This document shows positions 1 through 44,705 of a stretch of 44,705 nucleotides of DNA, one piece after another. The notes beneath the pieces are model-generated. The model did not search any database. It saw only the letters and a list, made by a program, of their open reading frames with translations, and was not told the origin of the DNA. Position numbers and translations under genes: made by a program. The first letter of the stretch is position 1. Each line of letters starts with the position of its first letter. This DNA is from an uncultured Eubacteriales bacterium (GTDB lineage Bacteria; Bacillota; Clostridia; Oscillospirales; Acutalibacteraceae), in contig ONCX01000021.1 in the NCBI GenBank assembly GCA_900316455.1, forward strand, positions 1-44,705. Direction: 5' to 3'.

Positions 1-386
1 ACGACGTCAGCTTTAAGCATATTCATGCGGGCAAAAGCCCTGTTTCCGTCGCCAATGAATTCGGCTGAAACACATTCATAATTTTCATTCAGAGCTGGAT
101 CGTCAGGAGACGCCGTAAGATAAGCAACCTTCTGTCCGCGCTTTTCAAATTCGTCGCATATCGGCTTGAATACATTCCAGTAACGTTTGCTGTCGGTGAA
201 TATAGCAAAAGGCACGTTGTCGCTGTTTTCAATTTTATCCTGCTTACCGAGACTGAATAAAAAGCGCAGCTTCATGATTGAATTTCTGAGGAAATAGGCA
301 GCCGCGCTTAATACGCCTATAAGTATGGTAAAAAGCATGCTCCCCGTACCAGGGTCGATATAAAAGAAGTTTTGATAGTTAATCAT
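1..386 (-). CDS. CDP-glycerol:glycerophosphate transferase-like protein, N-terminal part (cut by window edge)
   Basis: The 5' part (128 codons) of a gene that continues beyond base 1. The start at 386 follows AGGAG with a good spacing. The protein begins with a short extracellular stretch (YIDPGTGS), one hydrophobic segment at about residues 16-33, then a soluble part containing PFAIFTDSKRYWNVFKP and FEKRGQKVAYLT, which resembles the N-terminal half of CDP-glycerol glycerophosphotransferase-like enzymes that build or decorate wall and surface polymers. It is the last visible gene of a minus-strand group with the YidC-like and sulfatase-like genes, only 28 bases after the latter, so it is probably cotranscribed. 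The catalytic C-terminal half is not visible, so the enzyme class is inferred from N-terminal resemblance and from the neighbours. Confidence 0.6.
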   Translation of the reverse strand, partial: MINYQNFFYIDPGTGSMLFTILIGVLSAAAYFLRNSIMKLRFLFSLGKQDKIENSDNVPFAIFTDSKRYWNVFKPICDEFEKRGQKVAYLTASPDDPALNENYECVSAEFIGDGNRAFARMNMLKADV

Positions 387-414
387 ATTGTATTTCTCCT
401 TTGCAGTAGAAAAA

Positions 415-2082
415 TTAATTATTATTTATGAAACGCCAGGAACTGAGATCGGTTGTGTCTTTTCCTTTCATACCAACCCAAGCTTTAACTCCGTAATCAG
501 TTCTTCCGTTTTTGTAACCGTCAAGCCAGATGCTTGCAATAGCTATATGATGCTCAGGACTGTTTTTTATTTCGTCGTTTATGGGATTATTTGTAAAAGG
601 ATTTACGGGCGAATCTATCAGACCATTAAAGGATAGCAACGGAGTGTCCGCGTTAGTCATAAAAGAATCGTCAGTTTTAAATTCGCTGCTGTCAAAATCC
701 TTAAATAAAAGCAGAGCCTTATAGCACATTACATCGTTAAATTCACTCAGCGAGTCATTATAGCCTTCGGTTATTATCTGGGAGTTAAGATGATCGAGAA
801 ATCGTCCGTGATCCGATACAATAATAATCCTTGTATTGTCATATACCCCGTTTTGCCTGAGATAATCGAACCATTCGCCGAGCTTTATCATTGTCGCCAT
901 ATTGCACTGGTAGTGAGTTATCTGCAAAGGAGTGGTTAAAGCTATTTCTTTTCCGTTTGCGGTTCTTCTGCCGTTAAGCTCATTCTCATAGGCTCGGTTG
1001 TCAACAAAATCAGAGAGAGTGTATTCGGGTTCCTGAAGCATGATCACATCGTGAGTTGTGTCGTTGGACATTAACAAGAAATTATTTGTGCCATCGTCAT
1101 ATATTTTTGTAATTGTGGGAAGCTTTTCAAGCACGCTGTAGGACTGTGCGAACTGAGTGTTTTTGTGGTCGCTTCCGCCGGACGCTGTGTACAGATCATT
1201 GATAACCTGTACCGAAGATAATCTTGACGAATGATTATATTCGCCTTTGTTGTAGAAGGAAATATGGATCAATACTGGTGAAATCCGGAAAAGGCTGTAA
1301 GCAAACATATTTCTGTTCAGAAGCCTTTCCCTGTCGTTGTCGTTATAGCTTATTGTAAATCTGCCTTTGGTGACATATTTTGAAATTTCAGGATATTCGT
1401 CGTAGATGGCAAGGTTTGGATACCATTGCATTCCCGCGTAAACCGGATCACAGACGGTGGTTTTATATCCGTTGCGTGAAAAAATGAGAGGCATTACCTT
1501 GAGAGCCTCGTCCTGTTTTTTTTCTATCGACACGTCCGACCGCCTGTTCATTTCCTCAGGCGTATACTCGTACCCCCCGTAGAGTCCGGGAAAACCAGTC
1601 AGAGTTGAATCACCGTAGGAGATGGTGTTTGGGTAGTATGTAAACCCGGAAAACTGTTCTTTCAGCTCCGGCTTTTCCTCCATCATATATGGGAAAAAGT
1701 CATTAATTGCCCTGTCAAGCATTATAACAACCACATTTTTTCCTTTTTTGTCCAAAGGCAAATCAATTCCGCTTTTAGAGGCGTACTCAGAAATAGTTGC
1801 GGACGAAGAGCTGATTAAATTGCTATATCCGGTTTGAACAGAGACGAGATTCTGGCAGCACATAATTGAAATTGCAACGCAGCCGGCAATGCAAAGATAA
1901 TTAATAGCGGACTTGCGTAATTTCCAAATCAGCAACAGTATGCCGGACAACCCGACTAAAACAACAGAATTGTACCAAAAAACATGTAATTTGTCAGAGC
2001 AGCGCCGGAAAAGATTACCGACAATAAACTCATTATTTTTCTTGAGGATTTTGAAGCCAGACGGTAAAAAATTATCATCCAT
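415..2082 (-). CDS. Sulfatase/phosphoglycerol-transferase-like protein (alkaline phosphatase superfamily), possibly the second half of a frameshifted gene
   Basis: Encodes up to 555 residues. The body is an extracellular alkaline-phosphatase-superfamily domain: a metal-binding strand NVVVIMLDRA near residue 117, a nucleophile region SYGDSTLTGFPGLYGG at about 155-170, and SDHG near residue 430. Related enzymes include lipoteichoic acid synthases and phosphoglycerol transferases. Two hydrophobic segments at about 39-53 and 60-78 precede the domain. The listed start (ATG at 2082) has only a weak ribosome-binding site and lies 127 bases inside the upstream YidC-like gene. Its first 35 or so residues are not membrane-like, being the off-frame reading of that gene's last helices. 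A -1 shift at the six-base T run (1977-1982 on the plus strand) would join both frames into one protein of about 900 residues. The substrate is unknown; a surface glycopolymer is the likely target given the CDP-glycerol transferase-like neighbour. Confidence 0.75.
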   Translation of the reverse strand: MDDNFLPSGFKILKKNNEFIVGNLFRRCSDKLHVFWYNSVVLVGLSGILLLIWKLRKSAINYLCIAGCVAISIMCCQNLVSVQTGYSNLISSSSATISEYASKSGIDLPLDKKGKNVVVIMLDRAINDFFPYMMEEKPELKEQFSGFTYYPNTISYGDSTLTGFPGLYGGYEYTPEEMNRRSDVSIEKKQDEALKVMPLIFSRNGYKTTVCDPVYAGMQWYPNLAIYDEYPEISKYVTKGRFTISYNDNDRERLLNRNMFAYSLFRISPVLIHISFYNKGEYNHSSRLSSVQVINDLYTASGGSDHKNTQFAQSYSVLEKLPTITKIYDDGTNNFLLMSNDTTHDVIMLQEPEYTLSDFVDNRAYENELNGRRTANGKEIALTTPLQITHYQCNMATMIKLGEWFDYLRQNGVYDNTRIIIVSDHGRFLDHLNSQIITEGYNDSLSEFNDVMCYKALLLFKDFDSSEFKTDDSFMTNADTPLLSFNGLIDSPVNPFTNNPINDEIKNSPEHHIAIASIWLDGYKNGRTDYGVKAWVGMKGKDTTDLSSWRFINNN

Positions 2083-3131
2083 ACAAGAAAAATACCTGCG
2101 GCAGTTGTAAATGAACTGAAAACATATCTTAACGGAGAATGTACATCAGATAAATTTACAAATTCGTCCGGCGAAGTAGCAATAACGGCGGACGGAATAA
2201 GTATGCCAGTCAGAACGGTCATCATAACGCAGCATGTTGAAAAAATGACATTATCATCTTTTGTTGCGTCTGATTTTTTTAATGAGAAGTTTAATTTTTT
2301 GACTAAGAAATAAGCGGGAAGCGGTATAAGCATTAACAGCAGACCGGCAATTGCAAACTTTTCAATTCTTTCCGACTGAATTGGGTGGGAAATCAGAACA
2401 TAAGGCAAAAGGCAAGCTGAAAAAGCAGTGATTATTATACACAGCGCCAACTTTGGTTTTTTCAGTTTATAGAATAAATTCTTTATCAAAGAAAAAAGAT
2501 TGTTAAGCGTCCAGTAAAAAGCCAGTCCGGAAGGGGAGGAATAGAGTAAAACAAGAAAAATAAGCGCCATACCGTATAGCTGCAGTTTGCTTTTCAGTGG
2601 CATTCCTTTGGTGTAGATAATACCCGAAACGATATTGACAGCGGTCATAAGGAGCGGCAGCAGATTAATTGAATGACCCGCAATATTCAGAAGTCCGTCC
2701 GGCTTGCTGAGGTCAGGGATCGGTCCGAAAGACGAGCCGATAAGAAGATCAAGCTCCGACAGAAAATTAAAGGCTGCGATAAAAAAAGGAATTTCAAGCA
2801 GCAGTGAAACAGAACCGCTGAGAGCAAAATAAGGCTTGTAGTTATTCTGTCTGTAATAGGTCTGGAGCATCATGAACCGTTCGTCGCCCTTGAACGTTTT
2901 TTTTATGTGCTCCACCCCGCGTTTTAATTTATTAGTTCTTGCTCGTTCATTATCCTGCAAAGCGTCTGCGCGGCGGTAGAGTGGGAGAATAAGAATATTT
3001 ATGACAAGGCTGAGGGCTATGATAGATAATCCTTCATTGTCGGTCATACGATACATTAAAGCGTATACAATATCAAAAAGCAATACAAGTGGTCCAAATA
3101 TAATATTGTAAATAAATGAAAGAAAATTCAT
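1956..3131 (-). CDS. YidC/Oxa1-like polytopic membrane protein, possibly the first half of a frameshifted gene
   Basis: 391 residues, starting at ATG 3131 with AGGAGG (3139-3144) well placed. Residues 1 to about 225 look like the YidC/Oxa1 insertase core: a first membrane segment, a basic cytoplasmic hairpin (RRADALQDNERARTNKLKRG), then helices with LEIPFFIAAFNFLSEL and SSPSGLAFYWTLNNLFSLIKN. Further hydrophobic segments follow up to the end. The reading frame stops just after NYMFFGTILLF, in the middle of what looks like a membrane helix, while the next frame continues as a membrane segment and then the sulfatase domain. It is therefore either a gene overlapping the next by 127 bases or part of one large gene split by a frameshift. 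It is not the housekeeping yidC, which normally sits beside rnpA and jag. A clear promoter lies upstream at 3198-3227. Confidence 0.75.
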   Translation of the reverse strand: MNFLSFIYNIIFGPLVLLFDIVYALMYRMTDNEGLSIIALSLVINILILPLYRRADALQDNERARTNKLKRGVEHIKKTFKGDERFMMLQTYYRQNNYKPYFALSGSVSLLLEIPFFIAAFNFLSELDLLIGSSFGPIPDLSKPDGLLNIAGHSINLLPLLMTAVNIVSGIIYTKGMPLKSKLQLYGMALIFLVLLYSSPSGLAFYWTLNNLFSLIKNLFYKLKKPKLALCIIITAFSACLLPYVLISHPIQSERIEKFAIAGLLLMLIPLPAYFLVKKLNFSLKKSDATKDDNVIFSTCCVMMTVLTGILIPSAVIATSPDEFVNLSDVHSPLRYVFSSFTTAAGIFLVWMIIFYRLASKSSRKIMSLLSVIFSGAALTNYMFFGTILLF

Positions 3132-3197
3132 GCAATGTCCTCCTGAAAAAAACAGTTGCAGACGGTTATGAAAGGTTACGTATAAAAAACTTTTTAC

Positions 3198-3227
3198 ATT
3201 ATATCATTCAATTAATACATATGTCAA
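3198..3227 (-). promoter_or_regulatory. Sigma-A promoter of the YidC-like/sulfatase/CDP-glycerol cluster
   Basis: On the minus strand TTGACA (3222-3227) and TATAAT (3198-3203) are separated by 18 bases. It lies about 70 bases upstream of the start at 3131 and points away from the SH3 gene promoter, so the 3132-3347 interval is a divergent promoter region. Confidence 0.75.
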
Positions 3228-3274
3228 TAATTATTTATAACTTAACAAATCTACAAGTTGTGCGGGTTTTGGTC

Positions 3275-3302
3275 TTGCTTTTTTATTTATATATGTTATA
3301 AT
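3275..3302 (+). promoter_or_regulatory. Sigma-A promoter of the SH3-repeat gene
   Basis: TTGCTT (3275-3280), a 16-base spacer and a perfect TATAAT (3297-3302), about 45 bases upstream of the ATG at 3348. Confidence 0.65.
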
Positions 3303-3347
3303 AGTAGTTGAAAAGAATGTTCCAAGTTTGTGAAAGGATGATAAATT

Positions 3348-4910
3348 ATGAACAAGAACATAAAAAGAATTATTGCTACAGCGCTGATGTGCGCGTCGTT
3401 TTCCGGTATGGCGGCGTTTGAGGCGGCTGCGGCGCCAAAATACGTAAACATAACCGGAGATCCAGTTGCTGTGAGAGAAGCGCCTGGTACGTCGGCTAAG
3501 TTTATCAAGCAGGTGCGCTACGGAGATCAGATGGTATACCTTTCTGAAAAGAATGATAAAGATGGAGTTCGCTGGTATCAGATAAAGCTTTCTGATGATA
3601 AGAGCGGCTGGGTGACTTCCGCTTATGCCGAGACTGTTGATGAAGAGAAAGTCGGCAGGCTTGAGGTAACAACCAAGCTGTTAAACGTCCGTTCGGAGGC
3701 GAGTCTAACAAGCGCCGTTTTAGGAATTACTAAAATCGGAACCCAGTTTGATTATTTCTCCGTTAAAAAGGACAGCAGCGATCAGACATGGTATTTTGTT
3801 CATTACGAAGATGATAAAACGGCATGGCTTCTGGGAACATACTGTAAGGTTATAAGCGAGCCGGGCAAGGCAGACTCAACAACCACTACCAAAGCGACTT
3901 CTGATAATAAAAACAAACAGGTGGAGATAACCGCAAATCCTGTGAACGTTCGTTCCAAGGCAAGTCTTAGCGGAAGTAAGTTAGGTACGGTTTCAAAAGG
4001 GAAGAGATATGAGTATCTTGCCACTGATACAGATGAAAAGGGACAGGTCTGGTACAAAATACGTTATACGTCAGAAAAAACCGGATGGGTTCTCGGTTCA
4101 TTGAGCAGGATAGTAAATTCCGGAAGCACAACCGAATCCGAAAAAACATCAAAAACAGAATCCACAACAACACAGGCAGCGGAGTCAAAGCAGGTGGAAA
4201 TTACCGCCGACGCGCTGAATGTGCGTTCAACGCCGGGTATGAATGGCAAGATAATTACCACTGTTAAAAACGGAAGCAAATATAATTACCTTGCGTCGAA
4301 GAAGGATTCCGAGGGGAAGACATGGTATCAGATTGAGTATAAATCCGGCAAGAAGGGCTGGATAAGCGCCGGTTATGCCAAAATCATAAATAAAGGCGCA
4401 ACAACCGCCTCAACGACAACCACAACGGCAACAAAAGCCACGACTTCCGGAAAGAAGGTTCGCATTACAGGCGGAAGAGTAAATGTCCGCGCATCGGCGG
4501 GTCTGAACGGAAAGAAGCTCGGTTCGGTAAAAAAAGGTGAGGAATACAAATATCTTGCGACTAAAAAGGATTCAAATGGCGATGTATGGTATCAGATACA
4601 GTACACATCAAAAACAAAAGGCTGGGTGCTTGGCTCATTGAGCAAGCTTGTCACAGAAGAGACCAAAGCCACGACAACTACTACAGCTGCGGAAAAAACT
4701 GAGACAAAAAAGGTTGAAATCACAGAGAGTCCGGTGAATGTGCGTAAATCGGCAAGCACCGACAGTAAGAAACTCGGCACAACTTCTGAGGGCAAGAAGT
4801 ATAAGCTGCTTGCCACTAAAAAGGATAAAAACGGAAAAACATGGTATCAGATACAGTACACATCAAAAACAAAAGGCTGGGTACTCGGCACATTCTGTAA
4901 GCTGGTGTAA
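3348..4910 (+). CDS. Secreted protein with six SH3b repeats
   Basis: 520 residues. A signal peptide covers about residues 1-29 (basic start, hydrophobic core, AAFEAAAA before the likely cut). The rest is six bacterial SH3 (SH3b) domains, each opening with a strand such as VEITANPVNVR and closing with KTGWVLG or a close variant, starting near residues 31, 103, 190, 283, 372 and 448. The domains from the third on are separated by threonine- and serine-rich linkers (for example TTASTTTTTATKATT). No catalytic domain is present. SH3b domains usually bind peptidoglycan stem or bridge peptides, so this is probably a wall-associated structural or sensory protein. The start follows GAAAGGATG, and the gene has its own promoter and terminator, so it is monocistronic. 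Confidence 0.85.
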   Translation: MNKNIKRIIATALMCASFSGMAAFEAAAAPKYVNITGDPVAVREAPGTSAKFIKQVRYGDQMVYLSEKNDKDGVRWYQIKLSDDKSGWVTSAYAETVDEEKVGRLEVTTKLLNVRSEASLTSAVLGITKIGTQFDYFSVKKDSSDQTWYFVHYEDDKTAWLLGTYCKVISEPGKADSTTTTKATSDNKNKQVEITANPVNVRSKASLSGSKLGTVSKGKRYEYLATDTDEKGQVWYKIRYTSEKTGWVLGSLSRIVNSGSTTESEKTSKTESTTTQAAESKQVEITADALNVRSTPGMNGKIITTVKNGSKYNYLASKKDSEGKTWYQIEYKSGKKGWISAGYAKIINKGATTASTTTTTATKATTSGKKVRITGGRVNVRASAGLNGKKLGSVKKGEEYKYLATKKDSNGDVWYQIQYTSKTKGWVLGSLSKLVTEETKATTTTTAAEKTETKKVEITESPVNVRKSASTDSKKLGTTSEGKKYKLLATKKDKNGKTWYQIQYTSKTKGWVLGTFCKLV

Positions 4911-4930
4911 TATTAAAAAAATTAACCGAT

Positions 4931-4978
4931 AAAAAACTGTCCGCGTTGAATGTCAATTGCAACGCGGACAGTTTTTTA
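4931..4978 (+). terminator. Intrinsic terminator after the SH3-repeat gene
   Basis: A perfect 13-bp stem (4936-4948 with 4960-4972) with an 11-base loop is followed by a T run; an A run on the left side makes it potentially bidirectional. Confidence 0.9.
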
Positions 4979-5075
4979 TATTCATGAAAGATTTATCAAA
5001 TTATAATACCAGACAGCAAAATCAAATCCAATATTTTTTCTCATATGTATAATTTTTTTTACACACCAAACGCTC

Positions 5076-5110
5076 AAAAAAACGCCCTTTCCGAGATAAA
5101 GGAAAGGACG
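5076..5110 (-). terminator. Intrinsic terminator after tRNA-Gly
   Basis: On the minus strand a 10-bp stem (5101-5110 with 5083-5092, one G-T pair) is followed by seven T residues. It ends the tRNA transcript 8 bases after the CCA. Confidence 0.85.
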
Positions 5111-5117
5111 CAGGAAC

Positions 5118-5191
5118 TGGAGCGGAAGATGGGAATCGAACCCACACCATCAGCTTGGGAAGCTGAGGTTCTGCCACTAAACTACTCCCGC
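5118..5191 (-). tRNA. tRNA-Gly (anticodon CCC)
   Basis: The minus strand folds as a cloverleaf of 74 bases including an encoded CCA (5118-5120). The acceptor stem pairs GCGGGAG with CTTCCGC (one G-T pair), the anticodon stem pairs TCAGC with GCTGA around the loop TTCCCAA, and the T loop reads TTCGATTC. The anticodon CCC reads GGG. It lies directly downstream of the glycyl-tRNA synthetase gene on the same strand but is a separate transcription unit with its own promoter and terminator. Confidence 0.95.
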
Positions 5192-5204
5192 AAAGGCATG
5201 ATAT

Positions 5205-5233
5205 ATTATATGCCTTTTGACACAATATGTCAA
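5205..5233 (-). promoter_or_regulatory. Perfect-consensus sigma-A promoter of tRNA-Gly
   Basis: On the minus strand TTGACA (5228-5233), exactly 17 bases, then TATAAT (5205-5210). The expected start of transcription is about 6 bases before the mature 5' end, so very little 5' processing would be needed. Confidence 0.9.
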
Positions 5234-5248
5234 GTGAATTTTTTATAA

Positions 5249-5284
5249 AAAAATCTCCCTTACCTTAAATTGCCGGTAAGGGAG
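5249..5284 (-). terminator. Intrinsic terminator after glyS
   Basis: On the minus strand TCTCCCTTACC pairs with GGTAAGGGAGA, followed by a run of seven T. It separates glyS from the tRNA-Gly unit. Confidence 0.9.
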
Positions 5285-5296
5285 ACAGAATAATTA

Positions 5297-6697
5297 TCAG
5301 AACGCGGTTTTTTCCGCAATATAGCTTCTGAGCTGATCTATCGGAATGCGAACCTGTTCCATTGTGTCGCGGTCGCGGACTGTAACGCAGTGGTCGGCGG
5401 GCGTCTTGTCGTCGCCGACTGTCTGGAAGTCCACAGTGACGCAGAACGGAGTACCGATCTCGTCCTCTCGGCGGTATCTCTTACCGATGGAGCCTGTATC
5501 GTCAAAATCAACCATAAAGTCTTTTGCAAGCTCGGTGTAAATTTCCTCAGCCGCGGGAGTGAGCTTCTTTGAAAGCGGCAGGACAGCAGCCTTGAAAGGC
5601 GCGAGAGCGGGATGAAGCCTGAGCACAACGCGCACGTCGTTTTTCGCCTCGTCAACGACCTCCTCATCATACGCTTCGGTAATAACGGCGAGGAAAAGAC
5701 GATCGACGCCGAGAGATGGCTCGATTACATAGGGAATATATTTCTCATTTGTTGCCGGATCAAAGTATTCCAGACTCTTGCCGCTTGTATTGATGTGCTG
5801 GGTGAGGTCGTAGTCGGTTCTGTCGGCAACGCCCCACAGCTCGCCCCAGCCGAACGGGAAAAGGTATTCAAAATCAGTGGTAGCCTTGGAATAGAAGCAA
5901 AGCTCTTCTTTTGAATGATCGCGCAGACGGAGATTTTCCTCCTTGAAACTGAGAGAATAGAGCCAGTCGCGGCAGAATGCGCGCCAATATTCAAACCATT
6001 CGAGGTCTGTGCCGGGCTTGCAGAAGAATTCAAGCTCCATCTGTTCAAATTCACGCACACGGAATATAAAATTCTTTGGGGTTATTTCGTTGCGGAAGGA
6101 CTTGCCTATCTGTGCAACGCCGAACGGAACCTTGCGGCGTGTTGTGCGCTGGATATTTGCGAAATTTACGAAAATACCCTGTGCGGTTTCCGGACGGAGA
6201 TAAAGCTCGCTCTTGGTGTCTTCTGTTACGCCCTGGAAGGTCTTGAACATAAGGTTGAACTGTCTGATGTCAGAAAAATTGTGCTTGCCGCAGTTCGGAC
6301 AGGGAATCTGCTTTTCCCTGATATACGCAACCATTTGTTCGTTTGTCCAGCCCGCGACATTTGTACCGTCGAATTCTTCGATCAGGTTATCGGCGCGGTG
6401 GCGCGTTTTGCACTCCTTACAGTCCATAAGTGGGTCAGAGAATCCGCCGAGATGACCGGAAGCCACCCATGTCTGAGGATTCATAAGAATTGCGGAATCA
6501 AGACCGACGTTGTATTTGCTTTGCTGAACGAATTTTTTAAGCCATGCGCTCTTTATGTTGTTTTTAAGCTGCATACCGAGAGGACCGTAATCCCATGTAT
6601 TTGAGAGACCACCGTATATCTCCGAACCGGGATATACAAAGCCTCTGCCCTTGCAGAGAGCAACTATCTTGTCCATATTTTTCTGGGTGTTTTTCAT
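5297..6697 (-). CDS. glyS: Glycyl-tRNA synthetase, dimeric (eukaryote/archaea-like single-chain) type
   Basis: 466 residues. It charges tRNA-Gly with glycine using ATP. The class II core is visible from the start: [22 protein letters not shown] near residues 14-35, a zinc-binding-like pair CKECKTRH and CPNCGKHN, motif 2 with [21 protein letters not shown], and motif 3 with [13 protein letters not shown]. The C-terminal anticodon-binding domain follows ([15 protein letters not shown]). Length fits the alpha2 enzymes; no separate glyQ is needed. The start at 6697 follows AAGGA. The lipoprotein gene ends 60 bases upstream on the same strand and no T-box leader fits in that gap. The tRNA-Gly(CCC) substrate gene sits immediately downstream. 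Confidence 0.97.
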
Positions 6698-6757
6698 CTG
6701 AAATCAATCCTTCTGTTGGAAAATAATAATACTTAGCGCAATGAAACAGAACTGCTG

Positions 6758-7522
6758 TTATCTCACGCTTAAAACAAAGATATAGTAATCTGCGCTGTCA
6801 TTGCTTTCAGCCTTGACCGTGACGGTATATTCTCCCTCTTTAAGCGTACCCGGAAGCTCCAGCTCGCTTGTGCTGCCTGTGAGGTAGACCGTTTCACCGT
6901 TTTCCGCGGAAACAGCGTAAGCGGTCACATTGACAGGAGCTTTGGCAAAATAAAGACTGAGAATTTCGTTGCTGCTGCCGTCCGCGATGAGATATGAACC
7001 GTAGAGAAGCGGCTTGATATCCGTTGAAGTAACCTCGCCCGCAGTCGGGGAAGCCATTATGACATTTCCTCCGAGCTTTACGGTCATAAGCAGATCCTCG
7101 ACTTTAGATGTAATGCGCACGCCCTGAGCCACAGCGTATTCAGGAGTAGTGCCGGTTGAACCGCCGGTGAACCACACAGATACAGTGTCACCTGTGGCAA
7201 GCTCACGGTAGCTTGAACAGCGGGTCTTGTCATTGTTTTCAGCAACGGTCTTGGCTGTGACGGTTACGTAATATCTGTTGTCGGAATAAGTGTTTTTTGC
7301 GTCCGGAATCTCCACCAGAATCATTATTCCGTCACGCACCTCTGAAATGCTTGTGATAACTCCGGTGATATTCGGCGAAACACCTTCCGGAATGGAATCG
7401 TCAGCGACAATAACAGAATTGCTTGCCAAAGGCGGCTGGTCGTAATCTCCGCCTACGCCGCATGAGCATATCAGCGTTAATGACACAATTAAAGCAACTG
7501 TGAGGAAAAACACTCTTTTCAT
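6758..7522 (-). CDS. Predicted lipoprotein of unknown function
   Basis: 254 residues. A lipoprotein signal peptide is clear: KR at the start, a hydrophobic core and a cysteine at position 21 in LTLICSCG. The mature part is rich in beta-type sequence: a first half with a possible OB-like fold (ITGVITSISEVRDGIMILVEI and the later DTVSVWF) and a C-terminal half that reads like an immunoglobulin-like or cadherin-like strand set (LPGTLKEGEYTVTVKAES). I recognise no enzyme motif. The start follows GGGGG nine bases upstream. It precedes glyS by 60 bases on the same strand and may be cotranscribed with it, without any obvious functional link. Confidence 0.8.
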   Translation of the reverse strand: MKRVFFLTVALIVSLTLICSCGVGGDYDQPPLASNSVIVADDSIPEGVSPNITGVITSISEVRDGIMILVEIPDAKNTYSDNRYYVTVTAKTVAENNDKTRCSSYRELATGDTVSVWFTGGSTGTTPEYAVAQGVRITSKVEDLLMTVKLGGNVIMASPTAGEVTSTDIKPLLYGSYLIADGSSNEILSLYFAKAPVNVTAYAVSAENGETVYLTGSTSELELPGTLKEGEYTVTVKAESNDSADYYIFVLSVR

Positions 7523-7720
7523 TATGATAACCCCCTTTTTATAGAATTAGTGTTTATATATCACACAAGTCAGCGGGAATATAGTTACTCATTATAATAC
7601 AACAAAATTACTAATTTGTCTATAGCAAATTTATATATAAAAACTCTGGATATTTAATTGAAAAAGTGCTACAATAAACAGACGAAGGCGTTAACATTTC
7701 ACATGGAAAGGAATGACGGT

Positions 7721-8436
7721 ATGACAGGGCTGCTCAGACTGATAATGAATGCGAATAATCTCTTTGATTACGGCGTGTGCGCTTATTCAAAGGTTGAGGA
7801 TATGCTTATAGAATATCCGGATAAAAAAAGAATACCACAGTCGGCTGAATCAGTCATATGCGTAGTATTCCCGACAAATATAGACGCGGTTTTTGATGAT
7901 CCCAACGAGGTTTTCCGTCTGAGAAAAGTTGCGTCGCAGATGCTCGAATTGACATGTATTGCTCTTCGCAAGGCGTTTGACGAATACAGCTTTGAATGGT
8001 TTCTTGACGATTCTCCGGTTCCGGAGGTAATTGCCGGTTCGCTCTGCGGTCTTGGAGCTGTCGGGGACAGCGGGCTTCTGCTTTCTCCTCATTACGGCTC
8101 ATTTTGTTTTATAGGCAACATAATAACAGACTTGATCGTACCTGAAACAGGCGATGAAGCTACATACTGCGTTCATTGCAAAAAATGCATAGTAAGATGT
8201 CCGGCGGGAGCCTTGTCGGAGAGCGGTGGATTTGACAAGGAAAAATGCGTGAAATACGCGGCTGCAACACATGCCGTGAGGTCTGTCCCTACAACAGCAA
8301 TATAGGCAGAGCCAATAATCATCCGTTCATAAAGGCAGCCATGAATCCGGATTCAATATATACTTCTGACGGCGGTTACAAGCCTATGGGCGGTTTGGGG
8401 CAGGAGAAATTCCGTAAGCTTCCGGACGAATTCTGA
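7721..8436 (+). pseudogene. QueG-like 4Fe-4S protein (epoxyqueuosine reductase family), frameshifted
   Basis: The first frame (7721-8305) begins after AAGGA at ATG 7721. It carries a domain like the QueG family, with GSLCGLGAVGDSGLLLSPHYG and the first cluster motif CVHCKKCIVRCPAGAL. After FDKEKC the frame degenerates, and the second cluster motif GCNTCREVCPYN is found in another frame (from about 8248 to 8436), ending HPFIKAAMNP then GQEKFRKLPDEF. A -1 shift between 8236 and 8256, for example one missing base near the A5 run (8241-8245) or just after the TGC codon, would restore an intact protein of about 238 residues with all eight cysteines. It is either a real recent mutation or a sequence error. 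At this length it resembles the short clostridial relatives of QueG, whose substrate is not established. Confidence 0.7.
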
Positions 8437-8482
8437 TTTTTTGTGAGTAGAAGTTTTTTATTGCCTGACCTGAAATACAATA

Positions 8483-8530
8483 AAAATTCCCTGTCGGAAA
8501 GCCAAAGCTTCACGGCAGGGAATTTTCAGT
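8483..8530 (+). terminator. Terminator-like inverted repeat after the QueG-like gene
   Basis: AAAATTCCCTG (8483-8493) pairs perfectly with CAGGGAATTTT (8516-8526) around a 22-base loop; the A-rich and T-rich arms fit a bidirectional terminator. Confidence 0.65.
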
Positions 8531-8563
8531 CTCCGGCATAACAAAAAATTCACAATTGAACAC

Positions 8564-8592
8564 TTGACATAATGAGGATAAGGTATTATTAT
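8564..8592 (+). promoter_or_regulatory. Sigma-A promoter of htpG
   Basis: TTGACA (8564-8569), 17 bases, TATTAT (8587-8592). Transcription would start just upstream of or at the CIRCE element. Confidence 0.85.
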
Positions 8593-8606
8593 TAGTCATA
8601 TAAAAA

Positions 8607-8633
8607 TTAGCACTCGGATATTGAGAGTGCTAA
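8607..8633 (+). promoter_or_regulatory. CIRCE operator (HrcA binding site)
   Basis: A perfect TTAGCACTC - 9 bases - GAGTGCTAA inverted repeat, the consensus of the CIRCE element bound by the heat-shock repressor HrcA. It covers the 5' end of the predicted htpG transcript. In Bacillus subtilis htpG is not an HrcA target, so placing htpG in the HrcA regulon is a difference from that model. Confidence 0.95.
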
Positions 8634-8660
8634 TTCAAAAGAAAGGAACTGAATTGTTAA

Positions 8661-10559
8661 ATGGAAAAGAAAGAATTCAAAGCCGAATCAAAAAGACTGC
8701 TTGATATGATGATCAATTCGATCTATACGCACAAGGAGATATTCCTCCGCGAGCTTATTTCAAATGCCAGCGACGCGACGGACAAGCTCTACTACAACGC
8801 AATGCAGACCGGAAATGCCGGACTCAGCCGCGACGATCTTGCCATAAAGATCACTCCCGATAAGGAGGCGCGTACCCTTACGGTCAGCGACAAGGGCTGC
8901 GGCATGACCCGCGAGGAACTGGAGGAAAATCTTGGAACCATCGCAAAGAGCGGCTCGCTGGCTTTCAAGCAGGAGCATGACCTCGGCGATGACGTTGACA
9001 TTATCGGTCAGTTCGGCGTGGGCTTCTATTCAGCATTCATGGTGGCAAAGAAGATTGTTGTTGTGTCAAAGTCAGTCGGAGGGGATTCAGCATTCCGCTG
9101 GGAATCCGACGGGGCGGAAGGCTATACCATAGAGGACGCTCAGAAGGATGAACACGGCACGGAGATAACCCTTTACATCAAGGACAACACCGATGACGAG
9201 AATTACGACGAATTCCTTGAAACATACAGCCTGCGTAACCTTGTAAGGAAGTATTCCGATTATATCCGCTACCCGATAACCATGGACGTTGAGAAATCAC
9301 GCGACTGGGAAGAGGGCGAGGAAAAGGACGATAAGGAATACGCCACATATATTGAAACCGAAACGCTCAACAGCATGATCCCTGTATGGAAAAAGACCAA
9401 AGCTGAGCTTGCCGAGCATGAATATGAGGACTTTTATAAGAATAAATTCAATGAATATGAGGATCCCGCCCGCTGCATTCACCAGAATGTCGAGGGTACT
9501 ACAACATACACCGCGCTGATGTTCATACCGTCGCGCACGCCATTCAACTATTACAGCAAGGATTACGAGAAGGGACTCCAGCTTTACAGCAACGGCGTAA
9601 TGATCATGGAGAAGTGCGCCGATCTGCTGCCTGATTACTTCAGCTTTGTAAAGGGACTTGTGGACTCGCCCGACCTTTCGCTCAACATAAGCCGTGAAAT
9701 GCTTCAGCATGACCGTCAGCTCAAAGCCATTGCCGCAAGTCTGGAGAAGAAGATCAAGTCTGAGCTTCTTAACATGCAGAAGAACGACCGCGAGAAGTAC
9801 GAGCAGTTCTTCAAGAATTTCGGTATGCAGATCAAATTCGGCATTTACAGCTCATACGGAATGAAGAAGGAGCTTTTGCAGGATCTTCTTATGTATTATT
9901 CCTCTTCCGAGAAGAAGCCTGTCACGCTCGAAGAGTATGTCGGCAGAATGCGCGAGAGCCAGAAATACATCTATTACGCTTGCGGCGAATCCACCGCGAA
10001 GCTTGACATGCTTCCGCAGACCGAAATGCTGCGCGACAAGGGCTATGAGATACTTTATCTCACCGACGAAATAGATGAATTCGCGCTCAAGACCATGCGT
10101 GATTATAAAGAAAAGGAATTCCGTTCGGTTTCCGACGCGGAGCTTGACGTAGAGGACGAGGGCGAAAAGGAAGAAATCAAGAAGACCGCCGAGGACAACA
10201 AGAGTCTTTTTGAATTCATGAAGGAGCATCTCGGCGATAATGTCAAGGAAGTTCGTCTTTCCACACGTCTCAAGACACATCCTGTCTGCCTGATATCCGA
10301 CGGCGGAATTTCTCTGGAAATGGAAAAGGTGCTAAACGCTATGCCCACCAACACCGAAAAGGTCAAGGCGGCAAGGATTCTTGAAATTAATGCCAACCAT
10401 CCGATATTCGCTGCGCTCACCAAGGCATACGCTGAGGATAAGGAAAAGGCTGCCAAGCTGACCGACGTGCTTTTTGCACAGGCATCTCTTATCGAGGGCA
10501 TAGGAGTGGACGATCCGGTTGCCTATGCGAACGCCGTATGCTCTCTTATTACCGAATAA
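8661..10559 (+). CDS. htpG: Chaperone protein HtpG (Hsp90)
   Basis: 632 residues, the normal length for bacterial Hsp90. The N-terminal GHKL ATPase domain shows ELISNASDA (metal- and ATP-binding Asn), [13 protein letters not shown] and [14 protein letters not shown]; the middle domain contains the conserved [14 protein letters not shown] with the catalytic arginine region; the C-terminal part is a dimerisation domain. It remodels client proteins in the cytosol using ATP. The start follows AGAAAGGAA at a slightly long distance (about 12 bases). Heat induction through HrcA is expected from the CIRCE site. It is followed by a terminator and is monocistronic. Confidence 0.98.
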
Positions 10560-10585
10560 TTATTTGATATACTGAAACAACAGAA

Positions 10586-10640
10586 AAACGCCTGTATATC
10601 GCGCCTTGCAGAAGAAAACGCGATATACAGGCTTTTGTTT
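10586..10640 (+). terminator. Intrinsic terminator of htpG
   Basis: A perfect 14-bp stem GCCTGTATATCGCG (10590-10603) with its complement (10619-10632), followed by TTTTGTTT. Confidence 0.9.
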
Positions 10641-10746
10641 ACAGATTGTTAATAAAGATAACTGTCACCTTTATTCTTTCCGATACGTTATATTATTGGT
10701 TGAAAAAATTCTTTCAATACATAAATGAACGGAGAAGACGCATTTT

Positions 10747-11787
10747 TTGAGAAAAAATGACATGAATCTTTCTGTTGTCAGTAAATACCGCGGAGAATTA
10801 TTTGGTATTTCCATTGTCAGTATTATTATTTTTCATTATTTTAATGATGTTGAAAAATTCAGACAACACGACGCTTTATTTTGGATTGCTAAAATATCAA
10901 ACTACATGTTCGGAAGCATCGGGGTGGAGGTTTTTCTTTTTCTTTCAGGCGTTGGATTGTATTATTCCATGTGCAACAATCCGGATATTAAGACATTCTA
11001 CATAAAAAGACTGAAAAGAGTGGTCATTCCGTATTTGTTTTTCGGTATGGCGTATTGGTTTATCAGAGATTTTGTCATTTATCCCAAATCATTTCTGCGT
11101 TATGTTTTGGATGTATTGCTCGTATCATTCTGGACAAGCGGCAATAAAGTCTTCTGGTATATAGCGTTTATTTTGGTCGCGTATATGCTGTTTCCGTTTG
11201 TATTCAGACTCATGAATCGCGAAATCAATGGCAAAGACGCGTCGGGCGTTGTCTGTTATTCGCTTTGTCTTGCTGTTGTGGCGTTCTGCGCGGTCATCAG
11301 TCTGCTCGCGCAGGGATACTATGAAAATACGGAAATCGCTTTTGCTCGTTTCCCGATTATTCTTCTTGGCTGCCGCTATGGCAAAAAGATACGCGATAAA
11401 AAGCCCTTTGGAATTGAAGAAAACCTGCTCGCCGCTCTGGGAATGATGCTTGTCATGACAAGAATGTTAATCCAATACCGTGTGATCGACATTGATTTTA
11501 ACATACCGAGAAGAGTAACCGCGTTTTTCTTTTCCGTCTCCCTCATTTTTATGTTATGTTTTCTGCTGGAGAAGCTTCGCTCACAAAAATTCAATCAAGC
11601 TATGACAACCGTCGGCTCGTATTCGCTGGAACTTTTTATGACCCATGTTGGAGTCAGGTCGATTTTGCTGAACTGTGGCTTCAAGCTTCACAGAATCATT
11701 TATTTTGTCTCTTACATATTGCTGTCGGTAGTTCTCAGTCTCATTTTGCGTTTGTTAAGCCAAAAAACCTTAAAGTTAATAAAATGA
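10747..11787 (+). CDS. Membrane acyltransferase, family 3
   Basis: 346 residues from TTG 10747 (GGAGAAG lies nine bases before it); ATG 10762 is the alternative and has no ribosome-binding site. It is a polytopic protein with about ten hydrophobic segments typical of the acyltransferase-3 family (OatA/NodX-like). The family motif is visible: an N-terminal R-G followed by a helix with FHYF (the catalytic-type His near residue 30), then SIGVEVFLFLSGVGLYYS and FYIKRLKRVVIPYLFF. Such proteins move acetyl or succinyl groups across the membrane to sugars of the wall or surface polysaccharides. No SGNH domain is attached. It precedes a wall-related SH3/beta-lactamase-fold gene, which has its own promoter. 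Confidence 0.85.
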   Translation: MRKNDMNLSVVSKYRGELFGISIVSIIIFHYFNDVEKFRQHDALFWIAKISNYMFGSIGVEVFLFLSGVGLYYSMCNNPDIKTFYIKRLKRVVIPYLFFGMAYWFIRDFVIYPKSFLRYVLDVLLVSFWTSGNKVFWYIAFILVAYMLFPFVFRLMNREINGKDASGVVCYSLCLAVVAFCAVISLLAQGYYENTEIAFARFPIILLGCRYGKKIRDKKPFGIEENLLAALGMMLVMTRMLIQYRVIDIDFNIPRRVTAFFFSVSLIFMLCFLLEKLRSQKFNQAMTTVGSYSLELFMTHVGVRSILLNCGFKLHRIIYFVSYILLSVVLSLILRLLSQKTLKLIK

Positions 11788-11790
11788 CTG

Positions 11791-11819
11791 TTGCTATTGA
11801 GATTTATCTTTGATATAAT
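11791..11819 (+). promoter_or_regulatory. Sigma-A promoter of the SH3/beta-lactamase-fold gene
   Basis: TTGCTA (11791-11796), 17 bases, TATAAT (11814-11819), about 40 bases before the ATG at 11858. Confidence 0.75.
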
Positions 11820-11857
11820 TTTCCTGAACAAATTCAAAAAAGGGAGTCATATCAAAA

Positions 11858-13444
11858 ATGCAGAAAAAGCATAGCGAAAAGGAATACAATGGAAGGGGCG
11901 TAAAGGCGGAGCTTGGCGCGTTCGGGGCGAGTCTATGGAGAAAATATCTAAAATTCTACCGTCGCAACCGCATTCGTGGCATAGGCACTGTGGGGCTTGC
12001 TCTTATAATGCCGATCAGCATGGTGTTTGCCTTTAAACGCTCCCGAATTAATTATATCGAGGTAGTTTCCTCATGGTTCAAAGGTCCGGAAAAAGCGGTT
12101 TCTGACGGAGCCGATGTGTCCTCAGAGGAACCGGAGAGCGGATTCAATATTATAGTAAAATTCACATACGGAACCATATGCTCCGAGCCGAATTTCAAAA
12201 AAAAGGTGCAGAATACCGTCACCAAGGGACAGAAATTCGAGGTGCTGGAGACAAGCGGCAACTTCTACCGTATCGAATACCTTCAGAACCGCTTCGGCTG
12301 GATTGACAAGTATTACGTTGACAAGGAAGGACAGGAGGAGCCGAAGGTAATAGATCCTCACAATCCTGAGGAAATAAAGGGAACCACAGCGACAGAGCTT
12401 AAAAGGATATGTCAGGATTACAGCGCAATGGGCGCGGGGGTAGCTGTAATAAAAGATGGCAAGGTGGCGTATACATACAGCTATGGCTACGCTAACAAAG
12501 CGCAGCGCAAGAAGATAAATTCCGACACCAAATTCCGTCCCGCGTCGCTATCAAAGATAATATCGACGCTGTCCACAATGACCCTTGTAGACGCCGGAAG
12601 AATCGACCTTGACCGCAATGTTGAAGATTATTTCGGCTACCGGTTCCGCAATCCGCTTTTTCCGGAGGTTGAGATAACTCCGCGAATGCTGCTCAACCAT
12701 TCGTCGTCGCTCGGTGACGAATATATTATATACACTGGCAGTAATGCCGGTACGCGACTGAAGGATCTTGTGGTGGATCTCAAGAGCTACAACAATCAGA
12801 AGCCGGGCAAGGAATTTTCCTATAGCAATTCGGGATTCGGGATTGTAGGTTCGCTCGACGAGGTGGTTACAAATCTGCACTATATATATTTCACGGACTC
12901 GGTTCTTTTTGACCGTTTGGGACTTGACGCCGCGTTCGGAGGGCAGAGTCTCAAGGACAAAAATAACGTCGCTGAATGCTATAAGGTCGGCAAGATATAC
13001 CGTTCCCGCAGCGTTCTTGTAAAGGACAGACTTATAAGGGCGCCTGGCGATACCTATATTTTGGCGCAGGGAAGCCTGCTCATCAGTCCAAAGGACTACG
13101 CAAAGCTTGTGTCGATTTTTGTCAATGACGGAATGTATGGAAATATCAGGGTGCTTTCCAAAGAGGCAGTCAAGGAGGTTGAAAAGGAATATCTCAAGGA
13201 CGACAAATTCCGATACTGTCTCGGATTCAAGAAAAGCACAAATTACGTTCCGGGACATGACATGTATTACCACGGCGGCAACGCCTATGGCGTTTACGCA
13301 AGCGTCTGCTACGACGAAAAGCAGAAGAGCGGGGTGGTTGTAATGACGAGCGGCGCATGGGGAACATTTGACGACAATCATTTCTACAAGGTCTGCCAGA
13401 AGCTTACCCAGCAGTGTTACGCCGATCTTATTGATAAAGTGTGA
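11858..13444 (+). CDS. Membrane-anchored SH3 plus beta-lactamase-fold serine hydrolase
   Basis: 528 residues. A basic cytoplasmic N-terminus is followed by one hydrophobic anchor at about 41-59 (GIGTVGLALIMPISMVFAF), so the rest faces outside. Residues about 97-155 form one SH3b domain (QKFEVLETSGNFYRIEY, FGWIDKYYV). From about 175 a class C beta-lactamase/DD-peptidase domain begins: catalytic SLSK at 230-233, YSNSG (the Y-x-N motif) near 321, and HGG near 466. Such proteins are D,D-peptidases, esterases or amidases acting on wall peptides. The start follows GGGAG. Ordinary resistance is unlikely because of the anchor and SH3 domain; a wall-remodelling role is inferred. Confidence 0.85.
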   Translation: MQKKHSEKEYNGRGVKAELGAFGASLWRKYLKFYRRNRIRGIGTVGLALIMPISMVFAFKRSRINYIEVVSSWFKGPEKAVSDGADVSSEEPESGFNIIVKFTYGTICSEPNFKKKVQNTVTKGQKFEVLETSGNFYRIEYLQNRFGWIDKYYVDKEGQEEPKVIDPHNPEEIKGTTATELKRICQDYSAMGAGVAVIKDGKVAYTYSYGYANKAQRKKINSDTKFRPASLSKIISTLSTMTLVDAGRIDLDRNVEDYFGYRFRNPLFPEVEITPRMLLNHSSSLGDEYIIYTGSNAGTRLKDLVVDLKSYNNQKPGKEFSYSNSGFGIVGSLDEVVTNLHYIYFTDSVLFDRLGLDAAFGGQSLKDKNNVAECYKVGKIYRSRSVLVKDRLIRAPGDTYILAQGSLLISPKDYAKLVSIFVNDGMYGNIRVLSKEAVKEVEKEYLKDDKFRYCLGFKKSTNYVPGHDMYYHGGNAYGVYASVCYDEKQKSGVVVMTSGAWGTFDDNHFYKVCQKLTQQCYADLIDKV

Positions 13445-13484
13445 AGAATGTTTTTGAGGAAGATTAAAATTGTACAATATAGAT

Positions 13485-13536
13485 TCCCTCCGCAAAGCCC
13501 ATGTGAAAGAACGGCTTTGCGGAGGGAGTTTTTTTG
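13485..13536 (+). terminator. Intrinsic terminator of the SH3/beta-lactamase-fold gene
   Basis: A perfect 15-bp stem (13485-13499 with 13513-13527) followed by G and seven T. It lies between two convergent genes; the T run is only on the plus-strand side. Confidence 0.92.
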
Positions 13537-13555
13537 CATGCTTTTCAATCAGGAT

Positions 13556-16468
13556 TTAAGGATTTAAAGGCGATGTGTCGGTAAAGTATGCTTCAAGTTC
13601 TTCCTGCGAGAGATTAAATGACGTTCTGAGCTGAAGCATTGCAGCGTCAGGCATTGCTTTCAAAAATTCACGCAACGCATCCGGACCTGTTCTTTTCCAA
13701 TAGTTGTAGGTAGGATATTTCCAGCGTTCATAGTTCAGCTTGATCTCCCCGTCAATATTGCTTGTAAACTGATCCAGAATACTAAGCGTTCGCTCGGGGG
13801 CGAATGTATGGCGTATATGCCAGCAGTATAATGTCAGGAAACGGTCACGAAAATCAGGATTTTTAAGCAGATTCCGGATTATTGCGTTGTTTTCACGTCC
13901 GAATCCGTGACCCTCAGGATTCAGCAGATATAATTTGATATAATTGTATTTTGTCATGCTGACGTTATACATGCATACGTCAAAGTCAAAAGGTATCCAT
14001 TTCCATTTTCCGTCCTTGGATTTAAAACAGCGGATATTGCCGGTATCAGGATTGCAAAGATAAGTTTCTATGACCCAGAAATTAATAAGCGAATCAATAT
14101 CAACTACCGAACATATGTAGTTATAGCATTCGGGATCAGTAAGATCGTTTTTTTCGCAGTATTTTGTCAGTTCATTGTATTCATTTATTGATCCTTCCTG
14201 TGCAACGCTCTGCGCCCTAATAAGATCGTAGCTACCGCGTTCAAGACCGTAGTGATTAAGGATATAGCCGTCGTTCAAAGGCTCGCGGATATAGTACAGA
14301 CCCCAGTACTGGGCATTTATATAGAGTGCGCATGGGCAGAATTCCTGGTAGTCTGTTATATTCTGTCCCCTGAGAAGAGCTGCCACAAATGCATCGCGCA
14401 TTTTTCCCACGTCCTGATCCTGTCCGCTTGCCCTGAGAAGCAGGGAAGAAAAGGTTGTAGGCGCTCCTTTGCAGTCATAAAAGAAATTATAGCTTACGGT
14501 TTTCTGACCGTAAATTTCACGAAGCATAAGCTTTAATGCCTTCTGATCTCTCAGCAGGCTGTTTTTACCGACATGACGCGCTCCGCAGTCAAATTCGACT
14601 GCTTTCTGACATGCCCTGTCGAAGTATTCTACATGAACAGGATATTCTGAAAAATTTTCCTTTGCGGTAAGGATTCCTATTGAACCGGTCAGAGTGCCTG
14701 GTGAACCGGAAACGCAGACAATAGGTAAGGAATGGGGATTATCAATAAAATATGTCTGTGTAGTGCAGTCGCTTATCGCGCATCCGTCCTTTAAAGCGAC
14801 AGCACGCAGCACAGTGTTTTCTTCAATAACTATCTTGTCATTCTTGTTGTTATAAACTTTGGAATCGGTATTGGGCTTGCTGCCGTCGAGGGTATAATAG
14901 ATAACGCAGCCGTCCGGAGCAGAGAGCTTTATGGATGTTCCGGAATTGACAAGCCCGCCTTTTATGTTCACGGACGGCAAAGGTGTATATGCGGAATAAT
15001 GCTGACCTTTGTTTGCCTTGCCCGGAGTTGGAGTGGCAAAAAAAACACGTTGAGAAGTATCGTTTCCTATACGTCCGCTTGACATGCCGTAACGGCATTT
15101 TCCGGAGGCAAAATCATCGCATACCCTGCCTGAAGAGTTGATCAGATAGAATCTTTCGCCGCCAGTGCTGATTTTTACCGGAGCGTGCAGTTCCTTAGGA
15201 CTAAGATTGGTAGTTCCGTCACAGAAAATAACCAGATATTTACCGGATTTCAGCGTGACGTCCGGAAATGTAAAAAAAGGGTCACCGGGAATTTGTGAAA
15301 TTGCGTATCCTTTGAGATTTACATCGGAGTCAGTTGAATTGTATATTTCGATATAATCATTAACAAAATCGTTTTTTTTACTGCTGCTTGCCGACATTAC
15401 TTCACTTATCAGAACGCCGTCGTTAATATCCGGCTTCAGGTCTGCCGAGAGCTTTGTCCAAGGGGTGTTGTTAGGTTCGCCAGGGGTCGGACGGGCAAAG
15501 AAGCGGAAATTGTTTTCATCTTTTACTCTGCCGCATGAGATATTGTCGGGCATATTGGGAATTTCAACGCTGTCCGTCACTGTTCTGTCAGGGGCAAAAA
15601 GAGTCAGCTTTTCATCAAGCGTACCGAGGGAGAAACCAGTGTGGATCATACCCTGCGCGTCGGTCTTGTTTTTTCCGTCGCAAAAGATAAGCAGATATCC
15701 GTTTGCGGGAATAAAAGTATCTTTTGAAAAAACAAAAGCATAAGGTTTCTTGGGATCGTCAGTAATTGAATATCCGTCAAGATCTATGGAGCGGTTTGTT
15801 GTATTGTACAGCTCGACCCAATCCCCGTAATCGCCCTCGCAATCATAGAGAGTGTAGGTGTTGGAGGTCATGAATTCGTTTATCACAACGCCAGTTCCGT
15901 TTTGAAGCGTACCCTTATCATTAGCCGCGCCGGGAGTGGGATTTTCCAGACGCATAGGCTTTCCGTCAATAAGACCGTATGATTTGTTCGGCTCACATTC
16001 GGGTATTGTCAAAGAAGAAATGCCGTGTTCATCGGAAAGATATACCGTTTCACCTTTGCTTGCCGAAAGCTTGAAGTTTGTATGAAGAAATCCGTGTTCA
16101 TCGGTAATATTGAGTCCGGAACAATATACAATAAGGTAGCCGTTGGCAGGCACAGTCTGTCCTGACAATGAGCATTTGTAAGGAGATTCCTGACTGTCAG
16201 AGATGTAATATTTATCAAGAGAATATTCCCTGTCAGAAGGATTGTAAAGTTCGACCCAATCATAATATCTTCCGTCGAATGCCTGAAAGCTCTCGGTATT
16301 TGAAGGCAGCACTTCGTTTATCACTATATCCGTTTCCGATACATATGGCTGCTCGACTACAGCGCTTTCATTCTCGCCGCATGACGCGAGAAGCAAAGCA
16401 AGCGCAGCGGCAAACAGAAGCAACAGTGATAATCTGATACGGGACTTGGCAACGTCAGCGACAACCAT
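13556..16468 (-). CDS. Large lipoprotein with three lamin-tail domains and a CotH-kinase domain
   Basis: 970 residues from ATG 16468; TTG 16477 is an alternative, since AGGAG at 16482-16486 is 13 bases from the ATG and 4 from the TTG. The signal peptide ends in the lipobox LLASCG. Three repeated lamin-tail (LTD) domains follow, each with IVINEV or VINEF, WVELYN or YIEIYN, and ANGYLIVYCSG or a similar strand, at about residues 40-185, 185-330 and 340-485. Next comes a chitobiase-type domain (VIYYTLDGSKPNTDS) at about 500-555, then a CotH-kinase domain with FDCGARHVGKNS, QYWGLYYIREPLND and KWKWIPFDFDVCMYN. CotH-type proteins are protein or glycan-linked kinases best known from spore coats and are common in cell-surface proteins of Ruminococcus. 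Outer-face location is certain; the substrate is unknown. Confidence 0.9.
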   Translation of the reverse strand: MVVADVAKSRIRLSLLLLFAAALALLLASCGENESAVVEQPYVSETDIVINEVLPSNTESFQAFDGRYYDWVELYNPSDREYSLDKYYISDSQESPYKCSLSGQTVPANGYLIVYCSGLNITDEHGFLHTNFKLSASKGETVYLSDEHGISSLTIPECEPNKSYGLIDGKPMRLENPTPGAANDKGTLQNGTGVVINEFMTSNTYTLYDCEGDYGDWVELYNTTNRSIDLDGYSITDDPKKPYAFVFSKDTFIPANGYLLIFCDGKNKTDAQGMIHTGFSLGTLDEKLTLFAPDRTVTDSVEIPNMPDNISCGRVKDENNFRFFARPTPGEPNNTPWTKLSADLKPDINDGVLISEVMSASSSKKNDFVNDYIEIYNSTDSDVNLKGYAISQIPGDPFFTFPDVTLKSGKYLVIFCDGTTNLSPKELHAPVKISTGGERFYLINSSGRVCDDFASGKCRYGMSSGRIGNDTSQRVFFATPTPGKANKGQHYSAYTPLPSVNIKGGLVNSGTSIKLSAPDGCVIYYTLDGSKPNTDSKVYNNKNDKIVIEENTVLRAVALKDGCAISDCTTQTYFIDNPHSLPIVCVSGSPGTLTGSIGILTAKENFSEYPVHVEYFDRACQKAVEFDCGARHVGKNSLLRDQKALKLMLREIYGQKTVSYNFFYDCKGAPTTFSSLLLRASGQDQDVGKMRDAFVAALLRGQNITDYQEFCPCALYINAQYWGLYYIREPLNDGYILNHYGLERGSYDLIRAQSVAQEGSINEYNELTKYCEKNDLTDPECYNYICSVVDIDSLINFWVIETYLCNPDTGNIRCFKSKDGKWKWIPFDFDVCMYNVSMTKYNYIKLYLLNPEGHGFGRENNAIIRNLLKNPDFRDRFLTLYCWHIRHTFAPERTLSILDQFTSNIDGEIKLNYERWKYPTYNYWKRTGPDALREFLKAMPDAAMLQLRTSFNLSQEELEAYFTDTSPLNP

Positions 16469-16526
16469 AAATAACAATCATCTCCTATGCAATACATGGA
16501 AAAACGGCGGAAATTGTACAATCATA

Positions 16527-16555
16527 ATATTATCAGATATTCAGTTCATTGTCAA
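16527..16555 (-). promoter_or_regulatory. Sigma-A promoter of the CotH/LTD lipoprotein gene
   Basis: On the minus strand TTGACA (16550-16555), 17 bases, TAATAT (16527-16532). Confidence 0.8.
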
Positions 16556-16632
16556 GTGAATGCCATAATACGAAATAAATTTGAACAAATTATGAAAAAG
16601 ATGAAAAAAACTCAAATTTTACAAGCTGTGAC

Positions 16633-16661
16633 TTGCAAAGTGGTTACAGATAATGTATATT
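16633..16661 (+). promoter_or_regulatory. Sigma-A promoter of pgi
   Basis: TTGCAA (16633-16638), 17 bases, TATATT (16656-16661), about 30 bases before the ATG at 16695. Confidence 0.75.
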
Positions 16662-16694
16662 ATTGATGTATCTAATTTTAGGAGGCTATTTTAT

Positions 16695-18035
16695 ATGGCT
16701 GTATCAATAAACTGTAAACATATCGCCGGTTTTGTATCGGCAGAGGAATTAAAGGCGATTGCCCCCGAGATTGCCGCCTCACATAAAACGCTTCATGACG
16801 GAACAGGTCTCGGCAACGACAAGCTGGGCTGGCTCACTCTTCCCACTGATTACGACAAGGACGAGTTTGCCCGCATAAAGGCTGCCGCAGAGAAAATTAA
16901 AAAGAACAGCGACGTCTTTATTGTAATAGGCATCGGAGGATCCTATCTTGGGGCGAGGGCTGCCATAGAATTCCTGAAGTCCCCCAATTACAACCTTTTA
17001 TGCAAGGATACTCCGCAGATATTCTTTGCCGGAAATTCCATCAGCTCGACCGCTCTTAACGAGGTTATTGAGATGTGCAGGGATAAGGACGTTTCCATCA
17101 ACATGATATCCAAGTCCGGAACGACAACCGAGCCGGCAATAGCATTCCGTGTGCTGCGCGGCATTCTGGAGGAAAAATACGGCAAGGAAGGCGCAAGAGA
17201 GAGAATTTTCTGCACAACCGACAAGCAAAATGGCACGCTCAAGGAGCTTTCCGATAAGGAAGGCTACGAGACATTCGTAGTGCCAGACAACGTAGGCGGC
17301 AGATTTTCCGTTCTGACCGCTGTCGGACTGCTTCCGATCGCCGTTGCAGGATGCGATATAGACAAGCTCATGGCAGGCGCGAAGGAGGCGCAGGACTCGC
17401 TTTGTTCGACCGATATCGAGGAAAATCCAGCCTACAAATACGCTGCTGTGAGAAACGTTCTCTACCGCAAGGGATATACCGCCGAGCTTCTTGTCAGCTA
17501 TGAGCCTTATTTCCAGATGATGAACGAGTGGTGGAAGCAGCTTTACGGCGAGAGCGAAGGCAAGGAGCACAAGGGACTTCTGCCCGATTCGGTTATTTTT
17601 TCCACCGATCTTCATTCACTCGGTCAGTACATTCAGGAAGGCAAGCGCAATCTCTTTGAGACTGTCATGCAGATAGAGAAGGCAAAGAGCGAGCTTGTCC
17701 TTGAAGAAGAGGAGGGCGACGGAGACGGTCTGAATTTCCTTGCGGGCAAGACAATGGATTTCGTAAACAAAAAGGCTTTTCAGGGTACAATTCTCGCGCA
17801 TAATGACGGCGGAGTGCCGAATATTGTTATTTCGATTCCCGAGTCGAATGAGTTTGAGCTTGGCTGGCTGATATACTTCTTTGAAAAAGCGTGCGGAATA
17901 TCTGGCTATACGCTTGGAGTTAATCCGTTCAACCAGCCTGGAGTCGAGGCGTATAAGAAAAACATGTTCGCGCTTTTGGGCAAGCCGGGTTACGAAGAGC
18001 AGAAGGAAGCTCTTGAAGCGAGACTCGGAGAGTAA
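16695..18035 (+). CDS. pgi: Glucose-6-phosphate isomerase
   Basis: 446 residues from ATG 16695, which has TAGGAGG nine bases upstream; a frame-open TTG at 16653 overlaps the promoter and is rejected. The enzyme interconverts glucose 6-phosphate and fructose 6-phosphate in the cytosol. Visible signatures are [15 protein letters not shown], the phosphate-binding [21 protein letters not shown] and the family region [20 protein letters not shown]. The length is that of the short Gram-positive type. It is monocistronic, next to a candidate MITE. Together with pfkA and the glycogen cluster it controls whether hexose phosphate goes to glycolysis or storage. Confidence 0.97.
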
Positions 18036-18065
18036 ATTTAGTACTTTCATCAATGCAATATTTTT

Positions 18066-18091
18066 AAACAGGCGATTTTTAGAGCCTGTTT
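18066..18091 (+). terminator. Weak terminator-like hairpin after pgi
   Basis: AAACAGGC (18066-18073) pairs with GCCTGTTT (18084-18091). There is no strong T run after it, and the right arm is also part of the inverted repeat of the following element, so the call is tentative. Confidence 0.35.
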
Positions 18092-18268
18092 AGTATCTCC
18101 ACGTGTGCGGATGGCGTAGTCAGATTTTTCGCCAAGGCAGCCAAAACCGCAGGCAATACTTTGTGTGATTAACTATGGAAACATTCGTTTCCATTAGATT
18201 TTGGCAAAATATGGCGGAAAAGATGCAAGCCAGACGCGCGTGGAGAGATACGTCAGCAGGCTCTTAGA
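18077..18268. repeat. Candidate MITE or long-hairpin repeat element
   Basis: About 190 bases with long imperfect terminal inverted repeats and no coding frame. The left end runs TTTTTAGAGCCTG, then GTATCTCCACG; the right end read in reverse gives TTTCTAAGAGCCTG, then GTATCTCTCCACG. Similarity between the arms continues for roughly 60 bases (GCGGATGGC against GCGTCTGGC, TTTTTCGCC against TTTTCCGCC, GCCAAAA in both). The centre holds a second small hairpin, TGGAAAC-ATTC-GTTTCCA. It separates pgi from the P-loop gene. The whole unit could fold into one long RNA or cruciform. No transposase is present, as expected of a non-autonomous element. Confidence 0.6.
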
Positions 18269-18306
18269 AATTGCTGATATAAAACACTCTCAGGAGGTCA
18301 TTTAAA

Positions 18307-18723
18307 ATGATAACACTTCTCACAGGTAAAAAAGGTTCAGGCAAGACAAAGAAGCTTATCGACTTAACGCATGAGGCTGTAGTCAATTCAAAGGGCAACG
18401 TTGTCTGCATAGAAAAAGGCGACACACTGACATTTGACGTTGACCACAACGCGAGACTTGTCAATATCGAGGGCTACAGCATTTCAGGGTTCGATAGCTT
18501 CTATGGCTTTATCAGCGGTCTTTGCGCCGGTAACTATGATATTACCGATATACTTGTAGACTCCACGCTTAAAATCGGCGGTAACGATCTTGATCAGCTC
18601 ACCGGTTTCCTCGCGAGGATCAAGATGCTCACAGACTCGGCAAAGGTCAACATTACATTTTCTGTTTCGGCTGATTCCGCAGATTTTCCTGAGGAGATCT
18701 TTAAGCTGGCTGAGGTAAAGTAA
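18307..18723 (+). CDS. Small P-loop NTPase of unknown function
   Basis: 138 residues. A Walker A motif GKKGSGKT lies at residues 7-14 right after the first strand (MITLLTG). A Walker B-like strand ITDILVDST lies near 78-86. The protein is too short for helicase or transporter families and has no other domain. The start follows AGGAGGT. Such short proteins are sometimes labelled PilT-like in automatic annotation; I see no PilT-specific motif. It stands alone between the candidate MITE and the DUF177 promoter. Function unknown. Confidence 0.8.
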   Translation: MITLLTGKKGSGKTKKLIDLTHEAVVNSKGNVVCIEKGDTLTFDVDHNARLVNIEGYSISGFDSFYGFISGLCAGNYDITDILVDSTLKIGGNDLDQLTGFLARIKMLTDSAKVNITFSVSADSADFPEEIFKLAEVK

Positions 18724-18745
18724 GTATAATTTTTAAAAAAATCTA

Positions 18746-18774
18746 TTGACAAAGCCGACTTGATTCTTTATAAT
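18746..18774 (+). promoter_or_regulatory. Perfect-consensus promoter of the DUF177-rpmF operon
   Basis: TTGACA (18746-18751), exactly 17 bases, TATAAT (18769-18774). A perfect promoter fits a ribosomal-protein operon with high output. Confidence 0.92.
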
Positions 18775-18818
18775 ATATTATTGAGTGTATAATTATATAC
18801 GAGGTGTATTGGTTTATT

Positions 18819-19316
18819 ATGCCGCTTGAATTAAATGATATATTTGTCACTCCGGACAGCCGACTTGCGGTTGAAGAGTGCTTTGTGTATGACGATCTTT
18901 CCGCCGAGGGTGAGCAGCTTACAGTTTCACCCGTTAAGGTGAGAGGAGAGGTGCGGAATACCGGAGGTCTGGTAGAGCTTTGCTACACAGCGGAATATAA
19001 TTATTCCAAGCCGTGCGACAGATGTCTTGCGATAGCCGAGAAATCAGTGAAGCAGGATTTTGTTCACACCCTTGCGCTTTCCGCTGAAAATGAGGACAAT
19101 GATGACATTATAATCGTTGCGGGATACACTCTCGATCTTTTCAGTCTTGTTAGGGACGATATACTTCTTGAAATGCCTGTAAAGCATCTCTGCTCGGAGA
19201 ATTGCATGGGACTTTGCCCGATTTGCGGTCAGAATCTCAACGAGGGCAGCTGCGGCTGCAAAAAGGAAGCTGTCGATCCCAGAATGGCGGTTTTGGACGA
19301 ACTGTTCAAAGACTAA
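18819..19316 (+). CDS. DUF177 (YceD) family protein
   Basis: 165 residues from ATG 18819, with GAGGTG about 12 bases upstream; a frame-open GTG at 18804 overlaps that ribosome-binding site and is rejected. It belongs to the DUF177/YceD family: VRGEVRNTGGLVEL, YSKPCDRCL, then the C-terminal metal-binding-like cysteine cluster LCSENCMGLCPICGQNL and CGC. YceD proteins are linked with 23S rRNA accumulation in bacteria and plants and are almost always encoded directly before rpmF, as here. Transcription probably continues through rpmF. Confidence 0.9.
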   Translation: MPLELNDIFVTPDSRLAVEECFVYDDLSAEGEQLTVSPVKVRGEVRNTGGLVELCYTAEYNYSKPCDRCLAIAEKSVKQDFVHTLALSAENEDNDDIIIVAGYTLDLFSLVRDDILLEMPVKHLCSENCMGLCPICGQNLNEGSCGCKKEAVDPRMAVLDELFKD

Positions 19317-19381
19317 TGTTCTAAAATACTTTGGTCTTTGAGAGACTGATGGCTTTATTCTAATCAAGGAGGTGCTGAAGA

Positions 19382-19570
19382 ATGGCGGTACCAAAGAGAA
19401 AAACTTCCAAGGCGAGAAGAAACAGCAGACGCTCCAGCGTATGGAAGCTCGATGCTCCCACTCTCATGAAATGTCCAAATTGCGGAGAGTACAAAAGACC
19501 TCACCGCATTTGCAGTAACTGCGGCTATTACAAGGGTCGTGAAGTTATAAAAATGGGCGAAGACAAATAA
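19382..19570 (+). CDS. rpmF: 50S ribosomal protein L32
   Basis: 62 residues, beginning [19 protein letters not shown] and containing the zinc ribbon [20 protein letters not shown], so this is the zinc-binding (C+) form. The start follows an excellent AAGGAGGTG. It is in the usual DUF177-rpmF order, 65 bases after DUF177. In many Firmicutes plsX follows; here the DUF512 gene follows instead. Confidence 0.98.
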
Positions 19571-19612
19571 TTTCTTCTGACTTTGCAATCGAAAAGAGGG
19601 GGGAGTGACTGT

Positions 19613-20920
19613 ATGCCTGTTACGGTGAGCGGCACGGAGAAGGGCGGACTGGCTCAACGTCACGGAATAGACGTCGGGGACAGGATAATTGCCATCAACG
19701 GGAACGAGATTAACGATATACTGGATTACCGGTTTTATGAGACAGACCGCAGACTGAATATCACTCTTGACAAAGCCGATGGCAGCAGGCGGGAGGTCCT
19801 GATCCGCAAGGGACAGTATGATTCCTTGGGAGTGGAATGCGGCACGTACCTAATGGATAAACAGCGCTCCTGCCGTAACAAGTGCGTGTTCTGCTTTATA
19901 GACCAGCTGCCTAAGGGAATGCGGAAGTCGCTTTATTTTAAGGACGACGACGACCGTCTGTCATTTCTCTTCGGGAACTATATCACACTTACAAACATTG
20001 ATGAACGCGAGATAGAGCGCATAATAAAAATGCGTATTTCTCCGGTGAATATTTCAGTGCATACCACAAATCCGGAATTAAGGGTCAGAATGATGAAGAA
20101 TCCACACGCCGGCGAAGCGCTGCGGTTTATCAGAATGCTTGCCGACGGCGGAATAAGCCTGAACTGTCAGATAGTGCTGTGCCCCGAATGGAACGACGGA
20201 GCGGAGCTTGACCGCACTCTGAATGATCTGACGGAGCTTTGTCCTGCGGTTCAGAGCATTGCGGTGGTTCCGGTTGGACTGACAAGACACCGCGAGGGAC
20301 TTGAGAAACTCAGAATGTTTTCAGCCGAGGAATGCGGCAGGGTTATAGACCAGATAGAAAAATTCGGGGATGTGTGCGTTGAAAAATTCGGAAGCAGGAT
20401 AGTCTATCCGTCGGACGAATTCTATTTGAATTCGGGCAGGGACTTGCACGGCGATGAATTCTACGAGGATTACGCGCAGCTTGAGAACGGGGTCGGAATG
20501 GTATCGCTGCTCGAGAGCGAATTCCTTTCGGCTGTGGAGGAAAGTGATGGCGGCGCGGAAAGTTACAGTGCGTCGATAGCCTGCGGGACAAGTATTGCGC
20601 CGATTTTAAAAAAACTACTTGACCGGGCGCAAAAAAAATGGCATAATGCTAATTGGAAAGTTTATCCCATAGTTAATCACTTTTTTGGTGAAAAGATAAC
20701 CGTTTCGGGTCTTATTACAGGACACGATCTGATCGAACAGCTGCGTGGCAAAGAGCTTGGGGAACGCCTTCTTATATCATGCTCTATGCTCGACAGCTCA
20801 GGCGAAGTTTTTCTTGACGATTTAACATTGGAGGATGTGCAAAGCGAGCTGAATGTCCCTGTCACGGCAGTGAACAGCGACGGTTATGAGCTGCTTGATG
20901 CTCTGCGCGGAATTCAATGA
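19613..20920 (+). CDS. DUF512/PDZ-like protein with a radical-SAM-like cysteine motif
   Basis: 435 residues from ATG 19613, which has AGGGGGGAG upstream. Residues 1 to about 70 form a PDZ-like domain (GGLAQRHGIDVGDRIIAINGNEI). The next part has the cysteine motif CRNKCVFCFIDQLPKGMR followed by LYFKDDDDRLSFLFGNYITLTN, the signature of the DUF512 family, which is related to radical-SAM enzymes. The C-terminal DUF512 region follows. The gene is conserved in Clostridia right before der, as here (18 bases apart), which suggests a role near ribosome assembly or lipid synthesis, but the reaction is unknown. Confidence 0.88.
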   Translation: MPVTVSGTEKGGLAQRHGIDVGDRIIAINGNEINDILDYRFYETDRRLNITLDKADGSRREVLIRKGQYDSLGVECGTYLMDKQRSCRNKCVFCFIDQLPKGMRKSLYFKDDDDRLSFLFGNYITLTNIDEREIERIIKMRISPVNISVHTTNPELRVRMMKNPHAGEALRFIRMLADGGISLNCQIVLCPEWNDGAELDRTLNDLTELCPAVQSIAVVPVGLTRHREGLEKLRMFSAEECGRVIDQIEKFGDVCVEKFGSRIVYPSDEFYLNSGRDLHGDEFYEDYAQLENGVGMVSLLESEFLSAVEESDGGAESYSASIACGTSIAPILKKLLDRAQKKWHNANWKVYPIVNHFFGEKITVSGLITGHDLIEQLRGKELGERLLISCSMLDSSGEVFLDDLTLEDVQSELNVPVTAVNSDGYELLDALRGIQ

Positions 20921-20938
20921 AAGGATGATGTACAAAAC

Positions 20939-22267
20939 ATGTCAAAGCCGATAGTCGCGGTGGTGGGACGCCCTAATGTGGGCAAATCAACACTGTTTAA
21001 TAAAATAGTCGGTCGTAGGCTCTCGATAGTAGAGGATACGCCGGGGGTGACGCGAGACAGAATATACGGGGATGGCGAATGGCGCAGCCGCCAGTTCATG
21101 CTTATAGATACGGGCGGCATAGAGCCAGCCTCGGACGATATAATTCTCTCACAGATGCGAAGTCAGGCGCAGCTTGCGATAGATTCAGCCGACGTTATAA
21201 TAATGGTTACGGATCTGCGTTCAGGCGTGGTGGCTACTGATATGGAGGTTGCCGCCATGCTTCAGAAAAGCGGCAGACCTGTAGTGCTTTGCGTAAATAA
21301 ATGCGATTCGATAGGCAATCTTCCGCCTGATTTCTATGAATTTTACAATTTGGGACTGGGGGAGCCTTATCCGGTTTCGGCTGTACACGGGCACGGCACA
21401 GGAGACCTTCTTGACGCTGTGTTTGAATATTTCCCGCCGGAATCTCCTGAGGAACAGGATGAGGAATATATAAAGGTTGCCATAATAGGCAAGCCGAATG
21501 CCGGAAAGTCCTCGCTTGTCAACAAGGTTGCGGGAGAAGAAAGGGTTATTGTTTCAGACATAGCCGGAACGACCCGTGACGCGATAGATACCGTAATTGA
21601 AAATGCCAAGGGCAAGTTCATATTTATAGATACAGCCGGTATACGCAGGAAGAGCCGTATAAAGGATAATGTCGAGAGATACAGCATTATCCGTGCGGAA
21701 GCCGCGGTAGACCGCGCCGACGTGTGCGTTATAATGATAGACGCAACGGAAGGCTTTACCGAGCAGGATTCAAAGGTTGCCGGAATAGCTCATGAAAAAG
21801 GCAAGGGCTGCATTATAGCGGTAAATAAATGGGACGCTGTGGAAAAGGACGGCGGCACGATGAACACATTCCGTAAAAAGCTTGAGAATGATTTTTCATT
21901 TATGTCGTATGCCCCCATCATTTTCATTTCCGCAAAAACGGGACAGAGGATAGACCGGCTTTTCGAGCTTATTACCTATGTGTCGAATCAGAATTCCACC
22001 CGTATATCCACAGGCATGCTTAACGACGTTCTTGCCGACGCCACGGCGAGAGTACAGCCTCCGTCGGACAAGGGCAAGCGGCTGAAAATATACTATATCA
22101 CGCAGCCCTCGACCAAGCCTCCGACGTTCGTATGCTTTGTAAATAACGCGGAGCTGTTTCATTTTTCATATCAGCGTTATCTGGAAAACAAGATACGCGA
22201 GACCTTCGGACTCGAGGGTACGCCCGTGAGATTCATAATACGTGAACGCGGAGAATCCAGAAAATAA
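20939..22267 (+). CDS. der: GTPase Der (EngA)
   Basis: 442 residues with two GTPase domains in tandem, the Der hallmark. Domain 1 has GRPNVGKST at about 10-18, the G3 motif DTGG near 58 and NKCD near 120. Domain 2 has GKPNAGKSS near 183, DTAG and NKWD. A KH-like C-terminal domain follows (LKIYYITQPSTKPPTFVCFVN). Der binds the 50S subunit during ribosome maturation. It is in the order DUF512-der-plsY-gpsA that is common in Firmicutes. Confidence 0.97.
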   Translation: MSKPIVAVVGRPNVGKSTLFNKIVGRRLSIVEDTPGVTRDRIYGDGEWRSRQFMLIDTGGIEPASDDIILSQMRSQAQLAIDSADVIIMVTDLRSGVVATDMEVAAMLQKSGRPVVLCVNKCDSIGNLPPDFYEFYNLGLGEPYPVSAVHGHGTGDLLDAVFEYFPPESPEEQDEEYIKVAIIGKPNAGKSSLVNKVAGEERVIVSDIAGTTRDAIDTVIENAKGKFIFIDTAGIRRKSRIKDNVERYSIIRAEAAVDRADVCVIMIDATEGFTEQDSKVAGIAHEKGKGCIIAVNKWDAVEKDGGTMNTFRKKLENDFSFMSYAPIIFISAKTGQRIDRLFELITYVSNQNSTRISTGMLNDVLADATARVQPPSDKGKRLKIYYITQPSTKPPTFVCFVNNAELFHFSYQRYLENKIRETFGLEGTPVRFIIRERGESRK

Positions 22268-22302
22268 TAATTCCACGAAATTTTTTCGGAGGTATGCATA
22301 CA

Positions 22303-23112
22303 ATGATCATTCTTTCAACCTTTCTGCTGCCGGTACTGATTTCGGCGGCAATAGCCTATCTTCTCGGCAGCATAAGCTTTGCCATTCCGGTGACAAAGCT
22401 CTTCACAGGCAAGGATATCCGCACAATGGGCAGCGGAAATGCCGGATTTACAAATGTGCTTCGCTGCGTCAGCGTTCCCGCGGCGGTTATCACATTCATC
22501 GGCGATTTTGCCAAGGGAATATGCTCTGTTTTCATCGGAGAGATGGTATTTAATCTGATGTGCGCCGGCGTGCCTGACATTGAGAATGTAGCGCAGGTGG
22601 GCGCGGGAGTAGCCGGACTCTTTGCGCTTCTGGGACATCTCTTTCCGCTCTATTTCGGATTCAAGGGCGGTAAAGGCGTGCTTATCAGCGCCGGAATAAT
22701 CTGTGCGCTCGACTGGCGCTGCTTTCTGTCATTGGTGGCAATTTTCCTTATAGCTCTGGCTGCAACAAAGACGGTTTCAAAATGCTCGCTGACGGTTGCG
22801 TTTTTCTATCCGATAATCACGCTGCTGCTTAATTTATTTGTCTATAAATCGACGGCATGGCTTCCTATGACAATAATAGCCGTTTGCTTTGCCGTGGTCG
22901 TCATATATATGCACCGTTCAAATATCAGACGCATTCTTGACGGAACGGAGCCGAAAACAATTGCAAGGAAAAAGGGCGCTCCCGAACCGCCGCGTGATCC
23001 TGACGTAAAGAAGACGGACGTGGAATCAACAACTGAATCAGATGAGGCTGCCAGCGATCCTGAAGGCGCGGACGGCGGGAACTCTGAAAATGCTGAGGGA
23101 GGCAATATATAA
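22303..23112 (+). CDS. plsY: Glycerol-3-phosphate acyltransferase PlsY, with an acidic C-terminal tail
   Basis: 269 residues from ATG 22303, with CGGAGG ten bases upstream (the ATG at 22294 is one base from it and is rejected). PlsY moves an acyl group from acyl-phosphate to glycerol 3-phosphate in the membrane. Visible motifs are YLLGSISFAIPVTK, the glycine-rich GSGNAGFTNVLR and FKGGKGV, plus several membrane helices. After the normal end at about residue 210 comes a polar, mostly acidic extension of about 55 residues ending in ADGGNSENAEGGNI, which the family does not usually have. Its stop overlaps the gpsA start by one base (TAATG), so translation is coupled. Confidence 0.95.
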   Translation: MIILSTFLLPVLISAAIAYLLGSISFAIPVTKLFTGKDIRTMGSGNAGFTNVLRCVSVPAAVITFIGDFAKGICSVFIGEMVFNLMCAGVPDIENVAQVGAGVAGLFALLGHLFPLYFGFKGGKGVLISAGIICALDWRCFLSLVAIFLIALAATKTVSKCSLTVAFFYPIITLLLNLFVYKSTAWLPMTIIAVCFAVVVIYMHRSNIRRILDGTEPKTIARKKGAPEPPRDPDVKKTDVESTTESDEAASDPEGADGGNSENAEGGNI

Positions 23113-24116
23113 TGAAAAAAATAACTGTAATGGGCTCAGGCGGCTGGGGTACGGCAATGGCTATGTCCGCCGCTTCTACCGGAAACGACGTGACCGTATG
23201 GTCTGCTTTTCCGGAGGAAATTGAACGTATAGTATCGACAGGTGAAAACCCGCTTCTTCCCGGAATTAAAATGCCGGAGGAACTGAAATTCACCTCCGAT
23301 ATAAATTGCGTAAAGTCTGCGGACATAATCATCACTGCAGTACCGTCATTTGCCGTGGCTGACGTAGCCCGAAAAATCGCTGAAGTCGGTATTCCGGAGT
23401 CCACTGTACTTGTAAACATAAGCAAGGGCTTTGACCCAAAGACATGCAACAGGCTTTCCCTGAGTATTCAGGAAGCTCTGCCGGACAACAAGGTTGCCGT
23501 GTTATCAGGACCCTCGCACGCGGAGGAAGTTGCAAGATTTATCCCGACCGCGCTTGTTGCCGCTTCTACAGACAGAGATACCGCGCTCATGCTTCAGGAG
23601 ACATTCACGACGCCGAAGCTGCGTGTCTACACCAACAGGGACGTTGTTGGCGTTGAGCTGGGCGGCGCAATAAAGAACGTCATCGCGCTGTCAGCGGGTA
23701 TCATAGACGGATTGGGACTCGGCGACAACAGCAAGGCGGCGCTTATGACCAGAGGACTCAGTGAGATAGGCAGACTTGGCAAGGCTATGGGCGGCAATGA
23801 AAAGACCTTTGCGGGTCTCACGGGAATAGGCGATCTGATCGTGACCTGTACAAGCATGCACAGCCGCAACCGCCGCGCCGGAATTCTCATCGGTGAGGGC
23901 GTTCCGGTTGACGAAGCGATAAAGAAGATCGGAACAGTCGAAGGCTATCACGCTGCGAAGCTTGCTCATGAGCTAAAAACGCGCTATGATGTTGAAATGC
24001 CAATAATGGACGCCTGCTACAAGGTTTGCTACGAGGGCGGAAATCCTGCCGAAGAGGTCAGACTGCTTATGACGCGTCCCACCAAGCACGAGGACGACGA
24101 GACATGGCTGGACTGA
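23112..24116 (+). CDS. gpsA: Glycerol-3-phosphate dehydrogenase [NAD(P)+]
   Basis: 334 residues. Reduces dihydroxyacetone phosphate to sn-glycerol 3-phosphate, the substrate of PlsY encoded just upstream. The Rossmann motif GSGGWGTAM is at residues 8-16; LSGPSHAEEVA, the catalytic-lysine region GGAIKNVIALSAG and EGYHAAKLAHEL are all present. Start and preceding stop overlap by one base, matching a coupled plsY-gpsA pair. Confidence 0.97.
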   Translation: MKKITVMGSGGWGTAMAMSAASTGNDVTVWSAFPEEIERIVSTGENPLLPGIKMPEELKFTSDINCVKSADIIITAVPSFAVADVARKIAEVGIPESTVLVNISKGFDPKTCNRLSLSIQEALPDNKVAVLSGPSHAEEVARFIPTALVAASTDRDTALMLQETFTTPKLRVYTNRDVVGVELGGAIKNVIALSAGIIDGLGLGDNSKAALMTRGLSEIGRLGKAMGGNEKTFAGLTGIGDLIVTCTSMHSRNRRAGILIGEGVPVDEAIKKIGTVEGYHAAKLAHELKTRYDVEMPIMDACYKVCYEGGNPAEEVRLLMTRPTKHEDDETWLD

Positions 24117-24191
24117 CGCGCACAGTGAAACGGATAAAGAAAGTTTGGTAAGCGCTGTGCGCTTGAAATACAGAAGAGGTGCTTGTAAGAA

Positions 24192-25001
24192 ATGGGTTAC
24201 AAGGGTTTGGTGATGGATATTGACGGGACGCTTTACAATTCCGTCAAGCGCATTACGGAGCCTACAAGAAACGCGATATTCCGTGCGCGTGAGGCGGGAA
24301 AGATAATTGCCATCGCCTCCGGCAGACCTGTTCACGGCATTGCGGACGTCTGCGGCAGACTGGATTTCGCGGGCAGCGGCGGCTATATCATGGGCTGGAA
24401 CGGCGGCATAATAATTAATGTTCGCACGGGGGAGATTATTTCCGAGACTGCTCTTCCGGAGGGAATTGTTCCTGAGATTGCTGCGCTGGCGGCGGAATAT
24501 GATGTGCCGGTGGTGGGACACACGCCGGATGTGCTGTATTCGGAAAGACCGGACGATGAAATAATTCAGCTTGAAGCAAGGCTGAACCATATGCCTGTGG
24601 AAAAAATAAATTCGCTTGCGGATTATACGGAGCAAAGGCTGTATAAATGCATTATCACAGGCAGCGGCGAAAAGCTTGCGGAGCTGGAAAAAATTGCGGC
24701 AGACCGCTTTAAAGGCAGACTGAGCGTATACCGTTCCGAACCGTATTTTCTTGAAATACTGCCTTTGGGGATTGACAAGGCATACGGAATAAAGGTGCTT
24801 GCCGCTCACCTCGGATTGACAAAGGACGATTTCATAGCCTGCGGCGACGGCTTTAACGACCTTTCCATGATAAAATACGCAGGTCTTGGCGTGGCAATGT
24901 CCAACGCGCAGGAGATTGTCAGGCAGAACGCAGATTACGTCACCGGATCCTGTGACGAGGACGGACTTGTGCCTGTAATAGAAAAAATACTTATGCAATA
25001 G
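24192..25001 (+). CDS. HAD superfamily (Cof-type, IIB) phosphatase
   Basis: 269 residues. The catalytic Asp motif DIDGTLYNS is near residue 9, SGRP near 43 (motif II region), the cap domain lies between, and the C-terminal motif GDGFNDLSMIKYAGLGVAM places it in the Cof-like IIB group, which removes phosphate from sugar phosphates, nucleotides or pyridoxal phosphate. Substrate not deducible. The start follows GAGGTG. It lies 75 bases after gpsA. Confidence 0.92.
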   Translation: MGYKGLVMDIDGTLYNSVKRITEPTRNAIFRAREAGKIIAIASGRPVHGIADVCGRLDFAGSGGYIMGWNGGIIINVRTGEIISETALPEGIVPEIAALAAEYDVPVVGHTPDVLYSERPDDEIIQLEARLNHMPVEKINSLADYTEQRLYKCIITGSGEKLAELEKIAADRFKGRLSVYRSEPYFLEILPLGIDKAYGIKVLAAHLGLTKDDFIACGDGFNDLSMIKYAGLGVAMSNAQEIVRQNADYVTGSCDEDGLVPVIEKILMQ

Positions 25002-25024
25002 ATTCACAAAAGAATACAGTTATT

Positions 25025-25132
25025 AAAAAGCAGCTTTATTAAGGATAAAACCGGAATTAATGAAAAAAGTCGTTTTGAGATTTTTAAATCAGTTAATCCG
25101 GATATTTTCTGAATTAAGGCTGCTTTTGTTTA
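25025..25132 (+). terminator. Long terminator-like hairpin after the HAD gene
   Basis: The left arm (25025-25060) and right arm (25093-25127) form an imperfect stem of about 35 bp: AAAAGCAGC pairs with GCTGCTTTT, and an inner CCGGAATTAA pairs with TTAATCCGG with one mismatch. Ends in TTTTGTTT. Confidence 0.6.
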
Positions 25133-25150
25133 ATATTAATAAAATTTTCA

Positions 25151-25179
25151 TTGCAATTGGAGATTTAATGGTGTATGAT
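25151..25179 (+). promoter_or_regulatory. Promoter of the nitroreductase-like gene
   Basis: TTGCAA (25151-25156), 17 bases, TATGAT (25174-25179), about 40 bases before the ATG at 25218. Confidence 0.65.
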
Positions 25180-25217
25180 AATTTTAATATGAAAAATGAT
25201 GGCAAAGGGTGAAGCGT

Positions 25218-25979
25218 ATGGAGATGAAGGAGGCAATCATTGCGCGGCGATCGGTCAGAAGCTATACAGGTCAGCCGCTTGATGAAAGCGTTATCAATGA
25301 GCTTTCGGAATTTATCTCGGAAATAAAACCGCTTCATGATAATATTCCAGTTGACGTGATGCTCTATGAAAAAGACGATTTTCACAAGGAATTTGCAAGG
25401 TCTGCGATGTACCGCGCTACCAATTACGTCGTGCTGCGCTCGGCAATGAGCGTTCAGGGGTATCTACAGAATGTCGGGTTTATCGGTGAGCTTATCGCAT
25501 TATGGATCACTCACAGAGGAATTTCCTCATGCTGGGCAGGTCTTGCTAAGCAGAAGACTCTTCCGTCAAGGGGAGAACTGCCGTATGTGATATCCATTGA
25601 ATTCGGCAGGGGAGACAACGCGCCGTTCCGCAGGCTTCCGGAGGAAGCGCCGCGCAAAAAGCTGCATGAATTTCTTCTTGGAGAGATCAGCCGACCGGAA
25701 TTCCTGCCGGTGCTTGAAGCCGGCAGACTTGCTCCGTCCGCCATAAATTTACAGCCGGTCAGGTTTCTCACGAATGATGATTCGATATATATATGCCGGA
25801 AAAAGCCTTCGCTGAAATACAGATATCTTGACAATATTCAGCAGATAGACGTAGGCATTGCTATGGCTAACATGTATGTGAGCTGCGATGGAGAATGCAC
25901 GTTTGTGCGTCAGAGCAGTCCGCCGGAGCTTCCGCAGGATATAATATACGAATACACCATGCGGCTCAAAAAGAGATAA
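25218..25979 (+). CDS. Nitroreductase-family protein (TM1586-like)
   Basis: 253 residues from ATG 25218, with AAAGGGTG upstream; a GTG at 25209 lies in that ribosome-binding site. The N-terminal motif AIIARRSVRSYTGQPL is the FMN-binding start of the nitroreductase fold. The middle has GFIGELIALWITHRGISSCWAGL, and a second half-repeat has EAGRLAPSAINLQPVRF, as in family members made of two similar halves. The fold uses FMN to reduce nitro compounds, quinones or flavins; the physiological substrate is not visible. Confidence 0.88.
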   Translation: MEMKEAIIARRSVRSYTGQPLDESVINELSEFISEIKPLHDNIPVDVMLYEKDDFHKEFARSAMYRATNYVVLRSAMSVQGYLQNVGFIGELIALWITHRGISSCWAGLAKQKTLPSRGELPYVISIEFGRGDNAPFRRLPEEAPRKKLHEFLLGEISRPEFLPVLEAGRLAPSAINLQPVRFLTNDDSIYICRKKPSLKYRYLDNIQQIDVGIAMANMYVSCDGECTFVRQSSPPELPQDIIYEYTMRLKKR

Positions 25980-26045
25980 TATTCTGTAAATACTGCAAAA
26001 GCATTATTTAAATAAATTTTTTATTTTCGCAGGAGGTAATAGACT

Positions 26046-27122
26046 ATGGCTAAACGCAGAGTCGGCATTTTGACGAGCGGCGGGGACTGTCCAGGACTGA
26101 ACGCCGCTATCAGGGGAGTGGCTTACGCCTCGTTCAATCTTATGGACGTGGAGTTCGTTGGTATCAACGACGGATACAAGGGTCTTATCGACGGAACGTA
26201 TCATATTATGAAGCCGGATGATTTTACGGGATTGCTGACGCTGGGCGGCACAATTCTCGGAACCAGCCGCCAGCCCTACCGCAATATGCGCGTAATTGAA
26301 CAGGACAATGTTGACAAGGTTGCCGCAATGAAAAAGAATTACAAGGAGATGAAGCTTGACTGCCTTGTTACTTTGGGAGGTAACGGCACACACAAGACGG
26401 CGAACCTGCTCAGTGAGGAGGGTCTTAATGTTATAGGTCTGCCAAAGACGATCGACAATGATATCTACGGTACAGACGTCACATTCGGTTTTCACAGTGC
26501 TGTTGACATCGCTACAGACGTTGTTGACAGGATACACACGACGGCAAACAGCCACGGCAGAGTTATGGTAATAGAGATCATGGGCAATAAAGCCGGCTGG
26601 CTCACGCTTTACGCCGGAATAGGCGGTGGAGCGGACGTTATTCTCCTGCCTGAGATACCGTATGATATTGACAAGGTAATCGAAACGGTTGAAAAGCGCA
26701 CACAGAAAAAGAGAAAATTCTCTATTATCTGTGTTGCCGAGGGAGCGATTGACCTTGAGGAATCGGTAATGAAGAAGAAAAAGCGCATCGAAAAGCGTGC
26801 CGCTGAGAATTATACATCAGTAAGCTACCGCGTTGCCGATCAGATTCAGAAAGCGACAGGCATGGAAGCCCGCGTGGTAGTACCCGGGCATTATCAGAGA
26901 GGCGGTTCTCCTTCGCCATATGACAGAGTGCTTGCGACGCAGTTCGGCGCATATGCCGCCATGCTTATCAAGGACGGAAATTACGGAAATACCGTCGCAA
27001 TGATAGACGGCAAGGTAGGACACAACCCGCTTTCAGAGGTTGCGGGAAAGACAAAATTTGTTCCTGTAGACAGCGAGATTATCAAGACCGCCAAAATGAC
27101 GGGAGCGAGCTTTGGAGACTGA
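26046..27122 (+). CDS. pfkA: 6-Phosphofructokinase, G/K type
   Basis: 358 residues. Phosphorylates fructose 6-phosphate to the 1,6-bisphosphate. Motifs: SGGDCPGLN at 11-19, GGNGTHKTA at 111-119, PKTIDNDI at 133-140, and the effector/substrate region IMGNKAGWL. The donor-choice positions corresponding to E. coli 104 and 124 are Gly114 and Lys134: ATP enzymes have Gly/Gly and pyrophosphate enzymes Asp/Lys, so this is the mixed G/K class, most often considered ATP-dependent. The residue before Gly114 is Asn where E. coli has catalytic-site Asp103. The start follows AGGAGGT. It is monocistronic. Confidence 0.95.
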   Translation: MAKRRVGILTSGGDCPGLNAAIRGVAYASFNLMDVEFVGINDGYKGLIDGTYHIMKPDDFTGLLTLGGTILGTSRQPYRNMRVIEQDNVDKVAAMKKNYKEMKLDCLVTLGGNGTHKTANLLSEEGLNVIGLPKTIDNDIYGTDVTFGFHSAVDIATDVVDRIHTTANSHGRVMVIEIMGNKAGWLTLYAGIGGGADVILLPEIPYDIDKVIETVEKRTQKKRKFSIICVAEGAIDLEESVMKKKKRIEKRAAENYTSVSYRVADQIQKATGMEARVVVPGHYQRGGSPSPYDRVLATQFGAYAAMLIKDGNYGNTVAMIDGKVGHNPLSEVAGKTKFVPVDSEIIKTAKMTGASFGD

Positions 27123-27522
27123 TTATTCTGAATAAAAGTAAGTCTTGAATTATAATGGTCACATTGTATGCGTTTAAATCGGTTTGCTTTGGCATGTACG
27201 GCAGTTATTTCCGAGTGTTTTTGTAGTTTTGGGAAAATTCTACTATTTTAATAAAATTATTGTTGTTTATTAGCTGCAGTGTACAATTATTTTGCTGAAA
27301 ATTCTCAATAATGAGAATTAAGGTGAATATCAATCACTATTTTCTTTAAAAATCTTAAAAAACTAAGCATTACTTACAAAAAACAATTCGGCTTTATTAT
27401 TTTTTTATAAGAAATTTGCTAAAAATGCTTGCATTTTGGCGTTTGATTTGGTATTATATACACGTAACCATATGCTTTTTTGGTGATTACGGGTTATTAT
27501 TTCTTTTAGGAGTTGAAGCAAA
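27123..27522 (+). other. 400-base AT-rich intergenic region ahead of glgB
   Basis: Holds no coding frame. An inverted repeat AATTCTCA (27300-27307) with TGAGAATT (27312-27319) may be a pfkA terminator or an operator. The glgB promoter is at 27429-27457. Downstream of it, CGTAACCA (27461-27468) and TGGTGATTACG form an imperfect hairpin in the glgB leader. I see nothing matching a known riboswitch. Confidence 0.5.
27429..27457 (+). promoter_or_regulatory. Promoter of the glgB gene
   Basis: TTGCAT (27429-27434), 17 bases, TATTAT (27452-27457), 65 bases before the ATG at 27523. It probably starts the glycogen gene cluster. Confidence 0.7.
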
Positions 27523-29853
27523 ATGAGCAATGAAACCAATATCTCATCGGGAGGAAATCTGGCACAGCATCTTTTTTACGAAGGTAAAAATGTACGCGCT
27601 TACGAATATCTCGGTGCGCACCGTCAGAGCGACGGATCTGTAGTCTTCCGCACATGGGCGCCCAACGCAAAGTCCATTTCTGTTGTCGGTGATTTCAACG
27701 ACTGGAATCCGCAGGCAAATTATATGTACAAGTGCAACAGCGGCGGCGTGTGGGAATGTGAAATTCAGGGTGTAGCTGATTTTTGCGTTTATAAGTACTG
27801 CGTCGAGTCAAACTGGAACACAATGACCCAGAAGAGCGATCCTTATGGCTATCATTTTGAAACACGTCCGTCAAACGCGACACGTTTCTATGACATAGAG
27901 GGCTATGAGTGGAACGATCAGGAGTGGCGCGAAAAGCAGGTTCCGGATAAGCTTGACAAGCCTATGAACATCTATGAGATGCACGCTGGCTCCTGGAGAA
28001 CATACCCCGACGGAAATCCTTTCGGATATGTCAAGTTAGCGGAAGAGCTTGTTCCTTATCTCAAGGAAATGAATTACACACATGTGGAGCTTATGCCTAT
28101 GACAGAGTACCCCTATGACGGTTCCTGGGGTTATCAGGTCTGCGGCTACTATGCTCCGACGTCGCGTTACGGCGAGCCTAAGGACTTCATGAAGTTTATC
28201 GATATTCTCCACCAGAACGGCATCGGCGTTATCATGGACTGGGTTCCGGCTCACTTCCCGAAGGACGCTCACGGACTGTACCGCTTCGACGGCACGCCGA
28301 CATATGAATATTCCGACTGGCGCAAGGGCGAGCACAAGGAATGGGGTACATGCGTATTTGATTTCGGGCGCAATGAAGTCCGTTCGTTCCTTATTTCAAA
28401 CGCCCTCTTCTGGCTTGACAAATATCACATCGACGGTCTCCGCGTTGACGCTGTCGCCTCGATGCTTTACCTCGACTACAACCGCAACAACGGCGAATGG
28501 ATGCCCAATATTTACGGCGGTCACGAGAATCTTGAAGCTGTTGAATTCCTCAAGATGCTCAACACGGCTGTCAACAAATACTATCCGAACGCAATGATGA
28601 TCGCAGAGGAATCAACGGCATGGCCACAGGTTACAGGCAAGCCAGAGGATGGCGGTCTGGGCTTCACATTCAAGTGGAATATGGGCTGGATGAACGACTC
28701 TATCAGATACTTCTCGATGGATCCTGTCTATCGTTCGTATGACCACAATCTTCTTACATTCTCGCTGATGTATGCTTTCTCCGAGCATTTCGTTCTTGCG
28801 CTGTCCCATGATGAAGTGGTTTACGGCAAGGCGTCAATGCTGCAGAAAATGCCTGGCGATTACTGGCAGAAATTCGCCGGTCTGAGAGCCTTTATGACAT
28901 ACGTAATGGCTCACCCGGGCAAGAAACTCAGCTTTATGGGCGCAGAATTCGGTCAGTTTGACGAGTGGAACTATCAGAAGCAGCTCGACTGGAATCTTCT
29001 CGAATATCCGATGCACGCCAAGCTCAAGGAATTCAACAAACAGCTCAACAAATTCTATCTTGACCATCCCGAACTCTGGGAGGTTGACGGTTCATGGCAC
29101 GGTTTCCAGTGGATCGCTCTTGACGACTATCAGCAGAGCGTCATTAGCTTCCGCAGAATTGACAAGTTGGGCAATGAGCTTATCGCAATCTGCAACTTCT
29201 GCCCTGTCAGACGTGAAGGCTATCGCATAGGCGTTCCGGTACACGGCAGATACACCCAGATATTCTCCTCCGACGCTGCTGAATTCGGCGGCACAGGTGA
29301 AAACAACGGCACAGTAGCCAGCACAGAGGATATTCCGATGCATGATCAGGAGCAGTCCATCGCGGTCAATCTGCCGTCGCTTTCAGTTCAGTTCTATCAG
29401 CTTTCCGCAAGACTTCCCAAGAGACCCAAGCCGGTTGTAGAGGAAGAAGAGGAAGAAGCTGCCGAAACAGCCGAGACTTCCGAACCCGCTGAGACAGCTG
29501 AAGCAGCCGAACCCGCGGCAGAGCCGGCAGAAGAAAAGCCCGCTCCGAAGAAGCGTGCGTCAAAGGCAAAGAAGGAAGAACCCGCGGAAGCCGGGGAACC
29601 TGCGGCAGAGAAGCCCGCTCCGAAGAAAAATTCAAGAGCTAAGAAGGCTGACGCGCCCGCTGAGACGGCTTCAAAGAAGCGTACAACCAAGGCTAAGAAA
29701 GCCGACAGTGAAGAGCCTGCCGATAAGCCTGCTGCAAAGAAGCGCAGCACGAAAGCCAAGAATTCCGAGCCTGCTCCCGAAGCAAAGCCGGAAGCGGAAA
29801 CCGCTGCCGAAGCTCCGGCTGAGTCCGCGCCGGAAGCTCCCGCAGCAGAGTAA
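27523..29853 (+). CDS. glgB: 1,4-alpha-glucan branching enzyme with a histone-H1-like tail
   Basis: 776 residues. Makes alpha-1,6 branches in glycogen. A CBM48 domain (VVFRTWAPNAKSISVVGDFNDW) is followed by the GH13 catalytic barrel: VELMPMTEYPYDGSWGYQ, the nucleophile region DGLRVDAVASMLYLDY, the acid/base region MMIAEESTAWP and LSHDEVV. The enzyme core ends near residue 635. Residues 636-776 form a low-complexity tail rich in Ala, Glu, Pro and Lys, with acidic stretches and four basic blocks (KKRASKAKK, KKNSRAKK, KKRTTKAKK, KKRSTKAK) about 20-25 residues apart. That tail is foreign to known GlgB proteins and looks like a histone H1 C-terminus. First gene of glgB-glgC-glgD-glgA; the start follows TAGGAG. 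Confidence 0.96.
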   Translation: MSNETNISSGGNLAQHLFYEGKNVRAYEYLGAHRQSDGSVVFRTWAPNAKSISVVGDFNDWNPQANYMYKCNSGGVWECEIQGVADFCVYKYCVESNWNTMTQKSDPYGYHFETRPSNATRFYDIEGYEWNDQEWREKQVPDKLDKPMNIYEMHAGSWRTYPDGNPFGYVKLAEELVPYLKEMNYTHVELMPMTEYPYDGSWGYQVCGYYAPTSRYGEPKDFMKFIDILHQNGIGVIMDWVPAHFPKDAHGLYRFDGTPTYEYSDWRKGEHKEWGTCVFDFGRNEVRSFLISNALFWLDKYHIDGLRVDAVASMLYLDYNRNNGEWMPNIYGGHENLEAVEFLKMLNTAVNKYYPNAMMIAEESTAWPQVTGKPEDGGLGFTFKWNMGWMNDSIRYFSMDPVYRSYDHNLLTFSLMYAFSEHFVLALSHDEVVYGKASMLQKMPGDYWQKFAGLRAFMTYVMAHPGKKLSFMGAEFGQFDEWNYQKQLDWNLLEYPMHAKLKEFNKQLNKFYLDHPELWEVDGSWHGFQWIALDDYQQSVISFRRIDKLGNELIAICNFCPVRREGYRIGVPVHGRYTQIFSSDAAEFGGTGENNGTVASTEDIPMHDQEQSIAVNLPSLSVQFYQLSARLPKRPKPVVEEEEEEAAETAETSEPAETAEAAEPAAEPAEEKPAPKKRASKAKKEEPAEAGEPAAEKPAPKKNSRAKKADAPAETASKKRTTKAKKADSEEPADKPAAKKRSTKAKNSEPAPEAKPEAETAAEAPAESAPEAPAAE

Positions 29854-29941
29854 TTATTTGTAACGAATAGGCGTCATTATTCCGAACGGAAGAAACGTGG
29901 AAATAATAGCGCGTATAATCATAAGTAATATAAACAGCCAC

Positions 29942-29972
29942 GCAAGGCGGCGTTAAGACTGCGCTGCCTTGC
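29942..29972 (+). promoter_or_regulatory. Stem-loop in the glgB-glgC gap
   Basis: GCAAGGCGGCG (29942-29952) pairs with CGCTGCCTTGC (29962-29972) with one G-T pair and a 9-base loop. No T run follows, so it is not a standard terminator; it could be an mRNA processing or stability element between the two genes. Confidence 0.4.
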
Positions 29973-30043
29973 AGTGCTGTATGCAGACTGAATTAAAATA
30001 TTGAATAAACTCTAAATGCGATACGCAAGGAGGAATAAAAAAC

Positions 30044-31261
30044 ATGTATCCAAAGCAAGAATGTATTGCAATGCTGCTTGCAGGCGGTCAGGGCAGCAGA
30101 CTATACGCTCTGACCAAGAGAATTGCAAAGCCCGCAGTACCGTTTGGAGGCAAATACAGAATCATAGATTTCCCGCTGTCCAACTGTGTCAATTCAGGCA
30201 TTGACACTGTCGGTGTTCTGACGCAGTATCAGCCCCTCGTGCTCAACGATTATCTCGGCAACGGTCAGCCTTGGGATCTTGATACAATGTATGGCGGAGT
30301 TCACGCTCTCCCGCCATATCAGGGAACTCACGGCGCGGACTGGTACAAGGGTACTGCCAACGCGATTTATCAGAATATTCCGTTTATCGAGAGATACAAT
30401 CCCGATTATGTGGTAATACTTTCAGGCGACCATATCTATAAGATGGATTACTCGGAGATGCTCGCGTTCCACAAGTCCCACAAGGCAGCCTGCACAATCG
30501 CAGCCTATCAGGTTCCGATGGAAGAAGCCTCCCGCTTCGGCATTCTCAACTGCAACGAGGACGGTTCCATTTACGAATTCGATGAAAAGCCAAAGGTGCC
30601 GAAGAGCAATAACGCTTCCATGGGTATCTATATTTTCAGTTGGGATAAGCTCCGCAAATATCTCGAAATGGACGAAGCAAATCCCAACAGCAGCAATGAC
30701 TTCGGCAAGGACGTGCTTCCCGCTATGCTCAACGCGGGCGAGAAGATGGTCGCGTGGAAGTTCGAGGGCTACTGGAAGGACGTCGGAACCATAGATTCTC
30801 TCTGGGAAGCCAACATGGATCTGCTTGATCCTAACGATCCGCTCAACATGTCGGATCCGTCATGGAGAATATTCACCCGCAATCCTGTAATGCCGCCTCA
30901 TTATATAGGCAAGAACGCTGTCTGCCAGAATTCACTTGTAACCGAGGGCTGCATGGTTAACGGCACGCTTGAATTCTCAATTCTTTTTGAGGGCGTTCAG
31001 GTTGAAACAGGAGCAAAGGTCACCGAATCCATTATTATGCCTGGCGCAAAGATAATGGAGGGCGCGGTCGTTCAGTTTGCCATTGTAGCCGAAGACGCGG
31101 TTATAGAACCCGGCGCAGTCGTAGGCGAACGTCCCGAGGAAATGGAAAACAGAGATGACTGGGGCATTGCCGTTATAGGCGGCGGCGTCAAGGTTGGCGC
31201 CAACGCTGTTGTTAAGGCAAAGGCAATGGTCGAAGAGGATATTCCGGAGGTGACAAAATAA
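30044..31261 (+). CDS. glgC: Glucose-1-phosphate adenylyltransferase, catalytic subunit
   Basis: 405 residues. Makes ADP-glucose from glucose 1-phosphate and ATP. Catalytic and binding motifs are intact: [14 protein letters not shown] (nucleotide loop) near residue 11, [32 protein letters not shown] and FDEKP. The C-terminal left-handed beta-helix follows ([15 protein letters not shown], then hexapeptide-like repeats). The start follows AGGAGG. The stop overlaps the glgD start by one base, matching a GlgC-GlgD hetero-oligomer made in equal amounts. Confidence 0.97.
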
Positions 31262-32376
31262 TGAGAGGAAATAACGTAGTAGGTATCATTTTTTCCAATA
31301 TGCATGACGATACCATGCAGCAGGTCACCAATATTAGAACATTCGGTTCTGTGCCGTTTGGCGGCAGATACCGCACGATAGACTTCCCGCTTTCCAATAT
31401 GGTTAATTCCGGAGTCAACAAGGTTGGCGTCATCACCAAGAGCAACTACCAGTCGCTTATGGATCACCTTGGCTCAGGCAAGGCGTGGGATCTCTCCAGA
31501 AAGAGAGAGGGTCTGTTCATTCTGCCTCCTTTCGGAAACGGAAATCAGATGTACAATAACCGCATCGAGGCGCTCGACGGCATTTCCAGCTTTTTGAGAA
31601 ACTGCAATGAGGAATATGTCATTCTGGCGGACTGCGATATGATCTGCAATCTCGACTTCAAGAAGGTGCTCGACGCGCATCTTGACAACAACGCTGATAT
31701 CACCATAGTATATAAAAACAGCGAAATGCCTGCAGACCTCAGCGAACCGGTAGTGCTTGAGCTTAACGGTCAGGATAAGGTCACCGATATGATTGTCGGC
31801 GTGCAGAAGGGCGAAAAGGTAAGCTGGAGCATGGGCATTTATGTCATGAAGAAGGCATTTCTCCAGAAGACCATAACCGAAGCTGTCAGCAGAAACCGCA
31901 GCAACTTTATCCGCGATATACTTCAGAGAGGCGTGCTTGAAAACAAGATTTACGGCTACAGATTTGAAGGCTATGTCGGTACGCTTGATTCCATGCAGTC
32001 GTACTTCAATGTAAACATGGATCTGATGAAGTGGGATGTGCTGAGAGACCTCTTCAATCCCATGCGTCCCATCTACACCAAGGAAAGAGACGAAATGCCG
32101 ACCAGATACGGTCTCGGCTCTGTTGTAACCAATTCCCTGATAGCCGACGGCTGTGTTATCGAGGGCGAGGTTGAGAACTGCGTGCTCTTCCGCGGCGTTC
32201 ACGTCGGCAAGGGCTCCAAGCTTTCAAACTGCATCATCATGCAGGACACCGTTATAGGTGATAATACCGTGCTCACTTATCTTGTCAGCGACAAGGACGT
32301 GACATTCAGTGACGGCAAAGCAATGATAGGCACCGATTCCTACCCGATTTACGTTTCCAAGGGCAGCGTGGTGTGA
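31261..32376 (+). CDS. glgD: Glucose-1-phosphate adenylyltransferase, GlgD subunit
   Basis: 371 residues. A GlgC paralogue in which the nucleotide-loop glycines are gone (FSNMHDDTMQQVTNIR in place of LAGGQGSRL), while VPFGGRYRTIDFPLSN and the C-terminal beta-helix remain. In Bacillus and relatives GlgD is the modifying partner of GlgC, almost inactive alone but raising the activity of the complex. The one-base overlap with glgC supports this partnership. Confidence 0.95.
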   Translation: MRGNNVVGIIFSNMHDDTMQQVTNIRTFGSVPFGGRYRTIDFPLSNMVNSGVNKVGVITKSNYQSLMDHLGSGKAWDLSRKREGLFILPPFGNGNQMYNNRIEALDGISSFLRNCNEEYVILADCDMICNLDFKKVLDAHLDNNADITIVYKNSEMPADLSEPVVLELNGQDKVTDMIVGVQKGEKVSWSMGIYVMKKAFLQKTITEAVSRNRSNFIRDILQRGVLENKIYGYRFEGYVGTLDSMQSYFNVNMDLMKWDVLRDLFNPMRPIYTKERDEMPTRYGLGSVVTNSLIADGCVIEGEVENCVLFRGVHVGKGSKLSNCIIMQDTVIGDNTVLTYLVSDKDVTFSDGKAMIGTDSYPIYVSKGSVV

Positions 32377-32422
32377 TTAAATTCAAACCGCTGCACAGAT
32401 CTCGATAAGGACGGTTTTTGAT

Positions 32423-33853
32423 ATGAGAGTTTTGTATGTAACAAGCGAGGCTATGCCTTTTGCATATTCCGGCGGACTTGCCGAGGTTGCGGGCTGTCTC
32501 CCATACGCTTTGCGTCAGCGACTTGTGACGTGCCGCGTGGTAATGCCGCTTTATGAAGGAATTCCGCAGGAGCTTAAAGACAGCATGAAGTTTGTTGTCA
32601 GTCTTTCCGTACCGGTTGCGTGGAGACGGCAGTATTGCGGCGTTTTCGAGGCGAGATACAAGGGCATAGATTATTATTTTATCGACAATCAGTATTATTT
32701 CAAGCGCAAGGGATATTACGGACATTATGACGACGCTGAGAGATTTGCGTTTTTCTCACGCGCAGTGCTGGAAATGCTTCCCTATGTGGATTATAAGCCG
32801 GATATCATTCATGCAAACGACTGGCAGACCGCGCTCGTGCCTGTATTCTATCATCTATTCTATTCAAAGAACGAATGGTTTTTCGGCACGCGCACAGTAT
32901 TCACTATTCACAATATTCAGTACCAAGGCAAGTACGGTATGGAAATTGTGGAAGAAGTGCTGGGAATTCCTGAGGAAGACAAGGGAATCGTTGAATTCGA
33001 CGGCAATATCAATCTGCTCAAGGGCGCAATCGAAACTGCGAATATCGTCACAACAAGCAGCCAGACTTACGCCGAGGAGCTTCGTGATCCGTGGTTCTCA
33101 TTCGGACTGGATTCCATAATCCGTGACAGATGGTCAAAGATAAGGGGAATTCTCAACGGACTTGACACGACGGCTTACAATCCCGAAACCGACATGATGA
33201 CATACGCTCAGTACGGCGACGATTCATTCATCAAGGGCAAGGGAATAAACAAGCGCGAGCTTCAGCGCAGGCTCTTCCTTCCGGAGCGCAAGGACGTTCC
33301 GATGATAGGCATGGTAAGCAGCATGATCACGCCAAAGGGCATGGATATCCTGCGCGATGTGCTTGAGGAACTGCTGCAATATGCCGACGTTCAGTTTGTA
33401 ATTCTCGGCTCCGGCGATTGGGAATATGAAGAGTATTTCAGACAGATGCAGGAGAAGTACCGTGACAAGTTTGTTGCGTGCTTTGGATTCATTCCGGAGC
33501 TTGCGCGTAAGATTTACGCGGCGAGCGACATATTCCTTGTTCCGTCAAAGCAAGCCCCGGGTTCGACCTCGCAAATGGTTGCGCTGCGCTATGGCAGCAT
33601 TCCGATTGTGCGAGAGACGGGCGCTCTGCGCGACACCGTTTCGGACAGCGCCGACGGATATGGCAACGGATTTGTGTTCCAGGCATATAACGGCAGAGAG
33701 ATGCTCAACGCGATTTATCGCGCACTTAGCGGCTATTCGCACCGTGAGGGCTGGTGGATTCTTGTCCGTAGAGCAATGAACTGCGACAACAGCTGGAAGA
33801 AGAGGGCAAAGCAGTACCACAATCTGTACAAGGAATTGCTTAATGAAGAGTAA
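32423..33853 (+). CDS. glgA: Glycogen synthase-like protein (GT5) with altered active-site residues
   Basis: 476 residues, normal GlgA length, with a complete GT5/GT-B layout (HANDWQTALVPVF, FTIHNIQYQGKYG, the region near 300 and ALRYGSIPIVRETGALRDTV). Several residues that are key in E. coli GlgA differ: the Lys15 of the KTGGL motif is Tyr15 (YSGGL), Arg300 is Ser300 (VSSMITPKG, Lys305 kept), and the FEPCG loop with catalytic Glu377 and Cys379 reads QAPGS (Ala378 and Gly380). It may be weak, inactive, or a regulatory or different-specificity paralogue; another GlgA elsewhere in the genome would support that. Last gene of the glycogen cluster, 46 bases after glgD, followed by a terminator. 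Confidence 0.88.
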   Translation: MRVLYVTSEAMPFAYSGGLAEVAGCLPYALRQRLVTCRVVMPLYEGIPQELKDSMKFVVSLSVPVAWRRQYCGVFEARYKGIDYYFIDNQYYFKRKGYYGHYDDAERFAFFSRAVLEMLPYVDYKPDIIHANDWQTALVPVFYHLFYSKNEWFFGTRTVFTIHNIQYQGKYGMEIVEEVLGIPEEDKGIVEFDGNINLLKGAIETANIVTTSSQTYAEELRDPWFSFGLDSIIRDRWSKIRGILNGLDTTAYNPETDMMTYAQYGDDSFIKGKGINKRELQRRLFLPERKDVPMIGMVSSMITPKGMDILRDVLEELLQYADVQFVILGSGDWEYEEYFRQMQEKYRDKFVACFGFIPELARKIYAASDIFLVPSKQAPGSTSQMVALRYGSIPIVRETGALRDTVSDSADGYGNGFVFQAYNGREMLNAIYRALSGYSHREGWWILVRRAMNCDNSWKKRAKQYHNLYKELLNEE

Positions 33854-33876
33854 TTCCCGCGTTTAAAAGCTAATTC

Positions 33877-33922
33877 GCCGTGCGGGCATTCGGCATTTGT
33901 CGGATTCCGCACGGCTTTTTTC
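33877..33922 (+). terminator. Intrinsic terminator of the glycogen cluster
   Basis: GCCGTGCGG (33877-33885) pairs with CCGCACGGC (33907-33915), followed by six T. Confidence 0.9.
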
Positions 33923-33952
33923 TGCGGGAATGTGTAGTTTGTTTGAGCAATA

Positions 33953-33981
33953 TTGACAATGGATTTTTGTGAGCCTATAAT
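33953..33981 (+). promoter_or_regulatory. Promoter of the MBL-fold gene
   Basis: Perfect TTGACA (33953-33958), 17 bases, perfect TATAAT (33976-33981), about 60 bases before the ATG at 34040. Confidence 0.9.
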
Positions 33982-34039
33982 TACAATAGTTGCGTTTTGA
34001 TATTGTAGAAATTTCATAAAATGAAAGAGTGTCAGATAA

Positions 34040-34852
34040 ATGAAAATCCATCAGATAAAAATTGATTTCAATGTGACGGAGGAAATCAAGCGCTTTGTTT
34101 ATGTTTACTTGATTGAAGAATCATGCTGCTATCTCATTGATTCCGGCGTTTACGGAGCGGAGGAGCGGATTGAGGCATATATGAAAGGAATCGGGCGCGA
34201 GGTTTCTGAAATAAAGGGTATTTTCCTGACGCACGCGCACCCTGATCACATTGGGACAGCCGCATTTTTCCGTGAGAAGACGGGGTGCAAAATATACGCG
34301 AGCGAGGGAGAAAAACCGTGGATAGAGGACATTGACCTACAGTTCCGCGAGAGACCTATTCCGAATTTCTATAAACTTGCGGGAAGGTCTGTAACTGTTG
34401 ACGTTACCGTAAAGGACGGAGACATATTTGAGCTGGAGCCGGGACTTGCGATAGAGTGCATACGGACGGCGGGGCATTCTGCGGATGGAATGTCATACTG
34501 TGTGAGCAGCTTTATGTTTATTGGCGACGCCGTGCCGGTTAAGAATGAAATTCCGATTTTTATTAACGAGCGGGCGCAAAGGGAGACGCTTGATTTATTA
34601 GAGAAAATTAAAGGCACTGAAGCCTTCTGTCCTGCTTGGGACAAGACGTATGACGCGGTTCTGATGAAGAACAGGCTGAATGAGGCAAGAGAACTGATTG
34701 ACACGCTGAAAGCTGCTGTCGTCCGCCGCGATGACGGCTGTCCGCTTCAGGAGCTTGCACTAAGGGTGTGCGAAAGCCTGCAAATGCCGCAACTGATGGG
34801 AAATCCACTGTTTGCCGGTACAATTGACTGTCTGAGGGAGAGGAAGGTCTGA
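34040..34852 (+). CDS. Metallo-beta-lactamase-fold hydrolase
   Basis: 270 residues. The metal-binding motif is THAHPDHIG near residue 69; further ligands are the His in TAGHSADGMSY and the Asp in FIGDAVPV. Family members are hydrolases of many kinds (glyoxalase II-like, lactonase, nuclease or redox enzymes); the substrate cannot be told from the sequence. The ribosome-binding site is weak (GAAAGAG). The next gene (DUF1330) starts 2 bases after its stop. Confidence 0.9.
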   Translation: MKIHQIKIDFNVTEEIKRFVYVYLIEESCCYLIDSGVYGAEERIEAYMKGIGREVSEIKGIFLTHAHPDHIGTAAFFREKTGCKIYASEGEKPWIEDIDLQFRERPIPNFYKLAGRSVTVDVTVKDGDIFELEPGLAIECIRTAGHSADGMSYCVSSFMFIGDAVPVKNEIPIFINERAQRETLDLLEKIKGTEAFCPAWDKTYDAVLMKNRLNEARELIDTLKAAVVRRDDGCPLQELALRVCESLQMPQLMGNPLFAGTIDCLRERKV

Positions 34853-34853
34853 G

Positions 34854-35147
34854 ATGAGCTGTTTTTTTATGATCGACGTTTATATTGACGGAGAACGCGG
34901 CAGGGGCATGTACGACAGCTATATCCGTAAGGTCAGACCTATTGTGGAGCGCTTCGGCGGAAGATACCTCGTCCGGACGGAAAACGTATTTTCATTAAGC
35001 CCGTCAAGAAATCCGCAGAGGGTAATTCTTATCGAATTTCCGGATCGGGAAGCGTTAAACGCCTGCTTTTCGTCAGATGAATATAAGGCTATAGCGGGTG
35101 AAAGAGAGAGCAGTGTCGATGCCCGCGCCGTTATTGCGGAAGGATAA
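34854..35147 (+). CDS. DUF1330 family protein
   Basis: 97 residues. The pattern MYDSYIRKVRPIVERFGGRYLVR, then RVILIEFPDREALNACFSSDEYKAI, matches the DUF1330 ferredoxin-like fold. No catalytic role is known for the family. It starts 2 bases after the MBL gene, so it is the second gene of that operon, followed by a terminator shared with the convergent XRE gene. Confidence 0.88.
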   Translation: MSCFFMIDVYIDGERGRGMYDSYIRKVRPIVERFGGRYLVRTENVFSLSPSRNPQRVILIEFPDREALNACFSSDEYKAIAGERESSVDARAVIAEG

Positions 35148-35151
35148 AATA

Positions 35152-35193
35152 AAAAGCAGACCCGAACCCGTAAAGGCGAGTCTGCTTTTATTT
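35152..35193. terminator. Bidirectional terminator between DUF1330 and the XRE regulator
   Basis: AAAAGCAGACCCG (35152-35164) pairs with CGAGTCTGCTTTT (35177-35189) with one mismatch; T-rich on both sides. Its right edge overlaps the stop codon of the minus-strand regulator. Confidence 0.85.
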
Positions 35194-35889
35194 CTTATCC
35201 TTGTTAAAATCCATAGCGTTTTCAGCGTTTCTTATGAGATTCATGAGAGAAGAAGCGTAAAGCTGGTAATCAGAGCTGAGACTGTCGAACGACATACTGA
35301 GCGGCTGAGTGTCGGATACCGGCTTCATTCCGTCTGTTTCCCTGCCTGATACGAGCGAATTTATGCGCGATTCCGTCAAGCTCATCGACGCGTCGGAGAA
35401 GCCCTTGAACGCGTTTTCTGATACGGAGAAAAAGCTGGACGAATTCTGCGAATTTGCAGAATACAGAATACGGAATATTTTATACACCGCAATCATCTGG
35501 TAGACAGAGATCTGATTGGTGAGATCGTTGTTGTCAAGCTTCTGGAGCAGATCAAATATTATGTTGAGTGAATTTGCGATAAGCTTTTTATTAAGTACGG
35601 GCAGGGTAGAGCCTTTCATCATACTGTCGTCAGCGTTTTCCGGCTCAGGGATGTCATTGACAGTAAGCCTTGCGCCGGTGCGTTCCGAGGTTCTGCCAAG
35701 GAGGTAATCACACGATACTCCGTAATAGTCCGCAATTTTTATCAGGAAATCCAGACCGCATTCCCTTGCGCCGCGTTCATAATGAGAGAGAAGAGCCTGG
35801 GAAATGTTGAGGTCGCGGGCGGCGTCCTTTTGTGTGATATTGCGTTCGGTACGAAGCAGTGTAATAATCCGCGGGAAGCTGTCATTCAC
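35188..35889 (-). CDS. XRE-family transcriptional regulator
   Basis: 233 residues from GTG 35889, with GAGGTG nine bases upstream. An HTH_3 domain at about residues 6-65 (LLRTERNITQKDAARDLNISQALLSHYERG, then DYYGVSCDYLLGR) is followed by a C-terminal region of about 165 residues that looks helical and matches no sensor domain I know. It lies divergent to the histidine-phosphatase gene, and a palindrome sits in its promoter, suggesting autoregulation. Targets unknown. Confidence 0.9.
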   Translation of the reverse strand: MNDSFPRIITLLRTERNITQKDAARDLNISQALLSHYERGARECGLDFLIKIADYYGVSCDYLLGRTSERTGARLTVNDIPEPENADDSMMKGSTLPVLNKKLIANSLNIIFDLLQKLDNNDLTNQISVYQMIAVYKIFRILYSANSQNSSSFFSVSENAFKGFSDASMSLTESRINSLVSGRETDGMKPVSDTQPLSMSFDSLSSDYQLYASSLMNLIRNAENAMDFNKDKK

Positions 35890-35924
35890 CTGTATCTCAC
35901 CTCGATTGCTTTATAAGGATAATG

Positions 35925-35952
35925 AAACGCTGAATTATATTTTTCAGCGTTT
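35925..35952. promoter_or_regulatory. Palindrome over the -10 of the XRE gene (candidate operator)
   Basis: AAACGCTGAA (35925-35934) and TTCAGCGTTT (35943-35952) are perfect inverted repeats with an 8-base centre. On the minus strand the centre holds TATAAT (35934-35939), a good -10 for the regulator. A dimeric HTH protein bound here would block its own promoter. The matching -35 (TTAATT) is poor. Confidence 0.5.
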
Positions 35953-35965
35953 TCTTAATTAATAC

Positions 35966-35994
35966 TTGATTATATTTATTATTGAAGCTATAAT
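35966..35994 (+). promoter_or_regulatory. Promoter of the histidine-phosphatase gene
   Basis: TTGATT (35966-35971), 17 bases, TATAAT (35989-35994). It leaves a leader of about 105 bases before the ATG at 36106. Confidence 0.65.
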
Positions 35995-36105
35995 ATAAAG
36001 AAAAGGTGTTCCGGATTTGTTTGACCCGAATAACATAAATGATATCATAAACCGGTAGTTATTTCAAGAGTTAATTACAATAATTTGTTATTTGGAGGAA
36101 GCTTT

Positions 36106-36801
36106 ATGAAAACTTACCAAATTCATCTGCTGAGACATGGTGTAACTGACGGAAATATAAAAGGTCAGTACATAGGGAGCAAGGACGTTCCTCTGAACGA
36201 AACCGGTATCAGGCATATACGTTTTCTTGATGAAAATTTTGTATATCCAGGAGCCGCCGTATACTTCACAAGCCCGATGCTGCGATGCAGGCAGACCCTC
36301 GAAATAATTTATCCGAGTGCTAATCCTGTCAATATAGCTGAATTCCGTGAGTGTGACTTCGGCGAATTTGAGGGGCTGACTGCCGATGAACTCAGCGGAA
36401 GCAGTGAATTTGCCCAGTGGCTCGCTTCTGACGGAAATTCCGCTCCGCCAAGCGGCGAATCCGGCGTTGAATTCGGCAGGCGAGTATGTCAGGCGTTTGA
36501 AAAGATAGTTGAGGGACTGATGAAAACCGGCGTTCCGTCAGCTTTGATAATGACTCACGGCGGTGTGATAGCCACCATATTGGCTCAATACGGACTTCCT
36601 GAGGCTGGAATGTCCGATTGGATAATGGAGCCTGGCTGCGGCTATTCAATAAGAATACATCCGCAGCTCTGGTCGGCTGCAAAAAAGGTCGAGGTATATC
36701 AGACGCTCCCGCTGCCTAAGGAAAATGATGACGAAGATTATGAAGCTGAGTACCTTATAACTGACGCGCCTTTGCACACGGAAAACAGTAAGCAGGAATA
36801 A
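36106..36801 (+). CDS. Histidine phosphatase family protein (phosphoglycerate-mutase-like)
   Basis: 231 residues from ATG 36106, which has GGAGG upstream. The catalytic RHG motif is LLRHGVTDGN near residue 10, with FTSPMLRCRQTLEII, the proton-donor region RECDFGEFEG and the second His in MTHGGVIA. This pattern fits cobalamin-phosphatase (CobC)-like and general small-phosphatase members better than true phosphoglycerate mutase. Substrate unknown. It is preceded by the divergent XRE gene, which could control it. Confidence 0.9.
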   Translation: MKTYQIHLLRHGVTDGNIKGQYIGSKDVPLNETGIRHIRFLDENFVYPGAAVYFTSPMLRCRQTLEIIYPSANPVNIAEFRECDFGEFEGLTADELSGSSEFAQWLASDGNSAPPSGESGVEFGRRVCQAFEKIVEGLMKTGVPSALIMTHGGVIATILAQYGLPEAGMSDWIMEPGCGYSIRIHPQLWSAAKKVEVYQTLPLPKENDDEDYEAEYLITDAPLHTENSKQE

Positions 36802-36843
36802 AAAAAGCAGCCCGACGTACTGAAAAAAAGTGCGTGCAGGCTG
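36800..36843 (-). terminator. Intrinsic terminator of the HPr-like gene
   Basis: On the minus strand CAGCC/GGGCTG arms, with most inner bases also paired around a T-rich loop, are followed by TTTTTTT. It also ends just at the stop of the plus-strand phosphatase gene. Confidence 0.75.
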
Positions 36844-36864
36844 AAATATTAACGAATAAAGCCC

Positions 36865-37098
36865 TCAGACAAGATAAGTGGAAATCCTGTCAAGATAAGC
36901 TGCCGCGTTTTCCTCGGTGGCGTGGATTCCGAGCGTAACCTCGTTGTCGAGCGCAAGACCGAATACCGAGAGAATTGATTTCGCGTCGGCAATGTATCTG
37001 CCGGCGATGAGGTCAATGTCAAAGCGCTGCGTCATTGTGATGTTGACGAACTCCTTGATATCGTTTGCCGTCTTGAATTTAATTCTTTTTTTGATCAT
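36865..37098 (-). CDS. HPr-like (Crh-like) protein lacking the catalytic-histidine loop
   Basis: 77 residues. The fold matches HPr, the PTS phosphocarrier: a first strand IKKRIKFKT, helix KEFVNITM, the strand DIDLIAG, then YIADAKSILSVFGLALDNEVTL, which matches the HPr region around regulatory Ser46 (here Ser41), and the final helix. The segment that carries the phospho-accepting His15 (NGLHARPA) is missing, shortened to about TANDI. It therefore cannot act as a sugar phosphocarrier but could still be a target of HPr kinase, as Crh of Bacillus is, and so take part in carbon catabolite control with CcpA. The ribosome-binding site GGAAGGGGG is unusually G-rich and is complementary to the leader stem upstream. 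Confidence 0.85.
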   Translation of the reverse strand: MIKKRIKFKTANDIKEFVNITMTQRFDIDLIAGRYIADAKSILSVFGLALDNEVTLGIHATEENAAAYLDRISTYLV

Positions 37099-37141
37099 TC
37101 AAGCACTTCCCCCTTCCAGATAAAAACAAAATCTATGTCAA

Positions 37142-37209
37142 AGCTGAGGGGGTTACTCCGTGAGCCGTGGAACTAATGTGACGGTTTCACCCTCTGCGGT
37201 CCCTCAGCT
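37142..37209 (-). ncRNA. Structured 5' leader of the HPr-like gene (candidate riboswitch)
   Basis: On the minus strand the predicted transcript begins at or next to 37209, and the first bases AGCTGAGGG (37209-37201) pair with CCCTCAGCT (37150-37142). The enclosed 50 bases hold at least two smaller helices: GTGA-loop-TCAC and TCC-loop-GGA around CACGGCTCAC. The 3' strand of the closing stem continues as CCCCCT (37152-37147) and can pair with AGGGGG in the ribosome-binding site (37109-37114), so the closing stem and the covered ribosome-binding site exclude each other. I do not recognise a known riboswitch family. Confidence 0.55.
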
Positions 37210-37215
37210 GTGAAT

Positions 37216-37244
37216 ATTATAGTGCCTTGTCAATTTTTTGTCAA
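37216..37244 (-). promoter_or_regulatory. Perfect-consensus promoter of the HPr-like gene
   Basis: On the minus strand TTGACA (37239-37244), exactly 17 bases, TATAAT (37216-37221). A second TTGACA lies inside the spacer (37228-37233), too close to be used with this -10. Confidence 0.9.
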
Positions 37245-37316
37245 TGTGCAATTCAACAGACATATTATAAACACTCTACTTGAATTATATTTAAAATACA
37301 AAAATAATAAGTTTGT

Positions 37317-37345
37317 TTGTATAATTCGACAATACCCTGCATAAT
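37317..37345 (+). promoter_or_regulatory. Promoter of the dCMP deaminase gene
   Basis: TTGTAT (37317-37322), 17 bases, CATAAT (37340-37345), about 30 bases before the ATG at 37375. Confidence 0.5.
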
Positions 37346-37374
37346 ATAAGAAGTTAAAATACGGAGGTTATCTG

Positions 37375-37863
37375 ATGGAAAGACGTGACAAAGTAAATTA
37401 CTACCTTGATCTCGCTGAGATGGTGTCGCAGCGCGGGACATGCCTGAGAAGGCGTTACGGCGCCGTGATAGTCAAGAATGACGAGGTGATTTCGACGGGA
37501 TATGTCGGCGCCCCAAGAGGACGTAAGAACTGTACGGATATGGGACGCTGCATAAGAGAAGAGCTTCAGGTACCGCGTGGGGAGCGCTATGAGCTTTGCC
37601 GCAGTGTGCATGCCGAGCAGAACGCGATAATCAGCGCCTCACGCAATGAAATGATAGGCAGCTCGCTCTTTCTCGTAGGTGTAGACGTCAACACAGGCGA
37701 ATATGTTGCAAACGGCAATTGCTGCTCCATGTGCAAGCGAATGATAATTAACGCCGGAATAGCAAAGGTTTACATTCGTGACACAAAGAATGATTACCGC
37801 GTTATAGACGTGCAAAGCTGGATTGACAACGACGAATCAGCCGAAGGAATTTTGGGTTATTGA
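37375..37863 (+). CDS. dCMP deaminase-like cytidine deaminase family protein
   Basis: 162 residues. The zinc and catalytic motif HAE is at 79-81 (SVHAEQNAI) and the second ligand pair in CCSMCKRMIINAGI (C117 and C120). RRRYGAVIVKNDEVISTGYVGAPRGRKNC and the other residues match dCMP/deoxycytidylate deaminases, which feed dUMP for thymidylate synthesis. Related proteins in competence loci (ComEB) are similar. The start follows GGAGGT. It is 86 bases before the ATPase gene. Confidence 0.92.
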   Translation: MERRDKVNYYLDLAEMVSQRGTCLRRRYGAVIVKNDEVISTGYVGAPRGRKNCTDMGRCIREELQVPRGERYELCRSVHAEQNAIISASRNEMIGSSLFLVGVDVNTGEYVANGNCCSMCKRMIINAGIAKVYIRDTKNDYRVIDVQSWIDNDESAEGILGY

Positions 37864-37949
37864 CGCGTATAAAAAAATAATTTAAAAAGTTAACATACTG
37901 TTGTTATAATATGATATAATATAAAAAAACGTTCAGGAGGTACTATTTA

Positions 37950-40610
37950 ATGAGAATCTTAGGTTTGACTGATGCTGAGGTTGCCGAGTCAAAAGCGAAG
38001 TACGGCGACAACAGCATGACCGAACAAAAAGGAGAGACATTCTGGCAAAAGCTGTGGGGCAATTTTCAGGATCCGATGATAAGGATACTCTGCTTTGCGC
38101 TCATTGTCAATGTGGTGCTGTGTATACTTGGGCAGGCTGACTGGTTTGAACCTATTGGAATTACGGCTGCAATTCTGATTGCGACGCTTGTTTCAACCTA
38201 TTCCGAGTATAATAACGAAAACGCCTTCCAGAAGCTTCAGGAGGAAGCCTCACGGATAATGTGCAAGGTCTACCGCAACGGCGAAATTGTCGAGGTTGCA
38301 ATTAACGATCTCGTTGTAGGCGACTGCATTCTTCTGCAATCGGGAGATAAAATTCCTGCCGACGGACTCCTCATTGACGGAGAGCTTAAAGTTGACCAGT
38401 CTGTACTCAACGGAGAGAGCAAGGAAGCTCTCAAGATTGCTATACCTGACGATTACACCGAGACCGACGAACCGCTTGACTTCCTGAATGAATATAAGGT
38501 ATTCAGAGGCGCGGTTGTATGTTCGGGCAACGGCGTTATGGAAGTCACTGTGGTGGGCGACAGCTCCGTTTACGGAAAGATAGCGAGCGAGCTTCAGGCG
38601 GACGACGACAGGCAGTCGCCGCTTCAGGTCAAGCTGTCCAAGCTTGCTGACGGCATAAGCAAATTCGGATACATAGGCGGCGCGCTTATAGCAGTGGCAT
38701 ATCTTTTCATGCGCTTTTTTGTAGCCAATCACTTCAACGGCGCGGAAATATCCGCGTATTTCTCCCATACGGGGAATGTTGTTCACGACTGTGTTGAAGC
38801 TCTGATGTTTGCGGTAATCATCATAGTTATGGCTGTTCCGGAGGGACTTCCCCTCATGGTCGCTCTGGTATCCGCGATGAATATGAACAAGATGCTCAAG
38901 GATAATGTTCTTGTACGGAAGATAGTCGGTATTGAAACCGCCGGAAGCCTTAATATTCTTTTCAGCGATAAGACAGGCACGATTACCAAGGGCAAGTTGG
39001 AGGTCGTGACCTTTATCGACGGCAATCTCAGCGAATACAAGGGAATTAACGAAATCCCCGGTATGCTGGGCGATCTTATCACAATGAGCATAAAGAACAA
39101 TACCGACTCTGTTATTTCAGGCGAGGGCGAAAGCCTTAAAATCGTTGGTGGAAACGCAACCGAGCGCGCTGTGTTAGGCTTTGCCGTTGACAGCAACAAG
39201 GTTTTTGACGCGCCCAAGGTCAGCTCCATTCCTTTCAACAGCACAAATAAATATTCCGCGTCAACAGTCGGCAGAAACGGGAGATTTATCACTCTTATCA
39301 AGGGCGCTCCCGAAAAGATGCTTGCCAAGTGCGGATATTATTACGACGTCAACGGAGCGAGAGTTCCTCTGACAAACTCCAGTGAGCTTGATGCCAAGAT
39401 GGATGAGCTTGCTACCCGCGCTATCCGCGTGCTTGCATTTGCCACATCTGACAGCGTTATAACCGACGGAAAGCTGCCGGAGGACGAATGGACTCTCGTT
39501 GGATTTGTAGGCATACGTGACGAGGTTCGTCCGGAATCCATTCAGGCGATCAAGGAAGTAAAGCGTGCGGGCGTGCAGGTAGTTATGATAACAGGCGACC
39601 GCAAGGAAACAGCCGTTGCCATAGCCAAGGATTCCGGAATTCTCAAAAAGGAAAGCGACCTTGTGTTTACATCCGATGAGCTTGCAGCGATGTCCGATGA
39701 AGAAATCAGCAAGGTCATTAGGAAGATCCGCGTTATAGCTCGAGCGCTTCCGTCAGACAAGAGCCGTTTGGTTCGTATTGCACAGGAGAGAAATCTCGTT
39801 GTCGGCATGACCGGCGACGGCGTCAACGATTCGCCCGCGCTCAAAAAAGCCGATGTCGGCTTTGCGATGGGCGGCGGAACAGAGGTTGCCAAGGAAGCGG
39901 GAGATATCGTTATTCTTGACGACAACTTCCTTTCAATTGAAAAGGCGATTCTTTACGGACGCACTATATTCAACAGCATTCGCAAATTTATCGTATTCCA
40001 GCTTACAATAAACATTTCCGCTGTGCTTATATCGTTTATCTGTCCGCTGCTCAACATGAGCAATCCGCTGACAATCACCCAGATACTTTGGGTAAACCTT
40101 GTAATGGATACCCTTGCGGCGCTTGCCTTTGGCGGTGAACCGGCGCTCCGCAGATTCATGCATGAAAAGCCCAAGAGACGCGACGAAAGCATTATCAGTC
40201 AGTCCATGTGGTCGTCTATCGGCGTGGGAGCGGGATACACCGTTATTATCAGCCTTATACTCCTCCTGGCTGGCAACAACTGGTTCTATGAATGGCGCTA
40301 TTTCCCTGAGATTCACATGACAGGCTATTTTGCTCTCTTTATATTCATTGCCGTGTTCAACGCGTTCAATGCACGTACTGAGGAAATAAATCTTCTGGAC
40401 AACATCACGCGCAACAAAAATTTCCTCAAGATAATGGGACTTGTCGCAGTCATACAGGTTCTTCTCACATACCTTGGAGGAAATATCTTCCAGTGCTACG
40501 GACTGAACATTGAGCATTGGCTCCTGATATTGATTCTGGCGTTTGCTGTAATTCCTGTGGATATATTAAGAAAGAGCGTAATTAAAATGATGGACGCAGA
40601 GAACAAATAA
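37950..40610 (+). CDS. Calcium-translocating P-type ATPase (PMCA/SERCA type)
   Basis: 886 residues. Pumps cations, most likely Ca2+, out of the cell using ATP. Motifs: cytoplasmic N-terminus, helices 1-2 (about 45-85), the actuator-domain loop VLNGESKE (residues 152-159), helix 4 with AVPEGLPLMVAL (295-306), phosphorylation site SDKTGTITKG with Asp340, nucleotide-binding KGAPEKML, hinge MTGDGVNDSPALKKADVG, and C-terminal helices 5-10. The actuator signature is NGES rather than the usual TGES. PEGL in helix 4 fits calcium pumps. The start follows AGGAGGT. It ends with a terminator and is monocistronic. Confidence 0.95.
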   Translation: MRILGLTDAEVAESKAKYGDNSMTEQKGETFWQKLWGNFQDPMIRILCFALIVNVVLCILGQADWFEPIGITAAILIATLVSTYSEYNNENAFQKLQEEASRIMCKVYRNGEIVEVAINDLVVGDCILLQSGDKIPADGLLIDGELKVDQSVLNGESKEALKIAIPDDYTETDEPLDFLNEYKVFRGAVVCSGNGVMEVTVVGDSSVYGKIASELQADDDRQSPLQVKLSKLADGISKFGYIGGALIAVAYLFMRFFVANHFNGAEISAYFSHTGNVVHDCVEALMFAVIIIVMAVPEGLPLMVALVSAMNMNKMLKDNVLVRKIVGIETAGSLNILFSDKTGTITKGKLEVVTFIDGNLSEYKGINEIPGMLGDLITMSIKNNTDSVISGEGESLKIVGGNATERAVLGFAVDSNKVFDAPKVSSIPFNSTNKYSASTVGRNGRFITLIKGAPEKMLAKCGYYYDVNGARVPLTNSSELDAKMDELATRAIRVLAFATSDSVITDGKLPEDEWTLVGFVGIRDEVRPESIQAIKEVKRAGVQVVMITGDRKETAVAIAKDSGILKKESDLVFTSDELAAMSDEEISKVIRKIRVIARALPSDKSRLVRIAQERNLVVGMTGDGVNDSPALKKADVGFAMGGGTEVAKEAGDIVILDDNFLSIEKAILYGRTIFNSIRKFIVFQLTINISAVLISFICPLLNMSNPLTITQILWVNLVMDTLAALAFGGEPALRRFMHEKPKRRDESIISQSMWSSIGVGAGYTVIISLILLLAGNNWFYEWRYFPEIHMTGYFALFIFIAVFNAFNARTEEINLLDNITRNKNFLKIMGLVAVIQVLLTYLGGNIFQCYGLNIEHWLLILILAFAVIPVDILRKSVIKMMDAENK

Positions 40611-40646
40611 TATCACTTAATGAATGATTCTGCGTATTTGATATAA

Positions 40647-40700
40647 AAATAACAACACACGCTGTCAGCGAGATATGTTGAACAACGTGTGTTGTTTTTA
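40647..40700 (+). terminator. Intrinsic terminator of the Ca2+ ATPase gene
   Basis: AACAACACACG (40651-40661) pairs perfectly with CGTGTGTTGTT (40686-40696), followed by a T run. Confidence 0.9.
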
Positions 40701-40752
40701 TATTATTTAAACAAAATTCACATAATTTTACGATTGTTATATGCCGTTAATC

Positions 40753-40782
40753 TTGACATAAACTTGAAAAAAATGGTATAAT
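40753..40782 (+). promoter_or_regulatory. Promoter of the citrate synthase gene
   Basis: TTGACA (40753-40758), 18 bases, TATAAT (40777-40782); leader of about 75 bases. Confidence 0.8.
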
Positions 40783-40864
40783 AATCAAAATAATAATAAT
40801 TGTTATGTGTATTATGCATACGTGATGGATTATTATTTAGAAACATTACAGAAGGAGAGCGACA

Positions 40865-42196
40865 ATGACAAGCAAGGAACTGAATATCTATACAACAGGC
40901 AAAAGGGATATATGCATTGCTAACGACACAATTTCGGACGTATTGTTTAAGGAGTACGGAGTAAACCGCGGACTGCGCGACGTCAACGGCAAGGGCGTGC
41001 TTGCGGGTCTGACAAGAATTTCAAAGATCATTTCGTTCAAGGACATAAACGGAGTAAAGACCCCATGCGACGGTGAGCTGTGGTATAGGGGATACAAGAT
41101 AAATACGCTTATAGACGAACTCAACCGCTATGAATTCGGATTTGAAAAGACCGCGTATCTGCTTCTTTTCGGTCAGAAGCCGTCTCCTCAGGAGGAAGAG
41201 GAATTCTGCTATATTCTCGGCAAGTGCATGAAGCTGCCGGTTAATTTTACGAGAAACGTCATAATGGAGGGTCCGTCAAAGGACATAATGAATTCCATGA
41301 CAAAGAGCATACTTACTCTCGCGTCTTATGACAAGGAGGTAAATTCCGCAACGCTGGAATGCTGCATAAGACAATGCCTTGAGCTGATAGCGGTATTTCC
41401 GATGCTTGCAGTTTACGGATATCATGCATATAACCATTACCTGAATGACGCGAGCATGTATATTCACAGACCCAGACCGGAGCTTTCCACCGCGGAAAAT
41501 ATTCTGCGAATGCTTAGACCTGACCGTGCTTATACAAGGCTGGAGGCAAAGGTGCTTGACATTGTGCTGATGCTTCACATGGAGCACGGCGGGGGAAACA
41601 ATTCAACATTTACCACGCGTGTTGTAACGTCGTCCGGCTCAGACACCTATTCGGCGATTGCCGCGGCAATGTCGTCATTAAAGGGACCCAAGCACGGCGG
41701 CGCGAATATAAAGGTTATGGAGATGATCGGGGATATCCGGAAGCATGTTTCCGACAAGACCGACCGCGAGGAGGTCAGGGCGTATCTTTCAAAGATAATT
41801 GACGGCAGGGCATTTGACGGCAAGGGACTCATTTACGGAATGGGGCATGCGGTCTATTCAGTTTCCGATCCGAGGGAACGTATATTAAAATCGTATGTAG
41901 AAAGGCTCGCAAGCGCGAAGCACCGTGATGAAGATATAGCTCTGTATAATATAATAGAAGAAGAAGCGCCAAAGCTCATAGCTGAAAAGCGTCATATTTT
42001 CAAAGGCGTCAGCCCGAATGTGGATTTTTACAGCGGATTTGTCTATGAAATGTTAGGAATTCCTGTTGAGCTATACACACCGCTGTTTGCAATAGCGAGA
42101 ATAGTGGGCTGGAGCGCGCACCGTATTGAGGAAATTATAGGAATGAATAAAATAATCCGTCCCGCCTACATGAGCGTTATGGACGAACTGGAATGA
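40865..42196 (+). CDS. Citrate/2-methylcitrate synthase
   Basis: 443 residues. Condenses acetyl-CoA (or propionyl-CoA) with oxaloacetate. The catalytic residues are visible: His in MLHMEHGGGNNSTF (about residues 236-249), His in GMGHAVYS, Asp in VDFYSGF, and the CoA-binding region SSLKGPKHGGAN. The N-terminal extension of about 40 residues and the length fit the type II-like enzymes of Clostridia. Whether it is citrate or methylcitrate synthase is not decided by sequence alone; no prp genes are near, so citrate is favoured. It is monocistronic and supplies carbon for glutamate synthesis. Confidence 0.93.
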   Translation: MTSKELNIYTTGKRDICIANDTISDVLFKEYGVNRGLRDVNGKGVLAGLTRISKIISFKDINGVKTPCDGELWYRGYKINTLIDELNRYEFGFEKTAYLLLFGQKPSPQEEEEFCYILGKCMKLPVNFTRNVIMEGPSKDIMNSMTKSILTLASYDKEVNSATLECCIRQCLELIAVFPMLAVYGYHAYNHYLNDASMYIHRPRPELSTAENILRMLRPDRAYTRLEAKVLDIVLMLHMEHGGGNNSTFTTRVVTSSGSDTYSAIAAAMSSLKGPKHGGANIKVMEMIGDIRKHVSDKTDREEVRAYLSKIIDGRAFDGKGLIYGMGHAVYSVSDPRERILKSYVERLASAKHRDEDIALYNIIEEEAPKLIAEKRHIFKGVSPNVDFYSGFVYEMLGIPVELYTPLFAIARIVGWSAHRIEEIIGMNKIIRPAYMSVMDELE

Positions 42197-42282
42197 ATAA
42201 TTTAGCATTGATATATATATTGTTAACGAACTGTTAATTTATATGGTTTATATTAATGTAATGAAAGGAACGGTGGTTAAAT

Positions 42283-42846
42283 ATGGCTGTAAATCTCAGA
42301 AAGGGCGAGAGAGTCAATCTTTCCTCTGAAAGCAACCGTGTGAGCGGAGTTATAGTAGGTCTCGGCTGGGACAGCGCAAAGGAAGGCAGCGCAAGCGTTG
42401 ACTGTGACGCTTCAGCGATTATATGCGGAACAGACGGCAAGGCTTATGACGTAATATATTTTGGCAAGATGCGCGGCGAGAACGACTCCGTTATCTATAC
42501 CGGAGACAGTCAGACCGGCGAAGGCAACGGAGACAATGAGAGGATATATGTAAATTTTACAAAGCTGCCTCAGAATATCGGCAAGATAGTTATTTCGGCA
42601 AATATTTATGACGCGAAGGCAAAGCGCCAGCATTTCGGAATGATCAATAACGCTTATGTACGGGTTGTCAATTGGAAGACCGGTCAGGAAATGTGCCGGT
42701 TCAATCTCACGGATAATTACAGCGGCATGACGGGAATTGTTGCAGCCGAAATTTTCCGCACCAGCGCCGGCTGGGACTTCCTGCCAATAGGAAAGGCTGT
42801 TCAGGAAGCAAGCCGGCTTGAATCCATTGTCAGACTGTACAGGTAA
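42283..42846 (+). CDS. TerD family protein
   Basis: 187 residues. The TerD signature is clear: VIVGLGWDSAKEG, SVDCDASAIIC (acidic Ca2+-binding motif), then DVIYFGKM, TGDSQTGEGNGDNERIYVNFTKLPQNIGKIVISANI. TerD-like domains bind calcium and occur in stress-response and tellurite-resistance gene groups, probably acting at the membrane or in signalling. It is the first of three tightly spaced genes; the next starts 28 bases downstream. Confidence 0.93.
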   Translation: MAVNLRKGERVNLSSESNRVSGVIVGLGWDSAKEGSASVDCDASAIICGTDGKAYDVIYFGKMRGENDSVIYTGDSQTGEGNGDNERIYVNFTKLPQNIGKIVISANIYDAKAKRQHFGMINNAYVRVVNWKTGQEMCRFNLTDNYSGMTGIVAAEIFRTSAGWDFLPIGKAVQEASRLESIVRLYR

Positions 42847-42874
42847 GTCCGGCGGCGATACGGAGGAAAAACGC

Positions 42875-43864
42875 ATGAAATCCATTATATCAGATAATTC
42901 AATAATTGACGCGATAGTTAATGCCGCAATACCTGACAGTGACGGAAACGACTCGCATTTGCCGGAAGGATTCAGTCTTCCGGCGCTGGAAAACGAAAAG
43001 CTTGCCAAATTTGCTGACGGAGCTATCGACGGTATTTTTATTTACCACACGGAGCATCAGCCGATATCCGAAGAGGCGCACACCGTGATGGTTAAAGCGC
43101 TGAAAGCCGTAGGGAATGGCGACAGGGAAGAAGCCAAAAAGCTGTTTGAAGAGCTTGGCACAAAAGCTCGTGCGATTTCGATAATTGACGATCTCCAGAA
43201 ATACATCATAGACCATAAAAATTCGATTTCCCCGGAAAGTGTAGTTAAATTCGCGCTTTATACTCTCTATAATACAAAGGACCGTGAATCTCTTAAATTC
43301 GCGCTTTCGATGTTAGAACTTGTTTGTCTTGACGACGACAGTCTGAAGGATACTCTGAGAATTCTCGGACTTTCCGACGAATTTACTCTTTTTGTAATTT
43401 TTATCATGCAGCAGTGGGAAAACGCCAATCAGGAAATATTCCGGCTTGCCAGAAAGACAAAAGGCTGGGGACGTATTCACGCAATTGAGAGGCTTATTCC
43501 GGATACGCCCGAGATAAGGGACTGGCTTCTTCGCAACGGTATACACAACGAAATTCTGCCTTCCTACAGTGCGCTTAATTGCTGGGAAGGCTCGGAGGCG
43601 GAGAATCTTCTATTTTCCGATAAAATTTCACAAGAGGATTTTGCGGCTATAACCGAACTCATTGCGGCTTTGCTTTACGAAGGACCCTGCCCGGGAATTT
43701 CTGAGCTTGAAAAAGGCGACGAGGTTATCAAGGCGTATCTTCGCAAGGCAAAGGAAATGCCGGAAAGCTCCATTGACGGAGCTGTTCTTGACAGTATAAA
43801 AGAGCGTTATTCCGGAATTGATGGCGAAATAACCTCGCTTGTTTCGCAGATTATCTTTAAATAA
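42875..43864 (+). CDS. Unknown helical protein between two TerD genes
   Basis: 329 residues from ATG 42875, with GGAGG eight bases upstream; an earlier frame-open ATG at 42818 lies inside the terD gene and is rejected. The sequence is soluble and almost entirely helical in appearance, with leucine and charged heptad-like stretches (for example SVVKFALYTLYNTKDRESLK and LKDTLRILGLSDEFTLFVIF), suggesting a HEAT/ARM-type repeat. No catalytic motif is recognised. The close packing between two TerD-family genes (28 and 16 base gaps) says it works with them, perhaps as a scaffold. Confidence 0.8.
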   Translation: MKSIISDNSIIDAIVNAAIPDSDGNDSHLPEGFSLPALENEKLAKFADGAIDGIFIYHTEHQPISEEAHTVMVKALKAVGNGDREEAKKLFEELGTKARAISIIDDLQKYIIDHKNSISPESVVKFALYTLYNTKDRESLKFALSMLELVCLDDDSLKDTLRILGLSDEFTLFVIFIMQQWENANQEIFRLARKTKGWGRIHAIERLIPDTPEIRDWLLRNGIHNEILPSYSALNCWEGSEAENLLFSDKISQEDFAAITELIAALLYEGPCPGISELEKGDEVIKAYLRKAKEMPESSIDGAVLDSIKERYSGIDGEITSLVSQIIFK

Positions 43865-43880
43865 GGGGAGAGATATAATA

Positions 43881-44435
43881 ATGAAAACGCGGCTTGACAG
43901 CTCGATAAATAAAATTCGGGTCGGTCTTAGCTGGAATTCCGGTAAGGAATACAGCTTTGACCTTGATCTCTCGGCGTTTTTGCTTGATGAAAAAGATCTT
44001 GCACGCGGCGACGAGGATTTTGTGTTCTATAATAATACTACGTCGGTAAACGAAGCTCTTGTTTTGAGCGGAGATGACAGGAGCGGAATGATCGACGGCA
44101 CTAACGAGTCGATTTTTGCAGATCTGGAAAAAATCCCCAAGAATATCCGCAAGGCGGTTTTCTGCGTGACGTTCGACGATTCAGGAGAGGATTATATTTT
44201 CGGCGAGGCTGAAAGCATAGTGATTTACGCAACGGGAGTTTCCGATGAATTCGACAAGGGAAAAAGCGCGTTCTGCACGGTTGATCTTGCGAAGCACTGT
44301 CCCCAGAGCAGCGCGATGGCAGTGCTGGAATTCAGCAGAAGCGATGATGGCTGGGAGTACGATATCATATGCGACAGCGCAGACTTTGGTTTGCTCGAAC
44401 TATGCAGCAGATACGGACTCGCGGCTGAGGTATGA
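43881..44435 (+). CDS. TerD family protein, divergent copy
   Basis: 184 residues from ATG 43881, preceded by AGGGGAG. It keeps the TerD frame: IRVGLSWNSGKEYSFDLDLSAFLLDE, then VFYNNTTS, VLSGDDRSGMIDGTNESIFADLEKIPKNIRKAVFCVTF. It is only distantly similar to the first copy in this group. The acidic FDLDLSAF replaces VDCDASA, so calcium sites could be kept. It ends the three-gene unit and is followed by a terminator. Confidence 0.9.
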   Translation: MKTRLDSSINKIRVGLSWNSGKEYSFDLDLSAFLLDEKDLARGDEDFVFYNNTTSVNEALVLSGDDRSGMIDGTNESIFADLEKIPKNIRKAVFCVTFDDSGEDYIFGEAESIVIYATGVSDEFDKGKSAFCTVDLAKHCPQSSAMAVLEFSRSDDGWEYDIICDSADFGLLELCSRYGLAAEV

Positions 44436-44452
44436 ATATAATATTGAAATAA

Positions 44453-44495
44453 GCCGGCGTTTTCTGATGATATGCAGGATATGCCGGTTTTTTTC
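44453..44495 (+). terminator. Intrinsic terminator of the TerD unit
   Basis: CCGGC (44454-44458) pairs with GCCGG (44483-44487), followed by seven T. The stem is short with a long loop. Confidence 0.7.
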
Positions 44496-44588
44496 TGTTT
44501 GAATGTTGAAAAGCAAGCGCGTTTTGCCGAGAATAGCTTGGGGAAACACAGCACATTTTACAATGATAAAAAAAGTCGAAAAAAGTGC

Positions 44589-44617
44589 TTGACATTGCCG
44601 TCAGATAGTGATAGAAT
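44589..44617 (+). promoter_or_regulatory. Sigma-A promoter near the right window edge
   Basis: TTGACA (44589-44594), 17 bases, TAGAAT (44612-44617). It drives the transcript beginning near 44624. Confidence 0.8.
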
Positions 44618-44623
44618 AGCAAA

Positions 44624-44705
44624 GCTGTCGCAGAGAGACGGAAGCGAAAGAAGCGCAGGAAGCCGCCCGATAGAGGGGAAAGAGCAGGCGCTGGCAGGGA
44701 CCGTA
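44624..44705 (+). ncRNA. Start of a structured transcript or leader (cut by window edge)
   Basis: The 82 bases after the promoter are purine-rich and carry no ribosome-binding site or ATG. They contain CGCAGAGAGACGG and further short complementary runs. The CAGAGAG near the 5' end recalls the base of T-box stem I, but the other T-box features (apical loop motifs, specifier, antiterminator) are beyond the window or absent. It could equally be an unidentified non-coding RNA. Confidence 0.35.

What the first reader, a model, noticed from the sequence alone, without database searches (positions are those of the whole stretch)
37099..37244. Candidate riboswitch-like leader controlling an HPr/Crh-like gene
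A perfect promoter places the transcription start at the first base of a nine-pair closing stem (37201-37209 with 37142-37150). The enclosed region has further helices. The 3' strand of the closing stem extends as CCCCCU and is complementary to AGGGGG in the gene's ribosome-binding site. So when the closing stem is formed the ribosome site is free; when it opens, CCCCCU can cover it. That is a translational switch layout, on a gene tied to carbon control, and it fits no riboswitch family I can recall.
Basis: partly seen in the sequence, partly recalled or inferred. Interest (0 to 1): 0.75.

Follow-up and report, generated by a model that had tools for sequence, protein, structure and literature searches.

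The report
Conserved mRNA-start hairpin before HPr-like gene
The messenger RNA of a small HPr-like gene in a genus of gut bacteria seems to begin with a real, evolutionarily kept hairpin, which looks more like a permanent protective cap on the message than the metabolite-sensing switch that was proposed.

Summary
The layout is real. A perfect TTGACA-17-TATAAT promoter puts +1 at 37209, the first base of a 9-bp stem (37209-37201 with 37150-37142). CCCCCU (37152-37147) is complementary to AGGGGG in the ribosome site (37114-37109). The gene is HPr-like, without His15 and with the Ser46 region. No Rfam family reaches its threshold. All 17 congeners searched keep gene and promoter; 10 of 17 keep the same leader and 4 more keep the +1 stem with changed sequence, including compensatory changes. 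This is a genuine structured leader, not found convincingly outside the genus.

The switch reading fails the comparative test. The ribosome-site-blocked fold wins only in the window species (by 2.3 kcal/mol), is near balance in 2 leaders, and loses by at least 4.1 kcal/mol in 12 of 15 scored. Complementarity to the ribosome site stays within shuffles in all 18. Stem arms and the linker after them are nearly invariant while the interior drifts, opposite to a typical aptamer.

Best explanation: a constitutive 5'-terminal hairpin protecting a strongly transcribed single-gene mRNA, as in ompA or aprE leaders. The fixed stem-plus-linker sequence may also serve an unknown trans factor. Function is inferred; no experiment was run.

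The parts
37239..37244 (-). -35 box TTGACA
   Evidence: same box and spacing in 18 of 18 leaders
37216..37221 (-). -10 box TATAAT (TATACT in L016 and L017)
37201..37209 (-). P1 5' arm AGCTGAGGG, beginning at the inferred +1
   Evidence: invariant in 11 of 11 group A leaders
37151..37200 (-). hairpin interior: imperfect P2 helix (CCG/CGG, GAG/CTC, GTGAAA/TTCCAC) and an apical loop with CAC in 10 of 11 group A leaders
   Evidence: 72% mean identity; changes on both sides at 3 of 12 pairs
37142..37150 (-). P1 3' arm CCCTCAGCT
37127..37141 (-). conserved linker TTGACATAGATTTTG
   Evidence: 95% mean identity in group A; core GACATAGA in 12 of 18 leaders; absent in L016 and L017
37147..37152 (-). 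CCCCCT, complementary to the ribosome site (alternative pairing; overlaps the P1 3' arm)
37109..37117 (-). Shine-Dalgarno region GGAAGGGGG
36865..37098 (-). HPr-like protein, 77 aa, no His15, Ser46-like KSIL
36800..36843 (-). terminator-like hairpin CAGCC...GGGCTG followed by a T run; suggests a single-gene mRNA
   Evidence: read by eye (similar hairpin plus T run seen by eye downstream in the 17 congeners); the scan, which allows loops of at most 8, did not report it

Best explanation
It is a constitutive 5'-terminal hairpin leader of a strongly transcribed, single-gene mRNA for an HPr-like (Crh-type) protein. Transcription starts on the first base of the stem, so the 5' triphosphate end is buried in a helix as soon as about 68 nt are made. 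This should hinder 5' end conversion (RppH-type enzymes) and entry of RNase J/Y, and so lengthen the life of the mRNA, while a strong ribosome site downstream is used. The stem-plus-linker sequence is kept more strictly than structure alone requires, so a bound trans factor may add to this. Shown: the sequence, the conserved fold with compensatory changes, the stem at the promoter-inferred +1, and no convincing copy outside the genus. Inferred: the start site itself, transcript strength, protection, lifetime.
For: The +1 stem is kept in 15 of 18 leaders, 11 with identical arms and 4 with changed sequence. Changes on both sides occur at 3 of 9 P1 pairs across leader types (on an alignment fitted to the model) and at 3 of 12 P2 pairs within type A. 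The 5' domain folds at z -2 or lower in 15 of 18. In 14 of 15 leaders with P1 the minimum-energy fold keeps it. P1 is at about 97% in equilibrium folds of the growing window chain from 68 to 96 nt. Among 85 perfect promoters of this genome it has the most stable fold beginning at +1..+3. L016 and L017 carry a different, shorter hairpin near +1 in their full-leader folds. Synteny (17 of 18) and a downstream terminator-like hairpin fit a one-gene mRNA. Precedent: 5' secondary structure stabilises mRNA because RppH and RNase E need single-stranded ends (PMC3997798, passages); [quoted passage not shown] subtilis aprE leader; another title there says B. subtilis RppH recognises G at the second position, which is G here in 14 of 18 leaders by the inferred +1, so a free end would be a good substrate.
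Against: A mere protective stem need not keep its sequence, yet both P1 arms are 100% and the linker 95% identical in 11 species, while the interior is 72% and intergenic DNA further upstream 58%. In the window species the equilibrium fold of the full leader is not P1. L014 has a weak 5' structure (z -0.35), and L016/L017 give z +0.3. Several covariation controls are not passed (pairs with double changes 114 of 500 shuffles, further pair types 407 of 500). No transcript, start site or half-life was measured. RNase J, RNase Y and RppH were not looked for in this genome.
Confidence: 0.5

Rival explanations
1. The fixed stem plus linker is a recognition site for a trans-acting protein or small RNA (for example autoregulation or carbon control) that sets translation or decay of the HPr-like mRNA.
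For: P1 arms invariant and linker 95% identical against a 72% interior in 11 species. The linker core GACATAGA is also present in 3 of the 7 leaders whose interior has been replaced (L006, L010, L014). In the window genome the only other match to the linker pattern with up to 2 mismatches lies antisense to an open reading frame.
Against: No factor identified. The linker is gone in L016 and L017 and altered in L002, L003, L008 and L018. No second copy of the element was found in the own genome. Further linker-pattern matches in other congeners were not examined.
Confidence: 0.25
2. Translational riboswitch: ligand binding stabilises P1 and frees the ribosome site; without ligand CCCCCU covers AGGGGG.
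For: In the window species the blocked fold is 2.3 kcal/mol better, and P1 collapses once the ribosome site is included. L002 and L007 are near balance (+0.9, +0.8). Interior pairs partly covary, and the apical loop has CAC in 10 of 11 group A leaders.
Against: 12 of 15 leaders favour P1 by 4.1 to 13.9 kcal/mol without any ligand. Complementarity to the ribosome site is within shuffles in 18 of 18 (lowest fraction 0.08). The interior is the least conserved part of the hairpin and is replaced in 7 of 18 leaders. In 300 family genomes, matches beyond the genus were four, at E 0.0029 to 0.008 per genome, about what chance gives, though the filters used lose some weak matches. No Rfam match at gathering score; below it only chance-level snoRNA matches on the other strand.
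Confidence: 0.1
3. RNA thermometer-like or U-rich occlusion: the U-rich stretch before the ribosome site pairs weakly with GGAAGGGGAAA.
For: RNAalifold predicts this helix on 14 leaders, 9 pairs, none with changes on both sides; many single folds show it. The site is somewhat more occluded than the mean of linker shuffles in 15 of 18 leaders.
Against: No leader falls below 5% of its linker shuffles; two are at 5% (60 shuffles each). U:A and U:G pairing with a purine-rich site is expected from composition.
Confidence: 0.06
4. DNA-level feature: the arms are constrained as initially transcribed sequence or as an inverted-repeat operator, and the RNA fold is a by-product.
For: The 5' arm adjoins a conserved TCAC and the promoter. 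The 35 bases before the -35 box are also conserved, 81%.
Against: The interior helix also has compensatory changes. The spacing between arms varies from 46 to 56 nt in group A. The arms change in a compensatory way in group B and L018.
Confidence: 0.09

Closest known systems
5'-terminal stabilising stem-loops (E. coli ompA and papA; B. subtilis aprE leader)
   Same: Stem at or very near +1, strong ribosome site downstream (anatomy only; the known cases seen as review passages and reference titles).
   Different: Here the stem and the linker after it are conserved in sequence across species; no stability data; no homology claimed or tested.
Translational riboswitches with ribosome-site sequestration by the 3' arm of the closing stem (recalled)
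   Same: In the window species the 3' arm of the closing stem can pair either with the 5' arm or with the ribosome site.
   Different: Alternative pairing not conserved, interior not conserved, narrow distribution, no ligand, no Rfam match.
RAT/antiterminator leaders of PTS genes (LicT, GlcT; recalled, no call)
   Same: Structured leader before a PTS-related gene.
   Different: No terminator-like site reported in the leader.
Crh / HPr family
   Same: Protein matches PTS-HPr, and the family profile matches solved HPr and Crh chains over the Ser46 region; lacks His15 like Crh (Crh trait recalled).
   Different: 77 aa, weak match to the profile (25.4 bits); the genome also carries two canonical HPr matches.

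Membership tests
Riboswitch (translational) | conserved ligand-binding core in the leader | tested here: not met
   Interior 72% identical against 100% for P1 arms; replaced or lost in 7 of 18 leaders
Riboswitch (translational) | conserved mutually exclusive pairing controlling the ribosome site | tested here: not met
   Blocked form better in 1 and near balance in 2 of 15 leaders; complementarity within shuffles in 18 of 18
Riboswitch (translational) | binds a metabolite | not testable with these tools
   needs in-line probing
Known Rfam family | match at gathering score | tested here: not met
   one search gave only sub-threshold snoRNA matches on the other strand
5'-terminal mRNA-stabilising hairpin | stable stem beginning at or next to +1 | tested here: met
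   (start site by promoter position, not mapped)
5'-terminal mRNA-stabilising hairpin | structure kept when sequence changes | tested here: met
   few events, and some controls not passed
5'-terminal mRNA-stabilising hairpin | lengthens mRNA half-life | not testable with these tools
   needs a half-life measurement
RNA thermometer (fourU-like) | ribosome site paired with a U-run beyond chance | tested here: inconclusive
   none of 18 below 5% of linker shuffles, but 15 of 18 more occluded than the shuffle mean
Crh / HPr-like protein | HPr region with Ser46, without His15 | tested here: met
   the only His of the window protein is at residue 59
Crh / HPr-like protein | phosphorylated by HPr kinase | not testable with these tools
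   HPr kinase domain found in 18 of 18 genomes of the genus

The most novel reading that the evidence does not exclude
A genus-specific leader in which an unknown trans factor reads the fixed +1 stem and the TTGACATAGATTTTG linker of the HPr-like mRNA, so that expression of a Crh-type protein is tied to carbon state. In the window species this has been sharpened into a true two-state element in which losing the factor lets CCCCCU close the ribosome site.
Probability: 0.12. Interest if true: 0.6.

Novelty: new member of a known kind. Interest (0 to 1): 0.3.

Why it matters
If right, it is a clean natural case of a 5'-terminal hairpin kept by selection for one gene in Clostridia, with close species that have replaced the interior while keeping the stem. 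That is a ready-made series for testing mRNA protection in anaerobes. It also removes a weak lead for a new riboswitch class. The unexplained part is why stem and linker are fixed in sequence.

Tried and rejected
Rfam: window and 17 congener loci at gathering score gave nothing at the leader (one tRNA elsewhere in the window). The leader region with relaxed thresholds gave four snoRNA-type matches at E 3.5 to 8.1, on the other strand, taken as chance. Covariance model R1 from 11 leaders, run on 300 family genomes with strict filters: beyond the genus four matches at E 0.0029 to 0.008 per genome, about the number expected by chance; a motif scan found no HPr-like Ser46 motif in those four loci. 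R1 on the loci of 12 HPr-like genes outside the genus (L019 to L030): no match up to E 1; their upstream DNA was also read by eye, L021 having only 48 bases. Competing 5' alternative stem AGCUGAGGGAC/GUUCCACGGCU: 89% of cells pair in group A, but no pair has changes on both sides and the shuffles equal the observed values; two of its pairs are broken in 5 of 11. Terminator in the leader: none reported. Upstream open reading frame: considered by eye only. The linker elsewhere in the own genome: one match with 2 mismatches, antisense to an open frame; it was searched before examining other congeners' extra matches, which I left.

Corrections of my own steps: one column (P1 excluded minus forced) used a wrong constraint and is not used; one search replaces it. 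My note says P1 is kept in 17 of 18 folds; the correct count is 14 of the 15 leaders that have P1. The 65% upstream value included the start of the neighbouring coding region; one search gives 58% for the intergenic part. Alignment A5 has 28 rows; 12 were dropped before the tally (11 on the opposite strand at the leader, 1 unrelated weak match in L001). L016 and L017 gave no match to R1 at E 0.5 and are not in that tally.

Papers: in PMC11109978, PMC8632094 and PMC6429828 I only searched the main text for HPr, ptsH, phosphocarrier, PTS or phosphotransferase, Ruminococc and Clostridia (only Clostridia occurred, twice, in the third); I looked at no supplements. PMC3997798 and PMC7509114 were seen as passages. 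Other papers only as listings.

Full report
Observation. On the minus strand the promoter TTGACA-17-TATAAT lies at 37244-37216, and the start site by position is A37209. AGCTGAGGG (37209-37201) pairs perfectly with CCCTCAGCT (37150-37142). CCCCCT (37152-37147) is complementary to AGGGGG (37114-37109) before the ATG at 37098. The gene is 77 aa and matches PTS-HPr weakly (25.4 bits, cut-off 23). A profile of 25 relatives aligns with solved HPr and Crh chains over the Ser46 region, from after the His15 segment.

Is it more than chance? A perfect promoter alone is not special: the genome has 85 with this spacing, and the reversed control pattern has none. Among these 85 starts the HPr-like leader has the longest stem beginning at +1..+4 (9 Watson-Crick pairs). 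In 36 of 85 the fold begins within +1..+3; two of those reach -15 kcal/mol, this one (-25.0) and one other (-18.9). A tRNA start folds slightly better overall (-26.0) from +8. The isolated domain gives z -2.51, the full leader z -1.05.

Relatives. A protein search in 60 genomes (own and 59 relatives) found the gene in all 17 congeners and in 15 of 43 genera. A DNA search with the leader in the same 60 found it in 11, own included, all in the genus. Sixteen public contigs with close homologues are metagenome assemblies named as uncultured Clostridiales, Clostridia or Ruminococcus; two titles name goat omasum or abomasum, and several carry RUG labels, a rumen series as I recall. All 18 loci have TTGACA and TATAAT or TATACT with a 17-base spacer. 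Leaders fall into 11 of one type (A: L001-L005, L007, L009, L011-L013, L015), three of type B (L006, L008, L010), L018, L014, and the shorter L016/L017. A divergent dCMP deaminase gene was recognised by motif in 17 of 18 loci; L015, the locus without it, has the shortest stretch.

Structure. In type A the nine P1 pairs never vary, so they show no covariation by themselves. The interior helix has 3 of 12 pairs with changes on both sides; one of these pairs is unpaired in 6 of 11. Controls for the whole structure are mixed. Cells paired are 93.5% against 91.9% in shuffles (3 of 500 reach it), cells with double changes 11 of 500, covariation score 9 of 500, but pairs with double changes 114 of 500 and further pair types 407 of 500. 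Slid versions pair 32 to 51% of cells. Across types, aligned by the model (so leaning to the structure), P1 pairs 4, 5 and 6 show compensatory changes: T-A to C-G, G-C to A-T, A-T to C-G. Type B forms 9 of 9 P1 pairs, L018 8 of 9, L014 7 of 9. The 5' domain folds at z -2 or lower in 15 of 18, not in L014, L016 and L017.

Conservation pattern. In the 11 type A loci, mean identity to the window is 100% for both P1 arms, 95% for the linker after P1, 72% for the interior, 84% for the promoter and 81% for the 35 bases before it, and 58% for the intergenic DNA further upstream. Third codon positions are invariant in 16% of codons. A metabolite aptamer would normally show the reverse, a fixed core inside a variable stem (recalled knowledge). 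The arms and linker are therefore under sequence-specific constraint that I cannot fully explain. The linker core GACATAGA is in 12 of 18 leaders.

Test of the switch. Forcing either state on each leader plus 30 coding bases, the blocked state is better only in the window (-2.3 kcal/mol). It is close in L002 (+0.9) and L007 (+0.8) and worse by 4.1 to 13.9 in the other 12 of 15; three leaders without P1 were not scored. Pairing between leader and ribosome site is within the range of shuffles in 18 of 18 (fractions 0.08 to 0.82). In equilibrium folds of the growing window transcript P1 is at about 97% from 68 to 96 nt and at 1% or less from 104 nt. So the window species itself could in principle refold, but that property is not kept in its genus. 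The ribosome site is partly covered in most folds by the U-rich stretch. Against shuffled linkers none of 18 is below the 5% level, though 15 of 18 are more occluded than the shuffle mean.

Distribution. Model R1 in 300 family genomes (135 genera) found four genus members, own included, and four weak matches elsewhere at E 0.0029 to 0.008 per genome, which 300 searches give by chance; the filters used lose some weak matches. None of these four loci holds the HPr-like Ser46 motif. On 12 loci with HPr-like genes outside the genus R1 gave nothing up to E 1.

Gene context. All 18 genomes of the genus have an HPr kinase domain and at least one canonical HPr match besides this gene; the window genome has two. 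PTS enzyme I (N-terminal domain) was found in 9 of 18, and in 4 of the 8 best genomes. A regulatory, Crh-type role is plausible for the protein, but untested.

Interpretation. A stem that begins on the first transcribed base, is kept by compensatory change, precedes a strong ribosome site and belongs to a one-gene mRNA is the anatomy of 5'-protected mRNAs. One review states that 5' secondary structure stabilises because RppH and RNase E need single-stranded ends, and describes a 5' end-dependent pathway through RNase J in B. subtilis (PMC3997798, passages). A second lists stem-loops and 5' UTRs among protective features and cites the aprE leader stem-loop work (PMC7509114, passages). The primary papers were not read. 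That this leader works so is inference, at about even odds. A bound trans factor is the main rival because of the fixed sequence.

Noticed in passing
window 37245-37262, minus strand, directly before the -35 box: A stretch TGTCTGTTGAATTGCACA is kept in similar form in most congeners, also in ones with a different leader; among 85 perfect promoters of the genome only this one has TGCACATTGACA. A possible activator or UP-type site.
   Followed up: partly
L098, around 1536-1640 (own genome C20): The transcript before a gene that looks like secD by eye (no family search) starts with a strong 12-pair hairpin from +7 and a second long hairpin, MFE -35.8 kcal/mol in 80 nt; no Rfam match.
   Followed up: partly
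L108, around 1536-1600 (own genome C23): A gene that looks like a sodium:solute symporter by eye has a leader with a GC-rich hairpin, the only other perfect promoter whose fold from +1..+3 reaches -15 kcal/mol; no Rfam match.
   Followed up: partly
L010, about 1430-1475: The linker of this congener's HPr leader contains a duplicated GACATAGA(A/T)TATGT unit predicted to form an extra hairpin.
   Followed up: no
genus-wide: The PTS enzyme I N-terminal domain was found in only 9 of 18 genomes (4 of 8 good-quality ones), whereas HPr kinase and a canonical HPr are in all 18: HPr may be purely regulatory in part of the genus.
   Followed up: partly
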